This document shows positions 1-64,000 of a DNA stretch of 64,000 bases, one piece after another (the stretch's first letter is position 1; each line of letters opens with the position of its first letter). Both the position numbers and the translations under genes were made by a program. This stretch comes from Solemya velum gill symbiont (GTDB lineage Bacteria; Pseudomonadota; Gammaproteobacteria; Chromatiales; Chromatiaceae): NCBI RefSeq assembly GCF_000787395.1, contig NZ_JRAA01000002.1:248001-312000 (forward strand), given 5' to 3'. Below the pieces are notes generated by a model. It saw only the letters and a program-made list of their open reading frames with translations. It was not told the origin of the DNA and did not search any database.

Positions 1-513
1 CGGCATATAGTTGCCCGGGTTCATGTAGCTGCCCTGGTATCCAGGTACCAGGTATGGAGATTGGCCTGAATAGGGCAACGGAGCCACCGGTGTCGGCTGA
101 TAAGCCGGGTACGTCGGATAAGCCTGGTAGCCCTGGTAGCCCTGGTAGCCCTGGTAACCATGTTGCACCTGGGGTCTCTGATAACCCCTGTACTGGTAAC
201 CAGGTTCGACACAAGCGTCCCTACCCGGATTATAAGTCGGCGACAGTGTGCGCTGCTTGCGCGGCGCACGGAACCTGTAATTGCCCATGGCGTTTGATTT
301 AGGTCCGCTTCCACTCTCCTGCACTGCCTGCTGTTGCTCCATGTCTCCACGAAAGACAAAATCCTGATTACCACTCCCCGTGCTCGCCGGTGTTTCAACA
401 TCGTTTCGAAACGTGAAACCACCTGTATCAAATGTTGACTGGGCAACTGCAGCTACGGGCAGCAGCAGAACAGCCAGTAAAGAGCAAAATCCTCGGGTTA
501 TGGCTATCGACAT
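1..513 (-). CDS. Secreted Tyr/Gln/Gly/Pro-rich protein (partial, C-terminus beyond window)
   Basis: The frame opens at ATG 513 and stays open to the window edge, giving 171 residues without a stop. The first ~25 residues are a typical signal peptide (basic start, Leu/Val core, AVA-Q cleavage site). The rest is low complexity: after a polar segment it becomes rich in Tyr, Gln, Gly and Pro, with GYQ repeated about every three residues near residues 125-140, encoded by an almost perfect 9-bp tandem repeat (124-160). The ATG lies 2 bp past the RND permease stop, with a GGAG ribosome site inside the permease gene, so the two are probably translationally coupled. Function unknown; an extracellular or envelope structural role is a guess. 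The gene itself looks real. Confidence 0.75.
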   Translation of the reverse strand, partial: MSIAITRGFCSLLAVLLLPVAAVAQSTFDTGGFTFRNDVETPASTGSGNQDFVFRGDMEQQQAVQESGSGPKSNAMGNYRFRAPRKQRTLSPTYNPGRDACVEPGYQYRGYQRPQVQHGYQGYQGYQGYQAYPTYPAYQPTPVAPLPYSGQSPYLVPGYQGSYMNPGNYMP

Positions 514-514
514 A

Positions 515-3500
515 TTACTCCTTTCCACCCTGATCATCAGATTCATCCGGCATATCGCGCAGACGAATACCACGACGACGGCGCTTGCCAGGCTGGGGAA
601 CAGTGGCACCAGGCATCTGTGAAGCTGAATCCGACTTGGCAGCAGCGACAGACGTTGGCCTGATCGGTGCTGAGAGAAGATCAATATCATCATCACTGGC
701 CTGTGAAACCTCGATGATATCTTCATCTGCCTGAAGCGGCTCGGCAACTTTCCTCTGCTCGACAACAGGTGCTGCAGGTTCTGGTGCTACGACTTCTGGT
801 TCAGGTTCAGGTTTCGGCTCAGGTGCAGTAACCGGCTCGGCAACAATCGGCTCAACCACTTCAGGTGCTGGCGCTTCAATCTCCGGTTCAGAAATTGGCG
901 CTTCTGCTACTGGCTCTGGGGCAGGAGCTTCAACGACCGGCTTGGGCGTTTCAGCTACTGGTTCAGGTTCAGCAACAAATTTCTGCTCTGCTTCTGCAGC
1001 AGGTGCCTGTGGTTCTGGTTCCGGCGCCGGTTCAGGTACAGGCGCAGCCTCAGGTACAGGCGGCGGCGTTGGCGGCGGCTTGGGAGCAGCTGGCGGTTGT
1101 GGTGCTGCCGGTGGCGGAGCCTGAGGAGGCTTCTTCTTTGGAAGCAACAGGCGCAGCCAGTTCATCAGAATACCGAAGAACGAGATCAGCGCGAAGATGG
1201 CGCCGATCAGTTTGCCCCATACCATGAAGGCCATGTCTGTGAACGAACGTTTGGGTGCAACAGGTGCTGCTGCTGGCGCGGGGGTTGAAGTAGTACCACC
1301 AGATCCATCCGGCATATCAACACCAGCCACCTGGTAGAGCGCCTTCGCCGCCTTGGTCGTTCCAAGCGGAATAACAATCAGGGTAAGAACGGTCGAGACC
1401 AGCACACCGGCAGCCAGCGAGATCGCCATGCCCTGAAAGATCGGATCTGTCAGGATGACTGCAGAACCACCGACAAGTGCCAGTGCAGTAATCACGATTG
1501 GGCGCGTTCTGGTCATACAGGCCTTGATAACGGCCTCTTCAAGTACAACCCCTGCACGTACCTCGTGAATCGTGAAATCGACCAGCAAGATCGAGTTACG
1601 CACGATAATACCCGCTAGCGCAATCCAACCGATCATTGACGTTGCTGTAAACTCAGCTCCAACAAATGCATGAGCAGGAATAATTCCAAGCAGTGTCAGT
1701 GGTATCGGCGCCATGATAACTGCAGGAATGCGGAAGTTGCCGAATTCGATGACGACGAGGAAATAGATAACTGCGAGTGCCACCATGAATGCGGCGCCCA
1801 TGTCACGGAATGTCTCGTAGGTGACGGTCCACTCACCGGTCCATTCAAATGATGACTCTATGTCATTTGCGGGTGGCCCCATCCACTCGATGTTATTACC
1901 GAGTATGGCGCCATCCGGAGCGACATAGCCTTGACCATCGTTAGCAGCCGCTAGTGCATCCTGTACCTGCATCATGCCATACACAGGTGCAGCGAGGCGC
2001 CCGGAAACATCTGCAACAACGTACTCTACAGAACGCAGATCCTTGTGATAGATAATCTCGTCTTCTTCCATTCTGACGAACTGTCCAAACTCGCGCAGGG
2101 ATACAACTTCGCCAGTGGCTGTATTGACCGGAAGGTCACCAAGCCTGGTAACTTGTGAACGCTCAGCAAATGGCACTTGCAGCACGATATTGATCGGCTC
2201 ATGACCTGCCAGGTTCTTGACATCACCCATCGGTGCACTGCCGAGAGCCATGGCTATATTCTGGTTGATACTCTCCTGGTTGACACCCGCACGAGAGGCT
2301 TTCTCACGATCAGCTTCAAAACGCCAGTAAGAGTAAGGCTCACGCATGTAATTGTCGACATCGGTGAGGTTCGGCGCCTCTTCGAACAGCCTTGTCAGGT
2401 GTCTTGCAACCTCGCGTCGTGACTTGTCGTCCGGTCCGTGCACCTCGGCAACAACCGACTGCAGTACCGGCGGACCGGGTGGCATCTCGACAACTGCAAT
2501 TCGTGTTCTTGTGCCCTTGATCATCTCGCGCAGAATACGGCGTGCCTCGACAGCAATCTCGTGACTGGTACGTTCACGATCGTTCTTGTCGAGCAGTTGC
2601 ACCTGGATATCGGCCTGCCATGGTTGCCTACGCGTGTAGTAGTGCCTGACCATGCCATTGAAATCGAACGGACGTGCAGTACCGACATAAGTCTGGATTG
2701 CAGTCACCTCGGGAAACTGGCGTAACTTCTCCGCCATGCTGGCAGTGAGGTTTGCGGTATCCGGCAGGGCTGTACCCTCAGGCATATCGATAACAACGGA
2801 GAACTCCGGCTTGTTATCCAGCGGGAGCATCTTGACCGCCACCCATTTAAAGTAGAAGAAGGAGCACGCAAAGATCAGCAATAACCACAAAATGCCATTG
2901 AACATTTTGCGCTTGGCCGGCTTGTCGATCATCGGCATCAGGATTCTGCGGAACATTCCTTCGAGGCGCTCTGCCTCCTTGTGCTCGCGCTCTTCAGCTG
3001 CTGCCAGGTAGTTCATGCTGGGACGGAAGAGACCCGATATTGCCAGCCATGGTGTGAACACAAAGGCTGCAAACAGGGAGATCAACATCGCAACCGAACC
3101 GAGTGCCGGGATCGGGAACATGTAGGGGCCCATCATGCCACTGACAAAGCCCATCGGCAGCAAGGCGCCGATAACCGTGAATGTCGCAAGAATTGTCGGG
3201 TTACCGACCTCGCGAACCGCATCGACGGCAGTTGCCATGTCGGTACTGTCATTCTGCAGCCAGCGACGGTAGATATTCTCGATAACGACGATGGCGTCGT
3301 CGACAAGAATACCGATTGAAAATATCAGCGCAAAGAGACTCACCCTGTCGATGGTAAATCCAAGCAGCCAGGCGACAAAAATGGTCATCAGCAGAACGAC
3401 CGGTATAACCAGCGTTACGACCAGCGCAGGTTTGAATGCACGGAATGCAACCAGAACCAGTGCAAATACGATACTGGTGGCGACAAACAGTTTGAAGATC

Positions 3501-4618
3501 AGCTCGTTGACCTTGTCATTGGCTGTCTGACCGTAGTTACGTGTAACGAAAACATCAACATTGGTGGGAATAACGCGTCCCTTGAGCTCCTCGACACGTT
3601 CAAGCACGGCATTGGCAACGGTCACACCGTTGGTGCCCTCCTGCTTCGCAATAGCGATTGTTACTGCAGGACTGCCATCTACCCGGCCAATACTTTCCGG
3701 TGACTGCGGACCACTGTAAAAAGCCACCAGCTTGCTGGCATCTTCCGGACCCTGCGTGACCACTGCAACATCTCGCAGGTGTATGGGTGCACCACCGAAG
3801 GTGCCGACAATCAGTTCACTGACATCGCGTGCATGCTTGAGAAACTTGCCTGTTACTACTGTCAGGTGGGTTCCGCCACTTTCGACCGAGCCAGCCTGGG
3901 TCTCCTGGTTGGCTGTCTGGATCGCTTGTGCAACCTGGCCGATACTGATGCCATAGCCTGCTAGAATTTCAGGCAGCACCTCGACCTTGACGACCTCCTT
4001 GCGGCCGCCAACAACAAAACCTTCACTGGTATTGGGCAGTTCGTTGAGGTTCTGCAGAATATCGTGCGCCAGCATACGCAGCTGGCTGTCATCAACATCA
4101 GGATGGTTGTCCTGGTTGAGATCTTTCGACCATAAAGTAAGCGTGACAACCGGTACGTCGTCAATACCGACAGGACTTACCATCGGGGGCGACACCCCGG
4201 ACGGAATCTTGTCCATGTTGGAATCGATCTTGTCGTTGACCTTGACCAGCGAGTCGTTCATCTCCTCGCCAACCTCGAACTGCACGGTCACCATGCCCAT
4301 ACCGCGCTGCGAAGCTGAATAGACGTGCTTAACGCCCTTTATCTCGCTCATCATGCGTTCGAGAGGTTCAATCGCACGTACGGAAACCTGTTCAGCAGAC
4401 GCACCCGGATATGGAACAATGAGGTCGACCATGGGAACCGAGATCTGCGGGTCTTCCTGTCGTGGAATCAACAGGTAACCCATGATTCCCATCAACAGCA
4501 TTGCAGCATAGAGCAAAGGCGAGAGAGGAGAATTTATAAAGGCACGCGCCGTATTACCGGCAATGCCCAGATCCTTGTCTTTTAATTCATCCAGATTGTT
4601 GTCTACTCTTTGGCTCAT
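515..4618 (-). CDS. RND-family efflux permease with long Pro/Glu/Ala-rich C-terminal extension
   Basis: Inner-membrane proton-driven permease of the AcrB/MexF/CzcA superfamily. The N-terminal membrane helix, two large periplasmic porter regions and the TM4 motif GILVDDAIVVIENI with the proton-relay aspartate pair are all visible. The core ends near residue 1100. The protein then continues to 1367, roughly 260-300 residues longer than usual: a Pro/Ala linker, a hydrophobic stretch at about 1125-1159 that looks like a thirteenth helix, a basic KKK patch, about 130 residues of Pro/Glu/Ala/Val-rich sequence, and a basic then acidic end. It lies downstream of its membrane-fusion protein in one transcription unit. 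No outer-membrane channel gene is adjacent. Substrate cannot be told from sequence. Confidence 0.93.
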   Translation of the reverse strand: MSQRVDNNLDELKDKDLGIAGNTARAFINSPLSPLLYAAMLLMGIMGYLLIPRQEDPQISVPMVDLIVPYPGASAEQVSVRAIEPLERMMSEIKGVKHVYSASQRGMGMVTVQFEVGEEMNDSLVKVNDKIDSNMDKIPSGVSPPMVSPVGIDDVPVVTLTLWSKDLNQDNHPDVDDSQLRMLAHDILQNLNELPNTSEGFVVGGRKEVVKVEVLPEILAGYGISIGQVAQAIQTANQETQAGSVESGGTHLTVVTGKFLKHARDVSELIVGTFGGAPIHLRDVAVVTQGPEDASKLVAFYSGPQSPESIGRVDGSPAVTIAIAKQEGTNGVTVANAVLERVEELKGRVIPTNVDVFVTRNYGQTANDKVNELIFKLFVATSIVFALVLVAFRAFKPALVVTLVIPVVLLMTIFVAWLLGFTIDRVSLFALIFSIGILVDDAIVVIENIYRRWLQNDSTDMATAVDAVREVGNPTILATFTVIGALLPMGFVSGMMGPYMFPIPALGSVAMLISLFAAFVFTPWLAISGLFRPSMNYLAAAEEREHKEAERLEGMFRRILMPMIDKPAKRKMFNGILWLLLIFACSFFYFKWVAVKMLPLDNKPEFSVVIDMPEGTALPDTANLTASMAEKLRQFPEVTAIQTYVGTARPFDFNGMVRHYYTRRQPWQADIQVQLLDKNDRERTSHEIAVEARRILREMIKGTRTRIAVVEMPPGPPVLQSVVAEVHGPDDKSRREVARHLTRLFEEAPNLTDVDNYMREPYSYWRFEADREKASRAGVNQESINQNIAMALGSAPMGDVKNLAGHEPINIVLQVPFAERSQVTRLGDLPVNTATGEVVSLREFGQFVRMEEDEIIYHKDLRSVEYVVADVSGRLAAPVYGMMQVQDALAAANDGQGYVAPDGAILGNNIEWMGPPANDIESSFEWTGEWTVTYETFRDMGAAFMVALAVIYFLVVIEFGNFRIPAVIMAPIPLTLLGIIPAHAFVGAEFTATSMIGWIALAGIIVRNSILLVDFTIHEVRAGVVLEEAVIKACMTRTRPIVITALALVGGSAVILTDPIFQGMAISLAAGVLVSTVLTLIVIPLGTTKAAKALYQVAGVDMPDGSGGTTSTPAPAAAPVAPKRSFTDMAFMVWGKLIGAIFALISFFGILMNWLRLLLPKKKPPQAPPPAAPQPPAAPKPPPTPPPVPEAAPVPEPAPEPEPQAPAAEAEQKFVAEPEPVAETPKPVVEAPAPEPVAEAPISEPEIEAPAPEVVEPIVAEPVTAPEPKPEPEPEVVAPEPAAPVVEQRKVAEPLQADEDIIEVSQASDDDIDLLSAPIRPTSVAAAKSDSASQMPGATVPQPGKRRRRGIRLRDMPDESDDQGGKE

Positions 4619-4685
4619 TTGCTGCCGGCCTTTTGTTGTTCCGGAGGGCTTGTGGCGTAACCCACCGGCTCCCTGTTATTAATTC

Positions 4686-4708
4686 AAGACGCCCTTTGCG
4701 GGCGTCTT
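4686..4708 (-). terminator. Intercistronic hairpin between fusion protein and RND permease
   Basis: A perfect 9-bp stem (AAGACGCCC / GGGCGTCTT) with a 5-nt loop. Read in the direction of the operon it is followed only by an AT-rich stretch, not a clear U-tract. It could be a partial terminator or an mRNA-stabilising/processing hairpin that sets the fusion protein to permease ratio. Confidence 0.5.
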
Positions 4709-4747
4709 CGGCTTATCTGTTCGTTAACTTCGTTAGTTTCAGTTGAA

Positions 4748-5851
4748 TCAGGGATTCCGCTGTACCATTTCGCCTGCCTGCAGGCCTGAAGTTACCATAA
4801 TGTAATCGTCGCCAATGTTTTCGCCGATACGCACAAGGCGCAGCTGCGGTCTTCCGCTCTCACCCTTGACGTAAACGCCGGGAAGGCTGCCATTGAAACG
4901 TACTGCACTGACCGGTATTTTCACCATGCCGCCACTCGAAACAGTATTATCCGGTACCAGCACCTTAATATACTCGCCTGGACGGGATACACCTTGAGGG
5001 AGGTCAAATTTCACTTTAACGGTATGGCGCACCCGGTCGGCCATCGGGAATACCTGTGCAACACGCACCGGCACACGTTCGTTATTCACATCTAGCTCAG
5101 CCTCAAGCATCTGGCCCTGGGTGAGGTTTGGTGCCACACGTGAGGGCACATCAACAACAACCTGCAGGAATTCGACATCGGCGTAACTCAGCATGGGCAT
5201 ACCGGGCTGAATTGTGTCTCCCACCTCGACATGCTTGTGCGTGATAACACCAACAAAGGGGGCAAGGCTGCGTGCATCACGCAACTTGGCATCGATGGCC
5301 TGGATCTGTGACTGCGCCTGCAGAATCGAGTTACGTGACTGCTGAATTCGAGTGCGTGATGAATAGAGGTCAGCAGAGCGCGCGGCGTCGGTATCGTAAT
5401 CACCGACCATATCCTGCATTGGGCGTGAGAACATGTCATCGAAGAGATTCGGCATACCCATACCGCCCATCGCCTGTTTAGTACGCGGTGCCCACAGCTC
5501 TCGGTTGTACTGGACGTCGGCATTACGCAGATCCGCCTCGGCGTTGGCAAGCTGTGCCACAGCCGAGTTACGCTGTGCCATCAGTTCAGTACTGTCGATC
5601 CTGACCAGTTCGGCACCTGCATCAAAAGCATCACCCTCGATACCTGAGATGGACTGAATGCGGCCAGGAATTTGCGCTGCCAGTGTCACTTCTTTGTATG
5701 GAATGACAGTGCCACCAAGTGAGATGAAAACAGAGGTGCCCGCATCCTGAACTTCGACCCAGTCTTGAGCCGTGTTATCTGTTTGCGCCTGCGCCGCTAT
5801 GGGGGCCGCAACCAGTAACGCTAGAATCGTCTGTTTTAATGCTTTCCGCAT
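4748..5851 (-). CDS. RND efflux membrane-fusion (periplasmic adaptor) protein, HlyD/AcrA type
   Basis: Periplasmic adaptor linking the RND permease just downstream to an outer-membrane channel. A signal peptide (residues 1-22, ending AQA-Q) is followed by a biotinyl-lipoyl-like half motif (GGTVIPYKEVTLAAQIPGRI), a coiled-coil hairpin region at about 85-190 with an insertion rich in Met and Asp, the second lipoyl half (LAPFVGVITHKHVEVGD), then beta-barrel and membrane-proximal domains. The length of 367 residues is normal. ATG 5851 has a GAGG ribosome site 7 nt upstream. No regulator gene is linked. Confidence 0.92.
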   Translation of the reverse strand: MRKALKQTILALLVAAPIAAQAQTDNTAQDWVEVQDAGTSVFISLGGTVIPYKEVTLAAQIPGRIQSISGIEGDAFDAGAELVRIDSTELMAQRNSAVAQLANAEADLRNADVQYNRELWAPRTKQAMGGMGMPNLFDDMFSRPMQDMVGDYDTDAARSADLYSSRTRIQQSRNSILQAQSQIQAIDAKLRDARSLAPFVGVITHKHVEVGDTIQPGMPMLSYADVEFLQVVVDVPSRVAPNLTQGQMLEAELDVNNERVPVRVAQVFPMADRVRHTVKVKFDLPQGVSRPGEYIKVLVPDNTVSSGGMVKIPVSAVRFNGSLPGVYVKGESGRPQLRLVRIGENIGDDYIMVTSGLQAGEMVQRNP

Positions 5852-5904
5852 GACATAACCTCAAATTGGAACTAACCGGGCAAAAATAAACGGTGTATTA
5901 CAAA

Positions 5905-5929
5905 CAGGGCCTCAACTGAAGAGGCCCTG
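5905..5929 (-). terminator. Probable terminator downstream of SCP2-like gene
   Basis: A 9-bp perfect stem (CAGGGCCTC / GAGGCCCTG) with a 7-nt loop, followed in the minus direction by TTTGT. The short U-tract makes it a moderate intrinsic terminator separating the SCP2-like gene from the efflux operon. Confidence 0.6.
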
Positions 5930-5944
5930 GATATGGCAACCCGA

Positions 5945-6340
5945 TCAGGCGCGCGCCATGACTGAGAAACTCTTGATAAACGGCCCGGCCATACGTGGAT
6001 CTTTCAACATGGCACCGTAGTCACCAACCTTGAATTTCATTTTTCCCGAAGCAAATGCAGTACCCAGTCCCATCATGCCTGGTGGTTTTGCAATCCACTT
6101 TTGCCACTGCTGCTCGCTTGCGCGGATATCCCAGTTGAGTTCTTCACCATTGTAGGCGCCTGCAGAAGTCGCAGAACCATTCTCGACCACGAGCACACCT
6201 GTAGGCTGACCGTCATCCGGAAAACCATAACCGATATTGCTGCTGAAATTGATATCAGCCAGTGCTGAAGTCAGTTCCGACTCGGCGTTCCACTGCTGCA
6301 TAAAGCTCTTCATCCACTCATCAGAAAAAATTGCAGACAT
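5945..6340 (-). CDS. SCP2 sterol-carrier-like protein
   Basis: A protein of 131 residues resembling the SCP-2 sterol transfer fold: an N-terminal amphipathic segment, a central strand pair around VLVVENGSA, WDIRASEQQWQKW, and the late GKMKFKVGD-x-(8)-DPRM region typical of bacterial SCP2 proteins. Such proteins bind lipids or fatty acyl molecules in a hydrophobic cavity; the ligand here is unknown. ATG 6340 was chosen over a TTG two codons upstream because a GGAG site lies 9 nt before it. It appears monocistronic. Confidence 0.8.
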   Translation of the reverse strand: MSAIFSDEWMKSFMQQWNAESELTSALADINFSSNIGYGFPDDGQPTGVLVVENGSATSAGAYNGEELNWDIRASEQQWQKWIAKPPGMMGLGTAFASGKMKFKVGDYGAMLKDPRMAGPFIKSFSVMARA

Positions 6341-6601
6341 ACTCAACCACTCCTATTGTTTGCGTCATTATTATTTGAAAATCCGGCACCCATCTTATTT
6401 AGCGACGGGATTACCGATCAGATAGCTAAGTATCCCCCATATGATAGGTGTATTGCAATATTCAGATCGAGTTAATGTGCCAATTTCATGTCACCAGGGG
6501 CTCCTTTTTTGTTGCCAAAAAGACGGACAATCGCACCTAAGCCATTGCTATTTTTGAGTATTGCAGACAAACTTTAAATATATACAAACCGGAATTTAAG
6601 C

Positions 6602-8158
6602 ATGTCTTTCGAAAAAACATCCATCAAGCAGCGCCTCGACCAGCTAGAGAAGCATCTTTCCGAGGAAAATCCGGCACTTATCGACGCCGTCAAATCATTT
6701 CGACAGCTCGATAAAGTTGGACACAAGACCGGTTTACTGGCCGAGGATGACTCATTTGCGACCAGAATCACCTGGTGGCCGCTGATTTCGGTACTGGGGA
6801 CCTTTTCTGCAGGAAAATCGACCTTCATCAATCACTACATCGGTGAGCAGATCCAGCGCAGCGGCAACCAGGCGGTCGACGACAAGTTCACCGTGTTGTG
6901 CTACTCACATGAAGCGGCTCCCCACGCACTGCCCGGCGTGGCCCTGGATTCGGATCCACGCTTCCCTCTCTACCGCATCAGCGAGGATATCGAGAGCGTC
7001 GCAACCGGTGAGGGAAAACGCATCGACTCCTACCTGCAGATGAAAACCACCACCTGCGAGACCCTGCGCGGCAAGACCATTATCGACTCCCCCGGATTCG
7101 ATGCGGATGCACAACGCACCTCGACGCTGCGCATCACCGATCACATCATCACCCTCTCCGACCTGGTGCTGGTTCTGTTCGATGCACGCCATCCGGAACC
7201 CGGTGCCATGCGCGATACGCTTGACCATCTTGTCAGCAACACCATCAATCGGCCGGATGCAGGCAAGTTCCTCTACATTCTCAACCAGATCGACACGGCG
7301 GCACGTGAGGACAATCCCGAAGAGGTCATCGCAGCATGGCAGCGCGCACTCGGTGAACGCGGCCTTACCGCAGGACGTTTCTATACAATCTACAGTCCGG
7401 ATGCCGCGGTACCAATCGAGGATGCACAGCTACGCCAGCGCTTTGAAAGCAAGCGCGACAAGGATCTCTTGGAGATTCACAGCCGTATGGACCAGGTTGG
7501 CATCGAGCGCGCCTACCGTATCGTCGCATCACTTGACCATACCGCCAGGGAGATCGAACAAAAGGCAATGCCAAGCCTGGTTGAATTAATGCGCAGGTGG
7601 TACAAGCGCACACTGGTACTCGATGCCGTCACCGTCGCCTTCCTGTTGCTGCTCTATATTGGCGTCAGTCTCGGTATCGGTTTCAATCCGCTGGATATTG
7701 CCCCTGCAATTGCAGGCAACTGGATACTTTCCGCTAGCATTGCGGTCGTACTGTTAGCCATCATCCATTTCGGCATGCGCGAACTCGCAGCCAAGACCCT
7801 GCTCGGCGCTGCTCGCAAGGCGTCTGAAGCACTCGACGGCAAACTTGATCTTGTAGGTGCATTCAGAAAAAGTACGCGTATGATGCGCATCATTATCAGC
7901 AGGCGTCCGGCTGGCTGGGGATCATTCACTCGCAAACGCCTGAAGCGCGTCCGCGAAGAGAACGATCGCATTGTGCAGATGCTCAATGACCGCTTTACTA
8001 ATCCATCGGGAGCGGGACAGGCAGCAGACACCGTGACTGAAACAAATACCCAACCTGAGCCAGTTAGCGAGAAACTGGAAGTTCAGGAGAAAGACGAGTC
8101 CATGGAGTTTAATCTTGATGAGATTCTGGAAACCGAAAATAGAGAAAAGGACAAGTAG
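6602..8158 (+). CDS. Dynamin-superfamily GTPase, membrane anchored
   Basis: A large GTPase with a clear P-loop GTFSAGKST at residues 66-74, switch motif DSPG at 162-165 and an NQID base-recognition motif at 228-231. An amphipathic helical N-terminus precedes the GTPase domain. Two hydrophobic helices around residues 345-395 suggest anchoring in the inner membrane, followed by a basic helix and an acidic, Glu-rich tail. The P-loop with Ser-Ala-Gly-Lys-Ser is characteristic of bacterial dynamin-like proteins, which remodel or tether membranes; the exact role here is unknown. It lies 6 bp upstream of nadA on the same strand, so the two are probably cotranscribed although functionally unrelated. 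Confidence 0.8.
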   Translation: MSFEKTSIKQRLDQLEKHLSEENPALIDAVKSFRQLDKVGHKTGLLAEDDSFATRITWWPLISVLGTFSAGKSTFINHYIGEQIQRSGNQAVDDKFTVLCYSHEAAPHALPGVALDSDPRFPLYRISEDIESVATGEGKRIDSYLQMKTTTCETLRGKTIIDSPGFDADAQRTSTLRITDHIITLSDLVLVLFDARHPEPGAMRDTLDHLVSNTINRPDAGKFLYILNQIDTAAREDNPEEVIAAWQRALGERGLTAGRFYTIYSPDAAVPIEDAQLRQRFESKRDKDLLEIHSRMDQVGIERAYRIVASLDHTAREIEQKAMPSLVELMRRWYKRTLVLDAVTVAFLLLLYIGVSLGIGFNPLDIAPAIAGNWILSASIAVVLLAIIHFGMRELAAKTLLGAARKASEALDGKLDLVGAFRKSTRMMRIIISRRPAGWGSFTRKRLKRVREENDRIVQMLNDRFTNPSGAGQAADTVTETNTQPEPVSEKLEVQEKDESMEFNLDEILETENREKDK

Positions 8159-8164
8159 TTTTAG

Positions 8165-9256
8165 ATGAGCGATATGAATGAATTCCACCTTTCAGCCGAG
8201 GCGATACGCGGAACGATCAAGGTGCCTGCACACCCGGTCAAGCCTGACATTACGGCGGAAGAGAAAAAGGCCCTTAAAGAACGCATCAAGAAACTGATGC
8301 GGGAACAGGATGCAACACTGGTTGCTCACTATTACACCGATGGTGATATTCAGGAACTCGCCGAGGAGATGGGCGGCTGTGTTGCCGATTCACTCGAAAT
8401 GGCACGCTTCGGCACTACCGCCAAAGAGCAAACCCTCGTGGTTTCAGGGGTGCGTTTTATGGGCGAAACCGCCAAGATCCTCAATCCAGAAAAACGCGTT
8501 CTGATGCCTGATCTGGGCGCAACCTGTTCACTTGACGAAGGCTGCCCTGCCGATGCCTTTACTGCATTTTGCGATGCCCATCCGGACCATACCGTGGTTG
8601 TCTACGCAAACACCTCTGCAGCCGTCAAGGCACGTGCCGACTGGATGGTGACATCCGGCATCGCACTACCGATAGTCAAGCACCTCAAGGAACAGGGAGA
8701 GAAAGTCCTGTGGGCGCCTGACCAGCACCTGGGACGCTATATAGAAAAGGTCACCGGTGTCGACATGCTGTTATGGCAGGGCTCCTGTGTCGTACACGAG
8801 GAGTTCAAGTCAGTTGCACTGGAGCGCATCCGTCGTTTGCACCCTGACGCCGCTGTACTGGCACATCCCGAATCACCCGAACATATTCTCGATCAGGCTG
8901 ACGTGGTGGGATCAACCACAAAACTGATTGAGGCTGTTGCCACCAGGAAGGAAGAGAAGTTTATCATTGCAACAGACGACGGTATTTTCTGGAAGATGCA
9001 TCAGGTGGCACCAGGCAAGGAGCTGATCTCTGCACCAACGGCTGGCGAAGGTGCAACTTGTGAATCCTGTGCCCACTGTCCGTGGATGGCAATGAACTCG
9101 CTGCAGAATCTCGAGGAGATGCTGCTGAATCCGGGGCCACAACACGAAATCAACATCGATGAATCAATTCGCGAACGCGCCATGTTGCCGATCAGGCGCA
9201 TGCTTGATTTTGCCGACAGCCATGGGATCAGCGGCAAGTACCAGGGGAATGCCTGA
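8165..9256 (+). CDS. nadA: Quinolinate synthase A
   Basis: Condenses iminoaspartate with dihydroxyacetone phosphate to quinolinate in de novo NAD synthesis, in the cytoplasm. The three [4Fe-4S] cysteines are present: C121 in [11 protein letters not shown]208 in [11 protein letters not shown] and C305 at the end of the [10 protein letters not shown] cluster. A substrate-site [11 protein letters not shown] segment lies near residue 54. The length of 363 is normal for the long (E. coli-type) form. No nadB is nearby. The ribosome site is weak; an ATG three codons later is possible. Confidence 0.97.
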
Positions 9257-9284
9257 ATCCTGGCAGAACCAACCCCATATTCGT

Positions 9285-9308
9285 CACCCCGGGCTTGACC
9301 CGGGGTCA
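9285..9308. repeat. Dispersed ACCCCGGG palindrome, copy A
   Basis: An 8-bp perfect stem (9286-9293 / 9299-9306) with loop CTTGA, flanked by GTC and TCA. It is one of six related copies in the window and is in the opposite orientation to the other five or compared with copies B, D, E and F. A companion half motif ATGCCGGCTCAAG follows at about 9331, also seen next to copy E. Confidence 0.8.
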
Positions 9309-9365
9309 ATCAAGATAATCGCTACCCATGGATGCCGGCTCAAGACTGGCAAGACAACTTAAACA

Positions 9366-9395
9366 AAAAAAGGCCGCACATTGTGCGGCCTTTTT
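9366..9395. terminator. Bidirectional intrinsic terminator between nadA and fba
   Basis: A GC-rich stem GGCCGCAC / GTGCGGCC bounded by an A-run on the left and a T-run on the right, placed between two convergent genes. It can stop transcription from both nadA (plus) and fba (minus). Confidence 0.9.
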
Positions 9396-9416
9396 CATCA
9401 AGCTGATTAAAAATGA

Positions 9417-10481
9417 TCAGCTGATCTTCTGGTCCAGTGAACCTGAAGCATACTCTGCAAACATCACTTCAAGAGACTTGGCAGTGATCTTCGAACCATG
9501 ACCGGCACAGCCGAATGCTTCGTAACGTGCCTTACAGATATCCTTCATCGCCTCGGTAGAAACCTTGAGGAACTTGCGAGGATCGAAGTTTGAAGGATTT
9601 TCCATCAGGTGACGACGGACAGCACCGGTTGATGCCATACGCAAGTCTGTATCGATGTTGACCTTGCGAACACCGTGCTTGATGCCTTCAACGATTTCTT
9701 CAACAGGTACGCCATAGGTCTGGCCCATTTCGCCACCGTGGCTGTTGATGATCTCAAGCCAGTCCTGCGGTACAGATGATGAACCGTGCATAACGAGGTG
9801 AGTGTTGGGGATGCGCTCGTGGATCTCCTTGATGCGGTCGATACGCAGGACATCGCCAGTTGGCTCCTTGGTGAACTTGTAGGCACCGTGTGAAGTACCG
9901 ATAGCAATCGCAAGTGCGTCAACGTTAGTCGCCTTGACGAAATCGGCAGCCTCTTCAACACCGGTCAGCAGCTGATCCATGTCGAGCTTGCCTTCAGCGC
10001 CGTGGCCGTCTTCTTCACCCATCTCACCGGTTTCGAGTGAACCGAGACAACCCAGCTCGCCTTCAACGGTAACGCCACCGGCGTGTGCCATTTCAACTAC
10101 GGTACGGGTTACGTCGACGTTGTACTCGAATGAAGAAGGTGTCTTCATGTCAGCCATAAGTGAGCCGTCCATCATGACAGAGGTGAAACCTGACTGGATA
10201 GAGCGCAGACATACCGCTGGCTCAGAACCGTGATCCTGGTGCATAACAACAGGAATGTGCGGGTACATCTCAACAGCCGCCTGGATCAGGCGACGCAGGA
10301 AGGGCTCGCCCGCGTATGAACGCGCACCGGCAGAACCCTGCATAATAACTGGTGCATCAACTTCGTCAGCAGCCTGCATGATGGCATGCACCTGCTCCAT
10401 GTTGTTGACGTTGAAAGCCGGCATACCGAAATCGTTCTCGGCAGCGTAATCAAGCAATTGGCGCATTGAAATCAGAGCCAT
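9417..10481 (-). CDS. fba: Class II fructose-1,6-bisphosphate aldolase, Calvin-cycle type
   Basis: Zinc-dependent aldolase acting on fructose bisphosphate and, in the Calvin cycle, sedoheptulose bisphosphate. Metal and substrate motifs are visible: MHQDHGSEP near residue 81, [12 protein letters not shown], the His in TSHGAYKF, and [12 protein letters not shown]. The 354-residue length and the sequence style are those of the CbbA-like class IIB enzymes of autotrophs. It is the last gene of tkt-gap-pgk-pyk-fba, 93 bp after pyk. Confidence 0.96.
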
Positions 10482-10574
10482 GATTGTCTCCTTCTGTTTC
10501 TATTGAAATTTCTTTAACAAAATTTATACATACCGGGCACATGCCCGCATTTTTACTCAGCAGTAATCTGTAAA

Positions 10575-12017
10575 TCAGTCTGGCAATACATGCTCGCCGA
10601 CACGGACGATTTTCATTACGTTTGTACCACCTTCGAGACCCTGGAAATCACCCTTGGTGATAATCACAAGGTCACCGTCGCGTACTGCACCGCGACGCAG
10701 GAGCTCATCAACAACTTCCTGATTGATGCGCTGTGAATCAGATTCGAGCGGGTGAAAGCTGATCGGGTAAACACCACGATAGAGAGTCACCCGTCGGCGT
10801 GTCGCTACAATCTCTGACATCGCAAAGATCGGAATACCCGAACTGATACGTGACATCCACAGTGCTGTTGAACCCGACTCGGTCAGAGCGGCAATGGCAG
10901 CTACGTTGAGATGGTTGCCTGTATACATGGCAGCCATCGCGATCGCTTCGTCAACACGTCCGAAATGGGTGTGCAGCCTGTGATCAGACTTTCTCGCTAT
11001 AGATTGTTTCTCAGCTTCATAGCAGACACGCCCCATCGCCTCGACAGCCTTCGCAGGATACTTGCCAACCGCACTCTCACCGGAGAGCATGACAGCATCT
11101 GTGCCATCGAGAACAGCGTTGGCAACGTCGAATACCTCGGCGCGTGTCGGAATCGGATTTTCAATCATCGATTCCATCATCTGGGTTGCTGTAATAACAA
11201 CCTTGTTACGCTCACGCGTTTTACGGATCAGCATTTTCTGCGCGGCTGGCAGTTCAGCATCACCGATCTCAACACCAAGGTCTCCGCGAGCCACCATGAT
11301 GATGTCAGTTGCATCGATAATCGATTCGATAACATCAAGCGCCTCGGCGCGTTCGATCTTGGCGACTATCGCAGCTGAACCACCCTGTTCCTGCAGCAGT
11401 GCACGAGCCATCTCGATATCATCGGCCGATTGCACAAAGGAGACTGCAAGGTAGTCAGCATCGATTTTTGCAGCAAACTCAATATCGTGCTTGTCCTTGT
11501 CAGTTAGTGCCGGAGCAGAAAGTCCACCACCCTGCTTGTTGATACCCTTGTTGTCAGACAGCGGGCCGCCGACCTGAACTTTACATGAGATCTTGCTGCC
11601 GTTGACGTCTTCTACCCAAAGGACAATCTTGCCGTCATTGATGAGCAGAGTATCGCCGCGTGAAAGATCGCTCGGCAACTGCTTGTAGGTACAACCGACA
11701 ATATCGATATTACCTTCGTCGATCGGGTAATCGATGTCGATAGTAAAGGATGCGCCAATTTCAAGATTGACCTCGCCATCCTTGAACTGACCAGTACGAA
11801 TCTTAGGTCCTTGCAGATCGACCAGAACGCCAACCTGGCGGCCACTGGCACGTGCACGATTGCGCAACTGCTCCGCTCGTTCGGCATGCTCTTCATGGCT
11901 GCCGTGCGAGAGGTTGATACGAACCACGTCGACACCTGCGGTGATCAGGTCATCGATGACTTTGGGATCATCGGTAGCCGGACCGAGTGTTGCGACAATT
12001 TTTGTACGTTTTGGCAT
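10575..12017 (-). CDS. pyk: Pyruvate kinase
   Basis: Converts phosphoenolpyruvate and ADP to pyruvate and ATP. It starts with the family signature KRTKIVATLGPATDDPKVI, has the RINLSHGS segment, the active-site IVAKIERAEALD motif and the ARGDLGVEIG loop, then the C-terminal regulatory domain. The length of 480 fits the family. It lies 11 bp after pgk in the carbon cluster. Presence of pyk inside a Calvin-type cluster is common in chemoautotrophic proteobacteria. Confidence 0.97.
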   Translation of the reverse strand: MPKRTKIVATLGPATDDPKVIDDLITAGVDVVRINLSHGSHEEHAERAEQLRNRARASGRQVGVLVDLQGPKIRTGQFKDGEVNLEIGASFTIDIDYPIDEGNIDIVGCTYKQLPSDLSRGDTLLINDGKIVLWVEDVNGSKISCKVQVGGPLSDNKGINKQGGGLSAPALTDKDKHDIEFAAKIDADYLAVSFVQSADDIEMARALLQEQGGSAAIVAKIERAEALDVIESIIDATDIIMVARGDLGVEIGDAELPAAQKMLIRKTRERNKVVITATQMMESMIENPIPTRAEVFDVANAVLDGTDAVMLSGESAVGKYPAKAVEAMGRVCYEAEKQSIARKSDHRLHTHFGRVDEAIAMAAMYTGNHLNVAAIAALTESGSTALWMSRISSGIPIFAMSEIVATRRRVTLYRGVYPISFHPLESDSQRINQEVVDELLRRGAVRDGDLVIITKGDFQGLEGGTNVMKIVRVGEHVLPD

Positions 12018-12028
12018 AGTAGAGTTGC

Positions 12029-13210
12029 TTATCCCTTGGCGCGTTCTTCAAGCATGGCAACTGCAGGCAATGTCTTGCCTTCGAGATACTCGAGAAAAGC
12101 ACCACCAGCAGTTGAGATGTATGAGACCTTGTCGTAAATATCGTATTTCTGAATTGCCGCGATAGTGTCACCGCCGCCAGCGAGGCTGAATCCGTCTGCA
12201 TCGGCAATTGCCATTGAGACAGTCTTGGTTCCTTCTCCGAACTGGTCGAATTCAAATACGCCGACAGGACCGTTCCAGACGATAGTACCGGCCTTGCTGA
12301 TGATCTCTGCAAGTTCTTTGGCACTGTCAGGACCGATATCGAAAATCATGTCGTCATCTTCAACATCGCCTGCCGCCTTGAGAGTTGCCTCGGCTGTTTC
12401 GCTGAACTCCTTGCCGCAGACCACGTCGGTCGCGATTGGAATGTTGGCACCACGTGCTTTCATCTTCTCGACCAGCTCTTCTGCTGTACCGACGAGATCA
12501 TCTTCGCACAGTGATTTACCAACGTTGTTACCCATCGCCTTGAGGAAGGTATTCGCAATACCACCACCGACAACCAACTGGTCAACTTTCTCGGAAAGTG
12601 CCTCGAGAACGGTCAGCTTGGTAGAAACCTTTGAACCACCTACGATGGCAACCATCGGGCGCGCAGGTTCTGCAAGTGCTTTTGCGAGGTTGTCGAGCTC
12701 ACTTGCCAGCAGCAGTCCGGCACATGCAGTCGGAGCAAATTTACCGGCACCGTGTGTAGACGCCTGGGCGCGATGCGCAGTACCGAATGCGTCCATAACG
12801 AAAACATCACAAAGTGCTGCGTATTGTTTCGCCAGGTCTTCGTTGTCTTTCTTTTCACCAGCATTGAAACGAACGTTCTCGAAAAGAACAACTTCGCCAT
12901 CGGCAATTTCAGGAGCGTTGTCGAGGTAATCCTTGACCAGGCGAACCTCTGATCCCAGCTTTGCTGACATGTCGTCGGCAATCGGCTGCATCGAGTTCTC
13001 ATCATCAACCTTACCCTCTTCAGGACGGCCACGGTGGGACATTACCTGGACTTTAGCGCCTGCTTTCATGCAGTGCTCGATAGTCGGCATGGATGCGGAG
13101 ATACGCGCATCGGAAGTTACCTTGCCATCTTTTACAGGTACGTTCAGGTCAGCACGAATGAGTACGCGCTTGCCGGCGAGATCGAGGTCGGTCAGTTTAA
13201 TGAAGGACAT
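12029..13210 (-). CDS. pgk: Phosphoglycerate kinase
   Basis: Interconverts 1,3-bisphosphoglycerate/ADP and 3-phosphoglycerate/ATP; in the Calvin direction it phosphorylates 3-phosphoglycerate. Motifs: [13 protein letters not shown] near the N-terminus, SHRGRPEEG, and the C-terminal nucleotide loop [12 protein letters not shown]. An upstream in-frame ATG at 13222 exists, but the GGAG at 13217-13220 is 6 nt before ATG 13210, and [16 protein letters not shown] matches the usual N-terminus, so 13210 is chosen (393 residues). Confidence 0.97.
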
Positions 13211-13302
13211 AAAAGGCTCCATACGTCATATGAGAAAAATAATTAAAGCGATTTATTAAAAAATCAATTCTTAACAAATAGCTCTGGTACTCATGGCCGC
13301 CA

Positions 13303-13342
13303 CCCCGTGTACGGGGCTGAACCCCGGGCAAGCCCGGGGTGA
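13303..13342. repeat. Dispersed ACCCCGGG palindrome, copy B, with adjoining hairpin
   Basis: An 8-bp perfect stem ACCCCGGG / CCCGGGGT (13321-13328 / 13333-13340) directly preceded by a second small hairpin CCCCGTGTACGGGG (13303-13316). It sits in the gap between gap and pgk, inside the operon, so it may also act as an intercistronic RNA structure. Confidence 0.75.
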
Positions 13343-13361
13343 CGACCATAAGTCTTACAGC

Positions 13362-14366
13362 TTAATTGGCAGCAACGTGCTCCATGAAACGCAGCATGTT
13401 ACAAGTGTAGCCATACTCGTTGTCGTACCAGGAGACAACTTTCACGAAAGTGCCATCCAGTGCGATACCTGCTTCTGCATCGAAGATTGAAGAGAAGCCA
13501 TTACCACGGAAGTCAGTTGAAACAACTTTCTCGTCGGTGTAACCCAGAGTCTTGCTCATGTCGCCGTTCTCTGAAGCTTCTTTCATTGCAGCACAGATGT
13601 CTGCGTAATCTGCTTCGCCGTTGAGTTCAACAGTCAGGTCAACAACAGAAACGTCTGAAGTTGGTACGCGGAACGCCATACCAGTCAGCTTGCCGTTCAG
13701 CTCTGGCAGAACAACACCAACTGCCTTTGCAGCACCGGTAGATGAAGGGATGATGTTCTCGAGGATACCACGACCACCGCGCCAGTCTTTCATTGAAGGA
13801 CCGTCAACAGTCTTTTGGGTAGCAGTTGCAGCGTGAACAGTCGTCATCAGACCGCGCTTGATGCCCCACTTGTCGTTCAGAACCTTGGCAACAGGTGCGA
13901 GACAGTTGGTGGTACATGAAGCAGCAGAGATGATTGCCTGGCCAGCATACTCGCCGTGGTTAACACCATAGACGAACATTGGAGTGCCATCCTTTGAAGG
14001 CGCTGACATAACAACTTTCTTGGCGCCAGCATCGATGTGCTTCTGACAACCTTCTTCGGTCAGGAAGAAACCAGTACACTCAAGAATGATGTCTGCATCA
14101 ACATCGCCCCACTTGAGGTCAGCCGGATCACGCTCTGCAGTCAGGCGGATGTCCTTGCCGTTGACTGTCATGGTGTCGCCGCTAACTGAGATCTCGCCGT
14201 CGAAGTTACCGTGGACCGAGTCATACTTCAGCATGTATGCGAGGTAATCATTGTCCAGCAGGTCGTTGATACCAACAACTTCGATTTCAGGGAAATCTTT
14301 TGCGATTGCACGGAATGCCATGCGTCCGATACGGCCAAAACCGTTAATACCGACTTTAATTGTCAT
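13362..14366 (-). CDS. gap: Glyceraldehyde-3-phosphate dehydrogenase, type I
   Basis: Reversible oxidative phosphorylation of glyceraldehyde 3-phosphate. The Rossmann start [12 protein letters not shown], the Asp of the NDLLD segment after the second beta strand (NAD preference; NADP-forms usually lack it), the catalytic cysteine in [12 protein letters not shown] and the C-terminal SWYDNEYGY signature are all present. At 334 residues it is full length. Second gene of the carbon cluster, 68 bp after tkt. Confidence 0.97.
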
Positions 14367-14434
14367 AATTTTCTCCTAATTTTTCGAACTGAAATTGTAC
14401 GTCGGGCCGGTAATAGCCGGCCCTTATAAAACTC

Positions 14435-16411
<1,977 letters not shown>

Positions 16412-16722
16412 GTTTGTCTCCTATCTGAAATCAGAATATTCTAAAAAACTGTGTTTGCTAACCGAACTTCAACCTACGTCATTTCGTATCTGGCGATATA
16501 AGGCTGAGAGTCGATAGCAGAACGTAAAAATTTTGTGCGTGTCGCTACCTTGATAAATCGACCGATGCAACCAACTATTCTCCCTGAAGACGCCTTTGCG
16601 AGCAACATAATAGAAGCCTAATATGGGCTGTATCCCATAGAATTTTCTTTGGAGATCATAATGTTGCAGCGCAGCATCCTTGCGCATCAAGGAGTTAGCG
16701 ATTCCGGGTCAAGCTGAATGGA
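16412..16722. other. Intergenic region upstream of tkt, no gene seen
   Basis: 311 bp between the tkt start and the end of the thioredoxin-fold gene, both on the minus strand. It should contain the tkt operon promoter, but I could not pick a convincing -35/-10 pair. The only small structure is TATGGG / CCCATA at 16622-16639. A 73-codon minus-strand frame in the gap has no coding character. Confidence 0.5.
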
Positions 16723-17280
16723 TCAGGATTCAATCCACTTGATTGAGCAACCGATGCTTGGAATCTGCTCTTTTGGGCCCTGTCCGGTTTCAGCAACCTC
16801 TTTCATTGCCTCAAACAGGTCACGGCGGACGTCTCCCTCTGCCGTCTCTTTTCGGCTTTCATCGAGTCGACCACGGTACTGGAGTTCAAGATCAGCGTTG
16901 TAACCGAAGAAGTCAGGGGTGCAGACAGCGCCGTAGGCCTTGGCCACTTCCTGGCTCTCATCATATAGATAAGGAAAAGGCAGCTGCCACTCTTCGGCAA
17001 TTTTCTGCATGTTCTCGAAAGAGTCTTCCGGGTAGTTTGCTGCGTCATTGGAACTGATGGCAACAAAGTTGATGCCCATCGCCTTGAGTTCGTGCGCATC
17101 ACGTACGATTCGCTCACGCACAGCCTTTACATAAGGACAGTGGTTGCAGATAAACATCACAAGGAGGCCCTTCTCTCCCTTGCATGACTCCAGTGTCCAG
17201 GTTTTGCCATCGACACCAGGCAGGGAAAAATCGACTGCCGCCTCTCCGAAATTACATACGGGCGTTTCTGTTGAAACCAT
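16723..17280 (-). CDS. Thioredoxin-fold (AhpC/TSA-like) redox protein
   Basis: A 185-residue cytoplasmic protein of the peroxiredoxin/thioredoxin superfamily: DFSLPGVDGKTWTL at the start, then the redox motif FICNHCPYVKA with a CxxC-like C-N-H-C pair at about residue 45. This subfamily, with NHCPYV, is widespread and usually annotated as thioredoxin family protein; a thiol-reductase or peroxidase role is likely, the partner unknown. It is transcribed away from metK. Confidence 0.88.
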   Translation of the reverse strand: MVSTETPVCNFGEAAVDFSLPGVDGKTWTLESCKGEKGLLVMFICNHCPYVKAVRERIVRDAHELKAMGINFVAISSNDAANYPEDSFENMQKIAEEWQLPFPYLYDESQEVAKAYGAVCTPDFFGYNADLELQYRGRLDESRKETAEGDVRRDLFEAMKEVAETGQGPKEQIPSIGCSIKWIES

Positions 17281-17360
17281 TGCTCTACTCCTGTTACATC
17301 ATTTTTTATTGCGACGAATAGTACAGGGGATGCGTTGCCAGTGACAAGTTTCAAGTTGTT

Positions 17361-17449
17361 CTATTTGGGGTCAGAGTAAAAACTCTCGAGGATTTTACTC
17401 TGATCAGATACAGATCAGGCACCCGAGTTTTTACTCTGACCCCAAATAG
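17361..17449. repeat. 89-bp element with perfect 25-bp terminal inverted repeats
   Basis: Left arm 17361-17385 and right arm 17425-17449 are exact reverse complements, both containing GGGGTCAGAGT next to an A/T run. The 39-bp centre holds a degenerate copy of the same TTTTACTCTGA motif and a small CTGATC / GATCAG hairpin. I know the GGGGTCAGAGT motif as a recurrent flank of IS200-like REP-associated transposases in gammaproteobacteria, so this may be a non-autonomous relative. No transposase is present. Confidence 0.75.
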
Positions 17450-17495
17450 CCCCGCAGGGATGACGGCTGCTTCTGCAGAGTATTCCCGCCCCCTA

Positions 17496-17531
17496 TTGAC
17501 AATTACAGGCGACTTGACAATTACAGGCGAC
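17496..17531. repeat. 18-bp tandem direct repeat containing TTGACA
   Basis: TTGACAATTACAGGCGAC occurs twice head to tail (17496-17513, 17514-17531), with no mismatch. The second copy supplies the -35 hexamer of the metK promoter. Confidence 0.9.
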
Positions 17532-17541
17532 AGCGGATAAT
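17514..17541 (+). promoter_or_regulatory. Sigma-70 promoter for metK
   Basis: A perfect -35 TTGACA (17514-17519), a 16-bp spacer and a -10 GATAAT (17536-17541). The predicted start near 17548 places the SAM-II aptamer at the very 5' end of the transcript, as expected for a riboswitch leader. Confidence 0.75.
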
Positions 17542-17556
17542 TGGCCCTTGATTACA

Positions 17557-17610
17557 CGGCGCTGATTTGAACTCAGATTGCGGGCGCCTTATAAAACCGG
17601 CTAAAGAGAG
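17557..17610 (+). ncRNA. SAM-II riboswitch aptamer upstream of metK
   Basis: The sequence follows the SAM-II (metA-type) consensus closely: P1 5' strand GGCGC (17558-17562), the invariant TGATTT directly after it, a variable segment ending ATTGC, the P1 3' strand GCGCC (17584-17588), an ATAAA block, then GGCTAAAGAGAG that closes the pseudoknot (CTC at 17572-17574 can pair with GAG at 17606-17610). SAM-II binds S-adenosylmethionine and turns off methionine/SAM genes. Its position in front of the SAM synthetase gene fits feedback control. Confidence 0.87.
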
Positions 17611-17626
17611 AACGAAAAGTTTTCCG

Positions 17627-17665
17627 AGGCCCCGCGAGTTCATTCGCGGGGCCTTTTTTGTTTTT
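17627..17665 (+). terminator. Leader intrinsic terminator (riboswitch expression platform) before metK
   Basis: A stem AGGCCCCGCGA / TCGCGGGGCCT (17627-17637 / 17644-17654) with a 6-nt loop, followed by TTTTTTGTTTTT. It lies between promoter and metK, so it would abort metK transcription unless prevented. The aptamer segment 17580-17588 (GCGGGCGCC) can pair over 8 bp, with one bulged C, with the terminator arm 17628-17635, giving a possible antiterminator when SAM is absent. Confidence 0.85.
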
Positions 17666-17695
17666 ACGAACATTTGAATATGAGTAAGCGAACCA

Positions 17696-18865
17696 ATGAG
17701 CGAACATCTATTTACATCTGAGTCTGTATCCGAGGGTCATCCCGACAAAATGTGCGACCAGGTTTCTGATGCTGTACTGGATGCCATTATTGCCGAAGAT
17801 CCGCACGCACGTGTTGCCTGCGAAACTCTCGTCAAGACCGGTATGGCACTGATTGCTGGTGAAATCACCACAACTGCCAAGCCAGACTACGAGGCGATCA
17901 TTCGCAATACCATCCGCGAAATCGGCTACGACAGTTCCGACAAGGGTTTTGATTACGAATCCTGCGCCGTCATGACTGCTCTCGGTGTTCAGTCTCCCGA
18001 TATTAACCAGGGTGTCGACCGCTCACGCCCCGAAGATCAGGGTGCCGGTGACCAGGGACTCATGTTTGGCTATGCCACCCATGAAACCGAGGTGCTGATG
18101 CCAGCCGCGATCGAATATTCACATCGCCTCGTCGAACGCCAGTCGGAAGTTCGTAACAGCGGTGAGCTTGACTGGTTACGCCCGGATGCGAAATCACAGG
18201 TCACGCTGCGCTATGTCGACAATATCCCTGTCGCTATCGATGCTGTTGTACTCTCAACCCAGCACGCGGACACACTATCACTCGAAGCACTTCAGGACGC
18301 AGTTCTTGATGTCATCATCAAGCCGGTTCTCGAACCAACAGGACTACTGCACTCGGGCACCAAGTTCCACATCAATCCGACAGGCAAATTCGTTATCGGC
18401 GGTCCCATGGGTGATGCCGGACTGACTGGCCGCAAAATCATCGTCGATACTTACGGTGGTGCAGCCCGTCATGGTGGTGGTGCATTCTCAGGCAAGGATC
18501 CATCGAAAGTTGACCGTTCAGCTGCCTATGCCGGACGCTATGTTGCCAAGAATATCGTTGCTGCCGGTCTCGCCGACCGCTGTGAAATCCAGGTCTCCTA
18601 CGCTATCGGTGTTGCGGAACCGACTTCCATCACCATCGATACGTTTGGTACAGGACAAGTCAGTGATGAACGCATCACAGAACTGGTGCGTGAGCACTTT
18701 GACCTGCGTCCATACGGCATTCTGAAGATGCTTGACCTGCTCAACACGGACAAGATCAAGTACCGCAAGACGGCTGCCTACGGCCACTTCGGACGTGAGA
18801 ATGAAGGATTCAGTTGGGAAGAGACTGACAAGGCAGAGACTCTCAGGGCTGCTGTCGGGAGTTGA
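17696..18865 (+). CDS. metK: S-adenosylmethionine synthetase
   Basis: Makes SAM from methionine and ATP. Signatures: [17 protein letters not shown] at the start, the [12 protein letters not shown] hexapeptide region, the [19 protein letters not shown] motif and [13 protein letters not shown] near the end. Length 389 is normal. The ATG is 30 bp after the leader terminator U-tract with only a weak ribosome site (GAGTAAG). Expression should be controlled by the upstream SAM-II riboswitch. Confidence 0.98.
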
Positions 18866-18885
18866 TAGCCTTCTCTGTTTAGTCG

Positions 18886-18917
18886 AAACCCCGGGCATGT
18901 TCCGGGGTTTTCTTTTT
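18886..18917 (+). terminator. metK terminator
   Basis: A 9-bp stem AAACCCCGG / CCGGGGTTT (18886-18894 / 18902-18910) with 7-nt loop, followed by TCTTTTT. The stem is close to the dispersed ACCCCGGG palindrome. Confidence 0.9.
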
Positions 18918-18945
18918 GTGTTGCTTTCACGGGCAACTGACTTTG

Positions 18946-19026
18946 TGTCGCTGCGCGACAGCCGGGGCTTTGATTCGCGCGGTGGCGCGAGCGCACCCTG
19001 CTTTCTTGTGCTGACAAGAAAGCAGG
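18946..19026. repeat. Cluster of hairpins between metK and SLC13 permease
   Basis: Contains TGTCGC / GCGACA and a 13-bp perfect stem CCTGCTTTCTTGT / ACAAGAAAGCAGG (18997-19009 / 19014-19026) with a 4-nt loop, separated by GCGCGGTGGCGCGAGCGC. It lies between two convergent genes that each have their own terminator, so it looks like an inserted palindromic repeat rather than a termination signal. Confidence 0.6.
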
Positions 19027-19050
19027 CAATGAAACAGCTCCATCTGATAC

Positions 19051-19078
19051 AAAAAACCCCGGGACATGCCCGGGGTTT
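19051..19078 (-). terminator. Terminator of the SLC13 permease gene
   Basis: A 10-bp stem AAACCCCGGG / CCCGGGGTTT (19054-19063 / 19069-19078), read on the minus strand and followed by TTTTTT. Confidence 0.88.
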
Positions 19079-19102
19079 CAACTAGCAATTAGCAACTAGT
19101 GA

Positions 19103-21064
19103 CTAAGGGAACACCAGGTTCATCATCACCATCATCACGATCAGAAAGAGTATCGTCATGATACCGCCGGCGCGCATGAAATCAGGTACACGGTAACCCG
19201 CAGGTCCCATGATCAACGCATTTACCTGGTGAGTAGGAATCAGGAATGAATTCGATGTTGCGATAGCAACTGTCAGGGCATACACCGCAGGATTTGCACC
19301 AACCTGCAGGGCGATATTGACCGCCAGTGGCACCAGCAGGACCGTTGCACCAACGTTTGACATAACCAGGGTAAAGAAGGTTGCCAGTGCAGCGATAGAC
19401 GCCTGGATCACCCAGCCTGGCATGCCGCCGACGACGGAAACTGTCTGTTCAGCAATCCAGCGTGCCGTACCCGAGGTTTCTACCGCGAGACCCAGTGGAA
19501 TCAAACTTGCCAACAGGAACACAGTTTTCCATGAAACCGCTTCATATGCCTCTTCAATTTTCAGTACACCTGAAAGCACCATGCCAATCGCACCTGTGAG
19601 CAGGGCAACAGAAAGACGGATGTCGGTAAAGAGAACCATGAAAAGCGCGATACCGAAGAAAAAGCCGGCATGCCACAGCTTCTGTGGACGCGACTCCTCG
19701 CGTGGATACTCGGTTGTTACAACAACGAAGTTCCTGTCGGTCTCGAGTCGGGCCAATGCTTCCCATGTGGTGTGGACGATCAGGGTATCACCAGCCTGCA
19801 GTGGCATATCACGGATGCCCTCGCCTTCACGCATGGTTTCACCGTTGCGATGCAATGCAACCATGGCGATACCATAAGTTTTACGCATCCAGACATCACG
19901 TGCACTCTTGCCAACCAGGTTTGAACCCGGCGGAATAACAACTTCACCGATACCCGCCTTGGTAGATGCGAGTGACTCGGAAAAAGTCTGCAGACTTGGA
20001 CGCAGTTCAACGCCGTACTCTTTCACAAAGTGCTTGATATCTTCCGGCGAGGTAAGCATGCCGAGAGACATCTGCGCATCGATGCCAAGATCACGCATCA
20101 GCGCACCAGGGCCGATTCGAAGGTCACCATCAGGGCGCCGGGTACCGATAACACGTACATGATTTACAGTTTCAATCTCGTCGAGTAACTTGCCGACCAG
20201 TGAACTCTCTGCCGGTACATACACCTCGTAGAGATGGTAGTCGATGCCGTAGACATCCTGGAAATACTTGGTGGTGTTGGATCCGACCGTACTACTCTCG
20301 CTCTTGGTCTTGGGCAGAACGAAACGTCCGGCAATAACAAAATAGATAATACCTGTAGCAACCAGCGCAAGACCGATAGGGGTAACAGAGAAGAGACCCC
20401 AGGTATCCATCTGCTGGTCCGCAGGCAGTGCCGCATTTGATGCGAGGATAAGGTCGTTAAGCAGAATCAGCGGACTTGATCCGACCATGGTCACGGTACC
20501 ACCGAGGATAGCACAGAAGCCCATTGGCATCAGCAGGCGTGACATCGGCAATCCTGAGCGTGCCGAGATTCGACTGACAACCGGCAGAAAGAGTGCCGCG
20601 GCACCAACGTTCTGCATGAATGAGGAGATGAAGCCGACCGTACTTGAAATAATCGGAATGATTCGGGTCTCAGTGGTTCCACCGATCTTGAGGATGAAAC
20701 CGGCTACACGCGTCATGATGCCCGTCTTGTCGAGTCCGGCACCGATGATCATAACAGCGATGATCGACATAACAGCGTTTGAGGCAAATCCGTTAAACAG
20801 CAGGTTCGTATCAACCAGTCCCTGTTGAATCCCCATTAAAGGAGCGAACAGTGTGGTGAGTCCGAGCAACACCATAATCGACACAGCGGCCACGTCGACA
20901 TCAACAACTTCAAATGCGAACAGGTAAATCGTCAGCAACAGCATCGCTGTAACCCAGGCGATTTCGCGTGACGGAACAACGGTTGCAAGAAAAAGAGAGA
21001 AAAGTGCAAATATGACGGCTGCGATGACTTTCTTCAGGGGGAAGGCTGATTTTTCTTGTGCCAA
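19103..21064 (-). CDS. SLC13-family anion permease with two RCK-C (TrkA-C) domains
   Basis: An inner-membrane transporter of 653 residues: two blocks of about five to six hydrophobic helices with the re-entrant motifs NVGAAALFLP and SNVGATVLLVPLAVN, separated by a cytoplasmic region of about 200 residues holding two TrkA-C-like domains (around 275-360 and 370-445, GSNLVGKSARDVWMRKTYGI). This arrangement is typical of bacterial SLC13-like sulfate or dicarboxylate transporters; the substrate is not determinable. It starts at TTG 21064 with GGAG 7 nt upstream. Its position next to metK and MTA salvage genes makes sulfate a reasonable guess only. Confidence 0.88.
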   Translation of the reverse strand: MAQEKSAFPLKKVIAAVIFALFSLFLATVVPSREIAWVTAMLLLTIYLFAFEVVDVDVAAVSIMVLLGLTTLFAPLMGIQQGLVDTNLLFNGFASNAVMSIIAVMIIGAGLDKTGIMTRVAGFILKIGGTTETRIIPIISSTVGFISSFMQNVGAAALFLPVVSRISARSGLPMSRLLMPMGFCAILGGTVTMVGSSPLILLNDLILASNAALPADQQMDTWGLFSVTPIGLALVATGIIYFVIAGRFVLPKTKSESSTVGSNTTKYFQDVYGIDYHLYEVYVPAESSLVGKLLDEIETVNHVRVIGTRRPDGDLRIGPGALMRDLGIDAQMSLGMLTSPEDIKHFVKEYGVELRPSLQTFSESLASTKAGIGEVVIPPGSNLVGKSARDVWMRKTYGIAMVALHRNGETMREGEGIRDMPLQAGDTLIVHTTWEALARLETDRNFVVVTTEYPREESRPQKLWHAGFFFGIALFMVLFTDIRLSVALLTGAIGMVLSGVLKIEEAYEAVSWKTVFLLASLIPLGLAVETSGTARWIAEQTVSVVGGMPGWVIQASIAALATFFTLVMSNVGATVLLVPLAVNIALQVGANPAVYALTVAIATSNSFLIPTHQVNALIMGPAGYRVPDFMRAGGIMTILFLIVMMVMMNLVFP

Positions 21065-21277
21065 GGGACTACTCCGAAATCACTGTTGTTGTTTGGGGTC
21101 GATCATTAGTACATAACTTAGTAATTATACATAAAAACCCTGATAAAGCAGGCAGAAATTCGAGATTTTCTACTGAAATCACACCCTTGCGTGTTAATAC
21201 GCGAATAAGTCGGGCTTATGATTTTGGTTGTGATGGTGGTTTTGAGCTGGTATCAAGGGGTGACGATCGCCCCGGCC

Positions 21278-21434
21278 GGAACCGTTCCATACGGTTCCCG
21301 GCATTTCTGCCGTACAAGGATGTACAAATGCCGTGGGCGCAGGATGCGCAGGAACGGCCACCATCCCTGGCGGTCAGGGCGGGGCTCCTACAATCGTACC
21401 TCACCCTGTAGGAGCGTCGCCCTCGGCGCGATGA
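21278..21434. repeat. Structured intergenic repeat block between SLC13 permease and mtnA
   Basis: In this 400-bp gap I see no gene. It contains GGAACCGT / ACGGTTCC (21278-21298), CGGCATTT / AAATGCCG (21299-21333) with inner GTAC pair, a GCAGGATGCGCAGGAACGG tract, and GCTCCTACA / TGTAGGAGC (21384-21392 / 21407-21415) followed by GTCGCCCTCGGCGCGATG. The GCTCCTACA motif recurs at 43789. The whole resembles REP/BIME-type repeats of gammaproteobacteria. Confidence 0.65.
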
Positions 21435-21464
21435 AATTGGCACATACAATCGCCCGGCAAGAGA

Positions 21465-22520
21465 TTACCGTAGAATTGCCCGAATCCCCTTCTCTGCCGG
21501 ATTTCGTATCACGCCGCGTTCGGTAACGATGACATCGACCAGTTCGGCAGGTGTGACATCAAACACGGGATTCCACGCCTTTGCGCCCTTGGCACCGATG
21601 TTGGCACCGCCACACTGCAGAATCTCTGACTGCTCACGCGTCTCGATCGGTATCTCCTCGCCACAGGAGACATTGAGGTCAAGCGTCGAGGTTGGTGCAA
21701 CTACCATGAATTTAACTCCATGATGTCGTGCTGCAACCGCCAACTGGTAGGTGCCGATCTTGTTGGCGACATCGCCGTTAGCGGCAATTCGATCCGATCC
21801 GACTATCACCCAGCCAATACCCCCTTCACGCATACGTGCGCTGGCAGCACTATCGGCAATAACCGAAACCGGAATACCGCTGTGAACCAGTTCCCATGCA
21901 GTGAGCCGTGAACCCTGTAGCCAGGGACGTGTCTCATCGGCATACACATGTTCGATCTTGCCGCGCTGAAATGCGGTGCGTATGACACCGACCGCCGTAC
22001 CATGACCACCGGTCGCAAGCCCACCTGCATTGCAGTGAGTGATCACCGATGTCGGTTCAGTGATACATGCGCTGCCAAGCTCACCCATGAGACGGTTGGC
22101 AATCAGGTCTTCCTGGTGAATCTGGCGTGCCTCTATCAAGAGTCGGTCAACCAGGGTTTCACTATCTTCATCGATCAGTTTGCGCATGCGATCGATCGCC
22201 CAGAAGAGATTCACCGCGGTCGGGCGCGAGGCTGCCAGCGTTTCGAGATCGGTTATGACCGCATCGCGCCAGTTCGATTTGCCCTCAGCAAGCCTGTGCA
22301 TAACTGACAGCACAACGCCATAAGCCGCCGTGATACCGATGGCAGGCGCCCCCCGAACAACCATCGCGGTAATCGCCTCGGCAGTCTGTTGTGCATCCGT
22401 ACAACGGACGAAACGCTCAACATGCGGCATAACACGCTGGTCGAGCAGCAGCATTTCACTATCGACCCACTTGATCGCGTGATCCGGGTGAGCGGCTTCA
22501 GAGAGGTTGATGACTTCCAT
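21465..22520 (-). CDS. mtnA: S-methyl-5-thioribose-1-phosphate isomerase
   Basis: Isomerises methylthioribose 1-phosphate to methylthioribulose 1-phosphate in methionine salvage. Motifs: RGAPAIGITAAYGVVL, THCNAGGLATGGHGTAVGV with the catalytic Cys, and VGSDRIAANGDVANKIGTYQ with the catalytic Asp. Length 351 is typical. It is divergent from mtaD, which acts earlier in the same salvage route; genes for the following dehydratase and dioxygenase are not in the window. Confidence 0.95.
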   Translation of the reverse strand: MEVINLSEAAHPDHAIKWVDSEMLLLDQRVMPHVERFVRCTDAQQTAEAITAMVVRGAPAIGITAAYGVVLSVMHRLAEGKSNWRDAVITDLETLAASRPTAVNLFWAIDRMRKLIDEDSETLVDRLLIEARQIHQEDLIANRLMGELGSACITEPTSVITHCNAGGLATGGHGTAVGVIRTAFQRGKIEHVYADETRPWLQGSRLTAWELVHSGIPVSVIADSAASARMREGGIGWVIVGSDRIAANGDVANKIGTYQLAVAARHHGVKFMVVAPTSTLDLNVSCGEEIPIETREQSEILQCGGANIGAKGAKAWNPVFDVTPAELVDVIVTERGVIRNPAEKGIRAILR

Positions 22521-22531
22521 TTGTAACGATC

Positions 22532-22590
22532 CTCATGGCAAATTTTTGTGTCTCATGGCAAATTATAGGGGGCCTCTGTGTAGAGGCCCC
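22532..22590. other. mtnA-mtaD divergent control region: direct repeat and hairpin
   Basis: CTCATGGCAAATT occurs twice 20 bp apart (22532-22544, 22552-22564), followed by a perfect 9-bp hairpin GGGGCCTCT / AGAGGCCCC (22569-22577 / 22582-22590) with loop GTGT. There is no U-tract, so it is not a clear terminator. The direct repeat could be a binding site shared by the two divergent genes. Confidence 0.5.
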
Positions 22591-22621
22591 TTATTATGCC
22601 GTTTTCCCGGAGCAAGCTGTG

Positions 22622-23938
22622 ATGAAAAATATCGACACCCTGATTAATGCCAGGTGGGTCATCCCCGTCAACGATGACAGGGTGCTGGAACAGCACGCCA
22701 TAGCTATCGACAAGGGAGTGATAGTCGACCTGTTGCCTTCTCAACAGGCGATCCAGTCATACAAGGCAAACAAGGTACAGCATCTCGACTCACACGCCCT
22801 GCTGCCCGGCTTTGTCAACGCGCATACACATACACCGATGAACCTCCTGCGCGGCTACGCAGATGACCTGCCGCTGATGATCTGGTTAAACCAGCACATC
22901 TGGCCTGCAGAGCAGAAATTCGTCAACGAGGACTTTTGTCACGACGGCACCCTGCTGGCCGTTACCGAAATGATTCGCGGTGGCACCACCTGTTTTAATG
23001 ATATGTACTTCTTCCCCGAGCAGAGTGCACGTGTCGTCAAACAGACAGGTATTCGTGCCATGATCGGCCTGATCGTGCTCGACTTCCCGACCGTGTGGGG
23101 CGACGGACCGGACCACTACCTGGAAAAGGGTCTGCAGCTCTTCGATGAGTTCAAGAATGAAGCAAATCTTCGCCTCGCCTTTGCGCCACACGCACCCTAC
23201 ACGGTATCCGATGCTCCTCTAGAACGCATCGCAACACTCTCATCTGAGCTTGATGTGCCTGTGCATATGCACCTTCACGAGACACATGACGAGATCATTG
23301 GCAGCCTTGAGCAGTGCAGCGAACGACCCCTGCAACGCATGGATAATCTCGGACTGTTGTCGCCGCAGATGATCGCCATTCACATGACCCAGCTCACCGA
23401 TGAAGAGATAGAACTGGTTAGCCGTACAGGCACACATGTCGTCCATTGCCCTGAATCAAACCTCAAACTTGCCAGCGGTCTCTGCCCGGTAGACAAGCTA
23501 AGCAAGGCAGGCGTCAACGTCGCCATAGGAACCGACGGCGCGGCAAGCAATAACGATCTCGACATGCTGGGAGAGATGCGTACAGCGGCGTTGCTCGCAA
23601 AAGGCGTATCCGGTGATGCACAGGCGCTTCCGGCACTGGAAGCCTTGCGTGCAGCCACACTTAATGGTGCACGTGCGTTGGGCATGGATGATTTCACCGG
23701 CTCAATAGAAGTCGGCAAACAGGCGGATGTGATTGCTATTGATTTGAGCGCACCCGCCACACAACCATGCTACGACCCCATCTCGCAGATCGTCTATTCG
23801 GCAGGCCGAGACCAGGTCACGGATGTCTGGGTCGCTGGCAAACAGCTGCTCTCCGGGCAGGAGTTCACCACCATCGACAAAGCCCAGGTGGCGAAGAAAG
23901 CCACTGACTGGCATGCACGGATCAGTAGCGGCAAGTAA
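22622..23938 (+). CDS. mtaD: 5-methylthioadenosine/S-adenosylhomocysteine deaminase
   Basis: Amidohydrolase-fold deaminase turning methylthioadenosine (or SAH) into the inosine form, the first step of the salvage branch that ends in MtnA substrate after phosphorolysis. The metal motif NAHTHTPMNLLRGYADDLPL, HMHLHETHDE and the catalytic GTDGAASNNDLDM are visible. The ATG at 22622 was chosen because of GGAG 9 nt upstream and the conserved IDTLINARWVIPV start; a longer frame from 22535 crosses the hairpin and is unlikely. Final length 439 residues. Confidence 0.93.
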   Translation: MKNIDTLINARWVIPVNDDRVLEQHAIAIDKGVIVDLLPSQQAIQSYKANKVQHLDSHALLPGFVNAHTHTPMNLLRGYADDLPLMIWLNQHIWPAEQKFVNEDFCHDGTLLAVTEMIRGGTTCFNDMYFFPEQSARVVKQTGIRAMIGLIVLDFPTVWGDGPDHYLEKGLQLFDEFKNEANLRLAFAPHAPYTVSDAPLERIATLSSELDVPVHMHLHETHDEIIGSLEQCSERPLQRMDNLGLLSPQMIAIHMTQLTDEEIELVSRTGTHVVHCPESNLKLASGLCPVDKLSKAGVNVAIGTDGAASNNDLDMLGEMRTAALLAKGVSGDAQALPALEALRAATLNGARALGMDDFTGSIEVGKQADVIAIDLSAPATQPCYDPISQIVYSAGRDQVTDVWVAGKQLLSGQEFTTIDKAQVAKKATDWHARISSGK

Positions 23939-24007
23939 CAGACGAGACTTGACACATCCCTTCAAAAGCGATGAGATATTGTTCCAATATTGCACTGAGT
24001 AACTCGA

Positions 24008-25273
24008 TTGAGTGATATACCCACGGGTGGCCTGCTGACCATCCTTTTCAGCCTGATTTTCTTCTCCGCCTTTTTTTCCGGCTCGGAAACCGCCCTGATG
24101 ATGCTGAACCGTTACCGGCTCAAGCACCTGGCCGAGTCCGGGCATCTTGGTGCGCAACGTGCACAGACACTGCTGGAGACTCCTGAACGCCTGATCGGAT
24201 TGATCCTGCTGGGCAATAACTTCGTTAACATCATGGCTTCTGCCCTGGCGACGCTGGTGGCACTGAGGATTGGTGGCGAACCGGCAATCGCAATTTCAAC
24301 CGGTCTGCTGACACTGATCGTACTGATCTATGCCGAGGTGATACCCAAGACCTTTGCAGCCCTGCATCCGGAACTGATCGCTTTTCCTGCAGCACACGTC
24401 TACACGGTTCTGCTGAAACTCGCCTGGCCAATCGTTTGGTTGATCAACCGCATAACCTACCTGCATCTCAGGCTGCTTGGTATTACGAACAAGGACGCTG
24501 CCAACAACGCGCTTAATTCCGAAGAGCTGCGTACAGTTGTTAACGAGGCCGGTGCCATGCTTCCGCAGGAAAACCGCAACATGCTGATCGGCGTACTTGA
24601 TCTAGACAAGATCACTGCCGAGGACATCATGATCCCGCGCAACGAGATAAGCGGTATCGATCTCAGCGACAACATTGACGAGATCACCGAGTTTTTACGC
24701 GGTACCCACTTCACCCGCATCCTTGTTTTCGACGGCAGCATCGACAATATCGTCGGCTTTATTCATACACGCCGCTGCATGCAGATGATGATGCGCGATG
24801 AACTCACAAAAGAAAACCTGCGTGCCCATATCAAGCAACCCTACTATGTGCCCGAGGGGACATCCCTCAACCGCCTGATGAATAACTTCCAACGCGACAG
24901 GCGCAAAAACGGCCTGGTAGTTGATGAGTATGGTGACGTACAGGGACTGGTTACTTTCGCCAACCTGATCGAGGAGATCATCGGTGAATTCACCACTGAC
25001 CCGACAACCTCGATCAGCGATGTATCAAGACAGAATGACGGTAGCTACCTTGTCAACGGCTCAGCAAACCTGCGCGACCTGGTGCGTACAATGCATTGGA
25101 ACCTGCCTACCGATGGCCCCAAGACCATCAACGGGCTCATCATCGAGCATCTCGAGAGCATACCGGAACCAAATACCAGCCTGCTGCTGGCCGGTTACCC
25201 GATCGAGATTTTGCAGACCGAGGACAACATGGTGAAGGTGTTACGCATTCAGCCTGATCTCTATCGGAATTGA
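24008..25273 (+). CDS. CNNM/CorB-CorC-type (DUF21-CBS) membrane protein
   Basis: An inner-membrane protein with an N-terminal DUF21 domain of four helices containing SAFFSGSETALM and the YAEVIPKTFA motif, a CBS pair (about residues 205-330, with IPRNEISGIDL), and a C-terminal CorC_HlyC domain. Homologues (YfjD/CorB) are linked to magnesium or cobalt efflux. The start is TTG with GAG upstream. It precedes the metal-uptake island by 92 bp but has no clear link to it. Confidence 0.9.
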   Translation: MSDIPTGGLLTILFSLIFFSAFFSGSETALMMLNRYRLKHLAESGHLGAQRAQTLLETPERLIGLILLGNNFVNIMASALATLVALRIGGEPAIAISTGLLTLIVLIYAEVIPKTFAALHPELIAFPAAHVYTVLLKLAWPIVWLINRITYLHLRLLGITNKDAANNALNSEELRTVVNEAGAMLPQENRNMLIGVLDLDKITAEDIMIPRNEISGIDLSDNIDEITEFLRGTHFTRILVFDGSIDNIVGFIHTRRCMQMMMRDELTKENLRAHIKQPYYVPEGTSLNRLMNNFQRDRRKNGLVVDEYGDVQGLVTFANLIEEIIGEFTTDPTTSISDVSRQNDGSYLVNGSANLRDLVRTMHWNLPTDGPKTINGLIIEHLESIPEPNTSLLLAGYPIEILQTEDNMVKVLRIQPDLYRN

Positions 25274-25301
25274 CATTAGTCAACTACTCATCAGGAAACA
25301 C

Positions 25302-25332
25302 TGCTAGAATTACTCGCAATATTGATATCCAT
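25302..25332 (+). promoter_or_regulatory. Promoter/operator of first DUF2946-TonB receptor unit
   Basis: Extended -10 TGCTAGAAT (25302-25310) and, about 10 bp after the predicted start, the near-palindrome ATTGATATCCAT (25321-25332). Both are conserved at 32619-32649 before the second unit, which is the main reason to call them. No good -35 at normal spacing, as allowed for extended -10 promoters. Confidence 0.55.
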
Positions 25333-25365
25333 TTTGCAGAGCTGCGCTCAACAAATTTATAGAAA

Positions 25366-25752
25366 ATGAATCTCATTTCACGCCAATCACAATCAAAGCA
25401 AATGGCCACCGCGTGGCTGTTGATTGGCATGATTATGCTTCAACCTGTCATCACTTTCCTCGCCGGCCCCGCTTTCATGAATGATAGCGACGGACGCATG
25501 GTCGTGGTCTGTACTCTCTACGGACTTGAAGAGATATACGTTGAAGATGGCATGCAAATAAGCGAGGCAGAGAGCGACTACTGCCCCGCAGTTGAACTGA
25601 TGCAAATCTCCGGTTCTGCATACCAGCCAAAACCACCTATGGTGGCAGCCGCCCTGTTCTATTCTATTGGTTCTGTCGATCAAACATCGACTCACGAACA
25701 CCACTCACTCCACTACTCTGCCTATCAAACACGTGCCCCGCCAGTTGCCTGA
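25366..25752 (+). CDS. DUF2946-like small protein, copy 1
   Basis: A 128-residue protein with a hydrophobic N-terminal segment (ATAWLLIGMIMLQPVITFLA) that is either a signal peptide or an anchor, then CTLYGLEEIYV, YCPAVELM, a PKPPM motif, a His-rich stretch (HEHHSLH) and the ending TRAPPVA. The layout (Cys pair in the middle, RAPP ending, location before a TonB receptor) matches DUF2946 proteins that accompany copper receptors. It differs from copy 2 (32686) at only 13 of 128 positions. A periplasmic metal-binding accessory role is inferred. Confidence 0.7.
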   Translation: MNLISRQSQSKQMATAWLLIGMIMLQPVITFLAGPAFMNDSDGRMVVVCTLYGLEEIYVEDGMQISEAESDYCPAVELMQISGSAYQPKPPMVAAALFYSIGSVDQTSTHEHHSLHYSAYQTRAPPVA

Positions 25753-25797
25753 TTTTTTCTAAAAAATCTACAAACAACTGAATTCTAGGGGTAAACA

Positions 25798-27630
25798 ATG
25801 AAGTTTTTAATGACCTGTACCGCCTGCGCGGTACTGAGCGCTATGGCGCAGACAGCGATCAGTGAAACAGCGGATATCGATACTGCCGCCGACCAAGGGT
25901 ACGAAGATACCATCATGGTAACGACTACTTCTCTGGGCCAGGAGGAAAAGATCGAAGATGTTCAGGCCTCCGTTGAAATCATTGATCAAAAAATGATTCA
26001 GAGCCTGTCCGGACGCAGTGTCCCCCAGGTCTTGAACGAAGCGACAGGGCTCACACTCAAAGACACAGGCAGTTCATCGCAAGTCTACATGCGCGGATTT
26101 GACGACGGCCATACGCTCATCCTGGTTGATGGTCTTCGAAGAACGGGGAAATATGGCAGTTCCGACCTCAGCGGCATCATGCTCGAAGATGTTGAACGAA
26201 TAGAGATCGTGCGCGGACCCATGTCTGCCCTTTATGGTGCGGATGCCCTTGCAGGTGTCGTCAATATCATCACCAAAAAGGCGGTGGGCGAAGACCGCGC
26301 CAGCATCACGATTATCGGCGGGATGGCGGAAAATAAGGACCGTGAAACCGGGATCGTACGCGCTAGTGCGACACTGGGTGGGGAAACCGTCTCACACACC
26401 TTTTCCGTTGAAGTAAAAGAACGGGATGAATACCGACTGGATCAGTCGACCATTGCAACAGATCTACCCAAAGAGTCAAAGAAGTTCTTCAGCTACGGCA
26501 ACAACATCAAACTTGGTGATGATACTTTACAGACCCGTTTCGAATTCTGGGGCCAGGATGACACCAGCACCGGAGCGGACCGCTTTTCAAATCCCGTTGC
26601 TGAATATGAAAAGGAGAAACGCTACCAATTCAGTGGTATCTATTACCATGTTGGCGACAACTACCTGCTTGACACCAACTTTGGTTACGGTAAAAGCGAT
26701 GCTGATGTAGATCGTGGATCTGGAAGTGAGACCACAAAATACTCCCAGATGGAGCTCAACAGCTATTTTCGCCATTTTACAACCGACAATGTCACCAACA
26801 TTTTCGGCATTGGCGCCAAACACGAAGACATTGAAGTCTCGATGTATACGCAGGAAGCTGATCGTACCAACTACAACCTGCTGTACCAGAACGAATGGGA
26901 TATCACCGATAACTTGAGCACCGTTGTGGGCGTAAGGTATGACGACTTCAGCGACTTCGGTTCTGCGATAACCCCAAGGCTATCTGCCAAATATGATTTT
27001 GGTGATACCGAATTCCGGATCGGATACGGTGAAGCATTCAAGGCACCACACTTTACCAATATGTACGGTTACTTTGTCCGCGGAGGTGGTTCTACTATTA
27101 TAGAAGGTAACCCGGACCTGCAGCCTGAAGAGTCAAAAACCTACGAGGTGGCTGTTGGCCACAAGGGAGATGGATACCGTCTGGATCTCGTTTATCACTA
27201 TTCGAAAGTGGATAATCTTATTAACTCAGCTCCTAACTTGACCGATCCATGTCTTCCACCAGCGACTAGATGCATAAAATACCAGAACATTGATAAAGCC
27301 AAAATCTCTGGTACAGAACTCACCTTGACGCTATATCCTGCAGACGGGCTGACTGTTAAAGGGTCGATTGAGTATCTCGATACCGAAGATGAAACTACGG
27401 GTGAACGTCTGACGGAGAGTGCCCGAATAACTGGCAAACTGCATATTGCCTATGTCCGTAATGCCATGAGCTACTTCCTCAATGCCAAAACATATCAAGA
27501 CTATTACGCGGCTCCTTCGTTACCACGCAACGCACCAAACGAAAACAGCGACTACACGGTCGTTGATGCCAAAGTCAGCTATGCCTTCGATGAGGACATA
27601 GAACTTTTCGGTGGTGTCGATACATCATGA
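25798..27630 (+). CDS. TonB-dependent outer-membrane receptor 1, frameshifted at the C-terminus
   Basis: Receptor of the BtuB/CirA/FepA kind. Signal peptide 1-22; TonB-box region around IMVTTTS; plug domain with VPQVLNEATGLTL, YMRGFDDGHTLILVDGLR, VERIEIVRGPMSALYGADALAGVVNIITK; then a 22-strand barrel including FKAPHFTNMYG and NPDLQPEESKTYEVAV. The frame stops at residue 610 after GGVDTS. The missing last strand is found at once in the next frame (27621-27722). One missing A in GAT-A-ACATC explains it. Ligand unknown; it lacks the copper motif of receptor 2. It follows the DUF2946-like gene by 45 bp. Confidence 0.9.
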   Translation: MKFLMTCTACAVLSAMAQTAISETADIDTAADQGYEDTIMVTTTSLGQEEKIEDVQASVEIIDQKMIQSLSGRSVPQVLNEATGLTLKDTGSSSQVYMRGFDDGHTLILVDGLRRTGKYGSSDLSGIMLEDVERIEIVRGPMSALYGADALAGVVNIITKKAVGEDRASITIIGGMAENKDRETGIVRASATLGGETVSHTFSVEVKERDEYRLDQSTIATDLPKESKKFFSYGNNIKLGDDTLQTRFEFWGQDDTSTGADRFSNPVAEYEKEKRYQFSGIYYHVGDNYLLDTNFGYGKSDADVDRGSGSETTKYSQMELNSYFRHFTTDNVTNIFGIGAKHEDIEVSMYTQEADRTNYNLLYQNEWDITDNLSTVVGVRYDDFSDFGSAITPRLSAKYDFGDTEFRIGYGEAFKAPHFTNMYGYFVRGGGSTIIEGNPDLQPEESKTYEVAVGHKGDGYRLDLVYHYSKVDNLINSAPNLTDPCLPPATRCIKYQNIDKAKISGTELTLTLYPADGLTVKGSIEYLDTEDETTGERLTESARITGKLHIAYVRNAMSYFLNAKTYQDYYAAPSLPRNAPNENSDYTVVDAKVSYAFDEDIELFGGVDTS

Positions 27631-27722
27631 ATAAGCAGATGCCGGATAATATGCAATTACATGGCACACCAAACGATCCGGGCGAGCGCTACTTCTATAT
27701 CGGTTCGACGATCAAGTTCTGA
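27621..27722 (+). pseudogene. Out-of-frame C-terminal strand of TonB receptor 1
   Basis: In the frame shifted by one base the sequence reads IMNKQMPDNM... and ends RYFYIGSTIKF-stop, a textbook last beta strand with terminal Phe, which is the outer-membrane assembly signal. With one added A at about 27622 the joined protein would be 641 residues and read GVDNIMNKQ, the normal family pattern. It is a real deletion or a sequencing error. Confidence 0.85.
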
Positions 27723-27767
27723 CCGCGGCGCTTGTGTTTGCCGGCTTATTGAAGCCTGCAAATGACA

Positions 27768-27850
27768 GGGGAGGCAGCACGGCTTGATTGGCTATGCCGG
27801 CGCTGTCTCCCCCTCCCTGAAATGGTCACAATGTAAGTCTTGGAAGACTT
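27768..27850. other. Hairpins in the gap before the six-gene metal operon
   Basis: GGGGAGGCAGC (27768-27778) pairs with GCTGTCTCCCC (27802-27812) over 11 bp with one G-U pair; an AAGTCTT / AAGACTT near-palindrome follows at 27835-27850, with a run of seven T six bases later. The second may be a terminator of the receptor unit or an operator for the next operon. Confidence 0.45.
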
Positions 27851-27901
27851 CAACGATTTTTTTGTAAAACATTCTCTTAATAATTATTGGTGGGGTAAGT
27901 A

Positions 27902-28792
27902 ATGCGAATAGGCATGAGGCAACAGTTTAGAATGATTTCTGCTCTGCTGACCGGTTTACTGATGTCTTTCGGGGCACACTCAAGTACCGGTGACCACAGC
28001 CATCACTCGGGAATGGTTGATCATCAGTCCGACAACTACTGGACTGCTGCACCGCTACTCATCCCGGATAAAAAAAGGACCCGCGGATTTAAGCGCATTA
28101 TCTTTAAAAACCTGCAGGCAGATGAAGCCACTGTGCATCATGGCGATGCAGAGGAAAGCTGGACTGTTGCAGTAAAAGACAACGCAGCCAAGATCGAGAG
28201 CAGAGGGGGAAAGCAGGGAGGCTATCACTGGATTGGCGCTCTTTCAGAAAAAGAAGACCTGGTTCAGTCAGTAGCCACAGCTATCTATTTCCCCAATCCA
28301 GGCCCAGCGCCGCGAGGCATGTTAAGTTTGCAAAAGAGTGCATTGGATATCAGCCCCGTGCATTTGCCGCGTGAACATCAGCATTTTCGAGCGGGTGAAA
28401 ATTGGGATTTCCTTGTCAGACTGAACGGCAAGCCGCTCGAAAACACACCGGTGCTTTTTGAAACGAAAAATAGAACACGCGAAGTCTTCAAGACTGACCA
28501 GGATGGCTTGGTTTCAATCCCTTTCCCTTTCGATTTTCCTGAAGAAGACCAATCGGCCAATCAAAACGCAGAAGGCCACAACCATAGTCAAGCACGTCGC
28601 AAGAAAGCCAGTTTCGTATTGACCGTTGAGCAGTATGCTGATGACAGGAAACACATCACTCATTTCAACTACCACTACACGACCGGGGCTTTCTACAAGA
28701 AGGACCTGGCACTTGGCATAGGCTTCGCTCTTTTTGGAATGATCGTCGCTGCCCCCTTGTTACGTAAACCAAAAAAAGGGGGTAAGACATGA
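27902..28792 (+). CDS. His-rich DUF4198-like periplasmic protein with C-terminal membrane anchor
   Basis: A protein of 296 residues. A signal peptide (about 1-28) is followed by a His-rich mature N-terminus (GDHSHHSGMVDHQSDN), a beta-sandwich style region containing FLVRLNGKPLENTPVLFETKNR and a TDQDGLVSIPF turn typical of DUF4198 metal-uptake accessory proteins, a second small His patch (EGHNHS), and a C-terminal helix LALGIGFALFGMIVAAPLL with basic tail, anchoring it in the inner membrane facing the periplasm. First gene of the operon; good GGGGTAAG ribosome site. A metal-capturing role for copper or nickel/cobalt is inferred. Confidence 0.72.
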   Translation: MRIGMRQQFRMISALLTGLLMSFGAHSSTGDHSHHSGMVDHQSDNYWTAAPLLIPDKKRTRGFKRIIFKNLQADEATVHHGDAEESWTVAVKDNAAKIESRGGKQGGYHWIGALSEKEDLVQSVATAIYFPNPGPAPRGMLSLQKSALDISPVHLPREHQHFRAGENWDFLVRLNGKPLENTPVLFETKNRTREVFKTDQDGLVSIPFPFDFPEEDQSANQNAEGHNHSQARRKKASFVLTVEQYADDRKHITHFNYHYTTGAFYKKDLALGIGFALFGMIVAAPLLRKPKKGGKT

Positions 28793-29829
28793 AATCAGTC
28801 TCGATGACGCTAGGCAGGTTCAGGCTGACAGTGCAGCTGATTATGCTGGTCACACTGCTGTACGGTGCTACGGTTATGGGCCATTATCTGTCGGACATGG
28901 TTTCAAATGCACTACCGGCATTATCATGCGCCTACGACTCCGTGGCTTCAGATTACTGCGTCCTGATACCTACGCAGCATCAATTTAATCACCGTGTGGG
29001 CGAAGCGATTGTTCGCATGCAGGGGTTTGCTTTTAGCATGCTGTTGCCGCTGTTTTTTACCTTTATAAATTTCCTGATTCTTTTTGTGATTCTGAACAAG
29101 GCCTTTTGTGGCTGGATATGTCCCTTGGGAACAGTGCAGGAACTGATTTTCAGGCTTGGGCGTTTTCTGGGAAGGCCGCTGCATAACCTAAAACCTCATC
29201 AGACAGGTAAAGTCAGACCCATCAAATGGCTAATGTTAGTCGGCCTGGTGATGGGATTGCCCTTGATGGCTGGACTTGGAGTAGCTCCTCATGAGGCAGG
29301 TGATGCTTTTTGTCAGGTGTGCCCTTCCCGCATCATCACCACTATGGCTACGGGTAGCACGGAACAACTGGCGGTAAGTACAACAAGTTTGACTGATACT
29401 ATATTTGGTACCATTCGTGCCTTCCTGGTCGGTTTCATCGTCATTGCCGCGTTAGCCATTCGTCAGCCTTTTTGCCGGATATGTCCAATGCTGTCCCTGC
29501 ATGCAGTGCTAAGACGCTTATCATTGACGCGTCTCGTGAAAGTACAGAATGATCATTGTGACAAGTGCGGCATCTGCACAAAGGCCTGTCCCATGGATAT
29601 TCCGGAAATATGGAAAGAGCATGGACCCAAGGCATTCAATGAAGACTGCACACTATGCGGAAGGTGTGCGGAATACTGTCCTCAAGATTCTGTCATCAGT
29701 ATCAAGACCGGCCCTTTCACTGTTTTTAAATCATCCCGTGACTATTACAAGAAACGGGTAAAGATGGAAAAGCCAAACGGCAGTAAACCGGTGAAGCCCA
29801 AGGCTCGCAAAGCCAGGGGTAACAAATGA
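28789..29829 (+). CDS. NapH/NosR/CcoG-like 4Fe-4S membrane protein
   Basis: A polytopic inner-membrane electron-transfer protein of 346 residues with about five helices. CysP motifs AFCGWICPLG (C107, C111), FCQVCPSR and FCRICPML lie at helix ends, and two C-terminal ferredoxin clusters follow: CDKCGICTKACP and CTLCGRCAEYCP. The tail is Lys-rich. NapH and NosR pass quinol electrons to periplasmic partners, and CcoG/RdxA is a cupric reductase, so metal reduction is a plausible role beside a copper receptor. The start overlaps the previous stop (ATGA). Confidence 0.85.
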   Translation: MKSVSMTLGRFRLTVQLIMLVTLLYGATVMGHYLSDMVSNALPALSCAYDSVASDYCVLIPTQHQFNHRVGEAIVRMQGFAFSMLLPLFFTFINFLILFVILNKAFCGWICPLGTVQELIFRLGRFLGRPLHNLKPHQTGKVRPIKWLMLVGLVMGLPLMAGLGVAPHEAGDAFCQVCPSRIITTMATGSTEQLAVSTTSLTDTIFGTIRAFLVGFIVIAALAIRQPFCRICPMLSLHAVLRRLSLTRLVKVQNDHCDKCGICTKACPMDIPEIWKEHGPKAFNEDCTLCGRCAEYCPQDSVISIKTGPFTVFKSSRDYYKKRVKMEKPNGSKPVKPKARKARGNK

Positions 29830-30470
29830 CAGGGTTTGAAAGTCTGGATCAGTTTGGCTGGGCTTCCGTCTGGTTGCTGGGTTTATCTGTCGGCTTTACT
29901 ACCTGCACGGCAGTCTGTCTGCCGTTTCTGGGGACCTGGGCTTTAGGACAGGGCCAGGGTGGCGCCGCTGCAGCCCGGGATACAGCAGTATTTGCAGCAG
30001 GAAAGATTGCTGCTTATGCCGTTTTGGGTGGTGCAGCAGGTCTGGTTGGTGAAGCATTGCTTTACTGGCTTAAAGGTGATGTGGGTCACTGGTTGATTGC
30101 CTTAACCGCCATTTTTTCCGGCATATGGCTTGTGCTACCCCGTCAAGCTCACCGTCGTTGCGGCATGAGTCGCAATCAAAGACTGTCGCCATTTAGCATG
30201 GGGTTTGCATTGAGCTTCACACCTTGTGCACCGTTGGCGGCTTTGCTGGCGGCAAGCGCTTCAACCGGCGACCTCCTGGTGGGGGCTGTGTATGGCACCT
30301 TGTTTGGTTTGGGAGCCGCGCTGACCCCCTTGTTTATTGTTATCCCGCTACTGGGAAAACTGGGACTCAAATTGCAGCAGGATAAGCCCTGGATGGGACA
30401 GTGGCTGTTATGGATGGGTGGCGCTGTTCTAATCCTGATTGGCTTAAGGCGCCTGCAGTTGATTTTCTGA
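29826..30470 (+). CDS. DsbD/CcdA-like (TauE/SafE-annotated) membrane protein
   Basis: A 214-residue protein with six predicted helices. Cysteines at 27 and 31 (TTCTAVCLPFLG) in the first helix and at 134 (SFTPCAPLAAL) at the start of the second half mirror the paired membrane cysteines of the CcdA/DsbD electron carrier family, whose relatives are often named sulfite exporter TauE/SafE. It could move reducing power across the inner membrane for a periplasmic partner. Overlaps the preceding stop by ATGA, indicating coupled translation with the Fe-S protein. Confidence 0.75.
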   Translation: MTGFESLDQFGWASVWLLGLSVGFTTCTAVCLPFLGTWALGQGQGGAAAARDTAVFAAGKIAAYAVLGGAAGLVGEALLYWLKGDVGHWLIALTAIFSGIWLVLPRQAHRRCGMSRNQRLSPFSMGFALSFTPCAPLAALLAASASTGDLLVGAVYGTLFGLGAALTPLFIVIPLLGKLGLKLQQDKPWMGQWLLWMGGAVLILIGLRRLQLIF

Positions 30471-30510
30471 TGCTGATGGGAATAGCCACCGTAATGAACT
30501 GGATCACACC

Positions 30511-31179
30511 ATGAATGAATTAGCTGAAATGATATCAAAAGGCGGGCCAATCGTTTGGGTGCTGGCTGCTTACTCTGTAGTTGGTGTTGCAATCGTGCTG
30601 GAACGTTATTTTCTGTTTATACGTATGCGCCGGTTACCGCAAAGTGTCACTGAGCAGCTTGGGCAATTGCTGGTTCGTCGAGATGCCCAGGATTATGTTG
30701 CTGACCTGAAAGGCCCGGAGGCAAGAATCATCCAGGGAATGATTGATGCGGACCGCAAGGGAGTTAAGGATCTTGCACGTGTTGGCGGCAGAGTCAGGGA
30801 TGATGAGCTTCAGAGAATGGCTCTTGGACTGCGTACTCTTGGTGTATTAAGTAATACTGCGCCACTACTTGGCTTGCTAGGAACAATCACAGGTCTGATC
30901 AAGGCATTCATCGTTATTGAGGAGGCAGGTGGCCGTGTTGATGGACAGGCACTGGCAGGCGGTATATGGGAAGCCATGATCACGACAGGCGTTGGCTTAA
31001 GTGTTGCAATTCCCTTGCTTATTCTTCTGCATTTTCTTGAAGGCATGGTTGATCGTCGTGCTCAATCCATGGAGCAGTCTATTGCATTATTACTTGAACG
31101 TCGCAGTATCGATGCTGATTCGATCAAGGAGAAACCCGACGCAGCACCACATTGGGAAGAGATAACGGATGGCGTATGA
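30511..31179 (+). CDS. exbB: ExbB-like proton channel subunit
   Basis: TolQ/ExbB-type inner-membrane protein of 222 residues with three helices: GGPIVWVLAAYSVVGVAIVLERY at the start, and the paired helices around LGLLGTITGLIKAF and EAMITTGVGLSVAIPLLILLHFLE, which are the diagnostic region. With ExbD and TonB it powers the outer-membrane receptors on either side of the operon by proton flow. Overlaps exbD by 11 bp. Confidence 0.92.
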   Translation: MNELAEMISKGGPIVWVLAAYSVVGVAIVLERYFLFIRMRRLPQSVTEQLGQLLVRRDAQDYVADLKGPEARIIQGMIDADRKGVKDLARVGGRVRDDELQRMALGLRTLGVLSNTAPLLGLLGTITGLIKAFIVIEEAGGRVDGQALAGGIWEAMITTGVGLSVAIPLLILLHFLEGMVDRRAQSMEQSIALLLERRSIDADSIKEKPDAAPHWEEITDGV

Positions 31180-31569
31180 GCGGCCAAGACATAGCAATGT
31201 CGTTTTAAACCTGACTCCCTTAATCGATATTGTTTTTCTACTGCTGGTCTTCTTCATGCTGACCGCGCACTTTATCGAGGATCAGGCGCTGGTTGTTGAT
31301 CTTCCTGACGCGAACAGTGCGCCAGCTGCAGCAGAACATAAAGAGATTGTTACTGTGATCCTTAGCCCTGAAGGGGTTATTTTCGTTAATGACCAGCCTG
31401 TTCATGAGCATGAACTACAGAAATTCCTTAAGGCAGCTTTGGATGAAACAGAAAACAGAATTGTTCGCATACGTGGTGATAATGAAGCAAGCCTGGGGTC
31501 AGCTGTAAAGGTACTGGATGCAGCTGAAGCGAGTGGTGCCAAGGCTGTGGACATCCTGACAGAAAAGCC

Positions 31570-31573
<4 letters not shown>
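31169..31573 (+). CDS. exbD: ExbD-like proton channel subunit
   Basis: A 134-residue protein with one N-terminal helix [19 protein letters not shown], including the conserved proton-carrying Asp, and a small periplasmic domain ([18 protein letters not shown]). Fits the ExbD/TolR family in length and motif. Ends in an ATGA overlap with tonB. Confidence 0.93.
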
Positions 31574-32451
<878 letters not shown>

Positions 32452-32618
32452 GCCTGGGCAAACTGACATGACAATTGAACAACCGGCTTGACCCGATCAA
32501 GCGGCTCAATCGCTTCTGGCAGACGTTGAACAGGTGTGATTACGATACATGTCAGTGTTATGCATCAATCCAGCTCTCTATTGTATTTGATATTCATCAA
32601 CAACTTCTGATGGAACAC

Positions 32619-32649
32619 TGCTAGAATTGCCTGTATTATTGATATCAAT
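32619..32649 (+). promoter_or_regulatory. Promoter/operator of second DUF2946-TonB receptor unit
   Basis: Same extended -10 TGCTAGAAT (32619-32627) as in copy 1, followed by the perfect 12-bp palindrome ATTGATATCAAT (32638-32649). Position just after the predicted transcription start suggests a repressor site (a Fur-like or copper-responsive regulator is possible). Surrounding bases (AACACTGC, GCTCAACAAATT-like) are conserved too. Confidence 0.6.
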
Positions 32650-32685
32650 TTCGCAGAACTGCACTCAACAAATTAGAAAGAACAG

Positions 32686-33072
32686 ATGAATCTCTTTTCA
32701 CGCCAATCACAATCAAAACGTACAGCCACCGCGTGGCTGTTGATTGGCGTGCTCATGCTTCAACCGGTCATCACTTTCTTCGCCAGCCCGGCTTTCATGA
32801 ATGATAGTGACGGACGTATGGTCGTTGTCTGTACTCTCTACGGACTTGAAGAAATATATGTTGAAGATGGCATGCTGATAAGCGAGGCAGAGAGCGACTA
32901 CTGCCCCGCAGTTGAACTGATGCAAATCTCCGGATCTGCATATCAACCAAAACCACCAATGGTGGCAGCCACCCTATTCCATTCCATTGGTTCGGTCGAC
33001 CAGACATCGACCCATCAACACCATTCACTCCACTACTCTGCATACCACACGCGCGCCCCGCCACTTGCCTGA
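32686..33072 (+). CDS. DUF2946-like small protein, copy 2
   Basis: Paralogue of the protein at 25366 (115 of 128 residues identical). Keeps the two middle Cys segments (CTLYG, YCPAVELM), the PKPPM motif, His-rich HQHHSLH and the RAPP ending. Differences cluster in the N-terminal hydrophobic segment. Precedes the OprC-like copper receptor by 170 bp, the location in which DUF2946 genes are usually found. A metal-binding accessory role is inferred. Confidence 0.72.
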   Translation: MNLFSRQSQSKRTATAWLLIGVLMLQPVITFFASPAFMNDSDGRMVVVCTLYGLEEIYVEDGMLISEAESDYCPAVELMQISGSAYQPKPPMVAATLFHSIGSVDQTSTHQHHSLHYSAYHTRAPPLA

Positions 33073-33113
33073 TTTTTTAACTAAAACAAAAAAACAGACA
33101 ACTGATACTAGGG

Positions 33114-33233
33114 AACTCTGGGCTATTCGATAACTAGCCGCGTCTGATTCCACACAGTGATTTGCCAAGCTGGCTTGCTACTACTCGCAAGCTGAATTGA
33201 AGCTGGTCACGGGACAGATCAGAGGCCCACAAG
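33114..33233. other. About 120-bp insertion before TonB receptor 2 relative to copy 1
   Basis: The gap after DUF2946 copy 1 reads ...CTAGGGGTAAA-CA-ATG. In copy 2 the same bases are split: CTAGGG at 33108-33113 and GGGGTAAA at 33233-33240, with extra sequence between. The insert holds GGCTA / TAGCC and CTTGC / GCAAG hairpins but no gene. Confidence 0.55.
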
Positions 33234-33242
33234 GGGTAAAGA

Positions 33243-35306
33243 ATGAAATTTGTAATGACATGTACTGCTACAGCGGTAATGTGCGCCATGGCGCAGACAG
33301 CACTAAGCGAAACGGCTCTGGACGTTCAGGCCGACGTTATCGACACCATTGTCATCACCGCGGAGGATGACAACCAGCCTGGCAGCTCAACCGTTGCTAC
33401 GGGCGAGCAATCCGGAACTCGTGACACAGCCGAGATGCTACGTGATATTCCGGGCGTCTCCGGTTCACGTATCGGTGGTCACGGTACGGATCCGACAATC
33501 CGTGGCCAAAGCCAGAACCGAATCAACGTACTCCTTGATGGAGCCTACGTGCACGGTGGATGCCCCAATCGCATGGATCCGCCAACAGCCTATGCTCCGA
33601 CTGCAAGCTATGAAGAAATCACCGTTATAAAGGGTGTCAGGACACTTGAGTATGGTGGTGGTGGTGCCGGCGGTACCATCCTGTTTAACCGTGAGACACG
33701 CCCTTTTTACGAGGACGAACCAGTCCGTGCCAGTGCCGAAGCCGGTTACCGCAGCAATGGCAATATCTGGGATGCCGCGATCGACGTTTCAGCCGGCAGC
33801 GAAAAGTTCTTCGGCCGTTTCATCGGCTCACACATGGAAGCCGATAACTACGAGGATGGTGGCGGAAACGAGATCCGTTCCGGTTTTGAAGAGAGCAATG
33901 GAACTCTGATTCTCGGATTCACGCCGGATAGCGATCACCGTCTCGATCTCACTCTCGAGGCTCAACGCACAGATGACCTGCTCTATGCAGGTGCCGGTAT
34001 GGATTCACCCGTCTCGGACAATGACACCATTCGCCTCAAGTACCAGGCCGAGAACATGCCTGGCATGCTCGATAAGCTGAAGATCGAGGCCTATCGTTCT
34101 GAAGTTGCTCATGTCATGGATAACTATACCCTGCGCACCCCTCCAATGATGATGGATGACATGCGCGCACCTTCCACTTCGGATACTACTGGTGGACGCA
34201 TCGTTCTTGAAGTCGACTCAGACATCGGACACTGGAAAATGGGTGTCGACATGCAGAACAACGATCGTGATGCTGACAGGTTTAATGATACTTCAGGCAA
34301 TCTGAATTCAGTTCTGTGGCCTGGAGTCAGCATTGACCAAACCGGTGCTTTCGTAGAACTGGAACATGATCTCGATCTGACAAACCGTATCATTGGCGGC
34401 ATTCGCTATGATCATGTTACATCGGATGCCTCTCGAGCAGATATTGATCCACCGATGATGCCAATGAGTCCGAATCAGCTTTACTCCCTGTACTATGGTG
34501 CCACTGCTGAAAAGCGCACCGAAAACAACTGGGGAGGCCTGCTAAGGTTCGAGCACGATCTTGATAGTGGCGACATGCTCTATGCGGGTATTTCACGCAC
34601 AGTCAGAACAGCAGATGCCACAGAAAAATATATTGCGTCTAATGGCATGTCTCCTGATGCGCGATGGGTCGGTAACCCTACCCTTGATCCGGAGAAACAC
34701 CACCAGATTGAAGCTGGTGCTGTGCTGCGGGGTGACAAGTGGGAACTGGATGCATCTGTCTATTACACCGATGTTCAGGACTATATCCTGCGTGATAGAA
34801 ACCATAATAATGGGGGCAATGGTAATGCCACCATCTATCGCAACGTCGATGCCTCACTCTACGGCTTTGAGGCCAGCCTTAACTACCAGTGGAACGCTGA
34901 CTGGTCATCCAATTTCGGACTCGCATATGTCCATGCTGACAATGATACGGACGATCGCCCTATCGCTCAGACACCACCTTTGGAAGCAGTAGCAAGTCTT
35001 GACTATAAAGCTTCTGACTGGGATGCCGGTGCAAGAGTACGTGCAGCTGCCAAGCAGACTCGTGTGGATGATGATGCATCAACAGGAAGCGGACTGGATG
35101 TCGATCAGACTCCCGGCTGGGCAGTTGTCGATCTCTACGGTGAATACCGTGTGAACAGCAATGTCACCGTCGATTTCGGCGTCGACAACCTGTTTGACGA
35201 GGAGTATGCACAGCACCTGAATCGTTCCAGTGCATTCGATCCAACGCAGATCCAGGTCAATGAGCCTGGCATCAGCGCGTGGGTAAAACTGCATGCCAGC
35301 TTCTAA
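33243..35306 (+). CDS. TonB-dependent copper receptor, OprC/NosA family
   Basis: Outer-membrane receptor of 687 residues, full length, ending in a normal SAWVKLHASF last strand. Signal peptide (1-23) is nearly the same as in receptor 1. TonB-box region DTIVITAED, plug with MLRDIPGVSGSRIGGHGTDPTIRGQ. The plug carries CPNRM (C107, M111) followed by DPPT, the CxxxM copper motif of OprC, and the barrel carries HVM (H290, M292), matching its HxM partner. Met-rich loops (PPMMMDDM, PPMMPM) agree with copper binding. Energy from the ExbBD-TonB encoded just upstream. Confidence 0.93.
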   Translation: MKFVMTCTATAVMCAMAQTALSETALDVQADVIDTIVITAEDDNQPGSSTVATGEQSGTRDTAEMLRDIPGVSGSRIGGHGTDPTIRGQSQNRINVLLDGAYVHGGCPNRMDPPTAYAPTASYEEITVIKGVRTLEYGGGGAGGTILFNRETRPFYEDEPVRASAEAGYRSNGNIWDAAIDVSAGSEKFFGRFIGSHMEADNYEDGGGNEIRSGFEESNGTLILGFTPDSDHRLDLTLEAQRTDDLLYAGAGMDSPVSDNDTIRLKYQAENMPGMLDKLKIEAYRSEVAHVMDNYTLRTPPMMMDDMRAPSTSDTTGGRIVLEVDSDIGHWKMGVDMQNNDRDADRFNDTSGNLNSVLWPGVSIDQTGAFVELEHDLDLTNRIIGGIRYDHVTSDASRADIDPPMMPMSPNQLYSLYYGATAEKRTENNWGGLLRFEHDLDSGDMLYAGISRTVRTADATEKYIASNGMSPDARWVGNPTLDPEKHHQIEAGAVLRGDKWELDASVYYTDVQDYILRDRNHNNGGNGNATIYRNVDASLYGFEASLNYQWNADWSSNFGLAYVHADNDTDDRPIAQTPPLEAVASLDYKASDWDAGARVRAAAKQTRVDDDASTGSGLDVDQTPGWAVVDLYGEYRVNSNVTVDFGVDNLFDEEYAQHLNRSSAFDPTQIQVNEPGISAWVKLHASF

Positions 35307-35341
35307 TCAATAGCTGAAACGCATTTATGATTCAACCCCTT

Positions 35342-35399
35342 CACTTCCAACCGGCGTTGTTAAACACTCCTCTCCGCAGCGCCGTTGGAAGTGCTTTTT
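35342..35399 (+). terminator. Terminator after copper receptor gene
   Basis: A 14-bp stem (CACTTCCAAC-C-GGCG / CGCCGTTGGAAGTG, one bulged C) with a loop of about 23 nt, followed by CTTTTTA. It closes the metal island. Confidence 0.88.
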
Positions 35400-35458
35400 A
35401 CCTCTCTCACACCGACGTGGCTTAATCTCTCAACAACCCTGCTGTTAATAGCGCAACA

Positions 35459-36820
35459 CTACTCTGTGTGTGAAATCGCTTCAGAGAGACGCTGAACGGG
35501 AACGATCTCGACACCATCAAAGCTGCTCTTGGGCTTGTTTGCTGAAGGTACGAGAATACGTGTAAAACCATGTTTGACCGCTTCACGAATTCGTTCCTCA
35601 CCATTTGGCACCGGACGAATTTCACCTGACAAGCCAACCTCACCGAACGCGGCGAGATGACGGCTCAAAGGCCTATCCCTGAAACTCGACAGCACTGACA
35701 GCAGTACCGGAAGGTCAGCCGCTGTCTCCGTAATACGCACTCCACCAACCACGTTCACATAGACATCCTGGTCGTACATACCAACACCCGCATGACGATG
35801 CAGCACTGCGAGCAGCATTGAGAGACGGTTTTGTTCAAGACCAAGTGAAACACGGCGTGGATTAGAGAGTGGACTGCTGTCCACTAGTGCCTGAACCTCA
35901 ACCAGCAAGGGACGACTGCCCTCACGCGTGACAAGAATAGCACTACCGCTGACAGGCTCCTCGTGACGTGAGAGAAATATCGCCGAGGGATTGGTGACAG
36001 GCTTGAGGCCCTGGTCAGTCATCGCGAACAGACCCAGTTCGTTGACTGCGCCGAAGCGGTTTTTCATGGTGCGTATCAAGCGAAACTGGCTGCCTGCCTC
36101 ACCTTCAAAATAGAGCACGGTATCAACCATGTGTTCGAGCACGCGCGGCCCGGCGAGGTTGCCTTCCTTGGTGACATGGCCGACGAGAATCACACAGGTA
36201 CCGGTCTGCTTGGCGAAGCGCACCAGTTGCGCAGTCGATTCACGTACCTGTGCAACACCGCCCGGTGCGGACTGGATCATCTCCGTGTACATGGTCTGGA
36301 TAGAGTCAACCACCATGATGCGCGGTTTTGCACTCGAGGCGAGTGCCAATACGCGCTCGATGGATGTCTCTGTCAGCAGGCCAAGATCACCGGCATCGAG
36401 TCCAAGGCGACGTGCGCGCAGCCCGATCTGCTCGGCTGACTCCTCGCCACTGACGTAAAGCACCGGGTGTGATGCCGCGAGCATTGCCAGCATCTGGATC
36501 AGAAGGGTCGATTTACCGATACCGGGATCGCCGCCGAGCAATACAACTGAACCCTCGACGAGGCCTGTACCCAGAACCCGGTTGAGTTCGCTGATACCCG
36601 TGTTGATGCGACTCTGTGTTTCGGCACCAACCTCGCTGAGCTTGCGCACGGTGACATCACCGCTTTCACCTGCATATCCAACCGGGCGTTTCGAGGGCGG
36701 AGCAACCCGTGCCTCACTCAAACTGTTCCAGGCACCACAGTCACTGCACTGCCCTGCCCATTTCGGATAGGTGGCGCCACACTGATCACACTGATACTGA
36801 ACCTTCGCTGCTTTTGCCAT
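35459..36820 (-). CDS. radA: DNA repair protein RadA
   Basis: RecA-like ATPase that promotes branch migration in recombination. Zinc finger CDQCGATYPKWAGQCSDCGAW, Walker A GGDPGIGKSTLL, the RadA-specific KNRFGAVNELG, and a Lon-like C-terminal domain are present. ATG 36820 is chosen because MAKAAKVQYQCDQCG is the usual start; it overlaps the alr stop as TGATG. Length 453. Confidence 0.97.
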   Translation of the reverse strand: MAKAAKVQYQCDQCGATYPKWAGQCSDCGAWNSLSEARVAPPSKRPVGYAGESGDVTVRKLSEVGAETQSRINTGISELNRVLGTGLVEGSVVLLGGDPGIGKSTLLIQMLAMLAASHPVLYVSGEESAEQIGLRARRLGLDAGDLGLLTETSIERVLALASSAKPRIMVVDSIQTMYTEMIQSAPGGVAQVRESTAQLVRFAKQTGTCVILVGHVTKEGNLAGPRVLEHMVDTVLYFEGEAGSQFRLIRTMKNRFGAVNELGLFAMTDQGLKPVTNPSAIFLSRHEEPVSGSAILVTREGSRPLLVEVQALVDSSPLSNPRRVSLGLEQNRLSMLLAVLHRHAGVGMYDQDVYVNVVGGVRITETAADLPVLLSVLSSFRDRPLSRHLAAFGEVGLSGEIRPVPNGEERIREAVKHGFTRILVPSANKPKSSFDGVEIVPVQRLSEAISHTE

Positions 36821-37902
36821 CAGGGAGCCTGTTCGTAACGGAACTTGATCCGCCCGGTCAGGCGACAAAAGAGCTCATAACTGATGGTGTCTGCATATTG
36901 TGCAATCTCTTCGACAGGCAAACCCTCGCCCCAGAGCACAACACTGTCGCCGACAGCTGCATTCGGGTGTTCACGCAGGTCGATAGTAATCAGGTCCATC
37001 GACACGCGCCCGACAAGCGGTGCACGCTTACCGTTGATCAGTACCGGTGTGCCACTCGGTGCATGACGCGGGTAACCATCACCGTAGCCAATTGCAGCGA
37101 CACCAACGCGCATATCTTGCGGACAACTCCAGGTACTGCCGTAACCGATGGCATCGCCCTGCTTCAGTTCATGTACCGATATGAGTTTTGTTCTCAGTGT
37201 CATGACAGGCTTGATCCCGTCATCTTTAGCTGTGCGATTTAAAAAGGGAGAGGCGCCATAAAGCATGATGCCGGGACGCCCCCAGCCCTTGTGTGCATCC
37301 GGCCATCCGAGGATAGCAGCTGAGTTGGCGAGACTGATATTGTCGGCACTCGCTTCGAAAGGAGCAATCTCTGCCAGCTGTTGGCTGGTTGTTTCACGTG
37401 CCAGGTCATCGGCGTTGGCGAAATGCGTCAGCACACCGACAAGTTCCACATGCTTGATTGAGCCAATTCGCTCAAGCACCGATTTGGCATGAGATGGTGC
37501 GAAACCCAACCTGTGCATGCCTGTATCGATCTTTACCCAAACACGCAGGGTGCCTTTGTCACTGCCCTGCCATGATTCCAGCATGGCAAGTTGCTTGTCG
37601 TCGTGAATAACGACCTCGATGCTGTTGTCTGATGCAAATTTGATTTCCGGTGCCTGCATGATGCCGCCAAGAACCAGCAGGCGCTGTTCAACGCCGTGAG
37701 ACCTGAGTTCTAACGCCTCTTCAACACGTGATACAGCAAAGCCGTCAGCCTGCTGACGCAATGCATCGACCACGTGCAACAGACCATGGCCATAGGCATT
37801 CGCCTTGACCACGGCAAATAGCGGGCAGCTGCAGGCTTCACTTGCGCGCTGGTAATTGTGGACCAGTGCATCAAGATCGATGCGTGCGACCGGGTTAGCC
37901 AC
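36820..37902 (-). CDS. alr: Alanine racemase
   Basis: PLP enzyme making D-alanine for peptidoglycan. PLP lysine in FAVVKANAYGHG, second active-site region RVSMDLITID, and PVLINGKRAPLVGR are visible. The open frame extends to 37962 inside dnaB, but GTG 37902 gives ANPVARIDLDALVHNY, a normal N-terminus, and 360 residues. It overlaps dnaB by 8 bp and radA by 1 bp, so the three are cotranscribed. Confidence 0.95.
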   Translation of the reverse strand: MANPVARIDLDALVHNYQRASEACSCPLFAVVKANAYGHGLLHVVDALRQQADGFAVSRVEEALELRSHGVEQRLLVLGGIMQAPEIKFASDNSIEVVIHDDKQLAMLESWQGSDKGTLRVWVKIDTGMHRLGFAPSHAKSVLERIGSIKHVELVGVLTHFANADDLARETTSQQLAEIAPFEASADNISLANSAAILGWPDAHKGWGRPGIMLYGASPFLNRTAKDDGIKPVMTLRTKLISVHELKQGDAIGYGSTWSCPQDMRVGVAAIGYGDGYPRHAPSGTPVLINGKRAPLVGRVSMDLITIDLREHPNAAVGDSVVLWGEGLPVEEIAQYADTISYELFCRLTGRIKFRYEQAP

Positions 37903-39313
37903 CGTAGTTGTCGCCGTAACCGCCAACAGGAGAGAAATTCTCGAACTTGGTGTACTTACCAAGGAAAGTCAGCTTGATATTCGCCAGCGGTCCGTTACGT
38001 TGCTTGCCAATGATAATTTCTGCCTTGCCCTTCTCTTCTTCAGGCAAGTCATCATTGTAGACCTCGTCACGGTAGATAAAGATGATGACGTCAGCGTCCT
38101 GCTCAATACTTCCAGATTCACGCAGGTCCGACATAATGGGACGCTTGTTGGTACGCTGCTCAAGACCACGGTTGAGCTGCGACAGGGCAATAACCGGTAC
38201 CTTGAGCTCTTTCGCCAGCGCTTTCAATGAGCGTGAAATCAAACCGATCTCGTTGGTCCGGTTCTCGGTTCCGGGCGCTTGCATCAGCTGCATATAGTCG
38301 ATAACGATAAGGCCCAGCTCACCGTCACATTCACGTTTCAGTCTGCGTGCACGCGCACGCAGATCCGATGGCGTCAGCGCCGGTGTGTCGTCGATATGAA
38401 TCGGTGCCTCGGCTAGAATTGAAACGGCTGATGTCAGGCGTGGCCACTCATCGTCGAGCAGTTTGCCGCTACGGATACGCCCCAACTCGACACGCCCCAG
38501 CGACGAGAGCATACGCATCGCAAGCTGTTCGCCCGGCATCTCCATACTGAAGACAGCAACGGGTTTACGCGCCTTGATGGCAACATTCTCGGCCATATTC
38601 ATGGCAAAGGTGGTTTTACCCATTGAGGGTCGTCCGGCAACAATGATCAGGTCGGAGTCCTGCAGGCCTGAGGTGGCATCGTCAAGATCAGTGAAACCGG
38701 TCGTGGTGCCGGTGAGCGGATCATCCGACTCGTAAAGCTGCTCAATCTGTTCCAGTGCAGTCTTAACCAATGTTTTGGTTGGCTGGAAACCACCACCAAC
38801 ACCACGCTGGCGCTGTTCGGCAATTTCGAACACCTTGCGCTCAGCTTCATCGAGGAGGTCGTCGCTTTTGCGACCCTCGGTCTGGAAACCGCTGTCGGCA
38901 ATCTCGGTACCGACATGGATCAGCTGACGTACAACCGAGTGTTCACGCACGATATCTGCATAGGAACGGATATTCGCGGCGCTCGGTGTATCACTGGCGA
39001 GAGTCCCGAGATAGACGAGTCCGCCAATCTCGTCGAGATGCCCGAAACCTTCGAGCTCCTCGGCCAGGGTGACAACATCAAAGGGTTTGCCAAGCTCTGC
39101 AAGCGTATCTATCGCATCAAAGATAAGTTGATGCTCACGACGGTAGAAATCCCCCTTGCTGACACGGCCGGCAACCTGGTCCCATGCCCGGTTATCCAGC
39201 ATCAGCCCACCGAGAACGGCGCGTTCTGCCTGGATCGAATGCGGCGGAATTCTCAACGCCTGGGTTTTGCTGTCGGTCTGTCCGGAAAATTGTTGGTGAA
39301 AGACTTCTGCCAC
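37895..39313 (-). CDS. dnaB: Replicative DNA helicase DnaB
   Basis: Hexameric helicase at the replication fork. N-terminal domain beginning PPHSIQAERAVLGGLMLD, linker, then RecA-like core with Walker A GRPSMGKTTFAMN, IVIDYMQLM, and the SQLNRGLEQR segment. The frame reaches a TTG at 39370, but GTG 39313 with AGAAGAG upstream gives the usual spacing to the PPHS motif; the start is uncertain. No intein. Confidence 0.96.
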   Translation of the reverse strand: MAEVFHQQFSGQTDSKTQALRIPPHSIQAERAVLGGLMLDNRAWDQVAGRVSKGDFYRREHQLIFDAIDTLAELGKPFDVVTLAEELEGFGHLDEIGGLVYLGTLASDTPSAANIRSYADIVREHSVVRQLIHVGTEIADSGFQTEGRKSDDLLDEAERKVFEIAEQRQRGVGGGFQPTKTLVKTALEQIEQLYESDDPLTGTTTGFTDLDDATSGLQDSDLIIVAGRPSMGKTTFAMNMAENVAIKARKPVAVFSMEMPGEQLAMRMLSSLGRVELGRIRSGKLLDDEWPRLTSAVSILAEAPIHIDDTPALTPSDLRARARRLKRECDGELGLIVIDYMQLMQAPGTENRTNEIGLISRSLKALAKELKVPVIALSQLNRGLEQRTNKRPIMSDLRESGSIEQDADVIIFIYRDEVYNDDLPEEEKGKAEIIIGKQRNGPLANIKLTFLGKYTKFENFSPVGGYGDNYGG

Positions 39314-39480
39314 TTTTTTCTCTTCTGCCTGAAATGGATGATCCAGTTTACCCCAGACGAGCACTTTCAACGAGGCACAAGCCGGTGGAAATGATGTGGA
39401 TAACCTGGTGAATAAAAACCGACATGAACAAGATGCAGACTCGACAAATAGAGTTAGACTGCTGTTTTAGCTCTCTTTTC

Positions 39481-40677
39481 TCACGATTCCCCGAGTACAA
39501 GGAGGCTTTCCCTGCTCGCCGACTTGGCTGGGCGCACCCGCTTGTTCAGCTGTTCGCCAAGCTGGTAGACAGCCATTGCATATTTACTGCTGCGGTTGTA
39601 ACGCGTGATGACATAGAAGTTATTCAGGCCAAGCCACACTTCATCGCTTTTATAATTTGCAAAACGTAACAGGCTGACCTCGTTGGTTTTGATTTTTTTA
39701 CGTGGTTTGACACCGACACGGCTCAGTTCTCTTAGTGTGTAGTTGCTGCTGTACCCCCACTTCACCTTGCGATAAGCAGAACCACTCTTGTTGGCACGTA
39801 CGGCAACGTCCTCACCCGGCTTCCAGCCATGCGCTTTGAAGTAGTTGGCCACACTGGCAATCGCGTCCTTTGGATTCATCAGGTCGCGTACACCGTCACG
39901 GCTATAGTCAACGGCATATTTACGGAAGCTGCTTGGCATAAACTGCCCCAGTCCCATGGCACCTGCATATGAACCCCTGGGCGTACGTGGATCAACGCCC
40001 TCTTCGCGCGACATCAACAGGAACTCTTCCAGCTCTTTTGTGAAATAGGCTGAACGGCGCGGATAGTCGAAAGCGATAGTCGACAGGGTATCAAGCACCA
40101 CGTAATCACCTGTTATGCGACCCCAGCGCGTCTCGACACCGATAATGCCGACGATAACATGCGCGGGTACCTGGTACTCTCTCTCAACACGTCTCAGTGT
40201 ACTCTTGTGAGAGAGCCAGAATTCAGTGCCACGTTGCAGGTTCTTGTCATTAATGAACTGCCTGCGATAACGGCTCCAGCTGCCCCTGCCCGGTTGTCCG
40301 ACATAGTCGGCAGGACGATTCTTTTTCTTTTTGGAGGGGGCATAACGGTCCATCAGCCTGATCGACTTATTCTGGCGTTGAACAGTGGAAAAGAGACCAT
40401 TGAGCCAGCGACGATCGAAGTCGTGCTTTTTAACCATGGTATCGATAAATCGATTGACGGATTTCTTGCCTGCATAGGTACCTGTGACCTTGCTGGCCTT
40501 ATAGTTTCCGACCGGCTTTTTCGGTGTATTGAATACTGAGGGAGGAGGATTAGTACTTGATTGTTGGGCTGAATCCGTTGAATTTTGAGTCGAATCCGCT
40601 TGTTGCCCGCCGTTTTTGAAGAGGGAAGTCTGGCAACCAGCTAGCACCATGGCGAGCATGAGAACCAAAGGCCACAT
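39481..40677 (-). CDS. mltB: Lytic murein transglycosylase B, lipoprotein
   Basis: Peptidoglycan-cleaving enzyme (family GH103). Lipoprotein signal MLAMVLAGCQTS with the lipidated Cys, a 60-residue Ser/Gln-rich linker, then the catalytic domain: VGIIGVETRWGRITGDYVVLDTL with the catalytic Glu, YAGAMGLGQFMPSSFRKYAVD, and DAIASVANYFKAHGW. Outer-membrane anchored facing the periplasm. Divergent from mltF. Confidence 0.95.
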   Translation of the reverse strand: MWPLVLMLAMVLAGCQTSLFKNGGQQADSTQNSTDSAQQSSTNPPPSVFNTPKKPVGNYKASKVTGTYAGKKSVNRFIDTMVKKHDFDRRWLNGLFSTVQRQNKSIRLMDRYAPSKKKKNRPADYVGQPGRGSWSRYRRQFINDKNLQRGTEFWLSHKSTLRRVEREYQVPAHVIVGIIGVETRWGRITGDYVVLDTLSTIAFDYPRRSAYFTKELEEFLLMSREEGVDPRTPRGSYAGAMGLGQFMPSSFRKYAVDYSRDGVRDLMNPKDAIASVANYFKAHGWKPGEDVAVRANKSGSAYRKVKWGYSSNYTLRELSRVGVKPRKKIKTNEVSLLRFANYKSDEVWLGLNNFYVITRYNRSSKYAMAVYQLGEQLNKRVRPAKSASRESLLVLGES

Positions 40678-40830
40678 TCTGTCGATAATATCACCCTCCT
40701 TTAAACTCTTATATCTCTTCTGACTTAAGAATAGTCATAAAGCCGCAATAAATCCAGTTTGGGCTATCAAACACCCCCCTCTCCTCTGATATGATCAGCA
40801 CGGGGAAAGAAAAACTCGTACAGATGGAAT

Positions 40831-42462
40831 ATGCGTAAAAAACTCAGGCAATTTGACAATCCAAAATGGTTGCAAACCGATGTAAGGCCGCACTTCATCA
40901 AGGCCCTGAAACTGGTGCATACCCTGGTTAATATCCTATTCAAGGCGGACAAGCCGACTATCCGGCAGATACGCCTCGCTCCCCTGTTTCTGCTTGCTGC
41001 ACTCTTTCCTGCCTTGTTGCTTGCCTGGCTGCACTGGAGTGGCTTTGCCCAACCTCTGTCGACCCTCGGCGAAATAAAAGAGCGCGGAAAACTGGTGGTC
41101 GCAACCCGATACGGCCCAACCACCTATTTCAATGGTCCCGACGGCCCGGCCGGTTTCGAATATGACCTGATCAGTGATTTCGCAGAATCACTCGGCGTCG
41201 AGGCGGAATTTGTCATTCCGGAAAATCTCGAAAATACGCTCACACTGGTCAATAAAGAAGAGGCCGACCTTGTGGCTACGGGCATCCCCTACTCACCTGA
41301 TGATGCAAATAAGTACAATCTTGGCCCGGGTTACCTGGAGGTTTCCCGCCTGATCGTCTCCTTTGAGAAGAAAAAGAAAATCAAGGAGCTCAACAAGATC
41401 ACCAAGGGCGTGCTCAATGTCACATCTGATACCAGCCACGAGGCTCACCTCGATCAACTCAAAAAGTCAGGCGAACTGAAACTGCCGTGGAAAACTTCAG
41501 ATGAACTCGACAGTGAACGTCTGCTTTACCTGGTTAACGAGGAAGTGATCGACTACACCATTGTCGATTCGAACGAGTATGCCTATTTCAAACGCTACTT
41601 TCAGAACCTGAAAAAGGTATATGAACTGAGCAAACCTCAGCCGATCGCCTGGGCAATGAAAAAGAGCCGCGACCAGTCACTCCTGAAAGCGGTAGACAAG
41701 TACTTCAATCGCATCAAGAAGAACGGGCAACTGGAGATGCTTGTGCAGCGCTATTACCAGCACATTGACAAGCTCAAGAAACTCGACACAGACACCTTCT
41801 GGAAACGGGTCGAAACCCGCCTGCCGGAATTTGACAAAATGTTCAAAGATACAGCCGAGGAGTACGAACTCGACTGGCGCCTGCTTGCTGCTGTCGGCTA
41901 CCAGGAGTCACACTGGAATCCAAAGGCGGTCTCACCGACCGGTGTCAAAGGCCTGATGATGCTGACCAATGCAACAGCAAAGCAAGTCAAGATCAGGGAT
42001 AGAACAAATCCGGCGCAGAGTATTACAGGCGCCGCACGTTACATTCTCTGGCTGATGGAACAGCTGCCGGAGTCACTCAACGAGGAAGATAAAGTCTGGT
42101 TCACCCTCGCCGCCTACAACGTCGGCCTCGGACACCTGCTGGATGCACGCGTACTGACCCAGCGTGACAAGGCAAATCCCGACCGCTGGCTCGATGTGCG
42201 CGAGCGCCTGCCGCTGCTCGGACGTGCAAAATGGTACAAGACTGTTAAATATGGTTACGCACGCGGACGCGAACCTGTCACCTATGTCGACAACATCCGC
42301 AACTTCTATGACCTGTTGGTATGGAAAAGCAACTCGACCGCAGGCGAAGAAGTAGAGGCGCAAGAGCAGAAAGGTGAAGCCCCTGCAGAAGCTGTAGCGG
42401 AAGAGAAGCCAGCTGCAAAGGCAAACCTCTTGAAAGAGAGGGACGCAAAGCCACCGGCCTGA
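40831..42462 (+). CDS. mltF: Membrane-bound lytic transglycosylase F
   Basis: Two-domain protein: a periplasmic binding-protein-like module (GEIKERGKLVVATRYGPTTYF to about residue 310) and a C-terminal SLT domain with catalytic VGYQESHWNPKAVSPTGVKGLMMLT and AAYNVGLGHLLDAR. Unlike standard MltF, which begins with a signal peptide, the hydrophobic helix (LAPLFLLAALFPALLLAWL) lies at about residues 48-67 after a basic cytoplasmic N-terminus; the tail is Glu/Ala-rich. Length 543. Confidence 0.93.
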   Translation: MRKKLRQFDNPKWLQTDVRPHFIKALKLVHTLVNILFKADKPTIRQIRLAPLFLLAALFPALLLAWLHWSGFAQPLSTLGEIKERGKLVVATRYGPTTYFNGPDGPAGFEYDLISDFAESLGVEAEFVIPENLENTLTLVNKEEADLVATGIPYSPDDANKYNLGPGYLEVSRLIVSFEKKKKIKELNKITKGVLNVTSDTSHEAHLDQLKKSGELKLPWKTSDELDSERLLYLVNEEVIDYTIVDSNEYAYFKRYFQNLKKVYELSKPQPIAWAMKKSRDQSLLKAVDKYFNRIKKNGQLEMLVQRYYQHIDKLKKLDTDTFWKRVETRLPEFDKMFKDTAEEYELDWRLLAAVGYQESHWNPKAVSPTGVKGLMMLTNATAKQVKIRDRTNPAQSITGAARYILWLMEQLPESLNEEDKVWFTLAAYNVGLGHLLDARVLTQRDKANPDRWLDVRERLPLLGRAKWYKTVKYGYARGREPVTYVDNIRNFYDLLVWKSNSTAGEEVEAQEQKGEAPAEAVAEEKPAAKANLLKERDAKPPA

Positions 42463-42504
42463 CTGACACTCACGTGTTAAAGGTAGCGGGGTTGCACACA
42501 TTGT

Positions 42505-42520
42505 CAGCATGATCATGCTG
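42505..42520. other. 16-bp perfect palindrome
   Basis: CAGCATGATCATGCTG in the 128-bp gap between mltF and the DUF4382 gene, about 85 bp before the latter. No U-tract, so an operator is more likely than a terminator. No regulator is assigned. Confidence 0.4.
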
Positions 42521-42590
42521 GCCTCTATAGTAGTGCCTCCCCTCAATTGTTCAGTCAGTAATAGATGATTAGATATGCGAGGAAAACCCT

Positions 42591-43664
42591 GTGATAAAAA
42601 CAGAACATAAGTCGATCATGAGAAATGGTCTTAAAGTGACATTACTGATGGTATTTACTGCACTGACCGCTTCTTGCGGTGGCGGCGGTGGTGGAGGTGG
42701 CGGTACAGCAACTCCAACAGGGTTAACGCTCAGAATAACTGACGCTCCAGTTGATGATCTGTGCGAGGTACACGTCAAGTTCACTGAAGTGATTCTTGAA
42801 CCGGCTGATGGCGGCACATCTGGCAAGGTGTGTTATGTACCGACAGGTACGGTACCGTCATTTCCGGCTTGCCTTAATTCTAATGAAGCCACAGTGATTG
42901 AGACAGCTGCCTTACCACAGCAGATTGAACTTACATCCCTCGATCAAGGAAGCAGTGTTGCGCTTCTCGATCAAGAAACACTGCCACCTGGTGAGTACAG
43001 CCAGATAAAACTGCTTATCTCTGAGGATGCGGATACCTTTGTCATCAGAAATACCGCGCCAAGCTGTGAAGTGCAACACGGTGAAAACCTGCGTATCCCA
43101 AGTAGCCTGCAGACGGGCCTGAAGCTCAACGTTGACTTTACACTGGCAGCAAACAGTCTTGTCGATTTCACGATCGATTTTGATCTCGGGAAATCCATCA
43201 AATATTTTAAAAATAGTGATTCATACCAGATGAATCCGACAGCAACGATTATCGATACCTTGATAGCCGACACGCAGTTTGATGGAACAGTGACAGACTC
43301 GCAAACAACACCGGAAACACCGATAGATCCGGCAACGTGCAAAGTCTATGTCTATCAAGGCAGCCCTGCCCAACCTGACGACAACTGCGTCATTAGCGAA
43401 GACTCGCTTGACCCAACTGCATGTGACCTCATCGGTGACCAGCCATACAAGTCAGCGGATCTGATTGGCAGTGTGTCACCATATAACTTTACTACAGGTT
43501 ATATGGAGGATGGAGATTACACAATTTTACTCGCCTGCGGGGAGGACAACACTGATTTAGATGATGATCTGACCTTCATCAATCCAAGCGTTTCCATAAA
43601 TCCCATCACAGCCGCACCGGGTTTAAATACGGTAGATTTCGTTATTGTGGATCCCACGCCTTGA
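42591..43664 (+). CDS. DUF4382 domain lipoprotein
   Basis: A 357-residue predicted lipoprotein: GTG start with AGGA 8 nt upstream, signal ending LTASC, then nine glycines directly after the Cys, a flexible tether. Residues about 45-190 match DUF4382 (LTLRITDAPVDDLCEVHVKFTEVILEPA; LPPGEYSQIKLLI), and a C-terminal part with Thr/Asp and paired Cys (DDNCVISEDSLDPTACD) could be a second beta domain. Function of the family is unknown; surface carbohydrate-binding-like folds have been suggested. Confidence 0.8.
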   Translation: MIKTEHKSIMRNGLKVTLLMVFTALTASCGGGGGGGGGTATPTGLTLRITDAPVDDLCEVHVKFTEVILEPADGGTSGKVCYVPTGTVPSFPACLNSNEATVIETAALPQQIELTSLDQGSSVALLDQETLPPGEYSQIKLLISEDADTFVIRNTAPSCEVQHGENLRIPSSLQTGLKLNVDFTLAANSLVDFTIDFDLGKSIKYFKNSDSYQMNPTATIIDTLIADTQFDGTVTDSQTTPETPIDPATCKVYVYQGSPAQPDDNCVISEDSLDPTACDLIGDQPYKSADLIGSVSPYNFTTGYMEDGDYTILLACGEDNTDLDDDLTFINPSVSINPITAAPGLNTVDFVIVDPTP

Positions 43665-43775
43665 TGTGTAGGCCTATCTAATCATCTGTGGGCGGAGGAT
43701 GACAATTGTGTAGGCAAGGGTACGGAATTGTAGAGGGTAGTCTGTGCTATAAGGATGGTGGTGATGGATTCTATC

Positions 43776-43860
43776 GCCCCGGGATGGGGCTCCTACAATG
43801 GAGTATCTGGCTCTTTCAATGCACTGTTCAGGATGGACCCCGGGTCAAGCCCGGGGTGAC
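43776..43860. repeat. GCTCCTACA repeat and ACCCCGGG palindrome, copy D
   Basis: GCCCC / GGGGC hairpin fused to GCTCCTACA (43789-43797), the same motif as in the 21.3-kb block, then copy D of the dispersed palindrome (43837-43844 / 43850-43857, loop TCAAG). The rest of the 245-bp gap holds no gene. Confidence 0.75.
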
Positions 43861-43909
43861 GGAAGAATGAAGGGCCAGGGGTGTCGAAATATAAGCCACC
43901 GGGGTGGGT

Positions 43910-46154
<2,245 letters not shown>

Positions 46155-46201
46155 CTTTATTATTATACGTATTCGTACCAAGTAAATTCTGCAAAGAGAT
46201 T

Positions 46202-46936
46202 ATGGTTCAACGCCTGTCACCGGAACCCACACTGTTATTCGAGCATTTCTATGCACTTGCCGACAAGGTTCTGGCTGCGTGGGATGAAGAGGCATCTGTT
46301 GGCGAGGATACCAATCCACGCCTCATTACCCTTGCGGTGCAGGATTTGCAGGAAGCAATCGGCTCCTTGCATGGTCAGTATGAGGTCAATCCTCCCGAAG
46401 AGGAAGTGACACGCTGCACTGATTACGCTGTACAACTCTTCAGCGAAATGTCTCACCTGGCTGCAAAAGCAGAACTAGATGAAGAGGCGATCGAGATCGA
46501 GAATATCTGCTTCCCTTTCGCGCTCTGGGGCGTGCGCCACGGCGCTGAACTGATTACCATTGAGCCTGTAGTTAACGCCATCGCACGGCTTGCCAACAGC
46601 CGTCAGCAGCCGGGCTTCCTGGAAGAACTCTACCGCGAGGTCAGCGAAGTGATGCGTGCCACCTCGATCCAGCTAACACAGGAAGTCACACTATTAAACC
46701 TTGCAAATCCATGGCGGATTCTTCTGCTGAATCGCGCTATCATAGCGACTCGAAGCCACCAGGTCGCCTTGATGAATGATGCCTTTTCGGCAATTGTTGA
46801 ATACCTGCCTGACGAGGCATCCGAATTTTTCAGGGAAGGGATGGAACAGATGGACCAGAGTAACTATCCGGAACATGTTCGCGAACAGATCGCCACCTGG
46901 TATCAACGTTATTCCAGCAAACCGACCCTGCATTAA
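46202..46936 (+). CDS. Conserved-looking protein of unknown function
   Basis: A 244-residue, acidic, helix-rich soluble protein that I do not recognise. No signal peptide, membrane segment or catalytic motif is seen. The composition and the steady coding character support a real gene. It lies 19 bp before yciB on the same strand, divergent from the RNase AM gene. Confidence 0.7.
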   Translation: MVQRLSPEPTLLFEHFYALADKVLAAWDEEASVGEDTNPRLITLAVQDLQEAIGSLHGQYEVNPPEEEVTRCTDYAVQLFSEMSHLAAKAELDEEAIEIENICFPFALWGVRHGAELITIEPVVNAIARLANSRQQPGFLEELYREVSEVMRATSIQLTQEVTLLNLANPWRILLLNRAIIATRSHQVALMNDAFSAIVEYLPDEASEFFREGMEQMDQSNYPEHVREQIATWYQRYSSKPTLH

Positions 46937-46955
46937 CTCAATTTGAATTAAAGCT

Positions 46956-47501
46956 ATGAAACTCCTGTTTGAATTATTACCCGTACTGCTGTTCTTTATC
47001 GCCTACAAAATTTCCGGCATCTATGTTGCAACCGGAGTTGCGATTGCCACCGCAGTCATCCAGATTGCCATTGCTGCACTGCGCGGCAAAAGCATCACCA
47101 ACATGCAGTGGATTACAGTTGTCCTGCTGATCCTGTTTGGCGGCATGACCATCATTTTCCAGGACCCAACCTTTATCAAGTGGAAGCCAACCATCGTCAA
47201 CTGGCTCTTTGCTGCAGTATTTTTTGCAGCACCGCTTGTCAGCAGCAAATCGTTCCCACAACGCATGATGGAGAGCAGCGTCACTCTGCAGCAGGATCAG
47301 TGGAAAACACTCAATATATCATGGGTGCTTTTCTTCGTCGCCAGTGGCATGATCAACATCCTTGTCGCCTACAATTTCAGCGAGGCGACCTGGGTCAACT
47401 TTAAACTCTTCGGTCTGATGGGCATAACCTTCCTGTTCGTACTCGCTCAAGGAGTCTACATCAGCCGAATTGCTCAACCTATCGAAGAAGAGAAGAGCTG
47501 A
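46956..47501 (+). CDS. yciB: Inner-membrane protein YciB (intracellular septation protein A)
   Basis: A 181-residue protein with five to six helices; opening [23 protein letters not shown] and the [15 protein letters not shown] segment are characteristic of the IspZ/YciB family, involved in envelope synthesis and division. Stop overlaps the yciI start (TGATG). Confidence 0.94.
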
Positions 47502-47797
47502 TGTATTACGTAATTATTGGTCAAGACTGCGAAAACTCAACTGACAAACGTCTCTCAGTGAGGCCACAACACCTCGAACGCCTTGAAAAACTGCGTGACG
47601 AGGGCCGTTTGCTGACTGCTGGACCCAATCCTGCAATCGACAGCGAAGATCCGGGCAGTGCAGGTTTCAGCGGTAGTGTTATTATTGCCGAATTTGATTC
47701 ACTTGAAGGCGCACAGGAGTGGGCGGATGCCGACCCATACAGAGGCGCCGGTGTCTACACACAAGTGACCGTCAAACCCTACAAACGTGTATTCTGA
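47501..47797 (+). CDS. yciI: YciI-family protein
   Basis: A 98-residue ferredoxin-like-fold protein: [43 protein letters not shown] with the conserved His and Asp pair, DPYRGAGVY. The yciB-yciI order is conserved in gammaproteobacteria. Biochemical role unclear. Confidence 0.94.
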
Positions 47798-48688
47798 ATG
47801 AAAATGGAAATAAAGATGAAAATGAGAATGGAACTTAAAAAGATTGCACTTGCTGCCATGCTGGCAAGCCCTGCAGCACTTGTTGCACAAACCGAAGCGC
47901 CGGAGCATGACATTGATATCGACATGGAGCTCAACAAGCCCGTGATGACTGTCAATGGTGAAAGCATGACTGTTGGACATCTGCTCGCCTACCGCATGAC
48001 CCGCCAGGGAATGCCGCTACCACCAGATCCGATGCAGGCACAGGATGTGTTGGTCAACGAACTCTTCAGCAGCATGCTTCTGGCACAGGAGGCCGAAAAA
48101 TTGGGCCTCGATAAAGAGACCCAGGTCATTGCCAGGATTGAGGTTGCGCGCCAGCAGACCCTTCGCCAGGCTGCCCTTGATGAGCTCATCAGGAAGCATG
48201 AAGTATCAGAGGAAGATCTCAAAGTAGCCTATGATGAGCAGCATGGTGCAACCGAGAAAAATGAATACAAAACCCGTCATATCCTGGTGGAAGAAGAAGA
48301 GGCTGCAAAGCAAATCATCAAGGATCTTGACAACGGCAAGGACTTCGCTGAACTCGCAATTTCAAAATCGACCGGCCCAAGTGGCCCGAATGGCGGCGAC
48401 CTCGGCTGGGTAGAGACTGCTCGTGTCGTCAAGCCATTTGGTGATGCACTCACCAAGATGGAACAAGGCAAGCATTCTTCAGCACCGGTCATGACCGAGT
48501 TTGGCTGGCACGTCATCCTGTTGGAAGAGAAGAAAACCACCAAGATTGAACCCCCTGCCCTCGAAAGCGTGAGAGTTGAACTCACCGAAGCGCTGAAGAT
48601 TGAGGCTGTGCGCAAGTATCTTGAAAACTTGCAGAACACTGCCGAACTCTCATTTCCCGAGGGAAGTGGAGTGCAAGACTCCAAGTAG
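47798..48688 (+). CDS. Periplasmic parvulin-type peptidyl-prolyl isomerase (SurA/PpiC-like)
   Basis: Signal peptide (KKIALAAMLASPAALVAQ) followed by a helical SurA-like N-terminal region and one parvulin domain at about residues 160-250 (RHILVEEEEAAKQI, GGDLGWVETARVVKPF, TEFGWHVILLEE). Likely helps fold outer-membrane or periplasmic proteins. The ATG touches the yciI stop; several Met codons near the start (KMEIKMKMRM) make the exact start uncertain. Confidence 0.9.
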   Translation: MKMEIKMKMRMELKKIALAAMLASPAALVAQTEAPEHDIDIDMELNKPVMTVNGESMTVGHLLAYRMTRQGMPLPPDPMQAQDVLVNELFSSMLLAQEAEKLGLDKETQVIARIEVARQQTLRQAALDELIRKHEVSEEDLKVAYDEQHGATEKNEYKTRHILVEEEEAAKQIIKDLDNGKDFAELAISKSTGPSGPNGGDLGWVETARVVKPFGDALTKMEQGKHSSAPVMTEFGWHVILLEEKKTTKIEPPALESVRVELTEALKIEAVRKYLENLQNTAELSFPEGSGVQDSK

Positions 48689-48701
48689 GTTTTCAATCGT
48701 C

Positions 48702-48774
48702 ATACCGGCCTTGAGCCGGTATCCATGAGTGCGTGCACTGTTCCGGATGAACCCCGGGTCAAGCCCGGGGTGAC
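48702..48774. repeat. Dispersed palindromes, copy E with companion stem
   Basis: ATACCGGC / GCCGGTAT (48702-48709 / 48715-48722, loop CTTGA) followed by ACCCCGGG / CCCGGGGT (48751-48758 / 48764-48771, loop TCAAG). The two stems have mirrored loops, so the pair is itself a larger imperfect palindrome, placed between convergent genes. Confidence 0.8.
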
Positions 48775-48821
48775 GAACTAATGGGATCCGGTATGATGAA
48801 ATATTGGGGTCTGAGGGTGAT

Positions 48822-50180
48822 TCATATGCCATCCTGCCTCTGACTCATCGCACTCCTGATGTCATCGGCAATGCTATTGGCCAGTCGTTCAACCTGCGCT
48901 CCATCAGTCCCTTCAACCATGACGCGCAACAGCGGCTCTGTACCCGAGGGACGCAACAGAACCCGGCCATTCTCAGCGAGCTCTTTCTCTGCAGCAGCGA
49001 CTGATGATGTGACTGAATCGAGTTCCATCAGTTCATCTGCACGCTGGCTGCCGAGATCGATATTGACCAGCAGCTGCGGACACTTCTCCACAGCCTGGGT
49101 CAGTTCATCAAGCCGCTTGCCGCGCAATTGCATCTCGGCTAGCACCTGCAGCGCGGCAACAGTACCGTCACCGGTAGTCGACACGTCCCGACAAATGATA
49201 TGGCCTGACGGTTCGCCGCCGAGACACCAGTCGTTTGCCAGCAACTGCTGCACGATATAGCGATCACCGACATTGGTTCGCTGCAGACCAATGTCCTGCT
49301 TCCTAAGTGCCAGTTCGAGGCCAAGGTTGGTCATCAGGGTACCGACAACAGGACCATGCAACCTGCCCTGCTGCTGTCGTGAGATGGCAATGATGTAGAG
49401 TATGTCGTCGCCATCAACCAGTTCACCCTTGTGGTTCACCATGATGAGACGGTCACCATCACCATCAAGTGCAACACCGGCATCTGCCTGCTGCGCTACA
49501 ACCTCATCCTGCAGTGCCTGTGGCTCTGTTGAGCCAACGCCTGCATTAATGTTCAAACCGTCTGGCTGGTTACCGATCGCGATCACTTCAGCACCAAGCT
49601 CACGCAGAACATCCGGTGTTATGTGATAGGTCGCACCGTTGGAGCAGTCCACGACAACCTTCATGCCTTGCAGGGTCAATCCCTGTGGCAGAGTGCTTTT
49701 GCAAAATTCAATGTAACGCCCGGATGCATCATCAATACGCGTTGCCTTGCCAAGCTTTTCAGATGGAACGCTCTGCAGTGGTTCGTCAATTTGTGCCTCA
49801 ATCTCAAGCTCAACCTCATCCGGCAGCTTGTTACCATCGGCAGAAAAGAACTTGAAGCCGTTGTCATAGTAGGGATTGTGCGAGGCGCTGATCACGATTC
49901 CCGCCCTGGCGCGGAAAGTTCTGGTCAGGTATGCGATGCCCGGAGTCGGCATGGGACCGGTCAGCAAGGTATCAACACCTGCAGCAGTGAGACCTGCTTC
50001 GAGTGCCGATTCGAACATGTAGCCAGAGATGCGCGTATCCTTGCCTATAAGAACTGCGCCTCCATCCTTGCCCAGTACACGACCTGCCGCCCAACCCAGT
50101 TTGAGAGCAAACTCGGGATTAATCCGGTCAGAGCCTACACGTCCACGGATTCCATCCGTACCAAAATATTTTCTTTTCAT
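48822..50180 (-). CDS. glmM: Phosphoglucosamine mutase
   Basis: Converts glucosamine 6-phosphate to the 1-phosphate for UDP-GlcNAc. [13 protein letters not shown] start, active-site Ser in [17 protein letters not shown], metal loop [11 protein letters not shown], and [18 protein letters not shown] 50180 (453 residues) is chosen over an in-frame start 96 bp upstream that runs into folP. Last gene of rlmE-ftsH-folP-glmM. Confidence 0.96.
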
Positions 50181-50199
50181 CTGTTTATTGTAATCAGGT

Positions 50200-51027
50200 T
50201 TAATCAAGAACCGCAGTGACAATTTTGACTGCGTCGACTGTCTCGGCAACATCGTGTACGCGCAACAGACGCGCACCTTTCATTGCAGCAATCACGGCGG
50301 CGGCAACACTGCCATGCAGACGCTGGTCAGCAGGTCTGTCACCCAGCAGGGTTCCAATCATACTTTTGCGCGATATGCCTGCCAGCAGCGGGTATCCGAG
50401 GCTGCAAAGCTGGTCGAGTTGCTGCAGCAGGGTGAGATTGTGTTCAAGAGTTTTTCCGAAACCGAAGCCGGGGTCAATCACGATCTGCGTTGCGGATATA
50501 CCCGCAGCTTCGCATGCATGGGCGCGCGCTAGAAGGAAATCTGAAACGTCAGCAACGACATCTTCATAGTGAGGTGCCTGCTGCATGGTGCGTGGCTCAC
50601 CCTGCATATGCATCAGGCAGACCGGCACGCCCAGATCAGCAGCCGTCTCCACAGCACCCTCGGCACGCAGCGCATTGACGTCATTAACAAAGGATGCGCC
50701 TGCGGCAACTGCCTCTTTCATCACTACCGCTTTACTTGTGTCGATAGAAACAGGTGTATCCAGACGCTGTGAGACAGCTTCTATGACAGGCAGTACCCGG
50801 TCGAGTTCCTGCTGTTGGGTAACGGCCTTGGCACCGGGTCGCGTCGACTCACCACCGATATCAATAATGGCTGCACCGGCAGAGACCATTTGCTCCGCCT
50901 GCAACAGCGCTTTATCCAGTTGAGTAAAAGCACCGCCATCAGAGAAGGAGTCGGGAGTAACGTTGAGAATACCCATGACCTGCGGGGATGACAGGTCAAT
51001 GACATGATTGAGACAGTTGAGTTGCAT
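50200..51027 (-). CDS. folP: Dihydropteroate synthase
   Basis: Folate pathway enzyme joining p-aminobenzoate to pterin pyrophosphate; sulfonamide target. Signatures [47 protein letters not shown] 51027 used; a TTG lies directly upstream. A strong terminator separates it from ftsH. Confidence 0.96.
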
Positions 51028-51030
51028 CAA

Positions 51031-51066
51031 ATAAAAACGGGCTGCCGGTTCAGGACCGGCAGCCCG
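51031..51066 (-). terminator. Intrinsic terminator between ftsH and folP
   Basis: A 12-bp perfect stem (51038-51049 / 51055-51066; CGGGCTGCCGGT on one arm) with a 5-nt loop, followed on the minus strand by TTTTTATTT. It ends five bases before the ftsH stop and should separate ftsH from folP-glmM at least partly. Confidence 0.9.
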
Positions 51067-51071
51067 GACTG

Positions 51072-53015
51072 TTAGTGCTGGCTTGCAGGATCGCCAATGG
51101 TGCCGTCATCTTTTTTGGCACCTTTTTCATCGCTGACGTCTTCATCCTTGCTGGCAGCCGATTGCCCCGAACCTGATTGATCATCATCGGGTTCTGTCCA
51201 ACCCTCGGGCGGACGCGGAGTCTTGCCCGACATGATGTCTTCAATCTGCTTCTTGTCGATGGTCTCGTACTTCATCAGGGCATCAGACATCGCATGCAGC
51301 TTGTCAGTATTTTCCTTAAGAATGGTCTCGGCGCGATCATAGTTACGGTCGATAAATGCACGGATCTCTTCATCGATCGCATGCGCGGTATCATCCGAAA
51401 CATTCTTGTGCGTGGTTACCGAACGACCAAGAAAAACCTCTCCCTCCTCCTCACCGTAGGCAAGCGGGCCAAGGCGCTCAGAGAGACCCCAGCGGGTGAC
51501 CATATTGCGAGCAAGGTCTGTCGCGCGTTCGATATCATTCGAAGCACCAGTGGTCACACTCTGAGGACCGAAGATCATCTCTTCAGCAATACGTCCGCCA
51601 AACAGGCTGGAGATCTGGCTTTCGAGATACTCCTTGCTGTGGCTGTACTTGTCCTCGTCAGGCAGGAACATGGTCACGCCCAGGGCACGGCCGCGTGGCA
51701 CGATGCTCACCTTGTAGACCGGATCATGCTTCGGCACGTTGAGACCAACGATGGCATGACCTGCCTCGTGGTAGGCCGTCAGGCGGCGCTCATCTTCGTT
51801 CATTACCATGGAACGGCGCTCGGCGCCCATCATGATCTTGTCCTTCGCCTTCTCCATGTCATCCATGTCGACGCTGTGCTTGTTGAAACGCGCAGCAAAG
51901 AGAGCGGCCTCGTTGACGAGGTTCTCGAGATCGGCGCCGGAGAAACCGGGGGTACCGCGAGCAATTATGCCCGCATTAACATCGTCACCGGCAGGCACCT
52001 TGCGCAGGTGCACCTTGAGAATCTGTTCACGGCCACGGATATCGGGCATTGGAACCACCACCTGGCGGTCGAAACGGCCCGGACGCAGCAGTGCAGGGTC
52101 GAGTACATCAGGACGGTTGGTCGCAGCGATGACGATAACGCCCTCGTTACCTTCGAAACCATCCATCTCTACCAGCAGCTGGTTGAGTGTCTGTTCGCGT
52201 TCATCGTGTCCGCCGCCGAGGCCAGCGCCACGATGGCGACCGACAGCATCGATCTCATCGATAAAGATAATGCATGGCGCGTGTTTCTTGGCCTGTTCAA
52301 ACATGTCACGAACACGCGAGGCACCGACACCGACAAACATCTCGACAAAGTCGGAACCTGAAATTGTAAAGAAAGGAACCTTGGCTTCACCGGCAATAGC
52401 ACGTGCGAGCAGGGTTTTACCTGTACCGGGTGCACCGACCATCAGCACGCCCTTGGGAATCTTGCCGCCCAGTTTCTGGAACTTGGATGGATCACGCAGG
52501 AAGTCGACCATCTCGACAACCTCTTCCTTGGCTTCGTCGGCACCAGCTACGTCAGCAAAGGTGACCTTGATCTGGTCCTCGTTGAGCATGCGGGCTTTGC
52601 TTTTTCCGAACGACATAGCGCCCTTGCCGGCACCACCGCCCTGCATCTGGCGCATGAAGAAAATCCAGATACCGATAAGAATGAAGAGTGGCAGCAGGTT
52701 AAGCAGCAACTGTTCCCACATGGATGGCGGATCGAGTGCTTCGGCACTGAACTCGACATTATTCTTCAGCAGGTCGCTGATGAGTCCATCGTCACCCGGG
52801 CTGTCAGTATGAAAGCGCTGGCCATCATGCAGAACACCGTCGATAGAACGGCCATAAGCATCCATCTTGACAGATTTGACCTTGTCGTCGTTGACCCAGG
52901 TGATAAAGTCGGAATAGCTCACATCGCCGGAAGAACCGGGCGACTGGGTGAAGCTGTTAAAAACCGACATCAGCACTACTGCGATGACGACCCAAAGTAT
53001 CAGGTTTTTTGCCAT
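51072..53015 (-). CDS. ftsH: ATP-dependent zinc metalloprotease FtsH
   Basis: Membrane-bound AAA protease for quality control and LpxC turnover. Two N-terminal helices flanking a periplasmic domain, Walker [14 protein letters not shown], Walker [15 protein letters not shown] region [17 protein letters not shown], zinc site [10 protein letters not shown], and an Asp/Ser/Lys-rich tail. ATG 53015 gives [14 protein letters not shown], the family start; a TTG three codons upstream also has a ribosome site. Length 647. Confidence 0.97.
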
Positions 53016-53084
53016 ATCACTCAATGTTTAATTCCTCGTTCCGGTTCCAATTCCGGACATTTTCGATCCTGCATAAGTACAAGA

Positions 53085-53705
53085 TTATACCTTTAATCCG
53101 CGCGCGACTACGTAAACTTCGCGACTTTTCGCACGTGATGCTTGTGGTTTTCTGGTTACCACGCGTTGGAAATTGCTACGCAACTCCCTGTAAAACTCGT
53201 CAAATCCCTCTCCCTGAAACACTTTTGCGATAAAATCGCCGCCAGGCTTGAGGTTATTGCACGCAAAATCGAGCGCCAGTTCGCACAGATACATCGAGCG
53301 CGGCTGATCAATTACGGCCATCCCTGTAATATTGGGGGCGATGTCGGAAATTACAATATCAACCTGGCGACCACCGAGTGCCTCAACAAGCGCATCGTGT
53401 GGCTTCTTTTCGGTAAAGTCACCCTCGATGACAGTCACGCCGGGAAGTGCATCCATGGGCAGAATATCAAGAGCGAAAACCAGGCCTTCATCGCCGACCA
53501 GTTTTGCAGCGACCTGGCTCCAGCCACCTGGGGCCGCACCGAGATCAACCACCACCATACCGGGTTTGATCAGACGGTCTTTTTCCAATATTTCCAACAA
53601 CTTGTAAGCCGCACGTGAACGATAACCTTCACGTTGTGCCTGCTTTACATAGTGATCGTTGACATGGCGCTGCATCCAGCGCCCGCTGCTTTTTGACCTA
53701 GCCAA
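53085..53705 (-). CDS. rlmE: 23S rRNA (uridine-2'-O-) methyltransferase RlmE
   Basis: Heat-shock methylase of U2552. SAM motif [17 protein letters not shown], catalytic Asp in [12 protein letters not shown], Lys in [11 protein letters not shown]. Starts at TTG 53705 with AGAAGAA upstream. 206 residues; precedes ftsH as in E. coli. Confidence 0.95.
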
Positions 53706-53813
53706 TTCTTCTATCTACCTGGATAATAATTGCTGATTTCTCAGCCAGTTGGGGTAGAATGCGCTGCCTGATCCTTTAATGCAAGGCAATTGCCCCCTTC
53801 ACACGAGTCCAAT

Positions 53814-54113
53814 ATGACCATTTCAGCCTCCCAGAAACGTCACTTGCGCAGCCTGGCGCACCACCTGAAGCCCGTTGTCACAGTCGGCCAGCACGGCCTC
53901 AGTGAAAATGTTTTCAACGAACTTGAGATTGCTCTCGACTTCCATGAGTTGGTTAAGGTGAAAATCAGCGGTGCGGACCGTGAAGACAAGAAGGCGATGA
54001 TTGAGGAGATCGGCGAAACCTGCGGTGCCGACCTGGTGCAGACCATTGGCCATGTTGCCGTCTTCTTTCGCCGCAATGCCAAAAAGCCAAAAGTTGCACT
54101 GCCAAAAGCATAA
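53814..54113 (+). CDS. yhbY: Ribosome-associated CRS1-YhbY (CRM) RNA-binding protein
   Basis: A 99-residue protein with the CRM-domain signature LKPVVTVGQHGLSENVFNE and a basic C-terminus (FFRRNAKKPK). Binds pre-50S ribosomal particles. ATG 53814 replaces a TTG 24 bp upstream. Divergent from rlmE-ftsH, the conserved arrangement. Confidence 0.94.
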   Translation: MTISASQKRHLRSLAHHLKPVVTVGQHGLSENVFNELEIALDFHELVKVKISGADREDKKAMIEEIGETCGADLVQTIGHVAVFFRRNAKKPKVALPKA

Positions 54114-54173
54114 GAGCTGAACACTCCGGCGCATCCACCGCCTCTACATCCTTCCGTGCAATATTTCCTGTCA

Positions 54174-54197
54174 ACCCCGGATCAAGCCCGGGGTGAC
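54174..54197. repeat. Dispersed ACCCCGG palindrome, copy F
   Basis: ACCCCGG / CCGGGGT (54174-54180 / 54188-54194), followed by GAC; one base of the usual stem is changed. Located between convergent yhbY and secF. Confidence 0.75.
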
Positions 54198-54219
54198 GGA
54201 ATGAATACCTGTATTGTAC

Positions 54220-55158
54220 TCAGGGCATATCGTCGATCTTTGCACCCTCTTTCTTGACCGGCATCAGGTCTTCCTTGTTGATACCCAGCATCAGTACGGC
54301 AACACTCGCTACGAAGATGGATGAGTAAGTACCGACGATCACGCCAACCAGGAGCGCGAATGCAAAGCCGTGGATAATCTCACCACCAAGGAAGAAGAGT
54401 GCCAGCAGCACCAACATGGTTGTCAGCGATGTGACAAGCGTACGCGAGAGCGTCTGGTTCAGCGACGTATCAATAATCTGCTGCGGTGACCCCTTGCGCA
54501 TCTTGCGGAAGTTTTCACGAATACGGTCGTAGACAACAATGGTATCGTTTAACGAGTAACCGATTACAGCGAGAAGCGCTGCCAAAACCGGCAGATCGAA
54601 TTCCATCTGCAGAAGCGAGAACAGCCCGATGGTAATCACCACGTCATGCACCAGTGCTATCAAGGCACCAATAGAGAAGCGCCATTCAAAACGCAGCATG
54701 ACGTAAATAGAGATAGCGATCAGCGTGTAGAGCATTGCCAGGCCGCCATCTTCTGTCAGTTCATCACCCACTTGCGGGCCGACGAATTCGACACGGCGAA
54801 GCTCGAGTTCAGCTCCGGATTCCGTGTTGAGTGTCTTGAAAACATCATTGGAGAGCGTCTTGTCTGATACGCCGACACGCGGCGCCAGGCGAACCAGGAT
54901 ATCGCGCGGTGTACCAAACTGCTGCACGATGGCATCACCATAACCGGCCCCTTCGAGATGGCCACGCACTTCACTGAGCTCAACCGCCTCCGGATAACCC
55001 ACCTCGACGAGTGTACCGCCAGTGAAATCGATACCGAAATTAATACCACGCACAATCAACAGGATAATCGCAGAGACCAACAGGAAACCGGACACCACCA
55101 TGGCGATCTGGCGCTTGTCCATAAAATTGATCTGCGGCTGTTTTTTAAACAAATTCAT
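54220..55158 (-). CDS. secF: Protein translocase subunit SecF
   Basis: Partner of SecD in the proton-driven Sec accessory complex. Six helices; INFGIDFTGGTLVEVGY after the first helix, GYSLNDTIVVYDRIREN and LSRTLVTSLTTMLVLL are diagnostic. 312 residues, 10 bp after secD. Confidence 0.96.
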   Translation of the reverse strand: MNLFKKQPQINFMDKRQIAMVVSGFLLVSAIILLIVRGINFGIDFTGGTLVEVGYPEAVELSEVRGHLEGAGYGDAIVQQFGTPRDILVRLAPRVGVSDKTLSNDVFKTLNTESGAELELRRVEFVGPQVGDELTEDGGLAMLYTLIAISIYVMLRFEWRFSIGALIALVHDVVITIGLFSLLQMEFDLPVLAALLAVIGYSLNDTIVVYDRIRENFRKMRKGSPQQIIDTSLNQTLSRTLVTSLTTMLVLLALFFLGGEIIHGFAFALLVGVIVGTYSSIFVASVAVLMLGINKEDLMPVKKEGAKIDDMP

Positions 55159-55168
55159 CAGTCAGCCC

Positions 55169-57016
55169 TCAGATTGAAAGTTTGGTGACACGCTTGCCGC
55201 CGTAGATCAGGTTGACCACGGAGCGTGTACCGATAATGGCGGTAAACATGGATGTCAGGATACCGATGAAGAGTGTCACGGCAAAACCCTTGACAGGGCC
55301 GTTACCGAAGCTGAACAGCAGTACCGCGGCAATCAGGGTTGTGATGTTGGCATCAACGATGGTTGAAAATGCCTTCTCGTAACCTGCATGGATGCTTGCC
55401 TGTGGCGTGCTTCCCGCCCTGATCTCCTCTCGGATACGCTCGAAAATCAGTACGTTTGCATCAACCGCCATACCAACGGTCAAGACGATACCGGCAATAC
55501 CCGGCAGTGTCAGGGTCGCCTGCAGCAGAGATAACACGGCAACAATCATCACCAGGTTAAACATCAGTGCTACGTTAGCCAGCAGGCCAAAGAGACGGTA
55601 GTAGATACCCATAAAGATCATGACGAGGATAAGACCGATGACAACTGACCTGAAACCCTGGTCGATATTGTCCTGACCAAGGCTTGGACCAACTGTGCGC
55701 TCCTCGACGATATCGATAGGCGCTGCAAGTGCACCGGCACGCAGCAGCAGTGCCGTATTACGCGCTTCCTCTGTGCTGTCGAGACCTGTTGTCTGAAAAC
55801 GGCGACCAAAAGGCTCGCGGATATTGGCAACGCTGATCACTTCCTCAACCTTGCGCTTGATCGGCTTGCCTTCAGCATCGCGTCCCTCGATACGGTTCTC
55901 GATAAAGACAACCGCCATTGGCTGACCGACATTATCGGTGGTCACCTTGCGCATGCGCTTGGCGCCCTTGCCGTCAAGGTTAACAAAAACTGCGGGAGTA
56001 CCGTTCTGCTGGTCAAGACCTGAGGATGCGTCGGTAATATTGTCACCCGTAACAATCACGCTACGCTTGAGAAGAATGGGCTGTCCGTTGCGCTCGTAGT
56101 AAAGCTTTGAGCCAACAGGTATACGGCCCTCAAGTGCATCTGCAACACTGTGCTTGGTATCTGCAAGACGATACTCGAGGGTTGCTGTTGCACCCAGAAT
56201 ATCCTTGACTCGACCCGGATCCTGAACGCCGGGCAATTGAACAACAATGCGGCGATCGCCCTGCTGCTGAATCACGGGCTCGGAAACACCCAGCGCGTTA
56301 ACACGATTCCGCAGCGTGGTGATGTTCTGCTCCAGAGCAAACTTGCTGATGGCGCGACGATCTGCTTCTGTCAGATTAACAGTCAGTGTGAAGTTTGCAC
56401 CATCGTCATCGGTGAATAACTTGAGCTGACGAAATTCATTGCCGACCTTGAGCTCGGCCTGGTCACGCTGTTCCTCATCCTTAAAGCGGATCAGGACGCC
56501 ATTTTCACCTGCCTTGACGGAGGTGTAACGGAGTTTGGCCTCGCGTAACAGGGTACGGATATCGCCTTCATAACCTTCCAGCGCTTTCTCGATAGCCGAG
56601 TCCATATCGACATCGATGAGGACATGGATACCGCCGCGAAGATCGAGGCCGAGATTCATCGGTTCTGCGCCGAGTGACGACAACCATCCGGGAACATCCG
56701 CAGCGAGGTTAAGCGCTACATTATATTCACTCGCAAGTACTGACTCGAGGCGCTCCTTGGCCTTGAGTTGATCCTCGTTACTGTTGAAACGCATCAAAGC
56801 ACGATCTTCAAGCAAGTCTGTGCGCTTGATCGTAACTCCGTCGCCTTCAATCAGTGATGTGAATTGTGTCAGTGATCCTTGTGTAATCTCACTCTTGCCG
56901 GATGAAGAGATCTCGATCGAGGGATCTTGCCCAAACAGGTTGGGCAATGCGTAGAGGGCAGCGAAAATTATCGCCGCCACGACCAGCATATTCTTCCATA
57001 ATGGATAGTGGTTCAT
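55169..57016 (-). CDS. secD: Protein translocase subunit SecD
   Basis: A 615-residue inner-membrane protein with a large periplasmic region between helices 1 and 2. GLDLRGGIHVLIDVD, ALGVSEPVIQQQGDRRIVVQLPG, GMAVDANVLIFERIREE with the Asp needed for proton coupling. Gene order yajC-secD-secF is typical; tgt is missing upstream. Confidence 0.97.
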   Translation of the reverse strand: MNHYPLWKNMLVVAAIIFAALYALPNLFGQDPSIEISSSGKSEITQGSLTQFTSLIEGDGVTIKRTDLLEDRALMRFNSNEDQLKAKERLESVLASEYNVALNLAADVPGWLSSLGAEPMNLGLDLRGGIHVLIDVDMDSAIEKALEGYEGDIRTLLREAKLRYTSVKAGENGVLIRFKDEEQRDQAELKVGNEFRQLKLFTDDDGANFTLTVNLTEADRRAISKFALEQNITTLRNRVNALGVSEPVIQQQGDRRIVVQLPGVQDPGRVKDILGATATLEYRLADTKHSVADALEGRIPVGSKLYYERNGQPILLKRSVIVTGDNITDASSGLDQQNGTPAVFVNLDGKGAKRMRKVTTDNVGQPMAVVFIENRIEGRDAEGKPIKRKVEEVISVANIREPFGRRFQTTGLDSTEEARNTALLLRAGALAAPIDIVEERTVGPSLGQDNIDQGFRSVVIGLILVMIFMGIYYRLFGLLANVALMFNLVMIVAVLSLLQATLTLPGIAGIVLTVGMAVDANVLIFERIREEIRAGSTPQASIHAGYEKAFSTIVDANITTLIAAVLLFSFGNGPVKGFAVTLFIGILTSMFTAIIGTRSVVNLIYGGKRVTKLSI

Positions 57017-57055
57017 GGCCTACAGCTCGTCAGGTAATCAGTCGGTAATAAAATA

Positions 57056-57076
57056 GAGCCCGCTGACTGCGGGCTC
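57056..57076 (-). terminator. Hairpin between yajC and secD
   Basis: An 8-bp stem GAGCCCGC / GCGGGCTC with 5-nt loop, followed on the minus strand by TATTTTATTA. It may partly terminate transcription after yajC, or serve as an mRNA boundary within the operon. Confidence 0.6.
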
Positions 57077-57082
57077 CGGGAC

Positions 57083-57415
57083 TCACATCTCTTTCAACGA
57101 GCCCTTTGGCAGAACAGCCTCAACCGCTGCACGGCGGAACTTGAGGACGATGCCTTCAGCTACTTCAACATCGATAGCCACGTCAGTGAGATCGGTAATC
57201 TTACCCATCATGCCAGCCTGCAGCTGGACCTCATCACCTTTCTGCAACTCATCGACCAGTTTTTTGTGCTCTTTGGCACGCTTCATCTGTGGACGAATCA
57301 GGAAGAAGTAGAATATAACAACCAGGCCAAGTGGAAAAATCAGGCCTTGCCATCCGGGTGCATCAGCGGCAGCGGCAGGCGCCTGTGCCAGGGCTTCAGA
57401 AATAAAAAAACTCAT
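57083..57415 (-). CDS. yajC: Preprotein translocase subunit YajC
   Basis: A 110-residue single-span membrane protein (GLIFPLGLVVIFYFFLIRPQMKRAKEH) with the FLIRPQ motif and a soluble domain with KGDEVQLQAGMMGKI. First gene of the SecDF unit. Confidence 0.95.
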   Translation of the reverse strand: MSFFISEALAQAPAAAADAPGWQGLIFPLGLVVIFYFFLIRPQMKRAKEHKKLVDELQKGDEVQLQAGMMGKITDLTDVAIDVEVAEGIVLKFRRAAVEAVLPKGSLKEM

Positions 57416-57537
57416 TGGTATCTCTCAGAATTTTCAAATAAAACGGTAGAGTCAGGGCTTGTTTTGAATTATTCGGCCCTGAATCAGCTTCAACAGCGGG
57501 CGATTATGACACAAGCGCGGCGATTGGTCATCATTAG

Positions 57538-58092
57538 TCACTGCTTCAGGATCGGCCACGCAGCGCGCAAGTAAGCGATCATTGACCAAATAGTCAGTAC
57601 CGCGGCGATGTAAAGCAGTACCAGGCCAAGCTGGTAAATGGGCAATCCGAACAGGTCCGACTGCCACAGCATCAGGGAGATGGCGATCATCTGAGCCGCG
57701 GTCTTGAATTTACCAATCATGCTGACAGCCACGGTGGTGCGCCCACCCAGCTCAGCCATCCATTCGCGCAGTGCGGAGATGGTAATTTCACGCCCGACTA
57801 TAACGACTGCTGCAACTGTCACCCCGACTCTCGGATCTGCGGAAACCAGCAGCACCAGTGCCGCAGCAACCATCAGCTTGTCGGCCACCGGGTCGAGAAA
57901 TGCACCGAACTTGGAAGTCTGCTCCAGTTGCCTGGCAAGATAGCCATCAAACCAGTCTGTAAGGGCTGCGACAATGAAAATGATTGCCGCTGCCAGGCGA
58001 GCCCATGGCTGCTCCTGGAAAAAGACGAATACCAGAACCGGTATCAACAGGATACGTAACAGGGTAAGAATGTTTGGTAGATTCCATTGCAT
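57538..58092 (-). CDS. pgsA: CDP-diacylglycerol-glycerol-3-phosphate 3-phosphatidyltransferase
   Basis: Makes phosphatidylglycerophosphate at the inner membrane. The alcohol-phosphatidyltransferase motif is present (DWFDGYLARQLEQTSKFGAFLDPVADKL). ATG 58092 gives the standard MQWNLPNILTLLRI start; the longer open frame upstream lies inside uvrC. 185 residues; 7 bp after uvrC. Confidence 0.96.
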   Translation of the reverse strand: MQWNLPNILTLLRILLIPVLVFVFFQEQPWARLAAAIIFIVAALTDWFDGYLARQLEQTSKFGAFLDPVADKLMVAAALVLLVSADPRVGVTVAAVVIVGREITISALREWMAELGGRTTVAVSMIGKFKTAAQMIAISLMLWQSDLFGLPIYQLGLVLLYIAAVLTIWSMIAYLRAAWPILKQ

Positions 58093-58099
58093 GGTTGGA

Positions 58100-59920
58100 T
58101 CAGTCGCCGTGTAGATAGTCGTAAATTCGTTTTGCCAGTGCAGTACTGATTCCCTTGACTGCCTCAATATCCTCAACACCGGCCCGTTCCAGTTCCTGCA
58201 AGCCTCCGAAATGACGTAGCAGGTCACGTCTGCGCCCGGCACCTATTCCCTCGATACCCTCGAGGACCGACTGCTGACGCGCTTTTGCACGACGCTGGCG
58301 GTGACCGGCAATTGCAAATCGATGCGCTTCATCACGAATTTGCTGCAGCAGGTGCAGGGCTGGCGAGGCTGAATTCAGTATAAGGGGTCTCTCTGTGCCG
58401 AACAAGAAGAGCTGCTCCATACCCGGTTTCCGGTCTGGCCCCTTGGCGATACCGAGTAGCTGTACATCGCCAACACCAAGACTTTCGAGCTGCTCATGCA
58501 CGCGGCTGATCTGCCCCTTGCCACCATCGATTACCAGCAGGTCGGGCATCTTGATCTCGCCTTTCCTGATACGCAGAAAACGGCGCTCGATTGCCTCGGC
58601 CATGGCTGCATAATCATCGCCAATGTCCGTCGTCCTGATATTGAAACGGCGGTACTCGGAAGTGAGCGGGCCCTGCTGATCGAACACCACGCAGGAGGCA
58701 ACGGTTTTCTCACCCGAGGTATGCGAAATGTCGTAGCACTCCATGCGTTCGGGAATCTCCTCCAGGCCAAGTGCATCCTGCAGTGCCTCGTAGCGTTCAC
58801 GGACGCCGAGGCGATCTGCAATGCGCGCAGCAAGTGCTGTTTTGGCATTCTCCTGCGCCAGCCGCATCCAGCGCAGACGCTCACCACGCACACGAGACTG
58901 GATTTTCACCTTGCGATCCGCCTGTTGTGAAAAGACCTCGGCCAACAGTTCAGCATCTTCGGGTTCAACCGAGACCAGTAACGAGGATGGTACCGGCCGG
59001 TCGATATAGTGGCGTGCCAGAAAGGCTGAAACAACCTGCTCAAGCGGAACCTCGGCCGAAGCACGCGGGAAATAGCTGCGATTGCCCAAGTTGCGGCCGC
59101 CACGAATACTGAACACCTGGATACAGACCTTTCCGGCCTCGCTTGCTGCCGCGATGATATCGAGATCACCCTTTTCACCGCTGACATACTGACGCTCCTG
59201 GATTTTGCGCAGGCTGATAACCCTGTCGCGAAAAGCGGCAGCTGTTTCATAGTCGAGCTGCTTTGCTGCTACATCCATCTGCTCTGTCAGGTCATCGATA
59301 ACCTCAGACGCCCTGCCCTCCAAAAACCTGACCGTGTTATCAACATCTGCCTGGTAATCTTTTTTAGTGATCAGGCCGACACATGGCGCAGTACAACGCT
59401 TGATCTGGTGCTGCAGGCAGGCACGCGTACGATTGCGATAGTAACTCTCGTCACACTGACGCACCGGGAACACCTTCTGCAGCAGGCTCAGGGTTTCACG
59501 TACCGCGCCGCTGCTGGGGTATGGACCGAAGTATCGCCCCTTTGCAGCACGTGTGCCACGATGAAAAGAGAGGCGTGGAAACTCATCTGCCGAGAGATAG
59601 ATATATGGATAGCTCTTGTCGTCACGCAGCAGAATGTTGTAACGCGGCTTGAGAGACTTGATGAGATTGTTTTCGAGGATCAGCGCCTCGGCCTCGGTAT
59701 TGGTTACCGTGGTCTCGATTGAGGCGATCTGCGCCACCATCAACTGAATACGACGACTATTAGCGCGCGTAAAATAGCTAGAAACCCTGCGCTTGAGATT
59801 TTTTGCCTTGCCAACGTATAGCAGGTCACCATTCGCATCCAGCATACGGTAGACACCCGGACGAGAAGTAAGACGTGCAAGAAAAGCCCGATGATCGAAG
59901 GCGCTGCTCTCTTCACTCAT
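58100..59920 (-). CDS. uvrC: Excinuclease ABC subunit C
   Basis: Makes both incisions in nucleotide excision repair. N-terminal GIY-YIG domain (RPGVYRMLDANGDLLYVGKAKNLKRR), Cys-rich region, UVR domain (LDYETAAAFRDRVISL), RNase H-like endonuclease (ECYDISHTSGE; VIDGGKGQ) and C-terminal helix-hairpin-helix pair (GIGAGRRRDLLRHFGGL). 606 residues, normal. Confidence 0.97.
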   Translation of the reverse strand: MSEESSAFDHRAFLARLTSRPGVYRMLDANGDLLYVGKAKNLKRRVSSYFTRANSRRIQLMVAQIASIETTVTNTEAEALILENNLIKSLKPRYNILLRDDKSYPYIYLSADEFPRLSFHRGTRAAKGRYFGPYPSSGAVRETLSLLQKVFPVRQCDESYYRNRTRACLQHQIKRCTAPCVGLITKKDYQADVDNTVRFLEGRASEVIDDLTEQMDVAAKQLDYETAAAFRDRVISLRKIQERQYVSGEKGDLDIIAAASEAGKVCIQVFSIRGGRNLGNRSYFPRASAEVPLEQVVSAFLARHYIDRPVPSSLLVSVEPEDAELLAEVFSQQADRKVKIQSRVRGERLRWMRLAQENAKTALAARIADRLGVRERYEALQDALGLEEIPERMECYDISHTSGEKTVASCVVFDQQGPLTSEYRRFNIRTTDIGDDYAAMAEAIERRFLRIRKGEIKMPDLLVIDGGKGQISRVHEQLESLGVGDVQLLGIAKGPDRKPGMEQLFLFGTERPLILNSASPALHLLQQIRDEAHRFAIAGHRQRRAKARQQSVLEGIEGIGAGRRRDLLRHFGGLQELERAGVEDIEAVKGISTALAKRIYDYLHGD

Positions 59921-59933
59921 GCTGCACCCTCCC

Positions 59934-60569
59934 CTAGTGACCTAGCAGTTCCTTCGCAGTATGGAACACATCTTCAAACATCTCTGTTGTCAGGCGTTTT
60001 GTCTGAGTGTTGTAGCGACTGCAGTGATACGAATCAAGCAGGTGCTTTCCTGCACCCAGTTCATGGCTGGCTGCATGTGCAAACGGGAACTCTTTCTGCT
60101 TCTTGCCCAAGGCACGAATCACGGCCTTGTGCGCAATGGTGCCAAGCGCGATGACAACCCCGTCTGCAGGTAAATTGGCAAGTTCAAGGGCGAGAAAATC
60201 ATTGCAGTTATTCACCTCGGCACCGACCGGTTTGTTCTGTGGTGGCAGGCATCGCACTGCGTTGGTAATACGACAGTTGAGTAACTGCAGGCCATCATCT
60301 GCAGAGAGGCTCTCTGCTGCAGTAGAGAAGCCATATTTATACAGGGTCTGGTAAAGAAGTTCGCCCGCATAATCACCGGTAAAGGGACGCCCGGTGGCAT
60401 TGGCACCGTGCATACCGGGTGCCAGTCCAACGATCAGCAAACCGGCATCGGGCTCACCAAATGAAGGGACAGGTCGGCAAAAATAGTCGGGGTTATCTTT
60501 TTTAACCTCGTCGAGAAAATTTGCCAGGCGTTCGCACTTGCGGCAGGCAGCCGCATCTGGTGTGATCAT
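59934..60569 (-). CDS. Uracil-DNA glycosylase, family 5 (UDGb) type
   Basis: Iron-sulfur glycosylase that removes uracil and other deaminated bases. Cys pair CRKC at 9-12, further Cys before PVPSFG, motif A GLAPGMHGANATGRPFTGD (lacking the catalytic Asp/Asn of family 1, as in family 5) and motif SYHCSRYN near the end. 211 residues. It lies between uvrY and uvrC and overlaps the uvrY stop by 4 bp (ATGA). Confidence 0.88.
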   Translation of the reverse strand: MITPDAAACRKCERLANFLDEVKKDNPDYFCRPVPSFGEPDAGLLIVGLAPGMHGANATGRPFTGDYAGELLYQTLYKYGFSTAAESLSADDGLQLLNCRITNAVRCLPPQNKPVGAEVNNCNDFLALELANLPADGVVIALGTIAHKAVIRALGKKQKEFPFAHAASHELGAGKHLLDSYHCSRYNTQTKRLTTEMFEDVFHTAKELLGH

Positions 60570-61201
60570 TTCACCTCGATCAGGTGATGACGCAGGGCGT
60601 AATGCGCCATTTCGACATCATTCTTCACGCCCAGTTTTTCGTAGAGTCGCTGCTTGTAGGTACTGACGGTTTTTTCGCTAATATTCATCTCTTCAGCAAT
60701 ATCCTTATTGCGTGAACCACGGGTCGCCAACAGTAACACCTGCATTTCGCGTGGAGAAATTGTGTCCAGCAGGGAATCACCACCATCGATTTTACTCAAT
60801 GCCAGGCGCTGGGCGATTTCAGTCGAGATATAGGGCAGTCCTGCACTGGCATTTCTGACCGCCGCACACAGTTCATCGATGGTACAGCGCTTGGAGAGAA
60901 AACCAATTGCACCGGCATCACGCGCCTGCAAAGGAAAGGGATCTGTTTCAACCGATGAGAGAATCACGACATTGCAGGTGTCGTATATGCGTTGCAACTT
61001 GCGGGTCGCCTCGATACCATCGAGCACAGGCATCTGGATATCCATCAGTACCACGTCCGGTTCAAGTTCCCCGTACACACGCACACCCTCTTCGCCATTT
61101 TCTGCCTGGCCAACTACCTCAATATCGGATGCCTGGGAAAGCAACTGGCTGAAACCGTTGCGAACCAGTTGATGGTCGTCTACGACGAGGACGCGTATCA
61201 T
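60566..61201 (-). CDS. uvrY: Response regulator UvrY/GacA
   Basis: NarL-type regulator, partner of the BarA/GacS kinase, controlling csrB/rsm small RNAs. Receiver with VVDDHQLVRNGFSQLL, phosphorylated Asp in VVLMDIQMPVLDG, and LuxR-type DNA-binding helix LATRGSRNKDIAEEMNISEKTVSTYKQRLYEKL. 211 residues. uvrY upstream of uvrC is the conserved gammaproteobacterial order. Confidence 0.95.
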   Translation of the reverse strand: MIRVLVVDDHQLVRNGFSQLLSQASDIEVVGQAENGEEGVRVYGELEPDVVLMDIQMPVLDGIEATRKLQRIYDTCNVVILSSVETDPFPLQARDAGAIGFLSKRCTIDELCAAVRNASAGLPYISTEIAQRLALSKIDGGDSLLDTISPREMQVLLLATRGSRNKDIAEEMNISEKTVSTYKQRLYEKLGVKNDVEMAHYALRHHLIEVK

Positions 61202-61334
61202 ATATGGTTATCCAACCTGAATTTGTTAATGTTTAGCTTATTAATGTTTCTCTGGCCGAACCAACAGGCAACCAGTGAACTCTTTATAGTTATCTGGTTC
61301 ACAGTGTAAGCGATAAACGGGATTTATCAAAACC

Positions 61335-61790
61335 ATGACAGCTACAAATCACATGCATCCGGGCCTCCCGAGAGTACTCGCTGCTTTCGGGTATGACCTT
61401 GTACTATTGTTTGGACTATTACTTCTTGCAACAACCCTTGTGACCTTCCCTGCGCAACTGATATTCGGCATTGATGTTATTGGCGATCATGCGACTGCAA
61501 AGTTCATCTTATGGGCTATTTGGTGCCTTGTCATTTTCGGCTTCTATCTCTGGTTCTGGACCCACGGCGGGCAGACTCTCGGTATGCGTGCATGGCGTAT
61601 CCGCGTGGTCGACAAGGAGAAACCTGAAGAAGGTATCAATTATGTAAAGGCCAGCTTACGACTCCTGATCGGCATTCTGTTTTTTGGTATCAGCAGCATC
61701 TGGATGCTGTTCAATCGCGAACGCGAGAGCCTGCATGACAGGGTTGCGCACACCACTCTTCTGCTGTTGCCGAAATCAGGTAATTCGTGA
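61335..61790 (+). CDS. RDD-family membrane protein
   Basis: A 151-residue protein with three helices; begins PRVLAAFGYDLVLLFGLLLL, has the GGQTLGMRAWRIRVVD segment and ends RESLHDRVAHT. Function of the RDD family is mixed (some are transporters). Its last 15 bp overlap the convergent relA. Confidence 0.9.
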   Translation: MTATNHMHPGLPRVLAAFGYDLVLLFGLLLLATTLVTFPAQLIFGIDVIGDHATAKFILWAIWCLVIFGFYLWFWTHGGQTLGMRAWRIRVVDKEKPEEGINYVKASLRLLIGILFFGISSIWMLFNRERESLHDRVAHTTLLLLPKSGNS

Positions 61791-63992
61791 CACTTCCACG
61801 ACATCCGGCAGCTGCGCCAGCTTATCGATAATCCGGCTAAGTTGCCCGACATTATCAATCTGCAGGGAGAAACGCATAATCGCTTTTTGATGCCTCCTGT
61901 CCGAGTGACTATTGATGCCGGTGACATCAATCTCCTCGTTGGAAAAGAGTGACGTCACATCACGCATCAGGCCCTTGCGATCGAGAGCAACCACCCGCAC
62001 ATCAACCTCGAATGCTGCATCCTCTCCTTCATCACCCCAGCGCACATCGACAAGACGTGCACGATCATCCTCTTTCATGTGGCGCACAACTGAACAGTCG
62101 CTACGGTGCACGGTAACCCCGCGTCCACGCGTGATGTACCCGATGATGGAATCCGAGGGTACCGGCTTGCAGCACTTGCCAAGATGCGTCATCAGGTCAT
62201 CGATTCCATCGACGGTAATGTCTGCACTTGCACCGTGTGTTGATTTTCCACGTTGCTGACGTTTCTTAACTGTCTTTTTGGGTTTCTTCTCGCGTTCCTC
62301 TCGATGGCGCCAGCCAGCGATCTGTACGGGTGAAACGTCACCGCGTCCAATCGCAGCATAGAGATCATCCACCCCTTTCAGGTTAAATTCAGGAGCAATT
62401 TTTGCCAGCTCCGGACGTTCAAAACCGAGTCGCGTCAACTCTCGTTCAAGGCTCGCCTTACCCATCTCGACATGGCTGTCGAAATCCTGGTGCCGGTACC
62501 AGCTCTTGACGCGATTGCGCGCACGAGAGGTTTTGATATAGCCAAGGTGAGGACTCATCCAGTCACGTGACGGTCGCTCCTCCTTGTGAGTCAGAATATC
62601 GACAGTCTGGCCACTTTCAAGTGGCGTATTGAGAGGCACGATATGACCATCGATGCGTGCGCCACGGCAGCGATGGCCGACACTGGAGTGAATTGCGTAG
62701 GCAAAATCTACTGGAGTTGAGCCATTTGGCAACTCGATCACTTTGCCTTGCGGTGTCAGCACATAGACCTGGGTCTGTTCATAATCCTGGTGCACATCGC
62801 TGGCCAGAAGACTGCTCTCTTGTTCACTTTCGGGTTCGCGCTGCTCAAGCCACTGCCGCATCCAGCTGATGCGACGCTCGAGATCATCGCTGCTGCCTTT
62901 CTGTTCCTTGTAACGCCAGTGCGCGGCAACACCATGCTCGGCATGGGAGTGCATCTCATGCGTACGGATCTGGATCTCGAGTGGCTTCTCATCCGGGCCA
63001 ACGACAACCGTGTGAATCGACTGGTAGAGGTTGGCCTTGGGGGTCGCGATATAGTCGTCAAACTCCCGCGGAATATGTTTCCAGATGCTGTGCACAATAC
63101 CGAGTGCCGCATAACAGTCTGCAACGCTATCGACCAGTACTCGCACGGCTCGAACGTCGAAAATATGCTCGAAGCCCGACTGCTTGCGGTACATTTTCTT
63201 CCAGATACTGTAAAGATGCTTGGGACGCCCGCTGATGTCGGCACGAATGTCATTCTCGCTGAAAGCATCCTCCAGCATCGCGACTGCATGCTTGATGTAG
63301 GCGATGCGCTCATCGCGCCGCTCCTCAAGCTGCTTGGCAATCGAGCGGTATTGCTCAGGTTCAAGATATCTCAGCGACAGGTCCTCAAGCTCCCACTTGA
63401 GTTGCCACACGCCAAGGCGATTCGCCAGCGGCGCAAAGATATCCCGTGTATTACGGCTGAACTGGGACTGATAATTTTCATCGAGATGGGAGAGCCTGCG
63501 CATCAGGTGAACACGCTCGGCAAGCAAGATCAGAACCGCACGTACATCAGATGAGATACCCAGCAGCATACGACGCAGGTTCTCACTGTGCTCCTCGCCC
63601 TTCTCTTCACGGCCAGTGAGCACACCGGGAGAGAGCTGCTGGATCAGCAGAAGATCCTTGACCAGGCCTGCTACCATGGCACCAAAAATCGCTTCAATCT
63701 CTTCCTGTGTTTTCAGATCATTGCCGACAATACGATAGAGCAGCGCTGCGCTCACTGTCTCGTCATCCATCTCCAGCTGAACCAGAAGGTCAGCCACTTG
63801 CATGGCATAGAGTGAGAGCTGTTCACCGGTTCTGTCCTGGAGCTCTGCGAGCAGTTCGAAGCACAGCTCTACCGCATGAAGAAGCCCCTTGCGGGCTTTC
63901 TCATCTGTTGCCTTCGGCAAGCTGTCGCACCAGGCTTTTACTGCGGCCTGGTCCAGACGGTCATTCGGAAAACGTTTCGCCCTGCTGACCAT
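61776..63992 (-). CDS. relA: (p)ppGpp synthetase RelA
   Basis: Ribosome-bound stringent-response synthetase, 738 residues. The N-terminal HD hydrolase domain is degenerate (YRIVGNDLK where SpoT has a HDxxED motif), the synthetase domain is intact (GRPKHLYSIWKKM, FDVRAVRVLV, FDDYIATPKANLYQSIHTVV), followed by TGS, zinc-finger (GKCCKPVPSDSIIGYITRGRGVTVHR) and ACT domains. The ATG lies 8 bp from the window edge, so its promoter is outside. Confidence 0.96.
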   Translation of the reverse strand: MVSRAKRFPNDRLDQAAVKAWCDSLPKATDEKARKGLLHAVELCFELLAELQDRTGEQLSLYAMQVADLLVQLEMDDETVSAALLYRIVGNDLKTQEEIEAIFGAMVAGLVKDLLLIQQLSPGVLTGREEKGEEHSENLRRMLLGISSDVRAVLILLAERVHLMRRLSHLDENYQSQFSRNTRDIFAPLANRLGVWQLKWELEDLSLRYLEPEQYRSIAKQLEERRDERIAYIKHAVAMLEDAFSENDIRADISGRPKHLYSIWKKMYRKQSGFEHIFDVRAVRVLVDSVADCYAALGIVHSIWKHIPREFDDYIATPKANLYQSIHTVVVGPDEKPLEIQIRTHEMHSHAEHGVAAHWRYKEQKGSSDDLERRISWMRQWLEQREPESEQESSLLASDVHQDYEQTQVYVLTPQGKVIELPNGSTPVDFAYAIHSSVGHRCRGARIDGHIVPLNTPLESGQTVDILTHKEERPSRDWMSPHLGYIKTSRARNRVKSWYRHQDFDSHVEMGKASLERELTRLGFERPELAKIAPEFNLKGVDDLYAAIGRGDVSPVQIAGWRHREEREKKPKKTVKKRQQRGKSTHGASADITVDGIDDLMTHLGKCCKPVPSDSIIGYITRGRGVTVHRSDCSVVRHMKEDDRARLVDVRWGDEGEDAAFEVDVRVVALDRKGLMRDVTSLFSNEEIDVTGINSHSDRRHQKAIMRFSLQIDNVGQLSRIIDKLAQLPDVVEVSRIT

Positions 63993-64000
63993 GACTCAGT

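Follow-up and report, generated by a model that had tools for sequence, protein, structure and literature searches.

A SAM-II riboswitch aptamer and a predicted terminator switch ahead of metK in the Solemya velum gill symbiont

The metK leader

In the Solemya velum gill symbiont, metK, which encodes methionine adenosyltransferase (SAM synthetase), was examined within a 64,000-nucleotide stretch of genomic DNA (here called the window). A preliminary description of this DNA, made without database searches, had placed a strong promoter, a SAM-II riboswitch, and a strong terminator, in that order, before metK as the regulated gene, and all four elements were borne out (Table 1). The metK start lies 84 nt 3' of the aptamer, with the terminator between them.

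Table 1. Features of the metK leader and nearby genes (window positions).
Feature	Position	Strand	Details
Sigma-70-type promoter	17514-17541	+	TTGACA 17514-17519, 16-nt spacer, GATAAT 17536-17541; 11 of 12 consensus bases
SAM-II aptamer core	17558-17611	+	RF00521 match 17549-17625; lineage model R1
P1 5' strand, GGCGCU	17558-17563	+	Partner 17583-17588, final pair U-G; Rfam alignment; P1 pairs vary on both sides in relatives
L1, GAUUUG, SAM-II ligand-site strand	17564-17569	+	56 aligned aptamers: AUUUG invariant, first G nearly so
P2a 5' strand, CUC	17572-17574	+	Partner GAG 17608-17610; parsed structure, pair counts in relatives
P2b 5' strand, UUGCG	17578-17582	+	Opposite ACCGG 17596-17600; 3 of 5 positions pair (U-G, U-G, G-C)
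P1 3' strand, GGCGCC	17583-17588	+	Rfam alignment
GCUAAAG, SAM-II ligand-site strand	17600-17606	+	56 aptamers: GCUAAA invariant, G nearly invariant
Antiterminator 5' side (predicted)	17568-17590	+	17568-17574 with 17636-17642, 17580-17584 with 17631-17635, 17586-17590 with 17626-17630; fold to 17643
Antiterminator inner hairpin (predicted)	17606-17625	+	17608-17613 with 17619-17624, plus 17606-17625; occupies P2a 3' strand; minimum-energy fold
Intrinsic terminator	17626-17655	+	12-bp stem, 17626-17637 with 17644-17655; loop 17638-17643; -25.3 kcal/mol
metK, methionine adenosyltransferase	17696-18865	+	TIGR01034, 595 bits; genome's only copy
mtnA, methylthioribose-phosphate isomerase	21465-22520	-	Near metK

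Promoter-like sites of all kinds occurred at a mean of 0.5 per shuffled version of the region. The sister species (G001, locus L005; the sole other genome of the genus found) has identical promoter hexamers and 16-nt spacing, with a changed spacer sequence. The terminator stem is followed by TTTTTTGTTTTT (17654-17665). A terminator scan taken alone was at chance level (one found versus 0.7 expected), and the element is credible because of its strength, position, and conservation rather than the scan count. Its assignment to the upstream gene was ruled out, that gene being on the opposite strand.

Two repeats lie at or beside the promoter. Positions 17361-17449, just 5' of it, form a perfect 25-bp inverted repeat flanking 39 bp, in the manner of a small mobile element; its core, TTTGGGGTCAGAGTAAAAA, has four genomic copies, arranged as two pairs. 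Positions 17496-17531 are a perfect 18-bp tandem duplication of the -35 region, which gives two TTGACA boxes, compared with one in the sister species.

The Rfam model RF00521 (SAM_alpha, SAM-II) matched 17549-17625 on the forward strand over its full length, at 39.9 bits against a gathering score of 36, with an E value of 1.7e-5 for the 64-kb window and 1.7e-7 for the whole genome, and was the only Rfam model above its own gathering score at this site. The same covariance-model search found no SAM/SAH riboswitch (RF01727) in the window at gathering scores. A lineage model (R1), built on an alignment (A1) of 56 distinct aptamers from fetched loci, scored the metK aptamer at 71.1 bits, this copy being itself within the R1 training set. 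The window copy keeps 19 of the 19 columns that are invariant in the 56-sequence alignment, and both SAM-II ligand-site strands (L1 GAUUU and GCUAAAG) are present. The aptamer stands above chance because of the Rfam E value, and conservation of the leader in the sister species (below) is an independent argument. On these sequence grounds, the metK leader carries a genuine SAM-II aptamer, with SAM as its presumed ligand.

SAM-II among relatives

Searching 190 relatives with the Rfam model gave matches in 51 genomes, only 12 of which were above the cut-off. In the 56 aptamers, 97.6% of P1 cells were paired, and the covariation of P1 that the preliminary description had proposed to look for across relatives was found, four pairs having changed on both sides. 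Two P2a pairs changed on both sides, and P2b changed on one side only. As a register control, partners were shifted by 1 to 3 columns, upon which pairing fell from 88.9% to 54% or less.

R1 matched 73 of 210 genomes of the family, 185 of 369 sampled across the class Gammaproteobacteria (GTDB class, including the old betaproteobacteria; 161 with E values of 1e-10 or lower), and 111 of 398 across the phylum. None of the 39 metK-centred loci taken from named genomes as a negative control matched R1; the closest named metK relative (L031, 82% identity) has no SAM-II ahead of metK. These sequence matches suggest that SAM-II is far commoner in gammaproteobacteria than the literature implies and that the Rfam cut-off conceals most of the copies there.

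SAM-II has been reported as mainly alphaproteobacterial, with further examples from Coxiella, Bordetella, and Bacteroides, and with promoters just 5' of P1 and terminators past P2 (Corbino 2005, PMC1273637). Barrick and Breaker (2007, PMC2258182) judged its occurrence in gammaproteobacteria to be sporadic and possibly a result of horizontal transfer; in alpha- and betaproteobacteria, they found terminators associated with it more often than with any other class. Later accounts placed it in alpha-, beta-, and gammaproteobacteria (Meyer 2009, PMC2704228) and solely in Rhizobiales and Rhodobacterales (Leyn 2014, PMC4239095). Two remarks in the preliminary description do not hold up against this record: the class is not exceptional in a gammaproteobacterium, having been reported from 2005 to 2009 and matched here in the class at the frequency given above, and the statement that many copies act on translation finds no support in the 2005 and 2007 papers, which respectively note and stress terminators. 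No report of SAM-II ahead of metK was found in the literature searched, largely openly readable papers; metK is an uncommon target of SAM-II but an established one of other SAM riboswitch classes.

Parsing yielded 167 distinct sites, with targets assigned by motif recognition in translations: 54 precede metK, 80 metZ-like genes, 4 metF, 3 metX, and 26 other or unidentified targets. The 54 metK-leader aptamers represent 53 metK genes (one metK has two tandem aptamers) and span seven family labels (f1, f44, f54, f81, f123, f133, and f188). Terminators follow 51 of the 54 by automatic detection, with a few arm boundaries imprecise; the three leaders that have none (L017, L262, and L263, all f54) may work differently. 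The metK and metZ copies of gammaproteobacteria have near-identical aptamers and terminators placed alike.

The SAM-II elements of Agrobacterium metA and S. meliloti metZ share with the window the aptamer, a promoter a few bases 5' of P1, a terminator between P2 and the gene, and the expected off-switch; for S. meliloti metZ, termination was predicted and RNA levels were consistent with it (PMC9373788). The window differs from both in its target, metK rather than metA, metX, metY, or metZ, and in its antiterminator, formed by the aptamer 5' half with the terminator arm and loop. The betaproteobacterial metXZ element (Leyn 2014, PMC4239095), described by its authors as new, is likewise a two-helix pseudoknot followed by a terminator, before metX or metZ. 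In three loci (L189, L192, and L209), SAM-II with a terminator lies ahead of metX, and the metXZ element, compared with SAM-II by description only, may be SAM-II.

Several arrangements were observed in passing. Tandem SAM-II pairs occur in L274 (16922-19012; genome G873), L011, L015, L118, L150, L187, L197, and L201-L205, often with a terminator after the first aptamer and with the second near the start codon. The pair in G873 lies ahead of a divergent second copy of metK and a gene with an HD domain; a third SAM-II copy comes next, together with an unknown gene of 248 aa. A reverse transcriptase and helicase/restriction-like genes, typical of defence islands, lie a few kilobases away. G361 (L201-L205 and L275) has ten SAM-II matches; several lie in tandem leaders that are nearly identical to one another and precede small genes of unknown kind. 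A short SAM-II copy in L133 (G142) precedes a metE-like gene with internal stop codons.

Antiterminator pairing

Growing transcripts of the window leader were folded by nearest-neighbour, minimum-energy methods, which ignore the pseudoknot. In transcripts up to 17640, the best fold retains the P1 hairpin (-25.3 kcal/mol). When the transcript reaches 17643, with the terminator 5' arm and loop out, the best fold is the antiterminator at -28.0 kcal/mol, against -25.3 kcal/mol for the best fold that keeps P1, a gap of 2.7 kcal/mol that ligand binding could plausibly reverse. In the full-length transcript, the terminator fold (-44.9 kcal/mol) is 5.4 kcal/mol more stable than the fold with the antiterminator forced (-39.5 kcal/mol). 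Because the antiterminator is the less stable of the two once the terminator is complete, the choice would have to be made during transcription and would depend on kinetics; other terminating riboswitches likewise make a timed decision.

The antiterminator joins 17568-17590 to 17626-17642 through 17 bp in three blocks and is incompatible with P1, P2a, and P2b. An 8-bp pairing had been proposed in the preliminary description (17580-17584 with 17631-17635 and, after one bulge, 17586-17588 with 17628-17630); it is exact but forms just part of a longer helix, which further pairs 17568-17574 to 17636-17642 and 17589-17590 to 17626-17627. Its 5' side, labelled there as the P1 3' region, actually spans two elements, the P1 3' strand and, before it, the 3' portion of the strand that makes the 5' side of P2b. 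The existence of an antiterminator is supported both by the best fold at 17643 and by the cognate pairing energy of -26.3 kcal/mol; terminator arms taken from other metK leaders average -11.6 kcal/mol. Only 1 of 2,000 shuffled arms paired as well as the window arm. Random terminator loops still allowed 274 of 600 sequences to fold into the antiterminator, because its GCGGG and GCC parts alone suffice. The loop-only test was weak, with 182 of 4,096 loops pairing at least as strongly as the real one, which makes the evidence from the loop portion of the helix suggestive rather than decisive.

Most gammaproteobacterial copies have another design, in which the terminator 5' arm pairs with GCUAAAGNG, the ligand-site strand itself; the other strand serves in the window and in a few relatives. 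The common design is supported because its pairing has changed on both sides in f188 (GCUAAACAG with CUGUUUAGC in L191). It was tried for the window and rejected, the GCUAAAG strand pairing with the terminator arm at -6.3 kcal/mol and the arm containing no CUUUAGC. The window design recurs with other letters in L022, L229, L131, and L134; the comparison of leaders for antiterminator pairs that had been suggested for this DNA revealed an A-U to G-C double change (UGAACUC:GAGUUCA in the window and UGAGCUC:GAGCUCA in L229; UGAGUUCAGA:UCUGAGCUCA in L131). Linkers of the GAGAAC..GUUUUC type, like the inner hairpin of the window, are present in L022 and L229. Over all metK leaders, cognate pairing beat shuffled pairing, which was as good in 10 of 5,000 trials for the window design and 3 of 5,000 for the common design, kinship being ignored in this test. 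Nearly all related leaders have an antiterminator directed at the aptamer through one of the two designs. The 53 metK genes, with one aptamer and two antiterminator designs, amount to a natural experiment on the evolution of expression platforms. Both the aptamer class and the logic of the off-switch were known before; the novelty lies in metK as the target and in the variant antiterminator.

Proposed control of metK and alternatives

The leader very probably acts as a SAM-II off-switch, shutting metK by premature transcription termination when SAM is plentiful. Transcription would start just upstream of P1. At low SAM, the finished terminator 5' arm and loop would pair with the aptamer 5' half (17568-17590), and the linker hairpin would capture the P2a 3' strand; the antiterminator would thereby disrupt P1 and the pseudoknot and delay the terminator, letting polymerase enter metK. 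Once SAM is bound, these strands would be retained by the P1/P2 pseudoknot, and the arm would be free to form the terminator, leaving metK untranscribed. The transcription-termination off-switch of the preliminary description is supported to the extent that an intrinsic terminator and a mutually exclusive antiterminator are present; that SAM binding alters termination is what we infer from them.

The aptamer might bind SAM while the terminator serves as a fixed attenuator outside SAM control, as discussed for S. meliloti metA. The terminator is indeed very strong, and the S. meliloti authors could predict no riboswitch-driven antiterminator for the extra metA terminator (PMC9373788). This reading is nonetheless improbable, as the window has an extended antiterminator that gives the lowest-energy fold prior to synthesis of the 3' arm, and as nearly all related leaders have an aptamer antiterminator of one or the other design. 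Control of metK translation through a hidden ribosome binding site is less likely again: the Sargasso Sea RNA, the best-studied SAM-II example, is presumed to work in this way (PMC9373788), and L017, L262, and L263, metK leaders of another family, lack a terminator, but in the window a terminator lies within the 84-nt interval before the start codon and no aptamer strand overlaps a Shine-Dalgarno site.

That the element is a decayed SAM-II relic, its switching lost, is hardly credible. Two of the five P2b positions are mismatched, and the G-A mismatch is confined, among the 56 parsed copies, to the window species and its sister; the Rfam consensus, in the same register, likewise pairs at three positions. 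Every invariant position is retained, however, and from P1 to the T-run the leader is identical to that of G001 at 102 of 104 positions (98%; two alignment columns differ), whereas 146 of 390 third codon positions of metK differ (37%). The DNA 5' of the promoter is 55% identical in the two species. Judged by this comparison, the leader is under selection. A SAM-II relative with another ligand, either SAH or SAM and SAH together, is just as hard to credit: the SAM/SAH class of Rhodobacterales (RF01727) is also a pseudoknotted SAM-binding switch ahead of metK, but it is a separate class that binds SAH too, SAM-II alone exceeds its gathering score at the window site, the positions conserved here are SAM-II positions, and a separate SAH riboswitch is present in the genome.

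Beyond the SAM-II off-switch proposed for metK, the genome has a second SAM-II copy ahead of metZ (69.6 bits with R1), which is missing from the Rfam-model search, and one SAH riboswitch. Together with SAM-II at metK and metZ, the SAH riboswitch would give the SAM cycle a coherent control by RNA. MetJ was not found in the genome; it was present in just 4 of the 369 class genomes and in none of those with SAM-II, numbers too few to test exclusion. The essential SAM synthetase gene would be under direct RNA feedback in bacteria without the E. coli-type repressor MetJ. We give about even chances to the broader idea that SAM-II is a principal SAM sensor of MetJ-less gammaproteobacteria, acting at metK and metZ, and that its platform has switched between two antiterminators while gene and aptamer stayed constant.

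Besides mtnA, an amidohydrolase of the MTA/SAH deaminase kind is encoded near metK. Elsewhere in the window, positions 42411-42500 (forward strand) match the c-di-GMP-I-GGC riboswitch (60.4 bits; gathering score, 59); this match overlaps the end of an MltF-like gene and lies upstream of the gene at 42591-43664.
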